In this document: in pieces, positions 1 to 50,437 of the stretch
Layout of the letters: every line of letters begins with the position of its first letter
Numbering within the stretch: position 1 is the stretch's first letter
From: Anaerolineae bacterium
GTDB taxonomy: Bacteria > Chloroflexota > Anaerolineae > Aggregatilineales > J027
Assembly (NCBI GenBank): GCA_021463865.1
Contig: JAJTXY010000029.1
Coordinates: forward strand, 1-50,437
Reading direction: 5' to 3'
DNA length: 50,437 bases
Notes under the pieces: model-generated
Databases searched by the model: none
What the model was told of the DNA's origin: nothing
What the model saw: the letters and a program-made list of their open reading frames with translations, nothing else
Made by a program: the position numbers and the translations under genes

Positions 1-417
1 ACGACCTGAGTCGGGGGAGTCCGAGTCCCAAGTCATGACTGGGATGCCCGCTTCGATTGCGGACTGAATCGGATCAATGCAGCCGTCCGGGTCGTTGCAG
101 CTCACCGCGATGGCATCTACGCCTTGGGCTACCGCATCTTCGATTACACGTGCTTGCTCGGCCATGTCAGATGCCACCGACCCCATATATAGACATTCTA
201 CTTTTTTGCCGGTGGATGCGCTCAATTCCTCGGCGGCTTTCATGCAGCCGTCGCGCCCCAGTTCAAAGACCGGGTTGTTCAGCGCTTTTGGAATCCACGC
301 TAGAGTAAAGGTGTCATCTTGAGCACGGACGTGTGTCGGAGTGTTGGAGGGGCCTATAGTTAGTAACGCGACGGCTACTAACACCAAAATACTAACAAAA
401 CGAAACAATTCCTTCAT
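1..417 (-). CDS. Sugar ABC transporter substrate-binding protein, N-terminal part (runs off the window)
   Basis: Extracellular solute-binding protein of the RbsB-like type I periplasmic family (Peripla_BP_4). I translated it from the minus strand: 139 residues are inside the window, the C-terminus lies before base 1. It begins [14 protein letters not shown], a Sec signal peptide with a likely cleavage near residue 33 after HVRAQ. The mature part starts with [20 protein letters not shown], the usual beta-strand plus ligand loop of sugar binders, and continues with [16 protein letters not shown] and [14 protein letters not shown], the sugar-contacting strands of this fold. The start is fixed by AGGAGG eight bases before the ATG. 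It diverges from a ROK repressor gene and its promoter overlaps a dyad, so it is probably the first gene of a ROK-controlled sugar-uptake operon outside the window. The sugar cannot be told. Confidence 0.88.
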
Positions 418-516
418 GTCCTGTTCCTCCTAAAAAGCTTTGCGGGAGATGGACTGTCTCCCATAAACACTTGTGAATTTTATCGCGGAGGATGCAATGA
501 GGACTGGAATAACGCG

Positions 517-541
517 ATTTTGTTTATTAAAACAACAAAAT
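517..541. promoter_or_regulatory. Candidate ROK operator 1 (8-9-8 dyad)
   Basis: Perfect inverted repeat ATTTTGTT (517-524) and AACAAAAT (534-541) around a 9-base spacer. It covers the -10 box and the predicted start site of the minus-strand sugar-binding protein gene, so bound repressor would block transcription. AT-rich dyads of this kind are typical of NagC/XylR-type ROK operators; assignment to the neighbouring ROK protein is inference, supported by a second copy at 796-820. Confidence 0.6.
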
Positions 542-554
542 CAAATTTTGTCAA
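526..554 (-). promoter_or_regulatory. Sigma-70-type promoter of the sugar-binding protein gene
   Basis: On the minus strand, TTGACA (549-554), a 17-base spacer and TTTAAT (526-531). The -35 is a perfect consensus match. The start site would fall near 519, giving a leader of about 100 bases before the ATG at 417. Confidence 0.72.
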
Positions 555-769
555 GTGATTGGGTTTAGAGAGTATTCTAGAGGGCGTCCGTTGGAACAGG
601 CCGGCAAGCATAAATTTCTCAAGATAACTCGTTCTACTACTTAAAACCCCTAAATCAAGCTGTGAATAGACTCTAGCGATTAGAAAATTTAAGATTGCGC
701 CAAACCACTCTCTAAAATTTAAGAAATCAGATATAATATTATATAATTATTTCTTGAACCACATCTTGC

Positions 770-798
770 TTGACAAAAAACAGATTACCGTCTATATT
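770..798 (+). promoter_or_regulatory. Sigma-70-type promoter of the ROK repressor gene
   Basis: TTGACA (770-775), 17-base spacer, TATATT (793-798). Start site expected near 805, leaving a leader of roughly 28 bases before the ATG at 833, with GAGG just upstream of the start. Confidence 0.75.
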
Positions 799-820
799 TT
801 GTTTTGAAATGCAACGAATT
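796..820. promoter_or_regulatory. Candidate ROK operator 2 (8-9-8 dyad)
   Basis: ATTTTGTT (796-803), nine bases, AACGAATT (813-820). The left arm is identical to that of the dyad at 517-541, the right arm differs at two bases, and the spacing is the same. It lies on the -10 end and start site of the ROK gene's own promoter, which suggests autoregulation. Confidence 0.5.
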
Positions 821-832
821 TGATGAGGAATA

Positions 833-2050
833 ATGAAACCGAGCGGTGCCGATCTTAGTCTAGTTAAACAGCTTAACAGCGCCCTGATTTTGAATCTGCT
901 GTTGTCTGAATCATCCCAATCACGCGCTAGTCTCGCACAACGAACGGGCTTAAATCGCAGCACTATTTCATCCTTAGTTGCTGACTTGATGGTAGCAGGT
1001 TTTGTGCGTGAGGTTGGGTTAGAAGAAGATGCGTCGAGAGGGCGACCCGGCGTTCTATTGGAATTGAATCCCTATGGCGGCAGTGTGGTTGGATTGGAAA
1101 TCAATATTGGTTATATCACAGCGATTCTAACTGATTTTACCGCCCAAACCCTCTGGCGAAAGCAGGTCTCGTTCGCGCATGATGCTGATCAGCTTTCGGT
1201 TATCCGGCTTGGCGAAGAACTGATTTATGCCGCGCTGCGAACCTCACAAGCCCATAAGCTCAAGCCGTTAGGGATTGGCTTGGTGGTTCCCGGTCTAGTA
1301 GACCGAACTGAGGGTACGTTGGTCTATGCGCCAAATCTGCATTGGCGTAATGTGCCTTTTCGTGAATTATGGGCGAATAAGTTTGCTATGCCGTTTTATA
1401 TTGAGAACGATGGCAATGCTGCCGCGCTTGGTGAACACTACTTTGGTGTGGCAAAGGGCTACCACGATTTCTTATTTCTGGGTACAGGCGTCGGGATGAG
1501 TGGTGGACTGATGCTTAATAACCAACTCTATCGAGGCGTCGGCGGATTCGCAGGCGAAGTTGGGCATATCATTGTGGAATCCGGCGGTGAACTGTGTGGG
1601 TGTGGGCGGCGAGGCTGTTGGGAGACCCTTGTTGGGACACCTGCCGTTGTGCGAGGTGTAGTAAAGGCATTAAACGCAGGTGCGCCGTCGCGTATTCCTG
1701 ACCTTGTACATCACCATCTGGATTTGATTACGATGGAGGTGGTTGTAGAAGCCGCCAACCAAGGGGATCAACTTGCGCTTAATACTCTGTCAGAGATCGC
1801 CCTACACCTCGGATCGGGCATCACAAATCTTATCAATATTTTCAATCCGGAACTGATTGTTTTGGGTGGCGAACTGATCCTCGCTGGGCACTATTTATTG
1901 CCGACGATTGGCAAAATCATCGCCGCTGAAGCCTTAAACGATTTATCACGTATGGTCGCCTTAGCTATATCGTCGCAAACGACAGATGCCTGTGTACGTG
2001 GTGCGGCAACCTTAGTGATTGATGGCATTGTTCGCAACCCCATTTTTTGA
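833..2050 (+). CDS. ROK family transcriptional repressor (NagC/XylR type)
   Basis: Sugar-responsive DNA-binding repressor, cytoplasmic, 405 residues, the usual length for ROK repressors. A winged helix-turn-helix occupies about residues 15-75 (RASLAQRTGLNRSTISSLVA). The ROK domain follows: phosphate-binding loop GTGVGMSGG near 217-225, IENDGNAAALGE near 190-201, and the zinc signature with H245 in GEVGHI and C255, C257, C262 in CGCGRRGC. D193 of the END motif, the base used by ROK kinases, is retained, so some residual sugar-kinase-like character is possible. The ATG at 833 is chosen because GAGG precedes it and a consensus promoter ends at 798. It is divergent from a sugar ABC binding protein gene, its likely target. 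Confidence 0.92.
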   Translation: MKPSGADLSLVKQLNSALILNLLLSESSQSRASLAQRTGLNRSTISSLVADLMVAGFVREVGLEEDASRGRPGVLLELNPYGGSVVGLEINIGYITAILTDFTAQTLWRKQVSFAHDADQLSVIRLGEELIYAALRTSQAHKLKPLGIGLVVPGLVDRTEGTLVYAPNLHWRNVPFRELWANKFAMPFYIENDGNAAALGEHYFGVAKGYHDFLFLGTGVGMSGGLMLNNQLYRGVGGFAGEVGHIIVESGGELCGCGRRGCWETLVGTPAVVRGVVKALNAGAPSRIPDLVHHHLDLITMEVVVEAANQGDQLALNTLSEIALHLGSGITNLINIFNPELIVLGGELILAGHYLLPTIGKIIAAEALNDLSRMVALAISSQTTDACVRGAATLVIDGIVRNPIF

Positions 2051-2091
2051 TACCGTTTTTTAGAAAAGATTTATTTTAAAGGAGTCAGAGT

Positions 2092-2460
2092 ATGTCTACG
2101 ATATTATTGGTTGAAGATAATCAGAATACAGCTGATTTTATGATACATATCTTAGAGGCTGCCGGGTATACAGTGCATCATGCTAAAAGCGGCATGGAAG
2201 GTGCTCGTTGGGCACGTGCCAGCCTGCCTGATCTGGTTTTGATGGATATTAATCTACCTGATGTTAACGGGCGGAGCGTCGTGCTCAGTCTGCGACGCCA
2301 ACAACCAGCAGAAGCGCTACCCATCATTGCCGTAACTGTCCAAGCGGATGAAGAATCTGTGGCACTTGCCAAAGGTTTTGGTTGCAATGCCTTCCTAGCC
2401 AAACCCTTTCTTCCAGAAGACCTCTTGGATCTAGTTGAGCATTTTTTACCTGCCCAATAA
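2092..2460 (+). CDS. Single-domain response regulator (CheY-like receiver)
   Basis: Stand-alone receiver domain of 122 residues with no output domain. It carries the acidic pair E8-D9, the phospho-acceptor D52 in VLMDINLPD, T82 and K104 in FLAKPF, so it should be phosphorylatable. Such proteins usually act by protein-protein contact or in phosphorelays. GGAG about ten bases before the ATG supports this start. It lies 41 bases after the ROK gene and could be cotranscribed with it, but no kinase is nearby, so its partner is unknown. Confidence 0.9.
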   Translation: MSTILLVEDNQNTADFMIHILEAAGYTVHHAKSGMEGARWARASLPDLVLMDINLPDVNGRSVVLSLRRQQPAEALPIIAVTVQADEESVALAKGFGCNAFLAKPFLPEDLLDLVEHFLPAQ

Positions 2461-2484
2461 TGGATTTGCGGCCTCCGTATGGAA

Positions 2485-2513
2485 ACGAAAACCAGCAAGA
2501 TTGCTCCTGCTGG
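2485..2513 (-). terminator. Intrinsic terminator downstream of tRNA-Arg
   Basis: On the minus strand CCAGCAGGA, loop GCAA, TCTTGCTGG (bases 2492-2513) form a 9-bp stem with a GNRA tetraloop and one G-U pair, followed by TTTTCGTTT. It lies 25 bases past the tRNA 3' end. On the plus strand the same stem follows the response-regulator stop at 2460 but has a poorer T tract, so it may also work weakly in that direction. Confidence 0.75.
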
Positions 2514-2537
2514 CTGTTTGTCAGAACTACATAGCTG

Positions 2538-2609
2538 TACCCCATCCGCGACTCGAACGCGGGCCTCTGCCTCCGGAGGGCAACGCTCTATCCACTGAGC
2601 TAATGGGGC
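2538..2609 (-). tRNA. tRNA-Arg (anticodon CCG)
   Basis: A full cloverleaf reads on the minus strand: acceptor GCCCCAT/ATGGGGT (G1-U72 wobble), D arm GCTC-AGTGGATA-GAGC, anticodon stem TTGCC/GGCAG with loop CTCCGGA, T arm CCGCG-TTCGAGT-CGCGG, discriminator A. The anticodon CCG reads CGG arginine codons. It is 72 bases long and CCA is not encoded (CA follows the discriminator), so CCA must be added after transcription. A promoter and a terminator flank it, so it is a single-gene unit. Confidence 0.95.
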
Positions 2610-2625
2610 ATTCCCTACTCCCTTA

Positions 2626-2654
2626 TATATACCATTGTTATAGCTTTGTCGCAA
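2626..2654 (-). promoter_or_regulatory. Promoter of tRNA-Arg
   Basis: Minus strand TTGCGA (2649-2654), 17-base spacer, TATATA (2626-2631), with TGG before the -10 box giving an extended -10. It ends 16 bases before the tRNA 5' end. Confidence 0.7.
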
Positions 2655-2741
2655 GTGGCGATTCGCAAATGATCAGAGTCCGTCTGGTAAATTTCTGGCA
2701 CAGACGGCATACTGATAGCCGTCCATCGTGGGGAGAATTCT

Positions 2742-3446
2742 ATGGCTGAACATGAACGTCAACCCGGCTTTATCAAATTGCTGTGGCAGGGTATCAAAGC
2801 ATTATTCGACCAACTGCTAATGATTTTGGACTTGCCAACGGCCTCGAATACTACAGATACCCGACTGCGGCGTTTACGTCGGATTTATTACAGTGACCCC
2901 CAAATCAACACGACCTATCGGCAGGTGCGCGATATACTGCGCGGGCATGTGCATAAGAAGAATTATGATTATTATGACCGGATGCTGTCTACCGAACGGC
3001 TGGTGGTACGGGCAACTCGCAACATTCGCGGTTCGACCAGTTACGATATTTTGAGCCAAACACAGCAACTCAGTGGCAGAATTGTTGCCTTAGTGGAGCA
3101 ACTGGAAGACATTGACGAAATCGCTACTTTGTACAAAAATCCGGATTCCGAAGAAGCTAAAACGATGGCAGAATCGCGGCAGTGGCTGGTCAGCCGAATT
3201 GAAGAAGCCTTAAACTTGCAAGCCAGCATCCCGGCAAAAGTCGTCAGTTTTAATACCAGCAAAACGCGCCGCAAACTTGACCAATTGGGCGAAAGCATTG
3301 ACCGCCTCATGCTGCAACTGGACGACATTCTCGAAAGTTACGAAGAAATAGACACCTACCATCAAGTTCCCTCGATTGAAGAACTGGAACTAGAGGGCAT
3401 TACCGACGAAATTGAGGAACAGCATGATCGAAGCAGTCATCTTTGA
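2742..3446 (+). CDS. Hypothetical coiled-coil protein
   Basis: Not recognised as a named family. It is 234 residues, soluble, without a signal peptide or clear membrane segment; only a hydrophobic patch (FIKLLWQGIKALFDQLLMIL, about 10-30) near the N-terminus could associate with membrane. The rest is highly charged and helical, with heptad-like stretches around 105-160 and 175-215, suggesting a coiled-coil or helical bundle. The C-terminus is acidic. GGGGAG eight bases before the ATG supports the start. It overlaps the start of the following HAD phosphatase gene by 23 bases, so the two are probably cotranscribed and translationally coupled. Confidence 0.7.
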   Translation: MAEHERQPGFIKLLWQGIKALFDQLLMILDLPTASNTTDTRLRRLRRIYYSDPQINTTYRQVRDILRGHVHKKNYDYYDRMLSTERLVVRATRNIRGSTSYDILSQTQQLSGRIVALVEQLEDIDEIATLYKNPDSEEAKTMAESRQWLVSRIEEALNLQASIPAKVVSFNTSKTRRKLDQLGESIDRLMLQLDDILESYEEIDTYHQVPSIEELELEGITDEIEEQHDRSSHL

Positions 3447-4083
3447 TATGGACGGCCTGCTCATTGATTCCGAACCTTTTTGGCAGGAGGCGGAAATCAC
3501 CACCTTTGCCAAAGTGGGCCTCCATCTCACCGAGCAGGATTGCACCAAAACAATGGGCCTGCGTTTGGACGAAGTCGTCGAATTTTGGTATCGCTACCAG
3601 TCATGGAATCATTATTCCAAAAAAGAGATTGAGGACGCCATTAAAACGCGCTATCTAGAACTCGTCCGAGAGCGCGGTGAGGCCAAAACAGGCGTTATGG
3701 AAATACTGCGTTTCATGCAGACCCAGAATATCCCAATGGCAATCGCATCATCGTCCTATATGGAACTGATTGAATGTGTAGTCGAACGGTTAGACATCGG
3801 GCCATACCTCACTGTGCTGTGTTCGGCGGAACATGAACCCTATGGCAAACCCAACCCCTCCGTCTATTTAAGTGCCGCTGATAAATTAGGTGTGTCCCGT
3901 CTAAAATGTCTCGTATTCGAGGATTCGTTTCGTGGGCTGTTGGCTGCCAAAGCCGCTGAGATGAAATGTGTCTGCGTGCCCGACTCTTCACTTGCTGGCG
4001 ATCCACGTCTCAGTATTGCAGATAAGGTAATCCCCACATTGGCCCATTTTGATGTGGCACTGTGGTCTGAATTAAATACGTGA
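3424..4083 (+). CDS. HAD-family sugar phosphatase, HxpB/YniC-like
   Basis: Haloacid-dehalogenase hydrolase of subfamily IA (beta-phosphoglucomutase-like), 219 residues. Motif I is VIFDMDGLLIDSEPFW with nucleophile D8 and acid/base D10; motif II is the serine in AIASSS; the motif III lysine is in YGKPNPSVYL; motif IV is the acidic pair in VFEDSFRG. The cap segment TMGLRLDEVVEFWYRYQSW resembles that of Escherichia coli HxpB, which removes phosphate from hexitol and 2-deoxyglucose phosphates, so a small sugar-phosphate substrate is likely. An upstream TTG at 3412 is in frame, but the ATG at 3424 with GAGGAA in front is better. The next gene starts 20 bases after its stop. Confidence 0.85.
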   Translation: MIEAVIFDMDGLLIDSEPFWQEAEITTFAKVGLHLTEQDCTKTMGLRLDEVVEFWYRYQSWNHYSKKEIEDAIKTRYLELVRERGEAKTGVMEILRFMQTQNIPMAIASSSYMELIECVVERLDIGPYLTVLCSAEHEPYGKPNPSVYLSAADKLGVSRLKCLVFEDSFRGLLAAKAAEMKCVCVPDSSLAGDPRLSIADKVIPTLAHFDVALWSELNT

Positions 4084-4103
4084 AAATCAAAAGGAAAGCT
4101 ACT

Positions 4104-5300
4104 ATGACCGATACACAAGCTGTGGTTGCAGCGATTAAAGCGGAAGTCGGAAAAAACCGCGATGTCATTATCCAATTCATGCGGGAGCTTTGCGCTATCC
4201 CCAGTATGGAAAGCCAAATTAAAGATGTTGGGGAACGCTGTGCGGCTGAGATGCGTAAGCTCGGTTTTGAGCGTATCTGGTTCGACAAAATGGGCAATAT
4301 CGTTGGGCAGATTGGCAATGGCCCGAAAAAACTGCTCTATGACAGCCACATTGACACCGTGAGCATCGGCGATCCAGCGGAATGGAAATGGGATCCATTC
4401 GAGGGCAAGGTTGAAAATGGTATCTTGTATGCACGCGGGGCCTGTGATGAAAAAGGCAGCACTCCCGGCATGATCTATGGCTTGGCGATTGCCCATAAAT
4501 TAGGGTTGCTGAAAGGCTTCACGGCTTATTATTTTGGCAATATGGAAGAATGGAACGACGGCAGTGCCCCCAATGCCTTTGTTGAGACCGAAGGCATTAA
4601 ACCCGATTTTGTGGTGGTGGGAGAACCAACCAAGATGATGGTCTATCGTGGGCATAAGGGCCGTGTCGAGATGAAAGTCACCGCCAAAGGCAAAAGCGCC
4701 CACGCCGCCAGCAATTTCTTGGGAGACAACGCGATTTATAAGATGCTGCCCGTGATCGAGGCCATTCGGGATATGGAACCGCAGTTGGGCGATCACGAGT
4801 TTTTGGGGCATGGTCGCATCACCGTGACCGATATGGAAGTCACGACCCCTAGCATTAATGCCGTGCCGAATGAAGCCATTATCTACATTGACCGTCGTAT
4901 CACATGGGGCGAAACCCCCGAAGCTGTGATTGAACAGGTGCGGCAGGTGGTGGGAGATCAGCCCGACATTAAAGTTGATTTGTTGCTCTATGAAGAACCC
5001 AGCTATACTGGCTTTGTGTTCCCGCTTGAAAAAATCTATCCGGCATGGCTGCTTGAGGAATCCAACCCCTTTGTACAAGCCGGGGTCAAAACCGCCAAGG
5101 CGTTGTGGGGTGGGGAACCCAAGACGGGCAAATGGGACTTCTCAACCAATGGCACCTATTGGTGTGGCAAGGCTGGGATTCCGAGTATTGGTTTTGGCCC
5201 GGGGGATGAAATTCATGCCCACACCGTTCTTGACCAAGTATCGCTGGATGACGTAGTACGGGCCACCGAATTTTACGCGCTACTGCCCGGAATGATGTAA
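4104..5300 (+). CDS. YgeY-like M20 family metallohydrolase
   Basis: Dinuclear zinc amidohydrolase/peptidase of the M20 (ArgE/DapE) family, 398 residues, cytoplasmic. Metal ligands are visible in YDSHIDTV (H82, D84) and GACDEKG (D115); the catalytic glutamate pair is in NMEEW (148-149) and a further ligand in VGEPT (E174); a C-terminal histidine is in EIHAHTVLDQ. The segments VYRGHKGR, GDNAIYKM, IDRRITWGET and WDFSTNG recall E. coli YgeY, the hydrolase of the enterobacterial yge/yqe cluster annotated as linked to selenium-dependent hydroxylases, rather than ArgE itself. An in-frame GTG at 4080 overlaps the HAD stop, but AAGGAAAG precedes the ATG at 4104. The substrate is unknown; the dimethylargininase-like neighbour suggests an amidino- or acyl-amino-acid derivative. 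Confidence 0.85.
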   Translation: MTDTQAVVAAIKAEVGKNRDVIIQFMRELCAIPSMESQIKDVGERCAAEMRKLGFERIWFDKMGNIVGQIGNGPKKLLYDSHIDTVSIGDPAEWKWDPFEGKVENGILYARGACDEKGSTPGMIYGLAIAHKLGLLKGFTAYYFGNMEEWNDGSAPNAFVETEGIKPDFVVVGEPTKMMVYRGHKGRVEMKVTAKGKSAHAASNFLGDNAIYKMLPVIEAIRDMEPQLGDHEFLGHGRITVTDMEVTTPSINAVPNEAIIYIDRRITWGETPEAVIEQVRQVVGDQPDIKVDLLLYEEPSYTGFVFPLEKIYPAWLLEESNPFVQAGVKTAKALWGGEPKTGKWDFSTNGTYWCGKAGIPSIGFGPGDEIHAHTVLDQVSLDDVVRATEFYALLPGMM

Positions 5301-5347
5301 TCACAAACAAATGAATCTTGCTGTTGGGTGGATGAAAGGGAGATGAT

Positions 5348-6136
5348 ATGCCATATAACACGTTTACTCATGCTCTCGTCCGCGTTCCGACCCCAAATAT
5401 GGGTAAGGGCATCACCACCCAACAGCTTGGCGCACCCGATTTTGAATTGGCCCTAACGCAACATGCGGCCTATTGTGAAGCGCTACGTTGGTGCGGCCTC
5501 AAAGTCACTCTCCTCTCCGGTGATGAGGCGTATCCTGACGGTTGTTTTGTGGAAGATGCTGCCGTCATCTATGGTGATCTGGTAGTCATCACCCAGCCGG
5601 GTGCGCGTTCACGGCGGGGTGAAACAGTCGCCATCCAGCAAGCCTTCAGTCATCAGCCTGTCGTTCAAATGCAAGACGACGAATTTTTGGATGGCGGTGA
5701 TGTCCTGTTTTGTGCGGATCGCGTTCTCATCGGCCTTTCACAACGCACCAATTGGCAAGGGGCGTCCGTGTTAAAGAATGCCCTACAAGATTATGATGCC
5801 TCGCTGCGAGTGGATTTTGTCAATGTGGGGGGGGTGCTACACCTTAAAACCGGGATCACCGAACTCACCCCCGGAGTGATTATCCAATCTCCCGATTTTG
5901 AGACCGACTACATTTTTGATTTTGCCGATGTCTACGTTGTCCCAGAAGCCGAGAAACATGGCGGACATGTTTTACCGCTCAATGATGCTGTACTCATCCA
6001 CGCGGGCAGTCCTATAGTACGCGATTTGGCACACCGTTATTATCTGAGGGTGATCGAAATCCCGCTGAGTGAATTTGAAAAGATGGATGGCGGCGTTACC
6101 TGCCTCTCGCTACGTTATGCCTTCTCCGGTGCTTGA
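5348..6136 (+). CDS. Dimethylargininase-like amidinohydrolase (DDAH family)
   Basis: Member of the guanidino-modifying superfamily (DDAH, arginine deiminase, amidinotransferase), 262 residues, close to the ~255 usual for bacterial DDAH. It would hydrolyse methylated arginine to citrulline plus methylamine. Catalytic residues are visible: C252 in MDGGVTCLSLR, H165 in LHLKTGI and the acidic FVED (E69, D70), with substrate-loop LDGGDVL near 114-120. The LHLKT and DGGxTCLSLR signatures favour DDAH over arginine deiminase. AGGGAGATGAT precedes the ATG. It follows the YgeY-like gene by 47 bases, the likely end of a four-gene operon. Its last 22 bases overlap the end of the convergent radical SAM gene. 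Confidence 0.88.
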   Translation: MPYNTFTHALVRVPTPNMGKGITTQQLGAPDFELALTQHAAYCEALRWCGLKVTLLSGDEAYPDGCFVEDAAVIYGDLVVITQPGARSRRGETVAIQQAFSHQPVVQMQDDEFLDGGDVLFCADRVLIGLSQRTNWQGASVLKNALQDYDASLRVDFVNVGGVLHLKTGITELTPGVIIQSPDFETDYIFDFADVYVVPEAEKHGGHVLPLNDAVLIHAGSPIVRDLAHRYYLRVIEIPLSEFEKMDGGVTCLSLRYAFSGA

Positions 6137-7530
6137 TGCGTGAGGCCAAGGCGTTTTTGCGTGGGCCGATGTTGACCAAAGCCAGTTAACACGCCTTCCA
6201 AGACCGGACGCATCCGGGCCACCCGTTTAAGGCGAATCATGGCGTCCCACATCGGCTCAAATTTCTTCCAACCCCCTGCATAGGCGATATGGCGCATTTT
6301 GCCTGTTAGAGTATCTTTAGTAGCCGCGCCCTTTAAAATTGCCGACCAACGATAAAACTCCTGATAGGCTCGCCAGTATCCCGCTTCCAATGCTTCGGGG
6401 CTGATTTTGGCGGGCCGATAGACGACATGGCGTGTATCATACAAATCCCAATTGCTATGCAGGATACGATTTTGCGCCGCCATTCGTTCATATAAGGCGG
6501 TACCGGGATAGGGGGTCAGAATATGGAAGGTTGCGGTCTCGATGCCCTGTGAAATAGCCCATTCTACGGTACGGTCAAACACGCTTTCGTCGTCCGCGTC
6601 CATGCCAAACACAAAACTGCCATTCACCATCACCCCCAGATCATGCAAACGACGAATGGCGGCGGTGTAGTCTCGATTGAGGTTTTGTTTCTTGTTTTGC
6701 TCCAACAGGCTGTCGGGATTAAGCGTTTCAAAACCGACGAACAAACTTCGCAACCCCGCCTCGACTGCTTTTTCCAACAAGCGTGGTTTTAAAATGGACT
6801 GTACCGTACCCGCCGCCTGCCACAGCCGCCCCATGCCGCGCATCCCTTCAAAAAGTTCGCTGGCAAAATGGGCATTGCCAAAAAGATGGTCATCTAAAAA
6901 GTAGAGATGGCGTCCCGGCAGCCGTTCTATCTCCGCCAGCGCATCATCAACCGTTTGGGTATAAAAGCCTTTGCCTCCCTGAAAAAAGGCATCTTTATAA
7001 CAAAAATCACAGCTATGTGGGCAACCGCGCGATACCACAATTGAATTGGGGACAAGATACAGATGACGCTTAATCAAATCGCGGCGAATGGGGGGCAGGC
7101 CAATCAGCGTGCGGATTTTGGATTCATAGCGTTTGGCGGGGTGGCCCTGTCGAAAATCCTGCAAAAACGCGGGAAAGGTATCTTCACCGGGGCCAAGAAA
7201 AATGCTGTCGGCGTGTTGGGCGGCTTCATCCGGCAGGGAGGTGACATGCAATCCACCCAAGATGACATAGGCCCCTTGCGCTCGATAGTGATCGGCGATT
7301 TGATAGGCACGATAGGCGGAGGTAATGTAGACCTGAATAATGACCAATTCTGGTTCGTCATCCAGATTGAGAACTTCCACATGCTCATCCTGTAAATCAA
7401 CCTCGTCATTTACATCCAAATAGCCCGCAAGGGTGGCAAGGCCCAGTGGCGGGAAAAGTGAGTATTTAATCGGGCGAAAAAAGGGGCTTTGGGCTTCGGT
7501 TAGGGCAGGCAAAATCATTTTGACTTTCAT
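6115..7530 (-). CDS. B12-binding-domain radical SAM protein
   Basis: Cobalamin-dependent radical SAM enzyme, 471 residues. The N-terminal part (about 1-140) has a B12-binding-like Rossmann fold with PPLGLATLAGYL and VILGGLHVTSLPDEAAQHAD. The radical SAM core has VSRGCPHSCDFCYKD with C170, C174, C177 binding the [4Fe-4S] cluster, then LYFLDDHLFG, FVGFETLN and NGSFVFGMD. A C-terminal helical region (about 370-471) follows. Family members include methylases and cyclases of lipids and tetrapyrroles; the substrate here cannot be told. ATG 7530 is preceded by GGAG at nine bases, so the ATG-like start seven codons upstream is not used. A TATAGT box at 7569-7574 may be its -10. Confidence 0.87.
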   Translation of the reverse strand: MKVKMILPALTEAQSPFFRPIKYSLFPPLGLATLAGYLDVNDEVDLQDEHVEVLNLDDEPELVIIQVYITSAYRAYQIADHYRAQGAYVILGGLHVTSLPDEAAQHADSIFLGPGEDTFPAFLQDFRQGHPAKRYESKIRTLIGLPPIRRDLIKRHLYLVPNSIVVSRGCPHSCDFCYKDAFFQGGKGFYTQTVDDALAEIERLPGRHLYFLDDHLFGNAHFASELFEGMRGMGRLWQAAGTVQSILKPRLLEKAVEAGLRSLFVGFETLNPDSLLEQNKKQNLNRDYTAAIRRLHDLGVMVNGSFVFGMDADDESVFDRTVEWAISQGIETATFHILTPYPGTALYERMAAQNRILHSNWDLYDTRHVVYRPAKISPEALEAGYWRAYQEFYRWSAILKGAATKDTLTGKMRHIAYAGGWKKFEPMWDAMIRLKRVARMRPVLEGVLTGFGQHRPTQKRLGLTHQAPEKA

Positions 7531-7632
7531 CAGTGAGTGCTCCTTACGCACTGGTTATCGTAAAAGCCACTATACTGAAACGTGACACTTGGATTCGACG
7601 GCTTAGGTGTAGAGATAGTTGCACCCAAGTGC

Positions 7633-7662
7633 TTGCCGACGCTTTGATAGGTATGTTAGGCT
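7633..7662 (+). promoter_or_regulatory. Possible promoter giving a leaderless transcript
   Basis: TTGCCG (7633-7638), 18-base spacer ending in TGT, then TAGGCT (7657-7662), an extended -10. Transcription would start at or next to the ATG at 7669, and no Shine-Dalgarno sequence is present before that ATG. Confidence 0.4.
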
Positions 7663-7668
7663 ACGAAT

Positions 7669-8412
7669 ATGATGAATATGCTGCTGGTTGAGGATAATCT
7701 ACGTCTGCAAGACGGCTTAAGATTTGGTTTTGAAGTCACAGGCGAAATCCAAGTCATCTCGGCCTGTACCACTGGTGAGGCGGCTGTTGATTTCTGTTTT
7801 ACGCATGAGCCGCCGCAGGTCATTTTGATGGATGTGGCATTGGCTGGGCAAATGAATGGCATTGAGGCCGCCGTCGCTATCCGCCGCGAGTTTCCCCGCT
7901 TGCCGATTGTGTTTTATTCCATCCAAGACGATGATGCTTACTATCGGGCCTTTCTGCACGCCCGCATCCTCAGCCACTATGCCTATGTGCGGAAATCCAA
8001 TTATCTGCTGCCTGAAATGCTGCTGCCACTGCTCAAAGATGCCATCGCCGGGCGCAGTTATGTTGACCCCGAAATCGAAACCCGCGTGCAGCAAGTTCGC
8101 CACCGTGACGAGCACGCACCGATGGACTGGTTAGAGCCAAATGAACAGGTGGTGGCCCAAATGATTGCGACAGGCATGACCAATGAACAAATCGCTGGCC
8201 GTTTGGGGTTTCGGGATAAACGCACGATCAGCCGGATTAATGGGCAAATTTATACAGCATGGGGCTTGGACAGCACTGCCACCGATGAGAAAGTGGCCCG
8301 CACCCGTGCCGCTTTGATTGTCCAGACGGGTCAATTGATTGAGTGGGATACAGACGGTAATGCGTTTGTCCTCAATGAACGAGGTGAGCAGGTCGCATGG
8401 CAGCCATTTTGA
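7669..8412 (+). CDS. Response regulator with receiver and LuxR-like helix-turn-helix
   Basis: Transcription factor of a two-component system, 247 residues. The receiver domain (1-125) has the acidic pair E8-D9, phospho-acceptor D55 in VILMDVALAG, S84 in FYSIQ and K109 in YVRKS. After a linker, LEPNEQVVAQMIATGMTNEQ and the following RLGFRDKRTISRIN (about 155-195) match a NarL/FixJ-type four-helix DNA-binding domain, though with an atypical recognition helix. A C-terminal tail of about 40 residues (IEWDTDGNAFVLNERG) is unusual. Its end overlaps the sensor kinase start by 16 bases, so the pair is translationally coupled. A second ATG lies three codons downstream; no clear ribosome site marks either. 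Confidence 0.85.
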   Translation: MMNMLLVEDNLRLQDGLRFGFEVTGEIQVISACTTGEAAVDFCFTHEPPQVILMDVALAGQMNGIEAAVAIRREFPRLPIVFYSIQDDDAYYRAFLHARILSHYAYVRKSNYLLPEMLLPLLKDAIAGRSYVDPEIETRVQQVRHRDEHAPMDWLEPNEQVVAQMIATGMTNEQIAGRLGFRDKRTISRINGQIYTAWGLDSTATDEKVARTRAALIVQTGQLIEWDTDGNAFVLNERGEQVAWQPF

Positions 8413-10478
8413 TTACAGGTATTGCCTTCCTGCTCACATTTTCGATTGCTCTCTCCATCTTTAATATTGCCCTGCTGCTCTGGTTAGGATTGACCATTTT
8501 TTTATCGGCGGAGCGACGCAGTGAAGGCCTATATCTGATTTTGGCGGGGATGTTGTTAGGGGCGCTGTTTTTCACCAGCCATACCATCATCTTGACCAGT
8601 CAATTTACCCCTGACCTTGAACCCTATCTGAATTTTTGGTGGTACGCAGGTTGGCTACCTGTCGTGAGCATTCCCCTGCTGTGGTATCTGGTGATTTTAT
8701 GGTATACAGGTTGGCCCAAACGTCATCGCATCCCAACAGCGCTGTTGGGGCTTTTCAGTCTGGTGTTATTGATGCTGCTTATAATCGCTCGTCCGCTGCC
8801 CTCCTATACCGAAGTCATCATCCTCAATCTACAACATGCGGATTTGCTAGAGGGCATCCCCTTGATGTTTGTTTTCTATCCGCCCTATAGCCTCGCGTGC
8901 ATTATCCTGCCGTTTGATGCCCTGCTCCATCCTATGCCTTCGCAGCGCATGTTAGGCGACTTGGCCCGCGAACGTTCCCGCCCCTTTTTATTGGCGGTTT
9001 CGATCCTGCTGCTGGCGGTGACGGTCTTGGTGGCGGGATTTTTAGTCTTGGTACTGTACGTTGTGGAGGCCAACATCGCCATCATTGATGATCCACTAAC
9101 CTCCCCCGGTGTGGTAGTGTTAGATTCTGGGCTGACCACCCTTATTTCAATTGCCATTATTTTTCTGGGGCGGGCCGTCGTCTCCTATGAGATATTCACA
9201 GGCAAGACCCTGCCTCGGCGCGGTTTGCTCCGGCACTGGCGCAATGCCATGATTTTGGCGTGGGGGATTGCCACTTTTATCAGTATCGTTCTAGTAATCC
9301 AACCTCCCCCCATCTATAGCCTCATGATCTTAGCCGCGATCAATATGGCGTTTTATGCACTGATTAGCTGGCGCTCGTTTGTTCATCGGGATTATCTGAT
9401 CTCCCGCCTGCGGCCATTTATGAGTAGCCCCAGATTGCTTCAAAACTTGATCGAGCCTGCCGCTGATGCTCAGGCAAATATCCGCCCTCTATTTGAAATC
9501 GTATGCCGCGACATGCTAAATACCCGCACCGCCTGCCTTATCCCGCTTGGCCGACTAGCTCCGCTGGTAGGTAAACCCCTGCTGTATCCGCCTTCTGCCA
9601 ACATCACCCTCCCAACCATCATCCCCTCTTCAGCCACCGCTGGAAGTGGGCTGCGTCCCATCAACACCATTCAGGGCTTTGATTGGGCCGTGCCGTTGTG
9701 GGCCGAACGCGGATTAATCGGGGTACTGCTGCTAGGGCCAAAAGTAGACGATGGCCTCTACGCCCAAGAGGAAGTTGATTCTGCCAGTGCCAGTGCCGAG
9801 CGTATTATTGATCTGCTGGCAAGCGAGGAAATGGGGCGACGCTTGATCGAATTTCAGCGCCAACGCCAATCTGAAAATCGCCTAAATGATTTACGAACCC
9901 GCCGTGTGCTGCATGACGAAATTTTGCCCACCATCCACCTTGCCGCGTTGCAAACCAGCGCCGCTACCCGCACTACCCCCAATTTAACACCCCTCCTGCA
10001 AACCCTCACGGATATACATGGACAAATCGCCGAGTTAATTCACAGTGCCCTCCAACCACCACCCATTGCCCTTACCGCCAATTTTGTAGATGGCCTGCGC
10101 TCCATCATCGAACACGAATTCACCGGTGTGTTTGCCGAAATTCGCTGGCGGGTAGATGGGACGCCCCCCAAACTAAAAGAGGACACGCAGGAAATTTTGA
10201 TTCATGCGGTGCGTGAGGTCGTGCGTAATGCCGCCATTCACGGGCAAAGGGATGCGAAGGTCTGTTTGGACATTCATATCATCGCGGCTGACCGTCTCTG
10301 GATCGAAGTGACGGATAATGGCGTCGGGCCACAGCACCTTTCTGGCGCTAGTACAGAAGGAAGCGGCAACGGATTAGCCCTCCACAGCACGCTATTGGCG
10401 ATTGTAGGCGGCGAACTGGCATTAGAGCCTGTCGTGAGCGGCGGCACACGGGTGAGCATCACCGTTCCTACTGGATAA
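8397..10478 (+). CDS. Membrane sensor histidine kinase (NarX/DesK-like)
   Basis: Partner of the preceding regulator, 693 residues. The first ~330 residues hold about nine hydrophobic segments, a polytopic 7TM-like sensor module. A GAF-like domain follows at about 360-480 (WAVPLWAERGLIGVLLLGP). The dimerisation helix has RRVLHDEILPTIH with phospho-acceptor H506, the HisKA_3-like arrangement that pairs with NarL/FixJ-type regulators. The ATPase domain shows the N box VREVVRNAAIHG, G1 WIEVTDNGVGP and G2 GSGNGLALHS. A signal cannot be inferred; the many membrane helices suggest sensing in or near the membrane. GAGGTGAGCAGG precedes the ATG inside the upstream gene. Confidence 0.88.
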   Translation: MAAILITGIAFLLTFSIALSIFNIALLLWLGLTIFLSAERRSEGLYLILAGMLLGALFFTSHTIILTSQFTPDLEPYLNFWWYAGWLPVVSIPLLWYLVILWYTGWPKRHRIPTALLGLFSLVLLMLLIIARPLPSYTEVIILNLQHADLLEGIPLMFVFYPPYSLACIILPFDALLHPMPSQRMLGDLARERSRPFLLAVSILLLAVTVLVAGFLVLVLYVVEANIAIIDDPLTSPGVVVLDSGLTTLISIAIIFLGRAVVSYEIFTGKTLPRRGLLRHWRNAMILAWGIATFISIVLVIQPPPIYSLMILAAINMAFYALISWRSFVHRDYLISRLRPFMSSPRLLQNLIEPAADAQANIRPLFEIVCRDMLNTRTACLIPLGRLAPLVGKPLLYPPSANITLPTIIPSSATAGSGLRPINTIQGFDWAVPLWAERGLIGVLLLGPKVDDGLYAQEEVDSASASAERIIDLLASEEMGRRLIEFQRQRQSENRLNDLRTRRVLHDEILPTIHLAALQTSAATRTTPNLTPLLQTLTDIHGQIAELIHSALQPPPIALTANFVDGLRSIIEHEFTGVFAEIRWRVDGTPPKLKEDTQEILIHAVREVVRNAAIHGQRDAKVCLDIHIIAADRLWIEVTDNGVGPQHLSGASTEGSGNGLALHSTLLAIVGGELALEPVVSGGTRVSITVPTG

Positions 10479-10525
10479 CAGCGGATTCTAAAACTGCTTG
10501 GCGCTGGATAAGGTTTGCGTGCGTC

Positions 10526-10534
10526 TGTTAAAAT
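10526..10534 (+). promoter_or_regulatory. Possible extended -10 promoter of the RNA ligase gene
   Basis: TGTTAAAAT ends seven bases before the ATG at 10542, so the transcript would begin at the start codon. No good -35 and no Shine-Dalgarno sequence are visible. Confidence 0.35.
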
Positions 10535-10541
10535 TCGGCCT

Positions 10542-11630
10542 ATGAATGAAATCACTACCATCAGCGATATTCAAAATCTTGTAACACAGGGTTTCACCGA
10601 TTGGCAGCAATACGGCAATGTCAGCGCACGGCGACATGCCGACCTCATCATTTTCAACTACAATTCCTTTGCCCAATTTGAAGGCCGTTGGAATTTCTTC
10701 GAGCGGGTCAGTCGTGGCCTCATACTTCATGCTCAAACAGGTGAGGTCGTGGCACGCGGGTTTGATAAATTTTTTGGCTGGCTGGAAGGCGGGCGTTACA
10801 CCACTGCGCCGCTGGTGGCCGTTACTGAAAAAATAGATGGCTCACTGGGTCTGCTCTATCGCACCCCAAACGGTTATCGTATCAGTACACGTGGCAGCCT
10901 CACCAGCGTACAAGGAGCATGGGCCACGCTGTATTTGAACAGGTATTATAATTTGACCAACTTGCCTGATGAACTGACCCTCATTTTTGAGATCATCTAT
11001 CCCGAAAACCGCGTCATTGTAAATTATGGCGAACGGCAAGACCTTGTGTTGTTGGCGGTACGAAATCGTCACACAGGTGACTATCTGCCTTTTGCACCGG
11101 ATGTCATCAACCTCGCCAGTCGTTTTGGGTTTTCCTTGCCTGCCACCTATCCCGAATTCCGATCGGTTGAAGATGTACTGCAACACCTCACCACATTGGA
11201 CGCCAACCACGAAGGGTATGTCATTGAGTTTGCCGATGGCAGTCGCTTCAAATTTAAAGGGGCGCGTTATCTGGAACTGCATAAGTTGGTTTTTGGGCTG
11301 AGTTTCAAAAATACGCTTGAAGCCATGCAAAGTGGCACGGTTCAAGACATTCTGGATGCCGTTCCCGATGAATTTTTGAACGAGGTCAAGGTGTGGATTG
11401 CTGAAATTGAAGGGATACTAAACTCCACCAGAGCTAGAGTGCAAGCTGCATTTGAAGCCGCCCCCAAAACGACCCGTAAAGATTTTGCGCTGTGGGTACA
11501 GGCCAATCAGCGTGACATTGCAGGTTATCTTTTTGCGATGTTCGACGGTAAGCCCATCGAGCCGCTGATTTATCGCTACTACGCATGGGGGCATGAAGAA
11601 ACCGAGGCGGATAACAACGATATTGTCTAA
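10542..11630 (+). CDS. T4 Rnl1 (RnlA)-type RNA ligase
   Basis: ATP-dependent RNA ligase of the covalent nucleotidyltransferase superfamily, 363 residues against 374 in phage T4 RnlA. Motif I is EKIDGSLG with adenylated K97, near the position of K99 in T4 Rnl1. Upstream RVSRGLILH supplies the conserved arginine; motif Ia/II is STRGS (116-120); motif III is FEIIYPENRVIV (149-160); motif IV is EGYVIEF (224-230); motif V is RFKFKGARYLELH with K236 and K238. A C-terminal helical part (about 250-363) matches the extra domain of Rnl1, which in T4 contributes to tRNA recognition. A repair role for cleaved tRNA or other RNA is plausible, but no Pnkp-like kinase is adjacent. The ATG at 10542 is preferred over TTG 10515. 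Its stop overlaps the end of the convergent gene. Confidence 0.88.
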   Translation: MNEITTISDIQNLVTQGFTDWQQYGNVSARRHADLIIFNYNSFAQFEGRWNFFERVSRGLILHAQTGEVVARGFDKFFGWLEGGRYTTAPLVAVTEKIDGSLGLLYRTPNGYRISTRGSLTSVQGAWATLYLNRYYNLTNLPDELTLIFEIIYPENRVIVNYGERQDLVLLAVRNRHTGDYLPFAPDVINLASRFGFSLPATYPEFRSVEDVLQHLTTLDANHEGYVIEFADGSRFKFKGARYLELHKLVFGLSFKNTLEAMQSGTVQDILDAVPDEFLNEVKVWIAEIEGILNSTRARVQAAFEAAPKTTRKDFALWVQANQRDIAGYLFAMFDGKPIEPLIYRYYAWGHEETEADNNDIV

Positions 11631-12649
11631 CTTGGGTTTTCGGCTGGTATGACCATAGGCGCGGCGCGATTCAGCCACCACCACCCCGTTAGCCCCCATG
11701 TCAGCACAATAACATAAGTGATGGCCTGAAAACTGATGATATAAACCAATGCTTCATCGCGGGAAAAGCCAAATGGCACGAGTACCGTCACCGCGACAAA
11801 TTGGAAAATGCCGACATAGCCGGGGGTTGAAGGAGCAGCACTCGCCAACCCCAACGCCGCTAACAGCAGGATCGCCTCGGCAGGATGCAAGGTCAAGTCA
11901 AACGCTCCGGCCACAATAATGGACATCAGCATGTCTACCGACCAGATAATCGGCGTCATGATAGCAAACAGCAAAGCGCGGTGGGGTTGATGAAAAGCGC
12001 GTGTCCCCAGCAAAAATTCACCGACCATATGAATTAGGCGTTCTTGGAAGCGATGGGGTATCGGCAGACGCTTGATAATAGCATGAATGATTCTTTCAAA
12101 ACGATGGGCCACTGTAAAACCCACCAAGCCGACCACCCCTAAAGCTGCCATCACCGCCGCCGCCGTATTCAGCCAATCGGGAATATCGGCATCCAAAAAT
12201 GGGATGGCAATTAAGCTGAACAAGACTAGCGACAGCGCATCTAAAATTCGTTCGGTCAACGCCGTCGCCAATGCGAAGCTGGTGCTAACTCCTGTTTTGC
12301 GCCCAATCATGGTCGAGCGCATCAATTCACCTAGCCGGGCGGGCAAAAAGCTGTTCCCCAGATACCCAATCACCATTGCCCAAAAAACAGTGGCTACTGA
12401 AATCGGCTTTTCGGCGGTCAGCAGCACCCGCCAGCGCAAGGAACGCAGAAAATAGGTACCAATCAACAGCAGGCCAGCCGCCACAAGGGCCAGCGGTTCG
12501 CCCCGGCGTAGCGTTTCCAGCATCTTGTCCCAATCCGCACCCCGCAACGCCAAAAACAGCAGCAACCCAGCTAGACCCATTGCCAACACTAAAGACCGAC
12601 GCGAGGTCGGTTTACGGGGGGTTCTATCAGAAGTTGCATCTGGCATCAT
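11627..12649 (-). CDS. Flippase-like membrane protein (YbhN / lysylphosphatidylglycerol synthase TM domain)
   Basis: Polytopic inner-membrane protein of 340 residues with about eight hydrophobic segments, beginning after a basic, proline-rich N-terminus. Family signatures are RSLRWRVLL, IGYLGNSFLPARLGELMR, TALTERILDALSLVLF and APSTPGYVGIFQFV, matching the UPF0104/MprF flippase-like domain family without the synthase domain. Relatives move lipids or lipid-linked substrates across the membrane. It is the last gene of the minus-strand cell-wall salvage run, 27 bases after the GNAT gene, but whether it serves that pathway is unknown. Tandem ATG codons at the start and no obvious ribosome site. 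Confidence 0.85.
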   Translation of the reverse strand: MMPDATSDRTPRKPTSRRSLVLAMGLAGLLLFLALRGADWDKMLETLRRGEPLALVAAGLLLIGTYFLRSLRWRVLLTAEKPISVATVFWAMVIGYLGNSFLPARLGELMRSTMIGRKTGVSTSFALATALTERILDALSLVLFSLIAIPFLDADIPDWLNTAAAVMAALGVVGLVGFTVAHRFERIIHAIIKRLPIPHRFQERLIHMVGEFLLGTRAFHQPHRALLFAIMTPIIWSVDMLMSIIVAGAFDLTLHPAEAILLLAALGLASAAPSTPGYVGIFQFVAVTVLVPFGFSRDEALVYIISFQAITYVIVLTWGLTGWWWLNRAAPMVIPAENPS

Positions 12650-12676
12650 GCGCGTTTTTCAATCGAATAAGATGGG

Positions 12677-13156
12677 TTAATCGGATTTCCGCAGCAGCCC
12701 GTTGTAGATACCGGGAACCGAGCCTTCAATCAGGGTCGCACCCACCGCCTTTGCATAAAAATCGGCTGGCCCAACCCCTCCAATAATGGCATAGCCGTAG
12801 CCTTCCCACCACATGCTGTGCAAACACGCCAGCAGCAGAGCCTTGCCAACCCCGCGTCCACGCACGGTTTCGCTGACCCCCGTCGGCCCGAAAAAGCCCT
12901 TGCGGGTGGTGTCATAACATCCAAAGCCGACCAGTACCTCATTTTCGGTGGCGATAAAACAGGAGACAGGTTGGCGCGAAAAGCCGACCTCGCACTCGCT
13001 TTGCCAAAACTTACTAAATTTTTCGCCCACCCAGTCCACAACGAAATGTTTTTCGGGAGTAATGGCCCGTCGAATCGTAACGCCACTGGCTGCCTGTTCT
13101 TTGAGAATAGGGTCTAGTTCGGGAAGTTCGTAGAGTTTGACCAGCATATCCGGCAT
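12677..13156 (-). CDS. GNAT family N-acetyltransferase
   Basis: Small cytoplasmic acetyl-CoA-dependent acetyltransferase, 159 residues. The acetyl-CoA loop (motif A) is VRGRGVGKALLLACL near 100-114, preceded by the beta-strand FIATENEVLVGFGCYD. A C-terminal PADFYAKAVGATLIE resembles the motif B tyrosine region. GGAGG seven bases before the ATG fixes the start. It lies 12 bases downstream of murQ in the same operon, so an amino-sugar or peptide substrate from cell-wall turnover is possible, but that is guilt by association. Confidence 0.85.
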   Translation of the reverse strand: MPDMLVKLYELPELDPILKEQAASGVTIRRAITPEKHFVVDWVGEKFSKFWQSECEVGFSRQPVSCFIATENEVLVGFGCYDTTRKGFFGPTGVSETVRGRGVGKALLLACLHSMWWEGYGYAIIGGVGPADFYAKAVGATLIEGSVPGIYNGLLRKSD

Positions 13157-13168
13157 AGGTAATCCTCC

Positions 13169-14062
13169 CTATTCAAGCGGCAATTCTATCACGTTACGCA
13201 GCATTCCGCGATGCTCCGCTAGGCGCTGGCGGGCTTCCTCAACGGAAATATTCAGCAACCCGACCACGATGGCGGTCTTGACTTCGTTATTACTCAATTG
13301 GAGCAGACGAGCCGCTTCGTCTTGGCCCAACCCGACCACCTCCGCCACAATGCCCCGTGCGCGATTGGCGAGTTTTTGATTGGTTACACGCACATCCACC
13401 ATGAGATTGCCATAAACCTTGCCGAGCTTAATCATACTGGCCGTCGAAAGCATGTTGAGAATCATTTTCTGCGCCGTACCTGCTTTCATGCGCGTCGAGC
13501 CCGTAATGACCTCTGGCCCAACCAATGCAGCGATCTTGATACTGGCGCGGTCTAAAATCGGGGCCGGGGTGTTACAAGCAATGGCAATAGTCTTTGCCCC
13601 AATTTCATTGGCCGCGTCCAAAACCCCCAGTACATACGGCGTGGTGCCACTGGCGGCAATGCCTACCACGACATCATGCGGCGTTGGGTTAAGCGCCAAG
13701 AAATCGGTTTTACCCCCCTCATAGCGATCCTCCGCGCCTTCTACCGCTTGGGTCAGCGCAGGATCACCCCCGGCTAAAAGCGCCTGCACCATTTCCGGCG
13801 GGGTGCTAAAAGTGGGTTGGCATTCTACTGCATCCAATACCCCCAAGCGACCACTCGTGCCTGCCCCAGCATAAATCAGGCGACCACCCAACCGAAATTG
13901 GGCCGTAATGACATCCACCGCTTGGGCAATTTCGGGCAGTAGGCTACGAATCACCCCGGCGATGGAGGCATCTTCATCGTTGATAACTTCCAAAATTTCC
14001 AGCGTCGAAAGGCGGTCTATTTGCTGAGTACGTAGATTATGCGATTCCGTCAATGGCTGCAT
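13169..14062 (-). CDS. murQ: N-acetylmuramic acid 6-phosphate etherase
   Basis: Cleaves the D-lactyl ether of MurNAc-6-phosphate to give GlcNAc-6-phosphate and D-lactate, the committing step of MurNAc recycling. It has 297 residues, against 298 for E. coli MurQ. The SIS-domain sugar-phosphate site is YAGAGTSGRLGVLDAVECQP (about 64-83), with E80 and, in VEGAEDR, E111 at the positions of the two catalytic glutamates of E. coli MurQ (E83, E114). ITGSTRMKAGTAQKM is a further family signature. The open frame runs 36 codons further upstream, but ATG 14062 matches family length and has AAGGAA before it. The start lies 13 bases inside the end of the kinase gene, indicating coupled translation. Confidence 0.96.
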   Translation of the reverse strand: MQPLTESHNLRTQQIDRLSTLEILEVINDEDASIAGVIRSLLPEIAQAVDVITAQFRLGGRLIYAGAGTSGRLGVLDAVECQPTFSTPPEMVQALLAGGDPALTQAVEGAEDRYEGGKTDFLALNPTPHDVVVGIAASGTTPYVLGVLDAANEIGAKTIAIACNTPAPILDRASIKIAALVGPEVITGSTRMKAGTAQKMILNMLSTASMIKLGKVYGNLMVDVRVTNQKLANRARGIVAEVVGLGQDEAARLLQLSNNEVKTAIVVGLLNISVEEARQRLAEHRGMLRNVIELPLE

Positions 14063-14982
14063 GAGGATTCCTTTTCTGATGATGCAAGCATGTCCAACGC
14101 CAACAACACCGCCCCTATCACTGGAGCATAGCGGGGAACAGGAATGGCGGGTAGATGAAGATGGCGACATAAACCTAAACTCAGCGCGTTGGGATGAGTC
14201 AACAATCCACCCGCAAAGGCAATGGGCGCGTCAGGGAAATCGAGAATTTCACGTAGGGCGGTGACATGCCCCGCTAAATGTTGTACGGCGTCCGCAACAA
14301 GACCGCTAGCGACGGCATCCCCCGCGTCGGCCTGCTCGATCACTAATGGAGCCAATTGAGCGATTTCAACATTACGGGGTTCCATATATAACCAACGAAT
14401 CAAGTCACGCGGCTTCTCTAAATTCAGTTCATGCAGCACAATTTTAGTGAGGCTTGTTTCTGCGGCTCGGCGTTCAATGGCCTGCGCGACGGCCTTCAAC
14501 GCCGACAGTCCCAACCAATAGCCGCTGCCCTCATCACCGAGCAGATAGCCCCACCCGCCAACGACAGCCGCCTGCCCCGCTGGATTGACCCCGTAGGCGA
14601 CACTACCTGTACCCGCCAAAATCAATATCCCTTCGCGCTTGCCATGTGCCCCCACCAACGCGATTTCTTGGTCGGCACTGGGGCGGATTTTGGCATTCGG
14701 GGTGATGGGGCCGACGACCTCATACAGCCAATCCGCCGAATGGTCAGCCGATGCCCCCGCCACCCCAATACAAACGGCCCGAATGTCGGCAGGCTGCAAA
14801 TGGGCATTCCCAATTGCGGTCTGCATATGCTGACGAATCAACGCCGACACTGCCTCGCGTCCAATCACACTGGGGTTGGCCGTTCCGGCATGGCCTTCAC
14901 CCACGACCCGCAAATCTTGGGTCGCTACCACCACGCGGAGATTGCTGCCCCCGCCGTCAATACCCATCACATACTGACTCAT
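14050..14982 (-). CDS. BadF/BadG/BcrA/BcrD-type amino-sugar kinase, MurK-like
   Basis: ATP-dependent kinase of the ASKHA fold, 310 residues. The phosphate-1 loop is GIDGGGSN (7-14), the phosphate-2 loop is ILAGTGSVAYG, followed by GGWGYLLGDEGSGYWLG, the signature of GlcNAc kinases in this family. Clostridium acetobutylicum MurK, a kinase for both MurNAc and GlcNAc, belongs here, and position directly before murQ makes the MurK role likely: MurNAc to MurNAc-6-P, the MurQ substrate. Plain GlcNAc kinase activity is the alternative. The start overlaps the anmK stop as ATGA, so ATG 14982 is preferred to the ATG four codons upstream. Confidence 0.88.
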   Translation of the reverse strand: MSQYVMGIDGGGSNLRVVVATQDLRVVGEGHAGTANPSVIGREAVSALIRQHMQTAIGNAHLQPADIRAVCIGVAGASADHSADWLYEVVGPITPNAKIRPSADQEIALVGAHGKREGILILAGTGSVAYGVNPAGQAAVVGGWGYLLGDEGSGYWLGLSALKAVAQAIERRAAETSLTKIVLHELNLEKPRDLIRWLYMEPRNVEIAQLAPLVIEQADAGDAVASGLVADAVQHLAGHVTALREILDFPDAPIAFAGGLLTHPNALSLGLCRHLHLPAIPVPRYAPVIGAVLLALDMLASSEKESSCSH

Positions 14983-16166
14983 AGGGCACCCCATGTTCGT
15001 TGAACCAATGTCGCATAATTTCTGCCGGGGGTGATTTGGCCCAAGATCGCCGGGTGGGATGCCCCCGTTAGTGCAGGCAAATTACCGGGGCGGTTGTGCC
15101 ACGTTTCATAGGCCAAGATCGCAAAAACAAGTGCCTCTTTAAAATCGCTGCTGAGGCCAATATCCTCATGGCGCAGAATTTTTGTATTCGGCATAAAATT
15201 TTGCAGATAGGCCACCAAAGTGCGGTTATGTTGACCCCCGCCGCCCAAAATGACTTCCGCAGGGGGATGAGGGGCAAATCGGCGGTAGGCGTCGGCAATG
15301 CTGCTGGCGGTCAAGGCGGTCAGGGTCGCCAGAATATCTGGTAGGTTTAACCCACGCTTCTCCTGCCCCTCGGTTGCCAACTGATAGGCCATCGTCGAAC
15401 CAAATAACTCCCGACCCGTCGTTTTGGGAGGACGGCGTTCAAAATAGGAATGGGTCATCAATTCCGCCAACCACCCCTCATCAATTTGACCCTTTGCCGC
15501 CAATGCCCCATCGCGGTCATAGGTTTGCACCCCATCGGTCAAAACCGTTGTGGCAATATCAATCAAGGCATTACCGGGGCCAGTATCGAAGGCTAAGGGC
15601 AGGCTTTTTTCATCCCATAGGGGTGGCAAAAAGGTGACATTGCCCATGCCACCGATATTTTGCACCGCCCGCCAATGTTCGGGGTGACGCAGCAGCAACC
15701 AATCAGCATATCCGGTCAGTGGTGCTCCCTGCCCCCCGGCGGTTACATCACGCGGACGAAAATTGTGGAGGGTGGTAATGCCCGTCCGTTCGGCAATCAC
15801 AGACGCCTCACCGATTTGTAATGTCGCGCTGACATGCCCATCGTCCCCAACTTGATGCCACACGGTTTGCCCATGCGACGCAATGAGGTCAATATCGGCG
15901 GGGGTTAATCCGGCCTGTGCCATCAATTGATGGACGGCTTCCGCAAACCACTCCCCCAAGTCGAAATTGAGACAGCATAATGTATCTACATGGCCGGTGC
16001 TTGGATGACAGGCATCAAGGATGCGCTGGCGCTGGTCAGGCTGATAATCCAGCGTGAGGGTCGCCAAAATTTTTGCCTGTAACTGCGGAGGTTGGCCTTC
16101 AATTTCGCACAACGCCGCATCAATACCATCCGCTGACGTGCCCGACATCAAACCAATAATTCGCAT
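14979..16166 (-). CDS. anmK: Anhydro-N-acetylmuramic acid kinase
   Basis: Hydrolyses the 1,6-anhydro ring and phosphorylates 1,6-anhydroMurNAc to MurNAc-6-P using ATP, feeding MurQ. It has 395 residues, slightly above the ~370 usual for AnmK. Signatures: N-terminal GLMSGTSADGIDAALCEIEG (5-24), LIASHGQTVWH, GGQGAPLTGYADWLL with the catalytic aspartate region, QNIGGMGNVTFLP, FDTGPGNALID and C-terminal VILGGGGQHN. The start overlaps the serine hydrolase stop (TGATG). Its presence implies that the cell receives anhydro-muropeptides made by lytic transglycosylases, its own or those of other bacteria. Confidence 0.96.
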   Translation of the reverse strand: MRIIGLMSGTSADGIDAALCEIEGQPPQLQAKILATLTLDYQPDQRQRILDACHPSTGHVDTLCCLNFDLGEWFAEAVHQLMAQAGLTPADIDLIASHGQTVWHQVGDDGHVSATLQIGEASVIAERTGITTLHNFRPRDVTAGGQGAPLTGYADWLLLRHPEHWRAVQNIGGMGNVTFLPPLWDEKSLPLAFDTGPGNALIDIATTVLTDGVQTYDRDGALAAKGQIDEGWLAELMTHSYFERRPPKTTGRELFGSTMAYQLATEGQEKRGLNLPDILATLTALTASSIADAYRRFAPHPPAEVILGGGGQHNRTLVAYLQNFMPNTKILRHEDIGLSSDFKEALVFAILAYETWHNRPGNLPALTGASHPAILGQITPGRNYATLVQRTWGAL

Positions 16167-17371
16167 CAGACCGCCGCCTTTCCAATCAGATTATGCACAT
16201 CGCGGCGCAATTCAAACTTGCCGGGGGCTTCTCGACCCGGATAGACCGAGTTGGTCAACAGAGCCACAACAAGCTGTTTGGTTGGGTCAATAAACAGCGA
16301 TGTCCCCGTAAATCCGGTATGCCCATAGGTCGAAATATCCATGTATTCCCCAGCGGATGACCCCTCGGCGGCTTTAATCATCCAACCCAAGCCTTTGCGA
16401 TTGCCATCGGTTTCAGCCTGTTCTCGCACCGCCGCCGCCATAAGGGTTGGGTCAATTTTGAGACGGGGGTCATGGCTCAACCATGCCTGTCCAAAGGCCG
16501 CCACATCTCGAACATTGGCGAATAATCCGGCATGACCTGCCACCCCACCGACCCCACAGGCATTTTCATCATGCACCTCTCCCCAACACCGTCGCTGCCG
16601 CCATTTGGGGTCATTTTCAGTCGGGGCAATATTTTCACGCGCAACATTATTTTGTAGCGGATTAAAGGTAGGCGACGACAAACCTAACGGCGCGGTGACA
16701 TGCTCCCGAATGGCAGCATCTAATGGGCGCTGGGTTAATCGCGTGACGGCCTCTCCGAGCAGCATCAGTCCTATGTCGCTGTAAATGACTTCTTCGCCGG
16801 GTTGGGCCACAAACGCATAGTTATAAATTGCGCTCAAGCTGCGTGACCATCGTTCGGCTCGCGCAATAGGGTCGCGCTGCGTCGGTGGCATCGGGGCAAG
16901 GCCAGCGACATTAAACACATCGCGCCATGCCGGGAGGCCGGAGGTGTGGGTCAATAAATGGAAAAATGTCACCTGTGCCGTATCAACCGCTTTACCCTTC
17001 ACCGTGTCGGGAATTGGCAGCACTTCTTTGCTGTGTGGGTCTTGCCCTCCATCCATCGGGCGCGGATTCAAAACACCAAATTCGGGGATAACCTCAACCA
17101 GTGGCGTGTCGAGGGTCACTTTCCCCGCGCTGACCTGCTGCAAAAAGGCCGCCACCGTGAACAGCTTGGTTACAGAGGCCAAATCGAACAGTGTTTCCGT
17201 CGTGGCTGGAATTTTTTTTGTATCGATGTCAATCCATCCCCACGCCCGATGGAGGATAATCTCCCCACGCAAAATTGCCATAAGAGTCACTGCGGGGGCG
17301 ACGGTAGCCAAGCGAGAGGTGATGATTTCATCAAGGCGTGCTTCTAAAGTTGATGAAAATTTGCGTACCAC
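16166..17371 (-). CDS. Serine hydrolase of the class C beta-lactamase/penicillin-binding family
   Basis: Beta-lactamase-fold serine hydrolase, 401 residues. The catalytic SxxK is S66-V-T-K69 in FDLASVTKLFT; the second motif is Y197-S-D199 in VIYSDIGLML, in place of the Y-x-N of AmpC; the third-strand motif is probably HTGFTG in YGHTGFTGTSLFID. No signal peptide is visible, so it should act in the cytoplasm. Relatives are D-amino-acid peptidases, esterases and EstB-like enzymes; in this operon a role in trimming muropeptide stems or acyl groups is plausible but unproven. The start is GTG at 17371 with GGGGGAACG in front, ten bases after the NamZ stop. Confidence 0.87.
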   Translation of the reverse strand: MVRKFSSTLEARLDEIITSRLATVAPAVTLMAILRGEIILHRAWGWIDIDTKKIPATTETLFDLASVTKLFTVAAFLQQVSAGKVTLDTPLVEVIPEFGVLNPRPMDGGQDPHSKEVLPIPDTVKGKAVDTAQVTFFHLLTHTSGLPAWRDVFNVAGLAPMPPTQRDPIARAERWSRSLSAIYNYAFVAQPGEEVIYSDIGLMLLGEAVTRLTQRPLDAAIREHVTAPLGLSSPTFNPLQNNVARENIAPTENDPKWRQRRCWGEVHDENACGVGGVAGHAGLFANVRDVAAFGQAWLSHDPRLKIDPTLMAAAVREQAETDGNRKGLGWMIKAAEGSSAGEYMDISTYGHTGFTGTSLFIDPTKQLVVALLTNSVYPGREAPGKFELRRDVHNLIGKAAV

Positions 17372-17380
17372 CCGTTCCCC

Positions 17381-18547
17381 CTATTCGTACAATAAAAATG
17401 GCTGACGACGGCGTTGAAATTCGGCACAAAATCTCGACCACCCCGCCGTCAATTGCTCAATCGTCGCCCCCGCCTCAATTGCGTCGCGCATGGTGGGGGA
17501 ACCCGTCAATAAATCAAAATGGCAGTGGCCCGTTTCGGGATGGATGGGCGACCACCCAAATTGGTCAGGATACAGCGCCCGAATATGGCAAATCACACCG
17601 AGCCATGTTTCGATAGGCCGCCAGAGTGAAAAATCCGTGATATGGGCCTGCACGCCCTGACATTCCTGCCCGGCCCATTTGCTGGCAGTCGGTTGAAAGC
17701 TATGGGGTCGAAAGCGTACACCGGGCCAGTTTTGGGCATTCAGGGATTCGGCAAGCGCAATACCATCTATATAAGGTGCGCCAACCACCTCAAAGGGTAA
17801 TGTTGTGCCGCGTCCCTCCGAAAGTGTTGTGCCCTCCAAAAAACACGCCCCGGGGTAATGCTGCACCGCGCTCAGATGACCAATCGCAGGGGAAGTTGGC
17901 ACCCATGCCCGTCCGGTATCCTCCCACATCATCCCTCGCCGCCATCCCTCGCACGAAATCACAGTCAATTGGGCGGGATAGGAGTTGTAATGCGAATTTA
18001 AGAACAGGGCCATCTCCCCCAACGTCATGCCATGTTGCACCGGGATGGAATATCGCCCCACAAATGAAGCCACCGAAGGGTCAAGGGGTGGGCCAGCGAC
18101 GATTACTCCCCCCAGCGGATTAGGACGGTCTAAAATCATAACCTCCACCCCATATTCGCCCGCCGCCTCCAAAATATAGGAAATCGTCCAGAGGTAGGTA
18201 TAGAAGCGCACACCGATGTCTTGAATATCGCAGACTAGTACATCCACGTTTTTGAGCATTTCGGTGGTAGGTCGAAAGGTTGCTCCATAGAGGCTATAGA
18301 CGGGAATTCCCGTGCGTGGGTCAATACTTGAACTGACTTCCGCTCCATCCGCCGCCGCACCGACAAAGCCATGTTCTGGGCCAAACAGAGTGGTCAGTTG
18401 AATCTCAGGGGTATGGGTGAAAATTTGATAAGTGGTGTTGAATTGAGTATCGGTGGCACTGGGATTGGTCATCAAACCAACCCGTTTGCCCTGTAGGGGG
18501 CGATAATGATCGGCACGCAGGACTTCTAGGCCTGTTGAGATAGGCAT
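17381..18547 (-). CDS. namZ: Exo-beta-N-acetylmuramidase NamZ (DUF1343)
   Basis: Releases N-acetylmuramic acid from the non-reducing end of peptidoglycan fragments, for example MurNAc-GlcNAc. It has 388 residues. Family landmarks are KRVGLMTNPSATD (21-33), LFGPEHGFVGAAADG (54-68), DIQDIGVRFYTYLWT (107-121), ILDRPNPLGG, GMTLGEMA and LSEGRGTTLPFEVVGAP. Bacillus subtilis NamZ is secreted; this copy starts directly at the catalytic domain with no signal peptide, so it is probably cytoplasmic and acts on imported fragments. ATG 18547 is chosen because GGAG lies eight bases upstream; a TTG eight codons earlier is less likely. The ribosome site sits in a small hairpin. Confidence 0.92.
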   Translation of the reverse strand: MPISTGLEVLRADHYRPLQGKRVGLMTNPSATDTQFNTTYQIFTHTPEIQLTTLFGPEHGFVGAAADGAEVSSSIDPRTGIPVYSLYGATFRPTTEMLKNVDVLVCDIQDIGVRFYTYLWTISYILEAAGEYGVEVMILDRPNPLGGVIVAGPPLDPSVASFVGRYSIPVQHGMTLGEMALFLNSHYNSYPAQLTVISCEGWRRGMMWEDTGRAWVPTSPAIGHLSAVQHYPGACFLEGTTLSEGRGTTLPFEVVGAPYIDGIALAESLNAQNWPGVRFRPHSFQPTASKWAGQECQGVQAHITDFSLWRPIETWLGVICHIRALYPDQFGWSPIHPETGHCHFDLLTGSPTMRDAIEAGATIEQLTAGWSRFCAEFQRRRQPFLLYE

Positions 18548-18565
18548 AAAAAACACTCCGGTGTT
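18548..18565 (-). other. Small hairpin with T tract sequestering the namZ ribosome site
   Basis: Minus strand AACAC, loop CGGA, GTGTT, then TTTT running into the namZ ATG. The GGAG ribosome site is in the loop and stem edge. It looks like a very short terminator or a weak translation-control hairpin; five base pairs is marginal. Confidence 0.35.
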
Positions 18566-18579
18566 GTCCAAAACGATAG

Positions 18580-18611
18580 AGCATTAGAAACACCAGAGTG
18601 TCGCTAATGCT
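18580..18611 (-). terminator. Long hairpin between the 440-residue ORF and namZ
   Basis: AGCATTAG (18580-18587) pairs with CTAATGCT (18604-18611), and inside it ACAC pairs with GTGT around a CAGA loop, separated by a symmetric 2x2 internal loop. It starts at the stop codon of the upstream gene. On the minus strand it is followed by CTATCGTTTTGG, a weak T tract, so it could be an attenuating terminator or an mRNA 3'-end stabiliser within the operon. Confidence 0.55.
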
Positions 18612-19933
18612 TAGAATTTGTACTCCAGCGAACGGTCTACGAGTTTGTTGATAATTTCAACAATAAAGGCATTGTCTTCATTAAATTCGCCTTTGCGTTT
18701 GGTCTGTGCTTCCGAAATCTGATGCAGGGAATTGGTGACATTTTCGCCACTCATGGTCAAGCGATTAGCGATAATGATCCCGGCAGCAATCAGCGGCAAA
18801 TAGACCTGCGCATAGGTCAATTCCGTATTGTTTTGCAGCGCAGAACTGATGTTTTCGGCGTAATCGTTAATTTCGTCAACCGTCCCAAAATCCTCTTTTA
18901 AGACCGTTGTGAGCATCCTGAAGGCATGGCGAACAGCGTCTTTGATGAGTTCGGGGTATAAGTGTGTTTTGATTACGCGATCTGGGTAATCCACGAGGCG
19001 TGGGTCATCAAAAAACACCCACGTCAGTTTGTTATACCAATCAGGGAATGTCGGGTTCGGATTGATTTTGGTCGGTTGCTCGACTTTAAGTTCACACAGC
19101 ACATGGGTCAGCACTTTGGAAACATAAAGCGCCTCAACCGACTGCAACATATAACCCGTCTTGTTGAACCACTCCAAAGTGGCCTCGTTGATCCCCTTGA
19201 TGAAGTCGTTCGCAATCAGCTTCGCCAAAAAAGCATCCATCTGGGGTTTAACACGCTCTTTTAGGACATTTTCATCTAGGTAATCACGCATTGTCCACAG
19301 GCTGTTCCAGCTTCCTTTGACCGCAATAGCTGGCACTTCCGCCGCTGTGATGACATCAAAAGTGGAATTGAGGTTATGTTTGCGCCATGTGTCCACATGA
19401 GCATCCCAGCGGAGTTTGCGTAAACTCAGCAGGCTTAAACGTACCTCTTCCGATAAACTGCCCAAATTGGGATCACCTCCACCCTCCGGCAAACGCACAC
19501 GAGCGGGTTTTTGGGTTTTGTCTATCACCTCAGCATGGATTTCGGTGATCAGCGGGTAATGGCCGGGGGCGGCCTTGCGTAAACACACTGCTGGAATAAT
19601 CACATAACCGACCTCAGCAGGTTGTAGGACAACCCGAATCCGCTGCGAAGGAGTGGCAAACATATGCGGATGTTTGGCGGCGTCTTCTTCGGGTAGCTTG
19701 GGCATGATCACCACGTTGATCTGCATATCAGACGGGTTTTGCAGCAGTACAATCAGTTCAAAATTTTGTCCGGCAATCACTTGGGTCGGACGAGTAGCGA
19801 CAGCGCATTGGACTATATCAATATTGATGGGTTTCTTGTTGGTGACAAGTCCAATTAAATCCGGATAGTTAGGAGGCGGGACAGCCGGCATAGTCTTGGT
19901 GGCGGTTTTGGGGATGCTTTTGTTGGAGGGCAT
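18611..19933 (-). CDS. Hypothetical 440-residue protein in the cell-wall salvage locus
   Basis: Not recognised. The N-terminus (about 1-35) is polar, proline- and threonine-rich. Residues 36-140 look like an all-beta immunoglobulin-like domain (VIAGQNFELIVLLQNPSDMQ, RVVLQPAEVGYVIIPAVCL, then GHYPLITEIHAEV), as in domains that precede alpha-helical modules. Residues 160-440 are predicted helical, with WFNKTGYMLQSVEALYVSKV and VRHAFRMLTTVLKEDFG; one hydrophobic stretch (YLPLIAAGIIIANRL) is present. No signal peptide is visible. GGAG lies ten bases before the ATG. It sits between nagZ and namZ on the same strand with a 109-base gap on the nagZ side and a hairpin on the other, so it may be an insertion into the operon or a separately tuned member. 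Confidence 0.65.
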   Translation of the reverse strand: MPSNKSIPKTATKTMPAVPPPNYPDLIGLVTNKKPINIDIVQCAVATRPTQVIAGQNFELIVLLQNPSDMQINVVIMPKLPEEDAAKHPHMFATPSQRIRVVLQPAEVGYVIIPAVCLRKAAPGHYPLITEIHAEVIDKTQKPARVRLPEGGGDPNLGSLSEEVRLSLLSLRKLRWDAHVDTWRKHNLNSTFDVITAAEVPAIAVKGSWNSLWTMRDYLDENVLKERVKPQMDAFLAKLIANDFIKGINEATLEWFNKTGYMLQSVEALYVSKVLTHVLCELKVEQPTKINPNPTFPDWYNKLTWVFFDDPRLVDYPDRVIKTHLYPELIKDAVRHAFRMLTTVLKEDFGTVDEINDYAENISSALQNNTELTYAQVYLPLIAAGIIIANRLTMSGENVTNSLHQISEAQTKRKGEFNEDNAFIVEIINKLVDRSLEYKF

Positions 19934-20042
19934 GGCAATATAGCTCCATCAATACAAAGCGTTAACGTTGGAATTTCCATCCATTATAAATTCAATTGAG
20001 TTCATCGCCAGTTAACATATGCCCTAAGATATGCTCCCAATG

Positions 20043-21602
20043 TCACATCTTCATGCTCTCCGATCCATTGATCGGCACAAAAAGCCCCAACAAAGCCTCC
20101 ACCCCGGCGGCTAAAGATGGTTTGCTGTCGCCACAGGTACACAGAATCGTCTCGCATTCTGACAAAACCTCAACATCATACGGGTTACGCAGGGCCATCA
20201 AAATTACTTGTTTAGAAAGGGTCAATAAATCACGGGCCACATTCAACTGATCGGTAATTAAATGGGCATTCCGCGTCGCCACCACCAATACATCCGACTG
20301 CGCTGCTAACTCTCGCGCACGGGCTAAATCTTCAGGGGGATAATCCATCGGGTGCAAGCTGACACTTGGAATATAGGGCGCATGTTGGTGCAATAAATAG
20401 GCAAATCCGCTTAAACCGCCCTGCTCCATAATTTCCGAATCTATAATCGAGGCAAATTCGACCACCCCAATTTTTGCCCCCTCACGTAGCGGGAAAATAT
20501 CCGGTTCGGATTTCACCAGCACGACCCCCGCACGTGCCGCTTGGTGAGCCAATGCCAAATGTTCAGGTTTACGAATGACCTCAAGCTGTGGTTTTTCAGA
20601 AATCGCGTATTTTTCTTTGAGTGCCATCACCCGTGCAATCGCCTCATTAATGCGGGTCATCGGTAGCCGCCCGGATTGCACCGCATCCAATAACGAATAA
20701 TAGACCTCCACGCTAAGGGGGTGTTGATCGGTGAAACTGTGCGAGAACAAAATCAAATCCACGCCTGCCAATGCCGCCAAAACCGCTGATTCGCCCGACC
20801 CATAGTGATCGGCAATTGCTTTCATCTCCATACAATCGGTACAGGCCACCCCCGTAAAACCAATTTCGCGGCGCAGCAGGTCTTGAATGATACGAGGCGA
20901 TAGTGTAGCCGGATAGTCAGGGTCGAGTTCGGTGAATTTGACATGGCTAATCATCACCGTCGCTGTGCCCTCATTCACAACAGCCCGAAACGGCACGAGA
21001 TCATGCTCCCACAAATAATCGAGTGAGCCATCAATGACCGCCAGCGCCAAGTGGGTATCCACCGGGGTATTGCCCAAGCCGGGGAAATGTTTGGCACTCG
21101 CCGCGACATGGTTTTTTTGAAATCCGCGCACTTGCGCCGCTGCCAATTGCGCTACCCGTGTTTTATCGCGCCCCAACGAGCGTGTACCGACGCTTGGGTT
21201 GGAAATATCGTGGGTGATGTCCACCACCGGGGCGAGATTCCAATTGATGCCGAGCGCCCGTAGTTCAGTCGCCAGCATTTCGGATACGTCCTCCGCCAAT
21301 GATTCCGAATCCGCCACACCCAATGCCATCGCACCGGGGCTTTCGGTGAAACCATCGCGCAGGCGGGCCACCGTGCCACCCTCTTGGTCAATACAAATCA
21401 GCAGGGGGTATTTCGACGCTTGATGAAAGGTTTGGGTGAGCTTGGCGACCTGCTGAGGATTTTGAATATTGCGCCCAAACAGGATGACCCCGCCAATACG
21501 ACCCTCTGCCAGCCATTGCAATAAATATTCGGGGGCTTCATAGCCATGAAAGCCCACCACCAGCATCTGCCCAATTTTTTCTTCAAGAGTCGTTGGGTGC
21601 AT
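20043..21602 (-). CDS. nagZ: Beta-N-acetylglucosaminidase NagZ (GH3)
   Basis: Removes non-reducing GlcNAc from GlcNAc-MurNAc and GlcNAc-anhydroMurNAc muropeptides. It has 519 residues: a GH3 barrel (1-330) plus a C-terminal Rossmann-like domain, the two-domain form known from Bacillus NagZ rather than the ~340-residue Gram-negative form. Signatures are GRIGGVILFGRNI, CIDQEGGTVARL (70-81), KHFPGLGNTPVDTH (171-184) with the D182-H184 acid/base dyad, and nucleophile D256 in ACTDCMEMKAI. No signal peptide, so cytoplasmic. TAGGA precedes the ATG; it begins three bases after the GntR regulator stop. Confidence 0.94.
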   Translation of the reverse strand: MHPTTLEEKIGQMLVVGFHGYEAPEYLLQWLAEGRIGGVILFGRNIQNPQQVAKLTQTFHQASKYPLLICIDQEGGTVARLRDGFTESPGAMALGVADSESLAEDVSEMLATELRALGINWNLAPVVDITHDISNPSVGTRSLGRDKTRVAQLAAAQVRGFQKNHVAASAKHFPGLGNTPVDTHLALAVIDGSLDYLWEHDLVPFRAVVNEGTATVMISHVKFTELDPDYPATLSPRIIQDLLRREIGFTGVACTDCMEMKAIADHYGSGESAVLAALAGVDLILFSHSFTDQHPLSVEVYYSLLDAVQSGRLPMTRINEAIARVMALKEKYAISEKPQLEVIRKPEHLALAHQAARAGVVLVKSEPDIFPLREGAKIGVVEFASIIDSEIMEQGGLSGFAYLLHQHAPYIPSVSLHPMDYPPEDLARARELAAQSDVLVVATRNAHLITDQLNVARDLLTLSKQVILMALRNPYDVEVLSECETILCTCGDSKPSLAAGVEALLGLFVPINGSESMKM

Positions 21603-21605
21603 TGT

Positions 21606-22340
21606 CTATCCTACGCTGTGCAGCACGGCATTAAATTTGTAACGATCCCCCCGATAAGCTGACCGCGCATATTCAAAGGGGGCATCTTGTTCATTAAACG
21701 TGATCCGAGTCATGCTCAAAATGGGGGTGTGGGAGTCAATTTTGAGCAGTTCCAGTTCGGTGACAGTGGCGCGGCGAGCCTCAATGGTTTGTTGGGCATG
21801 GGTCATATTCAGGCCATATTCTTCCCGCAGCACCTGATACAAAGACTCACAACTAAAATCATGGTTATCCAGAATATTCGGGCATAGCGCGTCAATAATA
21901 TGGGAAATTTCGAGCGCAATGGCTTGCCCGTCCGAAAGACGAAGTCGCTTGAGTACCATGACTTTTGCCCCCGGCACCAACGCCAATGCCCGTGCCACTT
22001 CTTCCTCAGCAGGGTCAATACTGGCATAGAGCACACGGCTGGCGGCGGCCTGCCCACGTCGTTGCATTTCTTCGGTAAAGCTGGTCAGGGTACGCAGTTC
22101 TTGGTTAATTTTGCCCGGCGTGACAAACGTCCCCTTGCCCACACGGGTATGCAGCAGGCCTTCCGTCACTAGTTCGGTAATGGCTTTGGTCACGGTCAGT
22201 CGGCTGACCTCGAACTGCTCCGAAAGCTGTCGTTCGGAAGGAATCCGCGTGTTTTCCGAATACGCCCCTGACAAAATATTTTGGCGAATAAATTCTTTGA
22301 TTTGGATATACAATGGCACGGCTGAGTCGCGGGTTATCAT
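21606..22340 (-). CDS. GntR/HutC-family regulator with UTRA effector domain (NagR/DasR-like)
   Basis: Transcription factor of 244 residues. The N-terminal winged helix-turn-helix (about 5-75) contains IPSERQLSEQFEVSRLTVTK and the wing RVGKGTFV; the C-terminal UTRA domain (about 90-240) has VLKRLRLSDGQAIALEIS and PFEYARSAYRGDRYKF. UTRA domains of this group bind phosphorylated amino sugars such as GlcN-6-P or GlcNAc-6-P. Encoded inside the salvage operon, it probably controls it, through the dre-like palindrome at 28834-28849. The frame is open 15 codons upstream, but ATG 22340 follows GGGAGACAAGG and matches the family N-terminus. Confidence 0.9.
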   Translation of the reverse strand: MITRDSAVPLYIQIKEFIRQNILSGAYSENTRIPSERQLSEQFEVSRLTVTKAITELVTEGLLHTRVGKGTFVTPGKINQELRTLTSFTEEMQRRGQAAASRVLYASIDPAEEEVARALALVPGAKVMVLKRLRLSDGQAIALEISHIIDALCPNILDNHDFSCESLYQVLREEYGLNMTHAQQTIEARRATVTELELLKIDSHTPILSMTRITFNEQDAPFEYARSAYRGDRYKFNAVLHSVG

Positions 22341-22353
22341 CACCTTGTCTCCC

Positions 22354-22566
22354 TTAACGCCGAAACACTTTGACAAAAACTGCAACTCCCACTACCAGCG
22401 CCAGCCCAATAAAAATATTGCAGATACTCACAGTATATTCCGGCGAATCCGGCTCGGCGCTTAACCACGTTACCACACTGCACAGGGCAATAAACGCCCC
22501 CAGTCCCAAAAAAGTACGCAAAAAAACTTCAATAGCATCTGGTTCACGACGCGGCGTTGGATTCAC
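22354..22566 (-). CDS. Small two-helix membrane protein
   Basis: A 70-residue ORF starting with GTG. It has two hydrophobic segments, LRTFLGLGAFIALCSVVTWL (about 16-35) and ICNIFIGLALVVGVAVFV (about 48-65), joined by an acidic loop and ending in KVFRR. It fills the space between the ATPase gene, which it overlaps by 23 bases, and the GntR gene, which begins 13 bases later; this tight packing supports it being real. It may assist the transporter, but no family is recognised. Confidence 0.6.
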   Translation of the reverse strand: MNPTPRREPDAIEVFLRTFLGLGAFIALCSVVTWLSAEPDSPEYTVSICNIFIGLALVVGVAVFVKVFRR

Positions 22567-23569
22567 GGATGCTTAGTCCCATTCCTTGTGTCAACGGTAT
22601 ACAAGCCACTTCTTGCCCAAAGCCATTGAGCGGCTCTAATACTGGTACTTCCTGATCACACATCCCCGGCACAAAAAATGGACAGCGTGGATGGAAAGCA
22701 CACCCAGCCGGAATATTGACCAAGCTGGGAATATCATCACTCCGCAAGGGCAGGGTTTCTTTGCGTCGCGTCACAATCGGGTCGGCTTCGGGAATAGCTG
22801 AAATCAAGGCTTTGGTATAAGGGTGGGATGGACTGCCGATAATTTCCGGCGTACTGCCAATTTCGACCACTCGCCCCAAATACATCACTGCCACCCGGCC
22901 CTCCCACGCGAAATACTTGGCAAGGGCGAGGTCATGGGTGATAAACACTACCGCAATCCCGAATCTATCGCGTAGGCTTTGCAGCGTTTTGAGTAAACTG
23001 ATACGGATGCTAACATCTACCATACTGACGGCCTCATCCGCCACAATCAAATGCGGATTGACCGACAACGCACGGGCAATACTGACCCGTTGGCGCTGCC
23101 CTCCGCTGAGTTGATGCGGATATTTATTGACAATATCGCCGGGGGGAGTTAAATCCACCAGTGTCAGCAGTTCCCAGATACGGCGGCGCAGTTCGGCCCG
23201 ATTGCTGACCAGATGATGTCGTTTCAACGGATAACCCAAAATTTGCCCGATGGTGTGGGAAGGATTTAGCGAGGCAAAGGGGTCTTGATGAACGATCTGC
23301 AATGACCGCCGATATTCCGATTTCTCTTTGCGTCCGCGTCCATGAATCGGCTGACCCTCATATAACACCTCACCAGACGACTCGGCCAATAAACCCACCA
23401 TAATTTTGCCAGTAGTCGTCTTGCCACAGCCGCTTTCCCCCACAAGACACAAGATTTCACCGGAGTGGACGGCTAAGTTGATGTCCTGCAAGACTGGGAT
23501 GTCGGTGCGCCCCTTTTTAAAATGCCGATGCACATGCCGTAATTCAATCAAAGGTTGCTGAGTCGTCAT
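22544..23569 (-). CDS. Oligopeptide-type ABC transporter ATPase (OppF/DppF family)
   Basis: Second ATPase of an Opp/Dpp-type importer, 341 residues. Walker A is GESGCGKTT, Q loop VHQDPFASLNP, signature LSGGQRQR, Walker B LIVADEAVSMVD and switch H in ITHDLALAKYF. The C-terminal oligo_HPY region with HPRCPF, CDQEVP and VAC carries the cysteines that bind an iron-sulfur cluster in DppD/OppD-like proteins. The usual ADEPVSALD has become ADEAVSMVD, but the catalytic glutamate is kept. It begins 19 bases after the partner ATPase gene. Confidence 0.94.
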   Translation of the reverse strand: MTTQQPLIELRHVHRHFKKGRTDIPVLQDINLAVHSGEILCLVGESGCGKTTTGKIMVGLLAESSGEVLYEGQPIHGRGRKEKSEYRRSLQIVHQDPFASLNPSHTIGQILGYPLKRHHLVSNRAELRRRIWELLTLVDLTPPGDIVNKYPHQLSGGQRQRVSIARALSVNPHLIVADEAVSMVDVSIRISLLKTLQSLRDRFGIAVVFITHDLALAKYFAWEGRVAVMYLGRVVEIGSTPEIIGSPSHPYTKALISAIPEADPIVTRRKETLPLRSDDIPSLVNIPAGCAFHPRCPFFVPGMCDQEVPVLEPLNGFGQEVACIPLTQGMGLSIRESNAAS

Positions 23570-23588
23570 AACAATAATCGTTTCCGTT

Positions 23589-24638
23589 TTAGGATAAACG
23601 CGCTACCCGTGCCGTCGAAGAAATCGAGCGCAATTCCTTGCCTTTTTCCAATACTTCGCTGCTCTTATAACAGGCGACGATATGACCCATACTGGCTTGT
23701 TCAAGTGGTGGCGGGGTCGTCTTACAGGTTTCGATGGCAAACGGACAGCGAATATGGAATTTGCACCCCGTCGGCGGCTCAACCAAATCTGGCGGGCTGC
23801 CGGGAATCCCGTCCAATTCTTCCCGCCCCACACTCAAGCGTGGTGAGGCTTCCATCAATCCCAATGTATACGCATGGCGCGGTTCATAGAAAATATCATT
23901 GACCGGCCCCATCTCGACAATTTCACCCGCATACATGGTCGCAACGGTATCGGCAATCTCGGCAGCAACAGCAAGGTCGTGACTGATGAAAATAGAACTA
24001 AAGCCAAGCTCCTCTTTGAGATCGCGCAGTACATTCAAAATGCTGCGTTGGGTCAAAATATCAAGGGCAGTCGTCGGCTCATCAAAAATGACGACCTGCG
24101 GATTCAACAGCAACCCCAACGCTATCAGTACCCGCTGACGCATCCCCCCGCTGAGTTCATGTGGATAGGAATTAAACACACGTTCCGGGTCAAGGCGAAC
24201 TTTACGAAAGAGTTCCAAAGCCCGTTCGCGCACTTCGCCCCGATTATTTAGGCCATGCGCTTTGGCGGTGTCATAAATCATGTCGCGCACATGAATCACC
24301 GGATTCAGTGAATTTTGCGCCCCTTGAAACACCATCGCACATTCTGACCAGCGGAACTTGCGCAGTGCGCGTGTATTTAAGGCCAGCACATCAATTTTCT
24401 GACCCGCCTGATCCGTATAGACAATCTTGCCTGTATCCGTGTTTGCGTTCTTGGGCAGCAAGCGCATCAGGCCAAAATTCAGGGTGGATTTACCACAGCC
24501 GCTTTCACCAATCAGGGCCAATGTCTCACCCCGGTGCAAATCGAATGACGCATGACTGACCGCTTGCAGCCTTCCACGCCGCGTCAGATAGGTAATGGAT
24601 AGGTCTTGTACACTCAGGACTACCTCTTTGCCTGCCAT
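23589..24638 (-). CDS. Oligopeptide-type ABC transporter ATPase (OppD/DppD family)
   Basis: First ATPase of the importer, 349 residues. Walker A is GESGCGKST, Q loop MVFQGAQNSLNP, signature LSGGMRQRV, Walker B VVIFDEPTTALD, switch H in FISHDLAV. The C-terminal oligo_HPY motif shows the cysteines of FHIRCPFAIETC and a further one in IVAC. LSGGM rather than LSGGQ is normal for this subfamily. It starts nine bases after the second permease gene. Confidence 0.94.
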   Translation of the reverse strand: MAGKEVVLSVQDLSITYLTRRGRLQAVSHASFDLHRGETLALIGESGCGKSTLNFGLMRLLPKNANTDTGKIVYTDQAGQKIDVLALNTRALRKFRWSECAMVFQGAQNSLNPVIHVRDMIYDTAKAHGLNNRGEVRERALELFRKVRLDPERVFNSYPHELSGGMRQRVLIALGLLLNPQVVIFDEPTTALDILTQRSILNVLRDLKEELGFSSIFISHDLAVAAEIADTVATMYAGEIVEMGPVNDIFYEPRHAYTLGLMEASPRLSVGREELDGIPGSPPDLVEPPTGCKFHIRCPFAIETCKTTPPPLEQASMGHIVACYKSSEVLEKGKELRSISSTARVARLS

Positions 24639-24647
24639 CCTGTTCTC

Positions 24648-25835
24648 CTATAGACCTGAGCGCAGACGCGGATTAAAGACCTCTTCGAGCGAACGGGTGA
24701 AGAGGATCAGGGACAATTGGAACAGGGCAATGGCGATGACGGGCGACAAAATCATGCTGGCGCCATCGGAATTAAAGATGGCCCCCTGCTGACGCCCCAC
24801 ATAGATCATAACCCCCCAGTCTGGCTCTTCGAGGGGTACAAGACCCAAGAAAACAAGTCCCACAATGTAATACATGGCAGATCGGATGGAAAAAATCATA
24901 TTGACCACAATATAGCTCATCAAATTGGGCAGCACTTCCCGAATAATAATATGCGGTAGCCCCAAATCCAACGCGACGGCGGCTTGTACATAGTCCCGTT
25001 CCCGCAAACTCAACACTTGGGCACGCACAGCCCGCATCAGAGCAGGCCAACTTAACGCCGCAAATAATAAGGCCAGATAAAAGCGGTTGCTGAAACTTAA
25101 AATCGAAGCCAACACCAGCAAAAGAGGAAACTGCGGAATGGTCAAAATGAAATTGGCGATAGCAGATAATATTTGGTCAACAACCCCACCGATCATCGCC
25201 GCCATCGCCCCAACCACCACCGCAACGAGCGTCGCAATCAGGCCTGCTTCAATGGAAGTGATAATTAGATTCTGACCCCCATGTACCATATGGGAGAAAA
25301 TATCACGCCCTTTCCAATCCAGCCCCAAAATAAATTCACTCGAAGGCTTTTGGAATAGGGTACGCGCTCCCGGCTGAAGGCGCTCGACATGGGTATCACC
25401 GTCATATTCTACAAATAATGGGCCGAATACCGAGATGCCCACAAAAAACAGGATGCCGAGAAAACCTAAGAAACCTGCTTTGTTACGGATGAGGGCACGC
25501 ACGCTCTGCCGAATGGTGCGCCCTAATGCCGCCATCTGTCGCATCAAAAATTCAAGCTGCGATTCCTCAAAATTAACAGCCTCAATAGATGCACGGGAGG
25601 TAAAGGGGTCTTCGCGGTCAACAAAGGCGTAAGAAATCACCACCGCCGTTGTGAGCACCAGCAAGATGAATCCACCGATGAGGCTAAACGAAAAACCTGC
25701 TAGCGCACACAAGACCAGCCCAACAATGCCCCAACTCAATTGCTGGTAACGCAGACCAATACCCAGTGGCACGAGGCCACATAGAATGCCAATAATCAGA
25801 CCGGGAATCGTGGCAACCGCAATTAAAAAGCCCAT
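24648..25835 (-). CDS. Oligopeptide-type ABC transporter permease (OppC/DppC family) with extended N-terminus
   Basis: Inner-membrane permease, 395 residues, longer than the ~300 usual. The core (about 85-395) has the OppC N-terminal segment RNKAGFLGFLGILFFVGISV, the periplasmic loop ending FILGLDWKGRDIFSHMVHGG and the EAA-type coupling loop near AAVALDLGLPHIIIREVLPN. Residues 1-70 add two or three extra hydrophobic segments (MGFLIAVATIPGLIIGILCG and GGFILLVLTTAVVISYAF) not found in E. coli OppC. GGGAG precedes the ATG, which lies two bases after the OppB-like stop. Confidence 0.93.
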   Translation of the reverse strand: MGFLIAVATIPGLIIGILCGLVPLGIGLRYQQLSWGIVGLVLCALAGFSFSLIGGFILLVLTTAVVISYAFVDREDPFTSRASIEAVNFEESQLEFLMRQMAALGRTIRQSVRALIRNKAGFLGFLGILFFVGISVFGPLFVEYDGDTHVERLQPGARTLFQKPSSEFILGLDWKGRDIFSHMVHGGQNLIITSIEAGLIATLVAVVVGAMAAMIGGVVDQILSAIANFILTIPQFPLLLVLASILSFSNRFYLALLFAALSWPALMRAVRAQVLSLRERDYVQAAVALDLGLPHIIIREVLPNLMSYIVVNMIFSIRSAMYYIVGLVFLGLVPLEEPDWGVMIYVGRQQGAIFNSDGASMILSPVIAIALFQLSLILFTRSLEEVFNPRLRSGL

Positions 25836-25837
25836 AC

Positions 25838-26932
25838 CTATTTGCTCCCTACCCGTACACGTGGGTCGAGAACCCCGTAGAGCAAATCGGCTAAGATATT
25901 GGAAATTACCACCGCGGCGGATGTCACCAGAAAAATGCCTTGAATCGTGGTGTAATCGCGTTTGCCCGTCATTTCAAAAAGATATTTTCCAAGTCCGGGA
26001 TAAATAAAAATGTACTCAATGATGATGCTGCCACTCAGCACAAACCCCACACTGATCGCCAGACGGGTCATCAATGGCAGCATCGCATTGCGCCCCACAT
26101 AACCAAACAAGATGCGGCGCTGGCTTAACCCGCGTGCATGGGCCACCGTGATATAGTCCTCGCCGAGGGTCGAAATAGTGCTGCTTTTCATCGTCAGCAT
26201 CCATCCACCCACACTGGCTAAAACATAGGTTGTCACAGGCAGCAGGACGTGTTGCAGCAGGCTTCGGATATATTCAGGATTGAGGCCCGCCTTAATTTCA
26301 GGGTCAACCGACCCGATATAATCGCCGACTTGAAATAATTCGAGTTGGATACCCCCAATCAGCAGAATCATAAAAGCGATTACAAAGTCGGGGATGCCAT
26401 AACTAATCGAAGCAAAAGCGGTCATCACATTATCAAAAACAGTGCCCCGCCAATAAGCCATCGCAGCACCAACAATCATGCCGATCACAAAACTAATCAA
26501 TAGGCCGAGGCCAACCGCGAACAGGGTCCATGGCAAATATTTGGCAATTTGCTGCGACACGGGGGTGCGTCCGGTGGTGATAGATCGGCCCAAATCGCCT
26601 TGCACCAAATTCCCCATATAGTCGGTATACTGCTCTATAAAAGGTGCGTCGGGGTCATAATCGAACAGGCCCGCCACCTTCGACCTAGCCTCTTCATAGG
26701 TCAAGTTCTGCTTGGTCTGAAATTCATCAATCTTGACCTCAATCGGGTTGTTGGGCATTTTGCGGATCATATAAAAGGTGCAGGTCGTGACCACCCACAG
26801 GGTCAATATGCCCTGTACCGTGACCCGAAAGATGTAACTTCTATAGACCGCCCGCAAAAGTTTTTTGCTCAACGACCATAAACTTGGCTGGCTCACGGGT
26901 TGGTCAGTACGGCGGAATGGAATGACACCCAT
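25838..26932 (-). CDS. Oligopeptide-type ABC transporter permease (OppB/DppB family)
   Basis: Inner-membrane permease, 364 residues, with six hydrophobic segments after a ~40-residue cytoplasmic N-terminus. Family markers are the DLGRSITTGRTPVSQQI loop, LPWTLFAVGLGLLISFVIG, YGIPDFVIAFMILL, and the EAA coupling loop DYITVAHARGLSQRRILFGY. The large first extracellular loop (about 60-115) is typical of OppB. GAGGGG lies before the ATG. Confidence 0.93.
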   Translation of the reverse strand: MGVIPFRRTDQPVSQPSLWSLSKKLLRAVYRSYIFRVTVQGILTLWVVTTCTFYMIRKMPNNPIEVKIDEFQTKQNLTYEEARSKVAGLFDYDPDAPFIEQYTDYMGNLVQGDLGRSITTGRTPVSQQIAKYLPWTLFAVGLGLLISFVIGMIVGAAMAYWRGTVFDNVMTAFASISYGIPDFVIAFMILLIGGIQLELFQVGDYIGSVDPEIKAGLNPEYIRSLLQHVLLPVTTYVLASVGGWMLTMKSSTISTLGEDYITVAHARGLSQRRILFGYVGRNAMLPLMTRLAISVGFVLSGSIIIEYIFIYPGLGKYLFEMTGKRDYTTIQGIFLVTSAAVVISNILADLLYGVLDPRVRVGSK

Positions 26933-26965
26933 AGGAATCCCCTCAAAATGGAAAGAAAACTGGGG

Positions 26966-26997
26966 TTGGGGGCGATTTTTTGCTCAACCGCCCCCGA
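26966..26997 (-). terminator. Intergenic hairpin after the binding-protein gene
   Basis: GGGGGCG (26968-26974) pairs with CGCCCCC (26989-26995), extendable by two pairs, in the 85-base gap between the binding-protein stop and the first permease. No strong T tract follows on the minus strand, so it is more likely an mRNA-stabilising or partially terminating element that keeps the binding protein in excess over the permease. Confidence 0.6.
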
Positions 26998-27017
26998 ATT
27001 TAGTTCAGTTTATTGAT

Positions 27018-28793
27018 CTAGTTGGCGGGTGAAATCGTCCCGTTTAACAAATAGAGCACGATAAAGTGGTCGGCACTGGGATTCTGTAGAATGGGATCAT
27101 CATCGGCAGGCCCACCCGCAAGCAAGTCCTCGTTCCACGGCTCGGTGCTGAGAATGACATTCAAGGGGATGAACGGCATCAGGTCATTGATGATAAGGGC
27201 GATTTGACCAGCACGCTGCTTTTGTACCGCGATATCGAGGCCGTTGCTGGCGTCCTTAATCATTTGGTCAAGGTTAATCGTTTCGCCGTTGTATTCAAAT
27301 TCCATCGGGAAATTCATACCTTTTTGACCATCGGTCAGACCAACATAGTTAAAGCGTTGGATCGGGCCAAAGAATTGACGACTGGAAAACGGCGAACCAG
27401 AAGCCCAACTCCACACTGACAGTTCAAAGTTCCCATCGCGGATGTCTTGGGCGGTTTGCTGCCATGGGGTCGCAACCGGGGTGATGTCGAAACCAAATTC
27501 GTTCATCTGGTCAATCGCGTTTTGGGCAGCGGCGGAGAAGTCTGCAAATTCAGCCGGGAACTTGTATTCGGCGGCAATCACATTGCCATCGGCATCGGCC
27601 CACTTGCCATCAGAGTTCTTGGCAAAACCAACGCTTTCCAGCAGTTCGGCGGCTTTATCACGGTTGAGTTCATAGCGATTCAGCTTGTCAATGTCTTCTT
27701 GGTTCATCAACACTGGCACTGATGAATCGAGCAGCCCACACATATAAACGGTAGCCGTCGCGCCGAGGCCGTTGGTGAGGAAGGCGTTTTCGCTGCGGTC
27801 AATCAAGTAAGCAATCGCCTGACGGACTTCCTTGACTTCAAAGGGGTGTACATCGTGGTTAAACAACAAAGCAGGGCCGTACATGCGCGGCATAATCAGC
27901 AAGCGGATACCAGCATCAGCAAACGCCTGTTGGGTGGAGGGCGGATACACATTGGTTGAATGGGCAATATCACCACTCAGTACCAGCGGGGTCGTCGCTT
28001 CGGTTTCACCTGCCCACAGGCGGATTTCACCAAATTTGACGCTGCTGGAGAAAATGCTATTGGGTTGCCAATGTAGGGTCATATAGCTGTCGCTGACATC
28101 ATCCAGCGTATAGGTATAGGGGCCGCTGGCGAGCAGTTGAGTGGGACGGAATTCGGTGATTTCGGTCTTGAGGGCTGCCCATTCTTCACTATCCGAGGCG
28201 GCACCACTGGCAATCATATCGAGGGCGCGTTGGGGCAGATCACCATAGCTGGCGGCGGCACTGATGCTGCTCTTGAGAATGCCACGTTCGGCCACCAGTG
28301 ACGGCTCACCCGCAAAAACGAAATTGACGGTGTAATCGTCTACCTTTACGACATCGGAGATATAGCCGCCGCTGAATACCGAGAAGTAGTTGGTAATGCG
28401 GGCCAGCGCATAGGTCGCAATCACGTCATCAGCGGTGATGGGTGTGCCATCGCTCCACAGGGCATCTTCACGAAGTTTGATGTAGTAGGCAGTGTTGTCT
28501 TCGGTAAAACCCCATTCGGTTGCCAACATGGGGAGATATTCGTCGGTTGCCCACATATAGTAGGCCGGAGTCAGTTCAACAATTTGGCGGTACACCACAC
28601 CGAGGTTGGTATCCAACCCACTCGCATCAAATCCATTCAGATGATGGTCGGGTGGCAGGGTATAGGGCCATGTACCGAGGAACGTTCCAGAGGGAGCATC
28701 TTGCGCTTTCGCAACGGGTTTGGCCGTGCTAAAGGTGCCCACTACGCTAAATACTAAAATAAAGGCCACGAACAAAAGCAAATATCGTTTCAT
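27018..28793 (-). CDS. ABC transporter substrate-binding protein, family 5 (Opp/Dpp type)
   Basis: Extracellular solute receptor of the SBP_bac_5 family, 591 residues. A Sec signal peptide (MKRYLLLFVAFILVF) ends near residue 31 at VAKAQ; no lipobox cysteine is present. Landmarks are LREDALWSDGTPITADDVIA, the SBP_bac_5 signature region, and VKEVRQAIAYLIDRSENAFL. It is the first gene of the minus-strand locus, with its own promoter and an overlapping palindrome upstream. The family binds peptides, nickel, or sugars and muropeptides; the genes that follow suggest peptidoglycan fragments, which is inference. Confidence 0.93.
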   Translation of the reverse strand: MKRYLLLFVAFILVFSVVGTFSTAKPVAKAQDAPSGTFLGTWPYTLPPDHHLNGFDASGLDTNLGVVYRQIVELTPAYYMWATDEYLPMLATEWGFTEDNTAYYIKLREDALWSDGTPITADDVIATYALARITNYFSVFSGGYISDVVKVDDYTVNFVFAGEPSLVAERGILKSSISAAASYGDLPQRALDMIASGAASDSEEWAALKTEITEFRPTQLLASGPYTYTLDDVSDSYMTLHWQPNSIFSSSVKFGEIRLWAGETEATTPLVLSGDIAHSTNVYPPSTQQAFADAGIRLLIMPRMYGPALLFNHDVHPFEVKEVRQAIAYLIDRSENAFLTNGLGATATVYMCGLLDSSVPVLMNQEDIDKLNRYELNRDKAAELLESVGFAKNSDGKWADADGNVIAAEYKFPAEFADFSAAAQNAIDQMNEFGFDITPVATPWQQTAQDIRDGNFELSVWSWASGSPFSSRQFFGPIQRFNYVGLTDGQKGMNFPMEFEYNGETINLDQMIKDASNGLDIAVQKQRAGQIALIINDLMPFIPLNVILSTEPWNEDLLAGGPADDDPILQNPSADHFIVLYLLNGTISPAN

Positions 28794-28833
28794 GCTGTGG
28801 TTCTCCTAAAAAATTTAGGTGTGAGTGGTATAG

Positions 28834-28849
28834 GGTGGACTAGTCCACC
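28834..28849. promoter_or_regulatory. 16-bp palindrome, candidate GntR (dre-like) operator
   Basis: GGTGGACTAGTCCACC is a perfect palindrome. It covers about +2 to +17 of the predicted transcript of the transporter operon. Its TGG-N-CTAG-N-CCA core matches the layout of the DasR/NagR operator (TGGTCTAGACCA), differing in the bases flanking CTAG. The GntR/UTRA regulator in the same operon is the obvious candidate ligand. Confidence 0.65.
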
Positions 28850-28857
28850 TTACTCCA

Positions 28858-28886
28858 ACTATACCAATCCCTCTTCAGAACCGCAA
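28858..28886 (-). promoter_or_regulatory. Promoter of the transporter / cell-wall salvage operon
   Basis: Minus strand TTGCGG (28881-28886), 17-base spacer ending in TGG, TATAGT (28858-28863): a -35 plus extended -10. The start site near 28851 is next to the palindrome at 28834-28849. The leader to the ATG at 28793 is about 58 bases and ends with AGGAGAA. Confidence 0.7.
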
Positions 28887-28912
28887 AATTTCTCATAAAT
28901 CTCGTTGAGCTA

Positions 28913-29755
28913 TTACTGAACTTCTGCAAAAAAGTCCGTCTCGCGTCGTCCCCATCGAGCGGCTTTGGGCGACACCCGCACGAAACTCTGGCGGGCAAAC
29001 AAGCGGCGTCGCAGCCATTTCCGCATAGGTGGGGCTTGCCACTGACTCGCGTGGCATCGGTTGGCCTCATCCCAAATATCCAAAAACTCCCCTACCTCTA
29101 TTGTCGTATGAGTTGTTGGAACATTTTGATAGATAGCAATCAAATCAAGATCACGGTTTGCCCCAATTTTGCGTGGATTTTGGCGTTGGGCAAAGGAGCG
29201 GACAATTCCCAGCGAAATCATCAGTTTTTTGGCTGGCATATAGTAAAGTTTTTGGGGCGTATAGGCCGGGCCAGCTTCTGGATATTGAGCCGCATCCCCC
29301 GCTGCAAAAAAGGCTTTGGTCGTTGTCCGGCACATGACAATATGGTCAGGGTGTCCATAACCGCCATATTCATCAAACGTCACCACGACCTGCGGCTTGA
29401 CGTCTCGAATGACCGCTACAATCTTGCTAACGACCTCTTCTTCCTTTGCCTGCCACAGGCATTCGGGGTGGTGATTGTTATCGGTTCCCATCATGCCGCT
29501 GTCGCTGTAACCAAAGCGGAATAAACGCTGAATCCCTAATTTCTGTGCGGCACACTCCAACTCAGCAACACGCACTGCCCCAACCGAACCGTGCATTTCC
29601 AAAAATTCAGACGGAATCGTTCCGCGATCCCCATCGGTGGAGCAAATCAAGGAAATTTCAACACCGGCATGGGCATATTTGGCAATCACGCCACCCATGC
29701 CAAACGTTTCATCATCAGGATGGGCAAAAGAGAGCAGCATTCGCTTCCCAGTCAT
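28913..29755 (-). CDS. PIG-L/LmbE family N-deacetylase
   Basis: Zinc-dependent de-N-acetylase, 280 residues, of the family that includes MshB, BshB and GlcNAc-PI de-N-acetylase. Zinc ligands are H12 and D15 in SFAHPDDETFGMGG and H138 in GYGHPDH (134-138). LICSTDGDRGT is the usual second strand. The frame is open for 31 further codons, but ATG 29755 with GAGG eight bases before it matches the family start. It lies just upstream of the salvage operon promoter on the same strand; a GlcNAc-containing substrate is typical of the family, so it may deacetylate salvaged amino sugars or a thiol precursor. Confidence 0.9.
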   Translation of the reverse strand: MTGKRMLLSFAHPDDETFGMGGVIAKYAHAGVEISLICSTDGDRGTIPSEFLEMHGSVGAVRVAELECAAQKLGIQRLFRFGYSDSGMMGTDNNHHPECLWQAKEEEVVSKIVAVIRDVKPQVVVTFDEYGGYGHPDHIVMCRTTTKAFFAAGDAAQYPEAGPAYTPQKLYYMPAKKLMISLGIVRSFAQRQNPRKIGANRDLDLIAIYQNVPTTHTTIEVGEFLDIWDEANRCHASQWQAPPMRKWLRRRLFARQSFVRVSPKAARWGRRETDFFAEVQ

Positions 29756-29784
29756 ACACTTGACCTCATCTGTAGAGTGAATAA

Positions 29785-29793
29785 TGGTATACT
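29785..29793 (+). promoter_or_regulatory. Extended -10 promoter of the M24 peptidase gene
   Basis: TGGTATACT, a TGN-extended -10 box, with start site expected near 29800, 32 bases before the ATG. No good -35 at the right spacing. Confidence 0.45.
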
Positions 29794-29831
29794 TGCGCCG
29801 TTCCAAATCAACATCGAAGGATGATAGCAGA

Positions 29832-31025
29832 ATGACCCATTTTAGCATTCAGCTTGAAAAATTAAATCAGGCAGTCGGGATTCTTCAAGAAAAACAAATT
29901 GACGCTTGGATGACCTTTGTACGTGAAACGTCCCATAATGCTGACCCGGCACTTGGCCTTATTGTGGGCATGAATTTGACGTGGCAGTCGGCCTTTATTA
30001 TTACCCGCAGCGGCGAAAAAATCGCCATCGTGGGGCGCTATGATGCTGAAAATGTTGAGCGTATAGGCGGCTTTACGGAAATTATCGGCTACGACCAGAG
30101 CATCCAGCCCGAATTGCAGCGGATTTTGAAACGGCTCAATCCCCGCCAGATCGCCCTTAATTATTCCGAAAACGACTCCGCCGCCGATGGCCTTTCGCAC
30201 GGGATGTATCTCATCTTGAAACGCTATCTACAAGGCACGCCCTACGAACTGATCTCTGCCGAAGGTATCCTGAATTCGCTACGAGGTCGCAAATCTGCCA
30301 CCGAAATCGCCCGCATTCGCCAAGCCGTCAAACTTACCGAAGAAATCATTGACCAGATCACCGGCTATCTCCGCCCCGGTCTGCATGAAAGGGAAATCGC
30401 CGAGTTTATTCATGCCGAAATAAACAAGCGCGGTCTTACTCCGGCGTGGGAACCCGAATATTGCCCGATTGTGAATTGCGGCCCGGATTCACCGATTGGA
30501 CATGCCGCACCCTCCGAAAAATACGTTTCGCAGGCTGGACAGTTGGTTCATGTGGATTTGGGGGTCTATTTTGAGGATTATGTCTCCGATATGCAGCGGG
30601 TGTGGTATTTGCAGCCTGTCAGCGAAACCAACATTCCCCAACCGATTTTGAACGGGTTTAAGGTCGTCAGTGGCGCGATTCAAGCCGCCGCCGATGTCAT
30701 GCAACCAGGGGTAACAGGCAACGCAGTGGACACCGCCGCCCGTCAGCATATCATCCAAAACGGCTATCCCGAATTTTTACACGCCACCGGACATCAAATT
30801 GGTCGCACGGTACACGATGGGTCAACCTTGTTAGGGCCGATGTGGGAAAAATATGGACAAAGTCCAATGGGCCTGCTTGAAGTCGGCAATGCCTACACCC
30901 TCGAACTCGGTGTCCAAGTGCCGCACTATGGTCTCGTAGCGCTAGAAGAAGATGTGATTGTAACTGAAAATGGCATGGAATGGCTTGCCAAACCCCAAAC
31001 CGAGCCGATTATCGTGAGGATGTAG
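29832..31025 (+). CDS. M24 family Xaa-Pro aminopeptidase-like metallopeptidase
   Basis: Dinuclear metal peptidase with a creatinase-type N-terminal domain (1-150) and a pita-bread catalytic domain (about 155-397). The five metal ligands of the family are visible: D in HVDLGVYF, D in VSDMQRVW, H in HATGHQIG, E in TLELGVQVP and E in ALEEDV. The N-terminal domain and length (397 residues) fit Xaa-Pro dipeptidase/aminopeptidase rather than methionine aminopeptidase. Start ATG 29832 follows GAAGGA; the frame extends upstream without a ribosome site. It is divergent from the PIG-L gene. Confidence 0.9.
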   Translation: MTHFSIQLEKLNQAVGILQEKQIDAWMTFVRETSHNADPALGLIVGMNLTWQSAFIITRSGEKIAIVGRYDAENVERIGGFTEIIGYDQSIQPELQRILKRLNPRQIALNYSENDSAADGLSHGMYLILKRYLQGTPYELISAEGILNSLRGRKSATEIARIRQAVKLTEEIIDQITGYLRPGLHEREIAEFIHAEINKRGLTPAWEPEYCPIVNCGPDSPIGHAAPSEKYVSQAGQLVHVDLGVYFEDYVSDMQRVWYLQPVSETNIPQPILNGFKVVSGAIQAAADVMQPGVTGNAVDTAARQHIIQNGYPEFLHATGHQIGRTVHDGSTLLGPMWEKYGQSPMGLLEVGNAYTLELGVQVPHYGLVALEEDVIVTENGMEWLAKPQTEPIIVRM

Positions 31026-31036
31026 ATGATATTGCT

Positions 31037-31435
31037 ATGGAACTACTCATATACTGCCGAGATAAATACACGGTAAATGAAAATCCAACGGAGCAAGATG
31101 TTATAGCTTCCATTCAGCAACTTGATGGACTAGATTATGGAACTATAATATTGATCAATGTTCATGAAAGGCTATTTATAGATTGCTCGGCAAATCGGCG
31201 CATGTTGGGAATGCTCGCCCATCGGGAAGGAGGCTTCTCTCTATTAAGAGATAAAGCTGTAACCGACGACTCGCTTGTAAGATTTCGCTTATCAAATGGT
31301 CAAGTTGATATTTATCCCATGTTTAGAACGGTTGAGGAAAATCAAATGATTGATACGGCACTAGCCTTTCTAAACGAGACGCCATTCTCCCTGTCGGAAA
31401 ATCTGAGGTGGGAGCACGAAAGTGAGCTTCCCTAA
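31037..31435 (+). CDS. Hypothetical protein, possibly an immunity-type protein
   Basis: A 132-residue acidic, soluble protein, starting MELLIYCRDKYTVNENPTEQ. Size, acidity and the pattern of two short beta strands around TIILINVHERLFIDC and GGFSLLRD resemble small immunity proteins such as those of the Imm1 group, but I cannot confirm a family. Base composition is visibly more AT-rich than the flanking genes. The frame is open back to 30980, overlapping the peptidase gene; ATG 31037 lies 11 bases after the peptidase stop with only a distant GAGG. No toxin gene is adjacent. Confidence 0.6.
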   Translation: MELLIYCRDKYTVNENPTEQDVIASIQQLDGLDYGTIILINVHERLFIDCSANRRMLGMLAHREGGFSLLRDKAVTDDSLVRFRLSNGQVDIYPMFRTVEENQMIDTALAFLNETPFSLSENLRWEHESELP

Positions 31436-31475
31436 AACGGTACTTGACCCGTCTTGATACAAATGGGCTAGAGAT

Positions 31476-33290
31476 TCACGATTTTTCTGTGATGGTGACA
31501 CGCTTCCATGTATCACTAATGCGTTTTCGCAAGAGGCGTTCCCGTTCTTTCAAGACACCCGTTGCCCGGATCAACAATGTGCCGATAATTTCAGGGGTGT
31601 CTTCCGAAAGCTCATGCGGTTCTAAGGCAGGTAGTGGTTCATCGGGAAAAGAAACGGTAGAAGTGGGTGGATTAAACACATAGGGTTCATCGTAATTGCC
31701 CTGCGCGATACGGGTGGCCCAACTGGTGCTGGCCTCCACTGACACAGTGGTGTAGCGCAGTTTTTCAGCCAGATATTGCAGCATAGCGAGGACGACCTGA
31801 GGACGGCTTTGCATAAACATCATAAACGCCTGCCGCTTTAACACCAGAACTTTGACCTCCCCCACCGCAAGCGCACGTGCCGAACGGGGCTGTCCATCCA
31901 GTAGGGAAAATTCGCCCACCACGTCCCCGGCCCGGAAAGTTCGCAAGAACTTATCTTCGCCGTCCCGGTTAGACGTCACATAGGCATTGATATTGCCCTC
32001 TTCAATCATATACATGGAATCGCCCGTCGCGCCTTGATCGAAAATAACCGCACCGTCAGGATAATTTTCAACCACAATCGCCCGACAGAGATTTTCAAGA
32101 TTGGTCAGTGACACATTGCGGAAGATTTCCATGTGGCTCAGGCGCTCGGCCATCGCGGACAACTGCTCAACTGTAAAAGTCTCCGCCAATTCGGAAACAC
32201 GCATAAACATATCAAAGGTATGTACCAATGTCGGATCATAATCCACTAATTCGGCATTCACCATATCCCAAAGCGCTTGATCTTCAGCCGGAAACACCCG
32301 GCGCATAAAACTAGTAACGTAGACGCCCAATTGAGTGCGGATTTCATCATTTTCGCGCTGATATTCGGCGATTTCCTCTTGCCATGCCCGCTTCAACCGA
32401 TCACTGACTTGGCTTTTCAGATTATTCTGCAAAATTCCGATATTGGCTTGCACCACGAGTAGACGGCGAATGAGGGTGATGTTTTCCTGCCCAAAAAAAT
32501 CTTTCATCTCGCCCAAAATCTGCTCGATACCATTTCCACCAAGACGCTGAACGGCCTTGCGTTCGCCTGCCGAAACCCCCACGTCCAAACCGAGGGTCTG
32601 TTCAAAGCGGCGTTTTTCTTCTTGAAGACCCTGATTCATGACAAATGCAATGAAGGCACTGCCGGAAAAACCCAGCGTAATGGCAAACAGCAGCAAAAAT
32701 CGCCCATCGCTGTAATCTTCAATTTGGATGAGGCCCGCGTTGTAAATCGTGTGAACAACAATCGCCAGTAAAATCCCTAAGAAGGGAAAGATGCGTTTAT
32801 TCTGTGAGGTGGCCCGTCGGTAACGTCCAAACAAAATCCCGACCATCGCACTGGCGGTGGCGTGCATTAACGAGGTCGAAAGCACCCGGCTGATCGCAGT
32901 CGAAAGTGCCGCATCACCCGCATCGGGCAGATAAATCAAGATGGTCTCCGACATCGCAAAACCTATCCCAACGGCGATTCCATAGATCGTGCCATCTACG
33001 ATGTAACGGAAGCGCGGTTGATAGACGAGGTAAATCAATACCGCAGATTTGAGCAGTTCTTCGAGCGTAGGAGCAACCCGTGTGGTCAGGGTTTCAAATT
33101 CGACACCCCCAAACACCAGTTGATAGGTTAGGTTGGCGATGCCAAATGCCCCAATTGCCCCCCAAGCAAAACTCACCAATACCGTGCTGATTCGACCTGT
33201 GCCATAGAGGTCAAACGCATAGAAAAGGTAGATGGTCAGGGCAGGTATCGCAATCGCAATGACATGAGCGATCAGGGTTGAAAAATCCAT
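31476..33290 (-). CDS. PrsW-type intramembrane metalloprotease fused to a cyclic-nucleotide-binding domain
   Basis: A 604-residue membrane protein. Residues 1-215 hold about seven hydrophobic segments with the PrsW motifs: APTLEELLKS (E77, E78, K81), GFAMSETI (F111, E115), H143 in SLMHATAS and H180 in VVHTIYN. Residues 220-400 are helical and charged. Residues 405-500 form a CAP-like cyclic-nucleotide-binding domain with FDQGATGDSMYMIEEG and the phosphate-binding cassette GEFSLLDGQPRSARA, including its arginine. A ~100-residue tail follows. The composition implies a protease gated by cAMP or a related nucleotide. The start at 33290 lacks a strong ribosome site but lies 32 bases from a predicted promoter. 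Confidence 0.88.
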   Translation of the reverse strand: MDFSTLIAHVIAIAIPALTIYLFYAFDLYGTGRISTVLVSFAWGAIGAFGIANLTYQLVFGGVEFETLTTRVAPTLEELLKSAVLIYLVYQPRFRYIVDGTIYGIAVGIGFAMSETILIYLPDAGDAALSTAISRVLSTSLMHATASAMVGILFGRYRRATSQNKRIFPFLGILLAIVVHTIYNAGLIQIEDYSDGRFLLLFAITLGFSGSAFIAFVMNQGLQEEKRRFEQTLGLDVGVSAGERKAVQRLGGNGIEQILGEMKDFFGQENITLIRRLLVVQANIGILQNNLKSQVSDRLKRAWQEEIAEYQRENDEIRTQLGVYVTSFMRRVFPAEDQALWDMVNAELVDYDPTLVHTFDMFMRVSELAETFTVEQLSAMAERLSHMEIFRNVSLTNLENLCRAIVVENYPDGAVIFDQGATGDSMYMIEEGNINAYVTSNRDGEDKFLRTFRAGDVVGEFSLLDGQPRSARALAVGEVKVLVLKRQAFMMFMQSRPQVVLAMLQYLAEKLRYTTVSVEASTSWATRIAQGNYDEPYVFNPPTSTVSFPDEPLPALEPHELSEDTPEIIGTLLIRATGVLKERERLLRKRISDTWKRVTITEKS

Positions 33291-33322
33291 ATTGCGCTTT
33301 CGAGATAGGGTTTTATCCGTTG

Positions 33323-33350
33323 ATTATAATGGAATACCGCCTCTCGTAAA
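33323..33350 (-). promoter_or_regulatory. Promoter of the PrsW-fusion gene
   Basis: Minus strand TTTACG (33345-33350), 16-base spacer, consensus TATAAT (33323-33328). Because ATTATAAT is symmetric, a plus-strand TATAAT also exists at 33325-33330, but no fitting -35 is seen for that direction. Confidence 0.55.
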
Positions 33351-33404
33351 AACGGAGAAATTTTGTCGCAACAGGTCGCCGGATGTGCTACCATTAACGT
33401 ACTT

Positions 33405-33418
33405 GTCGCATTTGCGAC
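33405..33418. promoter_or_regulatory. Palindrome upstream of the Mo-hydroxylase operon
   Basis: GTCGCATTTGCGAC, six-base arms around TT, ends 20 bases before the ATG of the first subunit gene. The sequence TTGTCGCA occurs a second time at 33363-33371. The position fits an operator for an unknown regulator. Confidence 0.4.
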
Positions 33419-33438
33419 CTTCTACGGTAGGGAATTTC

Positions 33439-34881
33439 ATGTGGAAAAACTATTTTAGTGTAACCCATTTGGACGAAGCATTGACGCTGTTGGCCCAGCA
33501 CCGTGAAAGCGCCCGAATTGTCGCTGGCGCAACCGATCTTTTGATTGAAATTGAGCGCAACCAACGGCCCGGCCTTGAAACCTTGATAGACATTACTCGC
33601 TTGCAGGGTCTCGACACGATTACCTTTGATGGACAATCCATTCAACTTGGGCCACTGGTGACACATAATCAGGTCGTCGCCAGTGATTTGCTTGTGCAAC
33701 AGGCCTTTCCGTTAGCTCAAGCCTGTTGGGAGGTTGGTGCGCCGCAAATTCGTAATCGAGCAACTGTTGCAGGCAATCTGATCACCGCCAGCCCTGCCAA
33801 TGATACGATTACCCCGCTGTGGGCTTTAGATGGGTCGGTTACACTCGCTTCGACTGCTGGCACACGAACACTGAGTTTTGCCGATTTTTATAAGGGTGTG
33901 CGAAAAACCGCCATGCGACCAGATGAACTGCTCACTGTGATTCACTTCAGGCCGATGGTGGAAAATGAACGGGGAATCTTCCTTAAATTAGGCTTACGCC
34001 GCGCCCAAGCCATCTCAGTCGTCAATATTGCGGTGATTCTTGGCTTTGATGGGGATCAGATTACCCATGCGCGAATCACCCTCGGCAGTGTTGCCCCAAC
34101 GATTATCCGTGTATCGGATGCAGAAACCTATCTACAAGGGCGCACCCTGACTGATGCCACGATTGTAGAAGTCGCTAAACTTTCGGCGGCAACCCCAAAA
34201 CCCATTAGTGATGTCCGCGCCACCGCTGACTATCGAACCGAAATGGTTAAGGTATTGACAGCCCGTGCCCTGCGAATGCTGCGTGACCATCAAGAGCGTA
34301 CCCATTGGCCTGAAAATCCTACTATGCTCTGGGGCACAAATTACACCGCACAGCATTCTCTCCTACCTGCTTCCGTTCGCCATGAAGATGATGCCAGCGA
34401 CACGATTGTGACGACGGTCAATGGCAAAAAACATACGGTAACTGGCGCGTCCAATAAGAGCCTGTTACGATTTTTGCGCGATGATATTCGCTTAACAGGT
34501 ACAAAAGAAGGCTGTGCTGAAGGCGAATGCGGCGCATGTACCGTTTATCTGGATGGGGTCGCGGTCATGGCGTGTATGGTGCCTGCCCCCCGCGCACATG
34601 GGGCGGACATCGTAACGGTAGAAGGATTAGCTGAAGAGACTGCCTTACACCCGATTCAACAAGCCTTTATAGAGACGGGTGGTGTGCAGTGCGGATTCTG
34701 CACGCCCGGTTTTCTGATGTCCGGCGCGAAATTATTGGAGGAACATCCCCGCCCCACCCGCGAGCAAATTGCCCAAAGTATTTCGGGTAATCTGTGTCGT
34801 TGCACGGGCTACTATAAAATCATTGATGCTTTTGAACTTGCAAGCGAAATAGCACAACAGAAGGAGCAAGTCAGCCCATGA
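33439..34881 (+). CDS. Molybdenum hydroxylase FAD subunit fused to 2Fe-2S subunit
   Basis: Electron-transfer half of a xanthine-dehydrogenase-family enzyme, 480 residues. The N-terminal FAD domain (about 1-290) has ARIVAGATDLLIEIERNQRP, GAPQIRNRATVAGNLITASP and the CO-dehydrogenase-type C-terminal subdomain. The C-terminal part (about 315-480) is the two-cluster iron-sulfur subunit: plant-type cluster C359, C364, C367, C379 and the helical-domain cluster in GVQCGFCTPGF and NLCRCTGYY. The order FAD then FeS reverses that of fused eukaryotic-type XDH. The frame is open upstream to 33292; ATG 33439 follows TAGGGA and matches the family start. The next gene overlaps as ATGA. Confidence 0.92.
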   Translation: MWKNYFSVTHLDEALTLLAQHRESARIVAGATDLLIEIERNQRPGLETLIDITRLQGLDTITFDGQSIQLGPLVTHNQVVASDLLVQQAFPLAQACWEVGAPQIRNRATVAGNLITASPANDTITPLWALDGSVTLASTAGTRTLSFADFYKGVRKTAMRPDELLTVIHFRPMVENERGIFLKLGLRRAQAISVVNIAVILGFDGDQITHARITLGSVAPTIIRVSDAETYLQGRTLTDATIVEVAKLSAATPKPISDVRATADYRTEMVKVLTARALRMLRDHQERTHWPENPTMLWGTNYTAQHSLLPASVRHEDDASDTIVTTVNGKKHTVTGASNKSLLRFLRDDIRLTGTKEGCAEGECGACTVYLDGVAVMACMVPAPRAHGADIVTVEGLAEETALHPIQQAFIETGGVQCGFCTPGFLMSGAKLLEEHPRPTREQIAQSISGNLCRCTGYYKIIDAFELASEIAQQKEQVSP

Positions 34882-35357
34882 GTGTCGCTCGTCGTGAAGC
34901 CGAAAAAGAAAAACTAAAAAAGCGAAGCCAGCTTGTCCCGGTTTTGGCCTTCGTACTGGTACTCTCCGTCATAGCGATTTCATTTCTCGCTGCACCGTTG
35001 ATCGTAGACACCGGTAAGGAAAAGAACGAAGATTTTAACCAGCGGGTGTTGGAAGCCGAATTAAAACAGAACGAACTCTTCAAATTTGCTGGTAATAGTT
35101 ATAGCCGAGTGGATGTTGCCGCCGCCGTTTTCCTATCCATTGTCTTGCTGGCTATCTCTTTTATGATTGTTGCTGCTGCCCTCGGGGGTGATTTCAGCCG
35201 CAAAGAAGAGTCCGTGTTACCCCCGACCACCAATGATCCAAAGGCTATTCGTAAATACGAAAAAAAGCGTGACAAAATCCGTCAGCAAAAAATCAAAGAG
35301 GTTAAACGGCTTAAGGAGATACAAGACCGCGAAATGCGGAAACGTGGTCAAGGTTAA
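34878..35357 (+). CDS. Small two-helix membrane protein within the Mo-hydroxylase operon
   Basis: A 159-residue protein with a lysine-rich N-terminus, two transmembrane segments (PVLAFVLVLSVIAISFLAAP, about 20-40, and VDVAAAVFLSIVLLAISFMI, about 78-100), a ~38-residue loop and a highly charged C-terminal coiled coil (KKRDKIRQQKIKEVKRLKEI). No family recognised. Its ATG overlaps the stop of the FAD-FeS gene (ATGA) and the Mo subunit begins 21 bases after it, so it is firmly in the operon. It could anchor the hydroxylase at the membrane; that is inference. Confidence 0.75.
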   Translation: MSVARREAEKEKLKKRSQLVPVLAFVLVLSVIAISFLAAPLIVDTGKEKNEDFNQRVLEAELKQNELFKFAGNSYSRVDVAAAVFLSIVLLAISFMIVAAALGGDFSRKEESVLPPTTNDPKAIRKYEKKRDKIRQQKIKEVKRLKEIQDREMRKRGQG

Positions 35358-35378
35358 GCATCTTGAAAGCAGAAAACC

Positions 35379-37613
35379 GTGTCTGATAATAATCAAATGC
35401 CTGCAATCGGTGTAAGCATGAAACGCATTGATGCCTTTGGTAAGGTGACGGGCCAAACACCTTATCCGAGCGATCTTAATATGGACGGTCAGTTATGGAT
35501 GAAAATGCGATTTTCAGATCGTGTCCATGCGCGGGTAGTTTCGATTGATACACGCCGCGCCGAAGCCTATCCCGGCGTGGTCAGGATATTTACGGCCCGG
35601 GATGTGCCAGTTAATGAATATGGCTTGGTGATGAAAGACCAGCCTGTAATTTGTGGTCCCGGCAGCACCATTCTCGGCGCGGACGTGGTACGTTGTCTGG
35701 CTGATGTGGTTGCGGTAGTCGTCGCGGATACCGAAGAAAATGCCGCCGCTGCCGCTCCGTTAATTGACATTGAATATCAAGACCTACCCACGGTTTTTGA
35801 CCCAGAAGATGCCATGCAAGACGGTGCTCCCCTATTGCATCATGACAAACCCAATAACATCATCGTGCATTACAAAATCCGCAAGGGCGAGATGTCGGAA
35901 GGCTGGGCTAAATCGGATGTCATCTTAGAAGGTGAATTCTCCACCGGATATCAAGAACACGCCTATCTGCAACCCGAAGCGGGACTGGGATATATAGATG
36001 AGCAGGGCCGGGTCACAGTGGTGGTGGCGGGTCAATGGGTGCATGAAGATCAAGAACAGATTTATCATGCCTTGAATCTGCCCCCCGACCAAGTGCGGGT
36101 GATCTACCCCGCGATTGGCGGCGCATTCGGCGGACGTGAGGACATGAGTGTACAAATTGTCCTTGCATTGGCCGCTTGGAAGTTGGGTCGCCCGGTCAAA
36201 ATTATTTGGAGTCGAGAAGAATCTATCCTCTATCATCACAAACGCCACCCAGTCAAAATTCGAGCCAAATGGGGCGCAACCCGTGATGGCAAATTGGTCG
36301 CCGCCGAAGCCACTGTGATTGGCGACGCAGGTGCGTATAATTACACCACCAATAAGGTGATGGGTAATGCCCATCTCATGGTGACTGGCCCGTATGAAAT
36401 CCCCTATGTACAGGTGGATACCTATGGCGTCTATACCAACAACATCATGACCGGGGCGTTTCGTGGGTTTGGTGGGCCACAAGGCGCGTTCGCTGCCGAG
36501 GGCATGATGAATAGATTAGCGGAAGCGCTCGGCCTCGACCCGGTGGATTTCCGCCTGCGGAATGTCATCCATGAAGGCAGCATCATGACGACAGGCACTC
36601 CCCCACCTCCCGGTGTCACCATTCAGCAGACCATTGAGGCTGGGGCTATAGAAAGTGGCGCTTGGTCACACAACGGGCAGGGTTGGCAAAAATCCATCAC
36701 CCAGCAGCCGCGTGAATCATATAAACGGCGCGGCATTGGCTTTGCCTGTGGGTTCAAAAATATCGGCTATAGCTTTGGCTTCCCCGAACAAAATTGGGCC
36801 ACGATTGAACTACGCGGTGCGGGTGTAATTGAAGAGGTAACTGTCCGGGCCGCCGGAGCGGATGTTGGGCAAGGCGCCCACACAATTTTTGTCCAAATGA
36901 CAGCCGAGGCGGTTGGAGTTCCGGTTGAAAAAGTCCGTCTGATTGGGCACGACACCGCCGAAACCCAAACTTCCGGCAGTTCTTCGGCTTCGCGCATGAC
37001 CTTTATGACGGGCAATGCCATTCGTGGCGCGGCGGAACTGGCCCTAAAGAAGTGGCAAGATGAAGAACGGCCTGCCATCGCCACCTATCAATATCGCCCC
37101 CCGGCCACCACCACTCTCGATAAAGAAACAGGCTATGGCACACCCAATTTTGCCTATGGGTATGTCGTCGAGGTCGCTGAAGTTGAGGTGGACTTGGAGA
37201 CGGGCATGGTCAATCTGGTGCGTGTCACCTGCGCCAATGATGTCGGCAAGGTACTCAATCGGATACTGGTCGAAGGGCAGGTCGAAGGCGCGGTAGTTCA
37301 AGCGCAGGGGTACGCCATTATGGAGCATTTGGTCAGTAAAGAAGGGCGTGTTCTCAATCCCTTCCTATCTACCTACCTCATCCCAACGGTTTATGACATT
37401 CCAGTTGAAGTCAAATCCGTTTTGCTCGAAAATCCTATACCGATTGGCCCGTGGGGTGCGCGGGGCATGGCCGAAATGCCGTTTATCCCCCTTGCCCCGG
37501 CCATCGCCTCCGCCATTCATGACGCCACAGGCATTTGGTTCGACCATCTGCCCTTCATCCCAGACCGGATAGTGGAAGGATTACGTGAGCATGGACTCGG
37601 TGCCATCGTCTGA
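35379..37613 (+). CDS. Molybdopterin-binding catalytic subunit, xanthine dehydrogenase family
   Basis: Large subunit carrying the Mo cofactor, 744 residues. Landmarks: RIDAFGKVTGQTPYPSDL at the N-terminus, YQEHAYLQPEAGLGY, IGGAFGGREDMS, GAFRGFGGPQGAFAAEG, VGQGAHTIFVQMTAEA and a C-terminal GARGMAEMPFIPLAPAI in which the glutamate takes the place of the catalytic base of the GxGE motif. The substrate is probably a purine or other N-heterocycle, but the Mo-site residues do not settle it. With YqeB and YqeC encoded next, a selenium-dependent hydroxylase is likely. The start is GTG 35379 with a weak ribosome site; ATG 35400 is the alternative. Confidence 0.9.
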   Translation: MSDNNQMPAIGVSMKRIDAFGKVTGQTPYPSDLNMDGQLWMKMRFSDRVHARVVSIDTRRAEAYPGVVRIFTARDVPVNEYGLVMKDQPVICGPGSTILGADVVRCLADVVAVVVADTEENAAAAAPLIDIEYQDLPTVFDPEDAMQDGAPLLHHDKPNNIIVHYKIRKGEMSEGWAKSDVILEGEFSTGYQEHAYLQPEAGLGYIDEQGRVTVVVAGQWVHEDQEQIYHALNLPPDQVRVIYPAIGGAFGGREDMSVQIVLALAAWKLGRPVKIIWSREESILYHHKRHPVKIRAKWGATRDGKLVAAEATVIGDAGAYNYTTNKVMGNAHLMVTGPYEIPYVQVDTYGVYTNNIMTGAFRGFGGPQGAFAAEGMMNRLAEALGLDPVDFRLRNVIHEGSIMTTGTPPPPGVTIQQTIEAGAIESGAWSHNGQGWQKSITQQPRESYKRRGIGFACGFKNIGYSFGFPEQNWATIELRGAGVIEEVTVRAAGADVGQGAHTIFVQMTAEAVGVPVEKVRLIGHDTAETQTSGSSSASRMTFMTGNAIRGAAELALKKWQDEERPAIATYQYRPPATTTLDKETGYGTPNFAYGYVVEVAEVEVDLETGMVNLVRVTCANDVGKVLNRILVEGQVEGAVVQAQGYAIMEHLVSKEGRVLNPFLSTYLIPTVYDIPVEVKSVLLENPIPIGPWGARGMAEMPFIPLAPAIASAIHDATGIWFDHLPFIPDRIVEGLREHGLGAIV

Positions 37614-38457
37614 CCCATTGCCTATCGTCCTCATTCGCGGCGCAGGCGACCTCGGTTCAGGGGTCGCTTTTCGCTTATACCATGCAGGCTATCCCGTGAT
37701 TATGGTGGATTTGCCAGCCCCCTTGTTGGTACGGCGCACGGTTTCGTTTGGCAGCGCGATTTTTGAGCCCGGGGGGGTCTATCAGGTCGAGGGAATTACG
37801 TCGCGGGTCATTAAGGCTGATTCAGCGGTCTGGTTGGCGATGCGCGGCGGCGAAATTCCCATTCTGGTAGATACCGATGGGGCATGGCGCAAAATCAACA
37901 CGCAAGTCGTGATTGATGCACGGGTGGCGAAACGGAACATTGATACCATACTCGATGATGCCGAATTTGTCTTGGCCCTCGGCCCCGGTTTTACAGTGGG
38001 CACAGATTGTCATGCCATTGTCGAAACCCAACGTGGGCACTCACTAGGCCGGGTCATCTGGCAGGGCAGCGCTGCCCCTAACACAGGCATCCCGGGTAAT
38101 GTCGGCGGCATGGACAACCAGCGGGTGCTGCGTGCGCCGCGTGCGGGCCATGTCAAACCAAACGCCGCGATTGGTGATTCTATTGAAGAAGGCGGGATTA
38201 TTGCCACCGTCGAAGGTGAGCCGATTGTCGCCCCATTTTCCGGTATGTTGCGTGGCCTGATTCATGAAAGTGTCGAGGTATGGGCAGGCTTGAAGGTCGG
38301 CGATTTAGACCCGCGCGGTGTCCGTGAACACTGCTTCACCATTTCCGATAAGGCACTGGCGATTGGGGGCGGTGTGTTGGAAGCCATCCTCAGCCGGGGC
38401 ATTTTGCCATTGCACAAACAAAACCGGGTAAGGGACGAGGCTGATGCGTTTACATGA
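37585..38457 (+). CDS. yqeB: Selenium-dependent molybdenum hydroxylase system protein, YqeB family
   Basis: Accessory protein of the EF2563/YqeB family, 290 residues. The N-terminus has a Rossmann-like IRGAGDLGSGVAFRLYHAGY, then FALALGPGFTVG-like VLALGPGFTVGTDCHAIVET, and the C-terminal half carries a lipoyl/biotinyl-like segment GHVKPNAAIGDSIEEG with VEGEPIVAPFSG. In genomes of known type this family is a marker for selenium-dependent Mo hydroxylases, thought to help make the labile selenium cofactor. GGAAGG precedes GTG 37585; ATG 37591 is also possible. It overlaps the Mo subunit by 29 bases and the next gene by 14. Confidence 0.9.
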   Translation: MSMDSVPSSDPLPIVLIRGAGDLGSGVAFRLYHAGYPVIMVDLPAPLLVRRTVSFGSAIFEPGGVYQVEGITSRVIKADSAVWLAMRGGEIPILVDTDGAWRKINTQVVIDARVAKRNIDTILDDAEFVLALGPGFTVGTDCHAIVETQRGHSLGRVIWQGSAAPNTGIPGNVGGMDNQRVLRAPRAGHVKPNAAIGDSIEEGGIIATVEGEPIVAPFSGMLRGLIHESVEVWAGLKVGDLDPRGVREHCFTISDKALAIGGGVLEAILSRGILPLHKQNRVRDEADAFT

Positions 38458-39796
38458 GGCGTTGAATGTTCAGCGCGGGGATGTAGTGGCATTTACCGGG
38501 GCAGGTGGCAAAACCTCTGCAATGGTGCGTTTGGGGCGTGAATTAGCGACACAAGATTGGCGAGTATTGGCAACCACCACCACCCGTATTGCCACGTCTG
38601 AACTCGAACAATTTCCCCATACGGTTCATTGGCAATCCAACCTTTTGCAGGGTAAACGCGAACTGGCGACCCTGTTGGATAAAAAACGCCTTGTATTCGT
38701 CTACCAAGAAATTCGAGGCGATAAGGTCATCGGGCTACCAAGCGAATCCATTTCACGCTTGGTGGATGAAATGAATGCCGATTTGTTGCTGGTTGAGGCC
38801 GATGGGTCACGCCGCCTGCCCCTTAAAGCCCCCCGCCTGCATGAACCCGTCATTCCACAGGATACCACGCTGCTCGTTCCGGTTGCTGGGCTAGACGCGC
38901 TGGGCCTGCCTTTCGATGACACGACAGTCTATAACCCTGAACCAATTTTTGAACGCTACGGCTTTCCTCTCGGTCAACCTATTCAACCCGCGTGGCTGGC
39001 CCAAATCGTGCGAGATGAACAAATCGGCCTCAAAGATTTACCCCCCACTGCACGGGTTGTTGTGCTGCTTAACAAAGCAGGCGAGGGATTAGGCCGGGGT
39101 CGGGCACGGCGCATTGCCCAAATTATCCTTGCCTCCCCCAAAATTAATGCTGTAGCGATTGGCGCGATGCAAGCCAAAAATCCCATTTTTGAGGTGCAGC
39201 GGCGGGTGGGGGTCATCATTTTGGCGGCGGGCCTGTCCTCGCGCATGGGCGGACATCCCAAAGCCCTGCTGAAATGGGGACGGCATACGGTGATTGAAAC
39301 CATCGTCAATACCCTCGTACCATTCCGCCTGCCAGAAATCGTGGTGGTGACAGGCTATAAATCCGGTCAGGTCGCCAGTACCTTACAAAACAGCCCGGTC
39401 AAAATCGCCTTTAATCCACAATTTAAGGTCGGGGAAATGCTGTCATCGCTGCAAGTGGGGTTAAAAACGATGAGCAGTGATATAGACGCCTGCATGGTGA
39501 TGATGGGCGACCAACCCCAAATTCGTACCAAACTCATCCGCCAGCTTTTGAACCTCTATGCCGAGGGCAAGGGGTCAATCGTCGCTCCGATGTATCAAGG
39601 CCAGCGCGGACACCCGATTTTGATTCAACGCCGCCACTGGCCCGATATTTTAGACTTGCCGTTTGGCAGTGCCCCACGAGATGCCATCAATCGTAATCCG
39701 GTCTATACCTTTCCGGTGGATAACGACAGCATTCTGCGCGATATTGACACCCCCGAACAGTATGCTGCCGAAAAGCGCCTTGCTGGATTGGAGTGA
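38444..39796 (+). CDS. YqeC-MocA fusion: Se-hydroxylase accessory protein and molybdenum cofactor nucleotidyltransferase
   Basis: Two domains in 450 residues. Residues 1-250 are YqeC: P-loop FTGAGGKTSAMV (17-28), ATTTTRI, and LLVEADGSRRLPLKAP. Residues 253-450 are a MobA/MocA-like nucleotidyltransferase: GVIILAAGLSSRMGGHPKAL (from about 256, with K273) and MVMMGDQPQ with the metal aspartate. MocA transfers CMP to Mo-molybdopterin to form MCD, the cofactor form used by xanthine-dehydrogenase-type enzymes. In E. coli yqeC and mocA are adjacent, so this fusion is consistent with known order. The ATG lies inside the end of yqeB. Confidence 0.92.
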   Translation: MRLHEALNVQRGDVVAFTGAGGKTSAMVRLGRELATQDWRVLATTTTRIATSELEQFPHTVHWQSNLLQGKRELATLLDKKRLVFVYQEIRGDKVIGLPSESISRLVDEMNADLLLVEADGSRRLPLKAPRLHEPVIPQDTTLLVPVAGLDALGLPFDDTTVYNPEPIFERYGFPLGQPIQPAWLAQIVRDEQIGLKDLPPTARVVVLLNKAGEGLGRGRARRIAQIILASPKINAVAIGAMQAKNPIFEVQRRVGVIILAAGLSSRMGGHPKALLKWGRHTVIETIVNTLVPFRLPEIVVVTGYKSGQVASTLQNSPVKIAFNPQFKVGEMLSSLQVGLKTMSSDIDACMVMMGDQPQIRTKLIRQLLNLYAEGKGSIVAPMYQGQRGHPILIQRRHWPDILDLPFGSAPRDAINRNPVYTFPVDNDSILRDIDTPEQYAAEKRLAGLE

Positions 39797-39801
39797 TAGC
39801 C

Positions 39802-40647
39802 CTAGCCCAAATTGCCCAAGAAATCCAATACTGCTCGGTTAAATTCGGCGGGTTTCTCAAGACTGACAAAATGGCCCGCATTCGGGATTACGGCTTTTTG
39901 GGCATGGGGAATGTCTCGCACCAATACATCCACGATACCCTGAATGTCCTTTGCTTCATATCCCCCCGCCATCACCAGCGTCGGCACTTGAATTTCATGG
40001 AGGCGCTGAATAACTGGCACATTCTCGGCTCCGGCGGATGCAGAATCCTCTGCCGCAGCAACCACTTCCTCTGATGGAAAAAAGTGGGGAAAGGTGTAAT
40101 CCTGCATCAGTGCTCGTGCTCGCTCACGCACTTTTTCATCGGCCCGCCCCACCGGGCTATCCACTGCAAATTCCATAAACCGTTCGCGTGCCCCATCGAA
40201 ATCGTGCTTCTGAATGTGTTCGATAAACGCCATCCACTTGGGTTCAAATTCCGCTGTCCCCTCTGCTGAATATTCATAACCTTCCAAACCAACCCCCGAC
40301 ATCACCAAACCGTCCACCCGTTCGGGATGTTCCAATGTGAAGTGCATGGCAATTTCGCCACCCATCGAAAGCCCCAAGATGTAGTTTTTTTCGATACCGA
40401 GAAAGTCGAGCAGTTGGACAATATCGCTGGTATCAGTATAGGGTTCTTCCGACATTTTGGATTGTCCAAAGCCGCGCACATCATAACGAATGACTCGATA
40501 CTGCTCTGCAAATTCGCCGAACTGGTCGTCCCAATATTTGTGACTGGTCAGCATGGGATGTACCAAAAGCAACGGGTGTCCCTCACCAGTCATCTCATAA
40601 TACAGCTTGGAATTTTCGATCTCAGCAAACCCTTTGGTGATGTTCAT
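39802..40647 (-). CDS. Alpha/beta-fold hydrolase
   Basis: Soluble hydrolase of 281 residues in the pimeloyl-ACP-esterase/haloperoxidase-like group. The oxyanion loop is LLLVHPML, YDVRGFGQS follows, the nucleophile is the serine of LGLSMGGEIA, and the catalytic histidine is in NAGHFVSLEKP. The acidic residue is probably in the segment MAGGYEAKDIQ. A cap domain covers about 120-210. The substrate is unknown. GAGGAAC precedes the ATG. It converges on the yqeC-mocA gene with a gap of five bases and diverges from the WYL regulator. Confidence 0.9.
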   Translation of the reverse strand: MNITKGFAEIENSKLYYEMTGEGHPLLLVHPMLTSHKYWDDQFGEFAEQYRVIRYDVRGFGQSKMSEEPYTDTSDIVQLLDFLGIEKNYILGLSMGGEIAMHFTLEHPERVDGLVMSGVGLEGYEYSAEGTAEFEPKWMAFIEHIQKHDFDGARERFMEFAVDSPVGRADEKVRERARALMQDYTFPHFFPSEEVVAAAEDSASAGAENVPVIQRLHEIQVPTLVMAGGYEAKDIQGIVDVLVRDIPHAQKAVIPNAGHFVSLEKPAEFNRAVLDFLGNLG

Positions 40648-40742
40648 GAATGTTCCTCACAGATTGGATCGCTTCAACTTTCTACTTTTAGCGTATCATC
40701 TATACAGGACATTATCCGCCCTGATTTTGCTGGAGAAATTTT

Positions 40743-41702
40743 TTGTACCACCCCACCACCCGACTGCTGACTGTTTTGGAACTCTTGCAGGCCCATCCCG
40801 AACTCAGTGGGCCAGAAATTGCCCGGCGCTTAGAAGTGGATGTACGAACAGTACGGCGTTACATCGTCATGCTGCAAGATTTGGGTATACCAATTGAAGG
40901 TGAACGTGGGCGACATGGAGCCTATCGGCTGCGACCCGGTTTTAAGCTACCACCGATGATGTTTACTGATGAGGAGGCGTTGGGGTTAACGCTGGGGCTA
41001 TTGATTACCCGACGGTTGGGTTTATCCATCGAAGCCCCCGCCATTGAAGGGGCACTTGCCAAAATTGAGCGTGTTTTGCCCGATGCGTTACGGGAGCAGG
41101 TGCAGGCGGTTCAAGAATCTCTGCTAATTCATCTCAATATTCACCATGCCGCCCCTGCCAGCGATTTGATTGTCTTATTCAGCACCGCCGTTCAACAAAG
41201 GCGCCGGGTGCAGTTGACGTACATGGCTTGGAATGGCGAAATTTCAACCCGACCCTTTGACCCGTATGGCTTGGTGATGCACGGTGGATTTTGGTACACA
41301 GTGGGATATTGTCATCTACGCGACGATCTCCGTACCTTTCGTTTAGACCGTGTAACAAACGCGGAAATGTTGGTGGAATCATTTACCCCACCCGCGAATT
41401 TTGATACTGTCGGGCAGGTCATGAAAGGCATTGCCAGTACACCGGGGACATGGCGCGTGGAGGTGATTTTGGAGATGCCGATTGAACAGGCCGTCCAACA
41501 AATTCCGCCCTATCTCGGTTTGATGGAGACATTTGGGGAGGGGGTATATCTGACGATCTACACCCAGAAATTGGATTGGGTGGGCCATTTTCTCACGGGT
41601 CTCGACTGTGAATTTCAAATCTGCCATCCGCCCGAACTGTGTAAGGTTCTGCGACATCTTGCCGCCAAGATTACGCGCATCGTCGAAGCCAGCGAGATTT
41701 AA
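40743..41702 (+). CDS. WYL-domain helix-turn-helix regulator (YafY/DeoR-like)
   Basis: Transcription factor of 319 residues. The N-terminal helix-turn-helix (about 5-60) contains LSGPEIARRLEVDVRTVRRY; the WYL domain (about 140-215) has RRVQLTYMAWNG, FDPYGLVMHGGFWYTVGYCH and TFRLDRV; a C-terminal WCX-like extension follows. Such proteins sense ligands including nucleotides and often control neighbouring genes, here perhaps the divergent alpha/beta hydrolase. The start is TTG 40743 with GGAGAAA upstream; no ATG fits the conserved N-terminus. The stop overlaps the end of the convergent gene by four bases. Confidence 0.88.
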   Translation: MYHPTTRLLTVLELLQAHPELSGPEIARRLEVDVRTVRRYIVMLQDLGIPIEGERGRHGAYRLRPGFKLPPMMFTDEEALGLTLGLLITRRLGLSIEAPAIEGALAKIERVLPDALREQVQAVQESLLIHLNIHHAAPASDLIVLFSTAVQQRRRVQLTYMAWNGEISTRPFDPYGLVMHGGFWYTVGYCHLRDDLRTFRLDRVTNAEMLVESFTPPANFDTVGQVMKGIASTPGTWRVEVILEMPIEQAVQQIPPYLGLMETFGEGVYLTIYTQKLDWVGHFLTGLDCEFQICHPPELCKVLRHLAAKITRIVEASEI

Positions 41703-42097
41703 AAACCGCCAGTTGCATTTTCAATAGCCCGAATCAGTTTATTGAGTGCCCTTCGATAGGTCTGTTCGGCAGTGGTCAGCACCACCAGCAAATGCGCAGC
41801 AGTATCATCCAACGTGGGCAACATCAAGGGGCGACAAATTAAACGCCGTCCATCTAAATCGTAAAAAACACTTTCCTGCAATTGGGCCAACTGTGCCCGA
41901 CTTTCGGCGTTACCAAATATGCGCTGGGTCGTCAGCAATGGAGACTCGGCAGTTGCCTTATCCAATCCTGCTGCAACATAAGACGCCACTAATTCATCTT
42001 TGGGGCTGACCAACAAAGCCGCCAACAATCCAGCATCTTGGGCCTCGTTGGTCAACAAGTCTTGCAAGGGCGACGGTGCTCTTTTACGCGGGGGCAT
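41699..42097 (-). CDS. Roadblock/LC7-like small protein
   Basis: A 132-residue soluble protein with a basic N-terminus. The arrangement LAALLVSPKDELVASYVAAG, ESVFYDLDGRRLICRPL and AAHLLVVLTT, ending in an amphipathic helix, resembles the roadblock/LC7 (MglB-like) fold, whose members regulate small Ras-like GTPases. This is a pattern judgement and not certain. It starts directly after the stop of the upstream membrane protein gene (TAAATG), so the pair is an operon. Confidence 0.6.
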   Translation of the reverse strand: MPPRKRAPSPLQDLLTNEAQDAGLLAALLVSPKDELVASYVAAGLDKATAESPLLTTQRIFGNAESRAQLAQLQESVFYDLDGRRLICRPLMLPTLDDTAAHLLVVLTTAEQTYRRALNKLIRAIENATGGF

Positions 42098-42886
42098 TTA
42101 GTTCGCTCCAATCGGGGTCGCCGTCGGAATGGGGTCACTAATGATAATGCTGATTTCGCAGCTTGCCTTCATCGCGCTGGTGCTATCGAACACGACCAAA
42201 CGATAGCGGTATGTACCCGGCAGATAATTCAGCGGAACGAGTTGGCCCAATTCGCCATCAACCACAGGCTGCACGTAATCACCCTGCGGCCCGCCAATGG
42301 TGCTGAAAGTCGCATCAGATGAACCCGTCTCAGGGCGGATTTCAAAACGGTAGAAAGCGAAATCTTGAATATTCGCTGTACCTCGAATTGGAATCACATC
42401 AAACACGACCTGCCCATTATCGGGAAAATCAATCCATGCCTGATCGCGGATACAGCCTTCACGAGGGCTACTTGGCAAAATCGTGCCTTTGGGGGTACTC
42501 GGCGGCGGCGCGGTAATTGGGATGATGTCCTCATTCGGATTAACCGGGGTCAATTGAAAACCACCACCCCTCTCGGCAGTGCTGGTCTGATATGCTCGAT
42601 TCCGCGCAAAGTTGGGGTCTAGGGTCGCCGGTAATCCCTCGCGCCATGTCGGGGCCGCCATATTCGCCGTGCCCCACACCGTCACCAACACATTGACACT
42701 CAAAAAGACCAGCGTCAGCGCCTTGCCACCGTGCTGTTGGGCCTGTTCACGTTCTAGCCGAAATTGTGATTCCCGCAGTTCGCGCCGCGCCCGCAAAAAA
42801 TTGCGAAAACTCCACAGCAGCCCCAAACCTGTGAACACATATAATCCAACGGCGATGCTTTCGATGAAAAAGAAAAAGTCGCCCAT
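42098..42886 (-). CDS. Hypothetical membrane-anchored protein with beta-rich extracytoplasmic domain
   Basis: A 262-residue protein. Two hydrophobic segments are present: near the N-terminus (about 8-28, AVGLYVFTGLGLLWSF) and at about 55-75 (LTLVFLSVNVLVTVWGTANM), with a charged helix between. A proline-rich linker (ITAPPPSTPKGTILPSSP) leads to a ~110-residue beta-rich C-terminal domain ending SCEISIIISD, likely outside the membrane and reminiscent of Ig-like or CARDB-type folds. Function unknown. It follows the purine nucleoside phosphorylase gene by 19 bases. Confidence 0.7.
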   Translation of the reverse strand: MGDFFFFIESIAVGLYVFTGLGLLWSFRNFLRARRELRESQFRLEREQAQQHGGKALTLVFLSVNVLVTVWGTANMAAPTWREGLPATLDPNFARNRAYQTSTAERGGGFQLTPVNPNEDIIPITAPPPSTPKGTILPSSPREGCIRDQAWIDFPDNGQVVFDVIPIRGTANIQDFAFYRFEIRPETGSSDATFSTIGGPQGDYVQPVVDGELGQLVPLNYLPGTYRYRLVVFDSTSAMKASCEISIIISDPIPTATPIGAN

Positions 42887-42905
42887 AATCCAATATCTCT
42901 CCGTC

Positions 42906-43769
42906 CTACTCAGGAAATTCGCGTAAGACCCCCCGAAGGATGGTGATTAGATTCGGCACAATCTTTGCGCCAACCGCCAACACTTCTTCATGGCTTACAT
43001 CTTTCACCGAGTCCTGATCGTCAATGGCCTCATTGGTGATGCTCGATACCCCCATGACACGCATTCCGGCATGACGCGCTACAACCACTTCCGGCACAGT
43101 AGACATCCCAACCGCATCCGCACCCCACATGCGGAACATGCGAATTTCGGCAGGTGTCTCAAACGCCGGCCCAGACAGTGCGATATACACCCCTTGCCGC
43201 AGGGTAATGTTTTCGCGTTGGGCAATTTCGAGTGCCTTGTTCCGCAGTTTTTTGTCATAGGCCTGCGTGAAAATCGGGAAACGATCTCCAAAGCTCTCCT
43301 CGTTTGGCCCCATTAAGCCATTGTTGCCCATCTGTCCCAACAAATTAATGTGGTCGGTAATGAGCATCAAATCACCTGCGCGGAAATCCCGGTTGAGTCC
43401 ACCTGCCGCGTTGGTGACAATCAAGGTCTCCACGCCCAATACCCGCATCAACCGCACCGGGAAAGTGACTTGGTGCATAGAGTACCCCTCATAAAAATGC
43501 AGGCGACCCTGCATCATCAAGACGTTTTGGCCTTCGATCTCCCCAATCACCAACTGTCCTTTATGACCCTGCACATGCCCGCCATGTGGGGCTTGCGGCC
43601 AATTGGGGATTTCCCGGTAAGGGATGATGGTCGCGTTCGACACACTATCGGCCAGTGGCCCTAAGCCCGAACCAAGAATAATGGCTATCTTAGGAGCCTG
43701 ATGGGTTCGGCGGCGGACTTCATCAGCGGCAGCCTCATAATCAGCGCGGGTGAACGCGGGTGTCAACAT
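42906..43769 (-). CDS. punA: Purine nucleoside phosphorylase (trimeric, PNP-I)
   Basis: Phosphorolysis of guanosine, inosine and deoxy forms to base plus (deoxy)ribose-1-phosphate. It has 287 residues. Active-site landmarks are ILGSGLG (S34), HGGHVQGHKG (H65), QGRLHFYEG (H91), VTNAAGGLN, SGPAFETPAE (E204) and SSITNEA with N246 at the position of human N243, which supports 6-oxopurine specificity. The frame is open 15 codons upstream; ATG 43769 with GGAGAG seven bases before fits. It may feed hypoxanthine or guanine toward the Mo hydroxylase encoded 3 kb away. Confidence 0.94.
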   Translation of the reverse strand: MLTPAFTRADYEAAADEVRRRTHQAPKIAIILGSGLGPLADSVSNATIIPYREIPNWPQAPHGGHVQGHKGQLVIGEIEGQNVLMMQGRLHFYEGYSMHQVTFPVRLMRVLGVETLIVTNAAGGLNRDFRAGDLMLITDHINLLGQMGNNGLMGPNEESFGDRFPIFTQAYDKKLRNKALEIAQRENITLRQGVYIALSGPAFETPAEIRMFRMWGADAVGMSTVPEVVVARHAGMRVMGVSSITNEAIDDQDSVKDVSHEEVLAVGAKIVPNLITILRGVLREFPE

Positions 43770-43820
43770 GATTGCTCTCCAAATGTCGAAATGAAAAGGG
43801 TGCTTACCTTGCACAGTGCT

Positions 43821-43848
43821 ATTCTAGCATCCTGAGCGCATTTGCCAA
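43821..43848 (-). promoter_or_regulatory. Promoter of the purine nucleoside phosphorylase gene
   Basis: Minus strand TTGGCA (43843-43848), 16-base spacer ending in TGC, TAGAAT (43821-43826), an extended -10. Its -35 occupies the same bases as the -35 of the divergent yqeK promoter. Confidence 0.55.
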
Positions 43849-43858
43849 CGGTTGGCAA
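43842..43858. promoter_or_regulatory. Palindrome between divergent promoters
   Basis: TTGCCAA (43842-43848), CGG, TTGGCAA (43852-43858). The left arm supplies -35 hexamers for promoters on both strands; the whole could also be an operator. Confidence 0.45.
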
Positions 43859-43869
43859 GCGATTAAAAT
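43842..43869 (+). promoter_or_regulatory. Promoter of yqeK
   Basis: TTGCCA (43842-43847), 16-base spacer, TAAAAT (43864-43869). Start site expected near 43876, which lies inside the next dyad. Confidence 0.5.
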
Positions 43870-43874
43870 TGGGC

Positions 43875-43889
43875 AATTGTCTGACAATT
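43875..43889. promoter_or_regulatory. Dyad at the yqeK start site
   Basis: AATTGTC, T, GACAATT: a perfect 7-1-7 inverted repeat overlapping the expected start of the yqeK transcript and ending nine bases before its ATG. It could be an operator or a 5' hairpin. Confidence 0.4.
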
Positions 43890-43897
43890 TCCTACAC

Positions 43898-44515
43898 ATG
43901 GAAAAATCTATGCCACTTGAATACACTCCCGAATTTGAAGCCCGCGTGCAGGCGTGGGTTGAAGCACGGCTAAAACCCAAACGCATCCCCCATGTACGAG
44001 GCGTGGTCGAAACCGCTGATTGGATGGCCCAGCTTTACGTACCTCATCAACGGATGCAGGCACGATTAGCTGCTTGGATTCACGATGCCGCCAAGAAACT
44101 GCCCGATGAAGAATTGATGCAACAAGCGGAACTCCATCATCTACCCATCAGTGAAGGTGAAAAAATGGTACCCATGTTGCTGCATGGCGCGGTAGGCTAT
44201 GTATTGGCGGCACAAGAATTCGGCTTGGATGACCCACAATTACAGACGGCTTGTGCCTATCACACCACAGGCGACCCCACCATGAACGCACTCGACATGA
44301 TTATATACGTGGCGGATTTAATTGAACCGACTCGTGATTTTCCCGGCGTAGATGCGTTACGAACAGCCGCTCAAGTGAGTTTGGAGGGGGTGACGCTGAT
44401 GGCAACTGATTTTACGCTGCATTACCTGATCGAACGAGGCAAATATATTGACCCCCGCCCGGTGCATCTGCATAACCGATTGGTTCAAGCAGGGGTCACT
44501 TATAGACGAAACTAA
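43898..44515 (+). CDS. yqeK: HD-domain Ap4A hydrolase, YqeK family
   Basis: Metal-dependent HD-domain hydrolase, 205 residues, of the YqeK family that splits diadenosine tetraphosphate symmetrically to two ADP. Metal ligands are H32 in RIPHVRG, H62-D63 in WIHDAAK, a further histidine in LLHGAVGY and the aspartate of IIYVADLIEPTRDFPGVD, a family signature together with AYHTTG. The frame is open far upstream into the divergent gene; ATG 43898 or ATG 43910 are the candidates, the latter with GGAAA in front. In many bacteria yqeK sits by nadD and rsfS, which are not here. Confidence 0.88.
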   Translation: MEKSMPLEYTPEFEARVQAWVEARLKPKRIPHVRGVVETADWMAQLYVPHQRMQARLAAWIHDAAKKLPDEELMQQAELHHLPISEGEKMVPMLLHGAVGYVLAAQEFGLDDPQLQTACAYHTTGDPTMNALDMIIYVADLIEPTRDFPGVDALRTAAQVSLEGVTLMATDFTLHYLIERGKYIDPRPVHLHNRLVQAGVTYRRN

Positions 44516-44516
44516 A

Positions 44517-45617
44517 TTATTGCACGTCGGTTTGGGCCACTGCGACAAATGTGCCCGCATCTAATTGGGCAATGACATCTTTGGCGGCTTGGAAATTGGC
44601 ATTATATTGCAGGGCCTCATTCAATTGGGCTTTAGCATCGGCGGTTCGACCTTGTGATGCAAACACTAGCCCATGATAGTAGTCCCATTCTTCAACGTAA
44701 GGGGTAGTTAATTTGGCTTGCTGCACCAACTCCAATACCGTATTAAACTCGCCCGTCCGATAGAAGGCTTCTAGCGGTGTGTGGCGATACCACAGCGCCC
44801 GCCATGGCAAGCCAAGATCAAACGCTACGCGGAAGAAACCTGTCGCCTCCGCATAATAGCCGAGGTTGGTCAGCGCATCACCGATATTAAACCATGCCCA
44901 TGCGTCCTGACCGTTGGCGGCAGCACGAGTTTGCGCCGTCTGTGATATCAATTGATAGGCTTGGGTCAAATCGGCCCGCTCCCCTAAAATTTGCATCACT
45001 TCGGCCTCACGTTCCGAAGCATAGAGGACAATGAAGGTATTGCTGAAATTCCACCAATAGCTTTCTACCGTTGCATAGGGTTCTTTTAGTCCCTGAAAAT
45101 TGCCATGTCCCAAATAGCTATCGTAGGTATAAAAAACGCTCTCATTGTCATCATAGCCAATCAGCAGCAAATAGTGACCCATCCAATCAAGGTCTTCTAC
45201 ATCAAACCCTTTTTCGATGATAACTGGAAAGTCCGCTACCAACAGTCGCTTGATGAGTTCAAAATCCCCACCGGGACGATACAGCGCCTGCACATTGGTC
45301 ATCAGGCTGGCGACGTTATTGACATAATCCACCATCTCCCATGGGCTGACATTTTTATCCTCACCATTGGGTTTCAAAAAATGGGCAGCGGGAAGTTGAT
45401 TATCGGTATAGCCAAAATACGTTAAGCCCATCGTCAAAGTAGTCGGGCCACAATTATTCCAACCCTGATATTCGTGACGCAGGCGAGTGATGTCAAGTTT
45501 AAAACTGGTCGGCAATACGCCATCATCCTGTGCATTGACCTGTGTACCGTGCGGAATAATGGTGATGAAGATGATTGCAATTAGCAACAAACCAGTCGGG
45601 TGTTTCAATGAAAACAT
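44517..45617 (-). CDS. Secreted C39-like cysteine peptidase with TPR region
   Basis: A 366-residue exported protein. A signal peptide (GLLLIAIIFITIIPHG) ends near residue 30 at VNAQ. The C39_2-like papain-fold domain (about 40-215) shows catalytic C56 in WNNCGPTTLTMG, H148 in DWMGHYLLLIGYDD and an acidic residue near FYTYDSYLG. The C-terminal 150 residues are helical repeats of TPR type (AWFNIGDALTNLGYYAEATG, then AKAQLNEALQYNANFQAA). No transporter domain is attached, so it is not a bacteriocin-processing C39 exporter. GGAGG eight bases before ATG 45617 fixes the start. Confidence 0.85.
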   Translation of the reverse strand: MFSLKHPTGLLLIAIIFITIIPHGTQVNAQDDGVLPTSFKLDITRLRHEYQGWNNCGPTTLTMGLTYFGYTDNQLPAAHFLKPNGEDKNVSPWEMVDYVNNVASLMTNVQALYRPGGDFELIKRLLVADFPVIIEKGFDVEDLDWMGHYLLLIGYDDNESVFYTYDSYLGHGNFQGLKEPYATVESYWWNFSNTFIVLYASEREAEVMQILGERADLTQAYQLISQTAQTRAAANGQDAWAWFNIGDALTNLGYYAEATGFFRVAFDLGLPWRALWYRHTPLEAFYRTGEFNTVLELVQQAKLTTPYVEEWDYYHGLVFASQGRTADAKAQLNEALQYNANFQAAKDVIAQLDAGTFVAVAQTDVQ

Positions 45618-45749
45618 GCAATAGACCTCCAAAAAGACTGCTGTGATAGAGACAAGTATACGATAGGCGAGCAACCCTACACCGGACGTTCAATGGATGG
45701 TTATACTACGGATGGATGAAGGCAATCTGACAAAAACCTGACACGGGGT

Positions 45750-46418
45750 CTAATCCTGCCGGGTAGCAACGACCACCTGCGCAATGCTATAGGGACACTG
45801 CTCAATCAATGACTGCACCGCAAAGCCGGCCTTTTGGAATCGCTGTTCCAAATCCGCCGGCCATGGCCCTCGTTGACCTGTCGCACGATAGGCCGCTTCG
45901 AGGGCATCTTTAGCTACCCCACCCCCAGTCAAAATGCCGTTGGGGACAATCACCAAGCGTCTGCTCGGTTTCAACACTCGATAGACTTCTTGTAGCGTAT
46001 CTTTTTCAATGATAAATGGCGTGGGGAAGGTGCTGACTATTGCGTCAAATGTTTGATCGGGAAAAGGGAGTTGTTGGGCACGCCCCCGCACCAATGGCGC
46101 TGTGATATGATGCCGGAGGAGTTTGCGTTGTGCAATCCTCCCCATATACGGGCTTAGATCATAGGCGACCCGTTGATAACCAGCGGCATACAAATCCAAT
46201 TGCAGATTAGCCGTACCGTGTGCCAATTCAAGCACCAACTCCCCCGGTTGTGTCCCCAAATGTTTCAGGGCGGCCCGCTGCCAATTGCGCCATTGACCCA
46301 AGCTGACGACCCATGACACCATGTCATACGTCCATGCCATCTCGTTATACAACAGGCGGAAACCAAACGTCACCAGTTTCCACCACGCCTTTTCAATTGA
46401 CGAATTAGATTCATTCAT
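45750..46418 (-). CDS. Class I SAM-dependent methyltransferase
   Basis: A 222-residue methyltransferase of the UbiE/Methyltransf_11 type. Motif I is LVLELAHGTANL (about 61-72), followed by the acidic position in VAYDLSPYMGRIA, motif IV FDAIVSTFPTPF and LQEVYRVLKPSRRLVIVP. A ~45-residue helical N-terminus precedes it. Motif I lacks the usual GxGxG and reads ELAHGTAN, as in several lipid and quinone methyltransferases. The substrate is unknown. It stands alone between two minus-strand genes. Confidence 0.87.
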   Translation of the reverse strand: MNESNSSIEKAWWKLVTFGFRLLYNEMAWTYDMVSWVVSLGQWRNWQRAALKHLGTQPGELVLELAHGTANLQLDLYAAGYQRVAYDLSPYMGRIAQRKLLRHHITAPLVRGRAQQLPFPDQTFDAIVSTFPTPFIIEKDTLQEVYRVLKPSRRLVIVPNGILTGGGVAKDALEAAYRATGQRGPWPADLEQRFQKAGFAVQSLIEQCPYSIAQVVVATRQD

Positions 46419-46513
46419 CTGACAGCAATTTCCCTATAGATGATCTGTATTGGGGCCATAGCGATAGTCATATTGATCGGCCCGGAGTTTTTACTAAATT
46501 CAGCACGGCGCCT

Positions 46514-47368
46514 TTAGGGCAGTGGTGCATAGCGTTCACCAATCATCTGTTGGGCCTGCCCCTGTTGTGCCCACACAAGAAACTCATAATACCCATCCCC
46601 CGGTTCAGGTGGTTTAGACCCAACAATTAAGAGGGGTGTTCGCAGGGGATATGTTCCCTCCGCAACTGTCAGCGGTGTCGGTAGCACTGGAGTATCCCCG
46701 GCCTGCCCAACTAACGGCACCACTCGTACCTGCCCCGATACCAACGCCATACTCATAAACCCAATCGCGCCCGGTGTTTGTGCCACCACATCCAACATTG
46801 CGCTGTCGGTTAAAGCTAAGAGTGCATTATAGGTGATTTGGCGCTGCCCCAAAACCAACTGTTCAAAGACACGACGGGTATCTGACTCGGCATCACGGCT
46901 TACAACGGTAATCGCCAGATCCGGCCCACCCAATTCGAGCCAATTTTCGACTGCCCCGGTAAAAATTTGTCGCAAATCGTCCGCACTTAACTGAGGGATG
47001 TTCAAACGAGGGTGTACTACAATAGCAATACCGTCTTGGCCGAGCGGGGCAGCCCACAGGTTTTCCAAACTGGGCAGAAAGGTGGTTAGGGCATAGAGGG
47101 GGGGATCAGAGGACTGAGTGGGGTCAAGTGCTACGGCAATCGAGGTGCCATTGGCGGCTTGGTCAACAATCGCTACGAGGGAATTTTCACGGGTATAGGT
47201 CGCTGCTAGGCTTCGGAGGAGGCTATCGGTACTACTTGAGGTTACAAAGTAAAGAGGAACTACTTCGGGGGTCGAAGTCGGGGCTTGCATGGGCGCACGA
47301 CAACTAGCGAGTGCTAATGTCACCACGACGAGGGTTCTTTTGGTTTTACGACCAGCAGCGCACTTCAT
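46514..47368 (-). CDS. PstS-like substrate-binding lipoprotein
   Basis: A 284-residue lipoprotein with lipobox LASC and lipidated C23 after a basic n-region. The fold is that of phosphate/tungstate-type binding proteins (PBP_like_2): an NGTSIAVAL loop in the first lobe, DGIAIVVHP, LSADDLRQIFTGAVENWLEL and VSRDAESDTRRVFEQLVLG, all typical of PstS-like proteins. No PstCAB genes are next to it, so it is an orphan receptor, perhaps for phosphate or another oxyanion. Confidence 0.85.
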   Translation of the reverse strand: MKCAAGRKTKRTLVVVTLALASCRAPMQAPTSTPEVVPLYFVTSSSTDSLLRSLAATYTRENSLVAIVDQAANGTSIAVALDPTQSSDPPLYALTTFLPSLENLWAAPLGQDGIAIVVHPRLNIPQLSADDLRQIFTGAVENWLELGGPDLAITVVSRDAESDTRRVFEQLVLGQRQITYNALLALTDSAMLDVVAQTPGAIGFMSMALVSGQVRVVPLVGQAGDTPVLPTPLTVAEGTYPLRTPLLIVGSKPPEPGDGYYEFLVWAQQGQAQQMIGERYAPLP

Positions 47369-47375
47369 CCAGTGA

Positions 47376-48557
47376 TTATCCTGACAGGTTGATTGCTCCC
47401 AATGACCGCTTGGCCTCTTCGACGACTTCCTCGCCGGCCCCAGAATGCCAATCGGTCAAAAATGCCTCAGCAAATATCCTAAATTCGGACTCGCTCTTAA
47501 CAATTGCGGCCCGCATATCCCGCACCAGCTTTAACAAAAAGTGCAGGTTATGGATGCTCAACAATTGGTGTGCAATCAATTCTTTCGCTTTAATCAGGTG
47601 TCGGATGTAAGCCCGCGAAAAATGTTGGCAGGTGTAACATTCACACCCCACCTCAATGGGTTCCGGGTCATGTGCAAATTGTTGGTTTCGCATATTATAG
47701 CGCCCAAACCGCGTCAGCGCCGCTCCATGACGGGCCTCGCGGGTCGGCAGCACACAGTCAAAAATATCTATGCCCCGCGCCACTCCCTGTACCAAGTCCT
47801 CAGCACGACCCACCCCCATCAAATACCGAGGGCGATCTGTTGGCATCAAGGGCATGGTGGCGTCAAGTGTCGCCAGCATTTCTTTTTTGGTTTCCCCAAC
47901 GGCTAAACCCCCAATGGCATAGCCGGGAAGATTCAACGATGTGATGGCCTCAACCGATTGGGCACGCAAATCGGGGAAAATGCCGCCCTGCACAATTCCA
48001 AAAAGTGCCTGACGGTTGACATCCCCATGTGTGGCATGATATTCCACACAACGTTTGGCCCACGCATGAGTCCGGTGCATGGCAGCCTCGGAATAGGCCC
48101 GGTCATTAGGCACAGCACATTCATCAAACGCCATAATGATGTCTGCGCCCAGATTATGCTGAATTGCAATAGATTTTTCGGGGGTCAGATAATAGGAGGC
48201 GCCGTCCAAATGGCTGCGAAAGCGCACGCCGTTATCATCAATGCGACGTAATTCTGCCAAGCTAAAGACTTGGAAGCCGCCCGAATCCGTTAACATCGGG
48301 CCATCCCACGCCATAAAGTGATGCAAGCCCCCCATCGCAGCAACTAAATCATCCCCGGGGCGTAAATGTAAATGATAGGTATTGGCGAGGATGAGGGTGG
48401 CTTTGAGGTCATGTAGATCACGGGGAAGAATCGCTTTGACGGTTGCTTGTGTTCCCACCGGAGCAAACACAGGTGTCAAAAGGTCTCCATGCGGAGTTGT
48501 AAACACACCCGCACGCGCACGTCCCGCAGTAGCTTCCAATGAAAATCTAAAACTCAT
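47376..48557 (-). CDS. tgt: Queuine/preQ1 tRNA-ribosyltransferase
   Basis: Exchanges G34 of GUN-anticodon tRNAs for the queuosine precursor preQ1. It has 393 residues, against 375 in E. coli. Signatures are LANTYHLHLRPG, TDSGGFQVFSLAELR with general base D91, VGRAEDLVQGVARGIDIFDC with the nucleophilic aspartate and CVLPTREARHG, and the zinc site CECYTCQHFSRAYIRH. The frame is open 17 codons upstream; ATG 48557 fits the family start, though the ribosome site is weak. Confidence 0.95.
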   Translation of the reverse strand: MSFRFSLEATAGRARAGVFTTPHGDLLTPVFAPVGTQATVKAILPRDLHDLKATLILANTYHLHLRPGDDLVAAMGGLHHFMAWDGPMLTDSGGFQVFSLAELRRIDDNGVRFRSHLDGASYYLTPEKSIAIQHNLGADIIMAFDECAVPNDRAYSEAAMHRTHAWAKRCVEYHATHGDVNRQALFGIVQGGIFPDLRAQSVEAITSLNLPGYAIGGLAVGETKKEMLATLDATMPLMPTDRPRYLMGVGRAEDLVQGVARGIDIFDCVLPTREARHGAALTRFGRYNMRNQQFAHDPEPIEVGCECYTCQHFSRAYIRHLIKAKELIAHQLLSIHNLHFLLKLVRDMRAAIVKSESEFRIFAEAFLTDWHSGAGEEVVEEAKRSLGAINLSG

Positions 48558-48616
48558 AGGTTGATTTATCGGCTTAAAAGCACAGTCTTGATACCCTGAA
48601 TAAAGCACAAGGGGTC

Positions 48617-48625
48617 ATTATAACA
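48617..48625 (-). promoter_or_regulatory. Extended -10 promoter of tgt
   Basis: Minus strand TGTTATAAT, an extended consensus -10 (TATAAT at 48617-48622). The -35 is poor. The leader to the tgt ATG would be about 53 bases. Confidence 0.5.
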
Positions 48626-48670
48626 GCGGGCCAAAATTTTGACACAAACTCATGGCAGACGGTAAATTCA

Positions 48671-48695
48671 GCCATATTGCCCCTTCACATATGGC
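48671..48695. repeat. Inverted repeat upstream of the STAS gene
   Basis: GCCATAT (48671-48677) and ATATGGC (48689-48695), perfect seven-base arms 11 bases apart, in the 213-base gap between the divergent tgt and STAS genes. It could be an operator for either. Confidence 0.4.
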
Positions 48696-48770
48696 AAAAT
48701 TTTCACTTTCAAAATATTCCTAGTATCATTGAACAGCAGTAGTGGTATTAACATAAAGGGGCGGTTTCCG

Positions 48771-49103
48771 ATGCTCAACATCTCCCAGACACAGCAGGGT
48801 GACAAGATAGTTTTTCAGGTAGATGGTCGTGTAGATGGTGATGGGGCGACCAAGATGGAAGATATATTGCGTGATGCAGTGAACACCGGGCATCATCATT
48901 TGGTACTCGATCTTTCACAAACTAATTACTTGAACAGCGCCGGGTTACGCATCTTAGCCGATGTGTTGACGCAATGCCGCCAAAATGGTGGCGATGTACA
49001 ATTGGCTGCTCCTAACCTCAAAATTATGCGAGTATTGGAAATCATCGGGTTCGACAAATTCTTCCATGTGTATCCAACGTTGGACGCCGCTATCAAAAGC
49101 TGA
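48771..49103 (+). CDS. STAS-domain anti-sigma factor antagonist
   Basis: A 110-residue SpoIIAA/RsbV-like protein. The phosphorylatable serine is S56 in TNYLNSAGLRIL, preceded by the strand HHLVLDLSQ. Such proteins release a sigma factor or another target from a kinase-type anti-sigma factor when unphosphorylated. No RsbW-like kinase, PP2C phosphatase or sigma gene is nearby, so the partner is elsewhere. ATG 48771 follows AAGGGGCGG; the frame extends 14 codons upstream without support. Confidence 0.92.
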   Translation: MLNISQTQQGDKIVFQVDGRVDGDGATKMEDILRDAVNTGHHHLVLDLSQTNYLNSAGLRILADVLTQCRQNGGDVQLAAPNLKIMRVLEIIGFDKFFHVYPTLDAAIKS

Positions 49104-49151
49104 TAGGTTATCGAATCTATTCATGATCTGTGGGAAAGTGTGAACGGCTGA

Positions 49152-50255
49152 ATGACCGAAGAGCTTTTGCTCAAAAGTGTCCAATTGGCAAAAGAAGGCC
49201 AACAAGGACAGGCACGTCAGTTGGTCGAAGAGTACACTCGCCAAAACCCATTGGATGCAAGGGGATGGTGGGTTATGGCAAATATCGTTGAGGATCGTGC
49301 CCTCAAACAAGCGGCTCTCAAACACGTCTTAGAATTGAAACCCGACAATGCCAAAGCCCGTGCCATGTTAGAAGAATTGGAGATTGACACGGTATTCAGT
49401 ATTGCCGATCTGCCGCCACCAAGCAGTCCCCTTCACAAGAATCTCAACCGTTCCAAAATCCAAATTCGCCCTGCTGATCTATTGTTGGTTGGAGGCGCAC
49501 TGCTTATCGTGGTGCTATTTGTGCTGGCTGTTGGATGGTACGCCTATACCTATCAGCACAGTGGGTTATTCGGTCTATTTGGCCCTGATTTGTCGAACAA
49601 GGCGACCACCTCCCAATATACCATCCATTATCCCGAAGATTGGGAAGGGAAAATTATCAATTTCCAAGCCCAGAATCAAGACGTGGATAAGGTCACCGTC
49701 GCCGCCAGTTATGGCATTGATTCCATCGTTCCGCTTCTGGCAAGCCAGCCTTCTGCCGATGCTGCTATCCGTGTGCTAATCGGCGATGAACCTATCGGAC
49801 TCAATTCGAACCTCGTAAACCAGAACGACAGCAATTTATCTGAAGAAGAATCAAGGGAGTTGCTCCAATCGTTTGGGCTAGTTATTTTTTCACCTGTATC
49901 GCCGGGGCAGCTTGCCGAAATCCAAGCCCAATTCGAGAGCAATGCTGAAAATATGGAGTCCCTTGAATTTTTTGGGATTCATTTTGACATCAATACTGAA
50001 ACAAAAGAAGTCGGAATTGACGGCGAAGAGGCCACCATGACTTCATTTAACTTGTCGCTCAAATTCCCCGACGAACTTGCCGAATCCGACACACTTGATG
50101 TAAACGAAATCAACATTAGCTACTACCTTGCGACAACCCACCATAACGGGCAGGCCTACGCCTTTTTCATGCTCGCACTTGAAGAATCCCCCGGCGGTCA
50201 AGCCCGAACCGCTCGCCGCATGATCCGCAGCATCCAATTCGAGAACGAGTCGTAA
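49152..50255 (+). CDS. Membrane protein with N-terminal TPR-like repeat
   Basis: A 367-residue protein, no named family. Residues 1-75 look like two TPR-type helix pairs (QLAKEGQQGQARQLVEEYTR and ALKQAALKHVLELKPDNAKA). A single transmembrane segment lies at about 108-132 (LLLVGGALLIVVLFVLAVGW). The outer domain (about 145-367) is alpha/beta with STSQYTIHYPEDW-like start (TSQYTIHYPEDWEGK) and ends in ARRMIRSIQF, resembling PsbP/DUF-type domains that begin with a YxxxYPxxW motif. It follows the STAS gene by 48 bases and may be cotranscribed. Confidence 0.75.
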   Translation: MTEELLLKSVQLAKEGQQGQARQLVEEYTRQNPLDARGWWVMANIVEDRALKQAALKHVLELKPDNAKARAMLEELEIDTVFSIADLPPPSSPLHKNLNRSKIQIRPADLLLVGGALLIVVLFVLAVGWYAYTYQHSGLFGLFGPDLSNKATTSQYTIHYPEDWEGKIINFQAQNQDVDKVTVAASYGIDSIVPLLASQPSADAAIRVLIGDEPIGLNSNLVNQNDSNLSEEESRELLQSFGLVIFSPVSPGQLAEIQAQFESNAENMESLEFFGIHFDINTETKEVGIDGEEATMTSFNLSLKFPDELAESDTLDVNEINISYYLATTHHNGQAYAFFMLALEESPGGQARTARRMIRSIQFENES

Positions 50256-50395
50256 TATTTCAATTAATACAACACGGGTAGCTCCATTGGGCTAATTTCC
50301 TAATTTCGACATTCTCGTATAGGGAGTAGGCAACACCCTCTAATCCCCCGTTCTAAGACTCTCATGTGGTGTTCCGAACGGGCGTTCTAGCGATT

Positions 50396-50437
50396 GTGGA
50401 AACTGCCCTTTAAAGCAGGCATTTGCACCACTTTTTT
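50396..50437 (+). terminator. Probable terminator after the STAS/TPR genes
   Basis: GTGG (50396-50399) with CCAC (50428-50431), and inside it TGCC (50404-50407) with GGCA (50418-50421), followed directly by six T residues at the window edge. The stem has internal loops, so it is moderately convincing. Bases 50256-50395 hold nothing else I can identify. Confidence 0.5.

Follow-up and report, generated by a model that had tools for sequence, protein, structure and literature searches.

A gene in the window (the whole stretch of 50,437 nucleotides analysed here) places a PrsW-type membrane protease domain and a cyclic-nucleotide binding (cNMP) domain in one chain, raising the question of whether a second messenger inside the cell might set the protease and, if so, on which substrate it would act. 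Cyclic nucleotides act mostly on transcription factors or kinases, and the site-1 step of regulated intramembrane proteolysis is as a rule controlled from the cell exterior, so that a link of this kind, if true, would join two routes that are usually apart. To our knowledge, how PrsW itself is switched on is unsettled. An outline of regulated intramembrane proteolysis describes PrsW of Bacillus subtilis (YpdC, PF13367) as the site-1 protease acting on the anti-sigma factor RsiW (PMC3498285).

Domains, conservation and predicted topology

The gene is a single unbroken ORF from an ATG in the ORF list of the window (Table 1). The domain-architecture search proposed in the initial annotation found both Pfam domains far over their cut-offs, PF13367 at E 1.8e-26 (93.4 bits against 23.5) and PF00027 at E 6.1e-21 (74.6 bits against 27.5). 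With the NCBIfam equivalog for glutamic-type PrsW (NF033739) the protein scored 63.3 bits, below the cut-off of 225, indicative of a member of the PrsW superfamily rather than an orthologue of B. subtilis PrsW. Full-length orthologues are present in four sister genomes (L063, L064, L065 and L066; 96.4, 95.0, 94.7 and 86.6% identity) and have the same flanking genes, encoding a PIG-L deacetylase, an M24 peptidase and xanthine dehydrogenase/molybdenum-cofactor proteins. NG86 estimates of dN and dS for three orthologue pairs were 0.018/0.40, 0.026/0.54 and 0.081/1.38 (the last dS being near saturation), corresponding to ratios of 0.045-0.06, and the gene is under purifying selection. The intact ORF, Pfam scores, orthologues and low dN/dS rule out a chance ORF or pseudogene. 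A toxin-type PrsW fusion (cf. PMC3482391) was also rejected, as Pfam found no toxin domain and the C-terminus is the cNMP domain.

All four motifs listed for the PrsW family, EExxK, FxxxE, H and HxxxD/N (PMC12943098), are present, and an alignment of 44 relatives shows no variation at E77, E78, K81, F111, E115, H143, H180 and N184. The phosphate-binding cassette reads G459-E460-FSLLDGQP-R469-S-A, with both the expected glutamate and the expected arginine, residues which we take to have roles in nucleotide binding. The claim that all PrsW motifs and a canonical cassette stand in one chain is thus borne out by Pfam, the 44-row alignment and the cassette itself.

An AlphaFold2 model of the protein built on the 44 rows (mean pLDDT 83.4, pTM 0.59) has transmembrane (TM) helices up to about residue 225, cytosolic helices over residues 241-332, a linker of low confidence near residues 340-370 and a cNMP fold at about residues 374-529. 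The protein is predicted to have about seven TM helices with the PrsW motifs lying within the membrane, and loop charges suggest an N-out, C-in orientation, which would place the sensor in the cytosol. The modelled cNMP part best matches CRP-type cAMP receptors in a structure search that bore almost entirely on this part (e.g. 7pza_B; Z 19.6, 145 residues, 1.9 Å). The cytosolic helical region (modelled helices 241-248, 253-266, 268-291 and 297-332) is common to fused and separate forms of the protease, relatives matching through about residue 350, with E243 invariant and Q281 and A282 at least 90% conserved in the 44-row alignment.

Table 1. Position in the window, strand and supporting basis of the features of the PrsW-cNMP gene
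Feature	Position	Strand	Basis
PrsW-cNMP fusion gene, 604 aa	31476..33290	(-)	ORF, Pfam, conservation and purifying selection
PrsW-protease domain PF13367, aa 35-193	32712..33188	(-)	Pfam
PrsW motif 1 EExxK, aa 77-81, predicted TM3	33048..33062	(-)	E77, E78, K81 invariant; model helix 65-89
PrsW motif 2 FxxxE, aa 111-115, predicted TM4	32946..32960	(-)	F111, E115 invariant
PrsW motif 3 H143, predicted TM5	32862..32864	(-)	invariant
PrsW motif 4 HxxxN, aa 180-184, predicted TM6	32739..32753	(-)	H180, N184 invariant
Predicted cytosolic helical region, aa 241-332, candidate signal relay	32295..32570	(-)	model and relatives
cNMP_binding domain PF00027, aa 408-495	31806..32069	(-)	Pfam; model matches CRP-type proteins
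Phosphate-binding cassette GEFSLLDGQPRSA, aa 459-471, with E460 and R469	31878..31916	(-)	sequence
C-terminal predicted helix, aa 565-603, modest confidence	31482..31598	(-)	model
Sigma-70-like promoter TTTACG-16-TATAAT upstream of the gene	33323..33350	(-)	pattern search

Relatives and their gene clusters

About 85,000 species genomes were scanned with one conserved peptide, yielding 154 relatives, and the best 80 of these were kept, 79 labelled Chloroflexota and one labelled 'Pleurocapsa minor'. The latter, a cyanobacterial record (L134), encodes a fused PrsW-cNMP protein that groups with an Anaerolineae sequence in the tree, possibly reflecting a mislabelled or mixed assembly, or transfer. 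PrsW and cNMP domains are fused in 32 and separate in 48 of these best 80 of 154 loci. Of the 48 separate loci, 36 have a strict cNMP domain at a distance of up to 7 kb from PrsW and 25 have one within 200 nt; for the 22 with at least 7 kb of sequence on both sides the counts are 19 and 11, respectively. The strict model was used since a looser one gave 42 of 48, with a nearest match that lacked the cassette region in 12. Several of the 12 separate loci without a strict cNMP neighbour lie near contig ends; L101, L113 and L137 have full flanks yet no strict cNMP domain within 7 kb and are true exceptions. In L101, from the cultured relative Longilinea arvoryzae, PrsW and the closest strict cNMP domain are 9.4 kb apart.

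A tree of 87 PrsW domains indicates at least four changes between the fused and separate states. The large clade containing the window gene is entirely fused (34 rows), and fused forms from L082, L084, L085, L090 and G111 are nested in a clade of separate forms, suggesting that fusion, fission or both occurred repeatedly, the tree itself giving no direction. In G111, the fused gene occupies the slot held by separate PrsW and cNMP genes in related clusters. A search for plasmid relatives returned 141 records, all with query coverage below 80%, and the 15 plasmid matches listed align from residue 251 onwards, that is, with the sensor half.

Around members of this Anaerolineae subfamily there recurs a cluster comprising an ECF sigma factor, a two-helix membrane anti-sigma candidate (TM154), PrsW, a fused or neighbouring cNMP domain, a ParA/MinD ATPase, a small conserved protein (D158) and a class III cyclase. 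At one locus (L044) the order by Pfam is a ParA-type ATPase, an ECF sigma factor with both region 2 and region 4, a 154-residue membrane protein (its ORF and the sigma gene share 4 nt), a PD40 propeller protein, PrsW, a cNMP protein, a ParA-type ATPase, a 158-residue protein that Pfam assigns to no family and, last, a class III cyclase. Two genomes of the window's own order (G055 and G083) have ParA, D158, cyclase, ECF, TM154 and fused PrsW-cNMP genes on one strand, an extra cNMP gene following the fused one in G055. Other lineages have a cyclase with AAA_16 (in G219 and G285 also with TPR) adjoining PrsW. The tandem cyclases have DxxxFT-type motifs in domain 1, and many have Thr or Asn at one domain 2 site where class IIIa cyclases have Asp.

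Within 7 kb of PrsW in the best 80 of 154 loci, contig-end ones included, we counted cyclase at 30, ParA at 50, ECF at 36, TM154 at 35, D158 at 50 and the ECF/TM154 pair at 35. The 22 separate loci with full flanks have cyclase at 16, ParA at 22, D158 at 22, ECF at 14, TM154 at 15 and the pair at 15; the corresponding counts for the 17 fused loci with full flanks are cyclase 2, ParA 3, D158 4 and the pair 6. ParA, ECF, TM154 and D158 were counted with home-made models seeded on members of the same clusters, so that the D158 and TM154 counts are partly true by construction. Four of the 22 separate full-flank loci (L108, L116, L118 and L120) are seed records of the models, and when these are left out cyclase is present at 12, the ECF/TM154 pair at 11 and a strict cNMP domain at 15 of 18.

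Two control sets were available for comparison. Forty 20-kb control segments of the same genomes, set at round coordinates, contained cyclase in 1, cNMP in 3 (2 strict), ParA in 1, ECF in 1, PD40 in 3, and TM154 and D158 in none, the sole cyclase-bearing segment (L182) abutting the G219 cluster. Twenty PrsWs of other subfamilies, chosen by hand and several of them reaching a contig end, have ECF within 7 kb in 5 of 20 and cNMP, cyclase, ParA, TM154 and D158 in 0 of 20. Fused full-flank loci did not differ from the control segments for cyclase (p 0.21) or ParA (p 0.07) by Fisher tests that ignore kinship among loci; such values overstate the evidence, as the best 80 of 154 were found via a single peptide pattern and the loci are related to one another. 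Set against both controls, the counts show that the association with these partners is particular to this PrsW subfamily, strongly so for the separate forms and more weakly for the fused ones.

At L051:5061-6578 (by Pfam) and L130:1288-2808 (by home-made models), in clusters of the same kind, one chain combines a cNMP domain with a ParA/MinD-type ATPase; this is a second type of fusion, here linking the nucleotide sensor with the ATPase. D158 (e.g. L044:8351-8827 and L056:8237-8680) matched neither Pfam nor NCBIfam in the tested examples. A short G-hydrophobic-W/F-D/x-R motif is present in 58 of 75 D158 matches; 15 of the 48 separate PrsWs have it too, in their C-terminal part, and it is possibly a common docking or membrane tag.

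In TM154, about 75 cytosolic residues predicted to form three helices are followed by a TM helix, a short loop in which G-T-A is frequent, another TM helix and a basic tail. The members examined belong to no Pfam family. With an E limit of 1, an NCBIfam anti-sigma model picked up 15 of 28 members (best E 2.3e-7), all below threshold; members examined singly scored no higher than 25.8 bits where the cut-off is 100, and the TM154 of the window's own genome gave no match. The predicted model is poor (pTM 0.26) and gave no convincing PDB match, so a fold assignment was set aside. Its position after the ECF gene, its topology and the sub-threshold NCBIfam matches make TM154 an anti-sigma candidate; the identity of the ECF genes at the relatives and on contig C57 of the window's own genome is upheld by Pfam.

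The window locus and paralogues in its genome

Screened with the models used for the relatives, the 123 ORFs of the 50-kb window contig include no ECF, TM154, cyclase or ParA gene, and no partner genes were found at the loci of the four orthologues, making the window copy an orphan. The promoter call upstream of the gene is weak alone, since the pattern search found 6 sigma-70-like sites against a mean of 3.4 in shuffles; TATAAT is also present upstream of the gene in all four orthologues. A CRP-type operator by the gene was rejected, the one match in 50 kb lying at 20964-20979 against 1.43 expected. On the opposite strand, the xanthine dehydrogenase small-subunit ORF at 33292-34881 (+) has a listed TTG start 1 base from the PrsW-cNMP start; its FAD_binding_5 domain begins at residue 53, which suggests that the true start is probably an ATG near 33439, leaving a divergent promoter region common to both genes. 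A 151-residue ORF without Pfam or NCBIfam match (30980-31435, +) lies between the M24 peptidase gene and PrsW-cNMP, and the only tRNA found in the window by ARAGORN is a tRNA-Arg (ccg) at 2537-2609 (-).

The genome to which the window belongs has four PrsW matches, the window's own and those on contigs C57, C12 and C2. The C57 paralogue is fused, is 49% identical to the window protein and has ECF and TM154 genes on the same strand. The C12 paralogue (G000:C12:130357-131874, L003) is fused with the cassette GEMELLDGQYSTV, which lacks the arginine, and belongs to a clade of 10 tree rows; the C2 PrsW has no cNMP domain. The same genome has 12 matches to class III cyclase, 16 to cNMP and 9 to M50 peptidase, and one clear TM154, that on C57.

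Upstream of the ECF gene on C57 lies a conserved element, GCAACCCGTT-N14-CGAC, a candidate ECF-type promoter. Placing the window gene in the regulon of this ECF was rejected, as the element was not found upstream of it and the only genome match to GCAACCCGTT-N(11-17)-CGAC is the one at the C57 ECF gene. A looser form of the element gave 7 genome matches against 8 for a reversed control, none in contig C22.

Proposed nucleotide sensing, putative substrate and known systems

We give a probability of roughly 0.55 to the reading that the membrane-embedded PrsW-type protease is set by its cytosolic cNMP domain, most likely through cAMP, and that in relatives it cleaves the membrane anti-sigma candidate, a reading in which we infer ligand, catalysis, substrate and direction of control. 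A class III cyclase would make the cyclic nucleotide, which would bind the cassette at E460 and R469 and shift the cNMP domain; the shift would be relayed through cytosolic helices 241-332 to open or close the protease, our guess being that the ligand activates rather than inhibits. The probable substrate in relatives is the two-helix membrane protein encoded just after the ECF sigma factor, which may be cut near its short outer loop, becoming a site-2 protease substrate and so freeing the sigma factor. The orphan paralogue of the window may act in trans on the genome's one TM154 or on another substrate.

The initial annotation had proposed second-messenger control, through the nucleotide sensor, of a PrsW acting on an anti-sigma factor. 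That idea is supported in part: it gains independently from the relatives, with an ECF/TM154 pair at 35 and a cyclase within 7 kb at 30 of the best 80 of 154 loci and, in split relatives, the cNMP domain encoded as a separate neighbour, and it loses from the window's own contig, where the ECF, TM154, cyclase and ParA genes are missing. The wider proposal, that Anaerolineae have an anti-sigma cascade fired from inside by a cyclic nucleotide, instead of or alongside outside stress, through a cyclase-cNMP-ParA/MinD-PrsW-anti-sigma-ECF module with orphan and sensor-blind paralogues, we hold tentatively, at slightly under even odds.

Judged from sequence, cAMP is the likeliest ligand of the sensor; the cNMP fold and cassette fit cAMP, cGMP or another nucleotide alike. 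As cNMP folds frequently have other ligands or none at all, the domain could instead have lost nucleotide sensing and serve for docking or dimerisation, the protease being constitutive or regulated via its membrane part. We consider this unlikely: the cassette keeps E or D together with R in 28 of 38 fused sequences examined, all 36 separate cNMP partners have the glutamate and 35 of them the arginine, and cyclases are found repeatedly in the clusters. The other 10 of 38 fused sequences, the C12 paralogue among them, lack the arginine, form one clade in the tree and, in the rows aligned, retain the PrsW motifs, as a non-sensing domain would allow; we read them as a probable sensor-blind side branch of a nucleotide-gated protease.

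A substrate outside sigma control, such as an envelope protein or a ParA/MinD partner, with the ECF link limited to some relatives of a regulated protease, would fit the excess of ParA (22) over the ECF/TM154 pair (15) in the 22 full-flank separate loci and the lack of the pair at the window and orthologue loci. This too seems doubtful given the pair at 10 of 32 fused and 25 of 48 separate loci and at the C57 paralogue, and given the cleavage of RsiW by B. subtilis PrsW (PMC3498285). Thirdly, inactivity is known from members of other membrane protease families, but a catalytically dead PrsW serving as membrane anchor or chaperone for the sensor is very improbable here, the catalytic motif residues being invariant in 44 rows and dN/dS low. 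On the preferred reading of a nucleotide-set protease, ligand control could be tested directly, since one and the same protease occurs naturally in fused, separate, orphan and arginine-less form and a candidate substrate is encoded in the same operon.

The fusion type itself is already known since 2012, from one clause in Zhang et al. (2012; PMC3482391), which reports PrsW fused to PilZ, cyclic nucleotide binding, FHA and Zn-ribbon domains in several bacteria and proposes signalling peptidases that cleave together with sensed signals. The architecture class of the window gene is the same, whereas the main-text sentence on those fusions contains no cyclase/ParA/ECF/anti-sigma cluster; what appears new relative to that sentence is the genomic setting. 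We found no paper on a PrsW/cNMP/cyclase/ECF cluster in the open-access literature, weak evidence given that subscription papers lie mostly outside it and that differently worded mentions, such as that of PMC3482391, can be missed.

Like B. subtilis PrsW, the window protein has PF13367 over the cut-off, the four motifs and about seven predicted TM helices, with relatives near pairs of ECF and anti-sigma candidate genes. Unlike it, the window protein falls below the equivalog cut-off and has an added cytosolic helical region and cNMP domain, and the putative substrate in relatives matches no Pfam family and exposes a short loop on the outside. Leptospira LIC_20173, a PrsW-PilZ protein proposed for anti-sigma control (PMC12943098), likewise pairs a membrane protease with a C-terminal cytosolic domain of second-messenger type, but its sensor is a PilZ domain described there as non-canonical rather than a cNMP fold. 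In fold and phosphate-binding cassette the window sensor resembles the CRP/GlxR/Clr-type cAMP receptors and the regulatory domains of PKA and PKG, whose output is DNA binding or kinase inhibition, whereas the output of the window protein would be a membrane protease.
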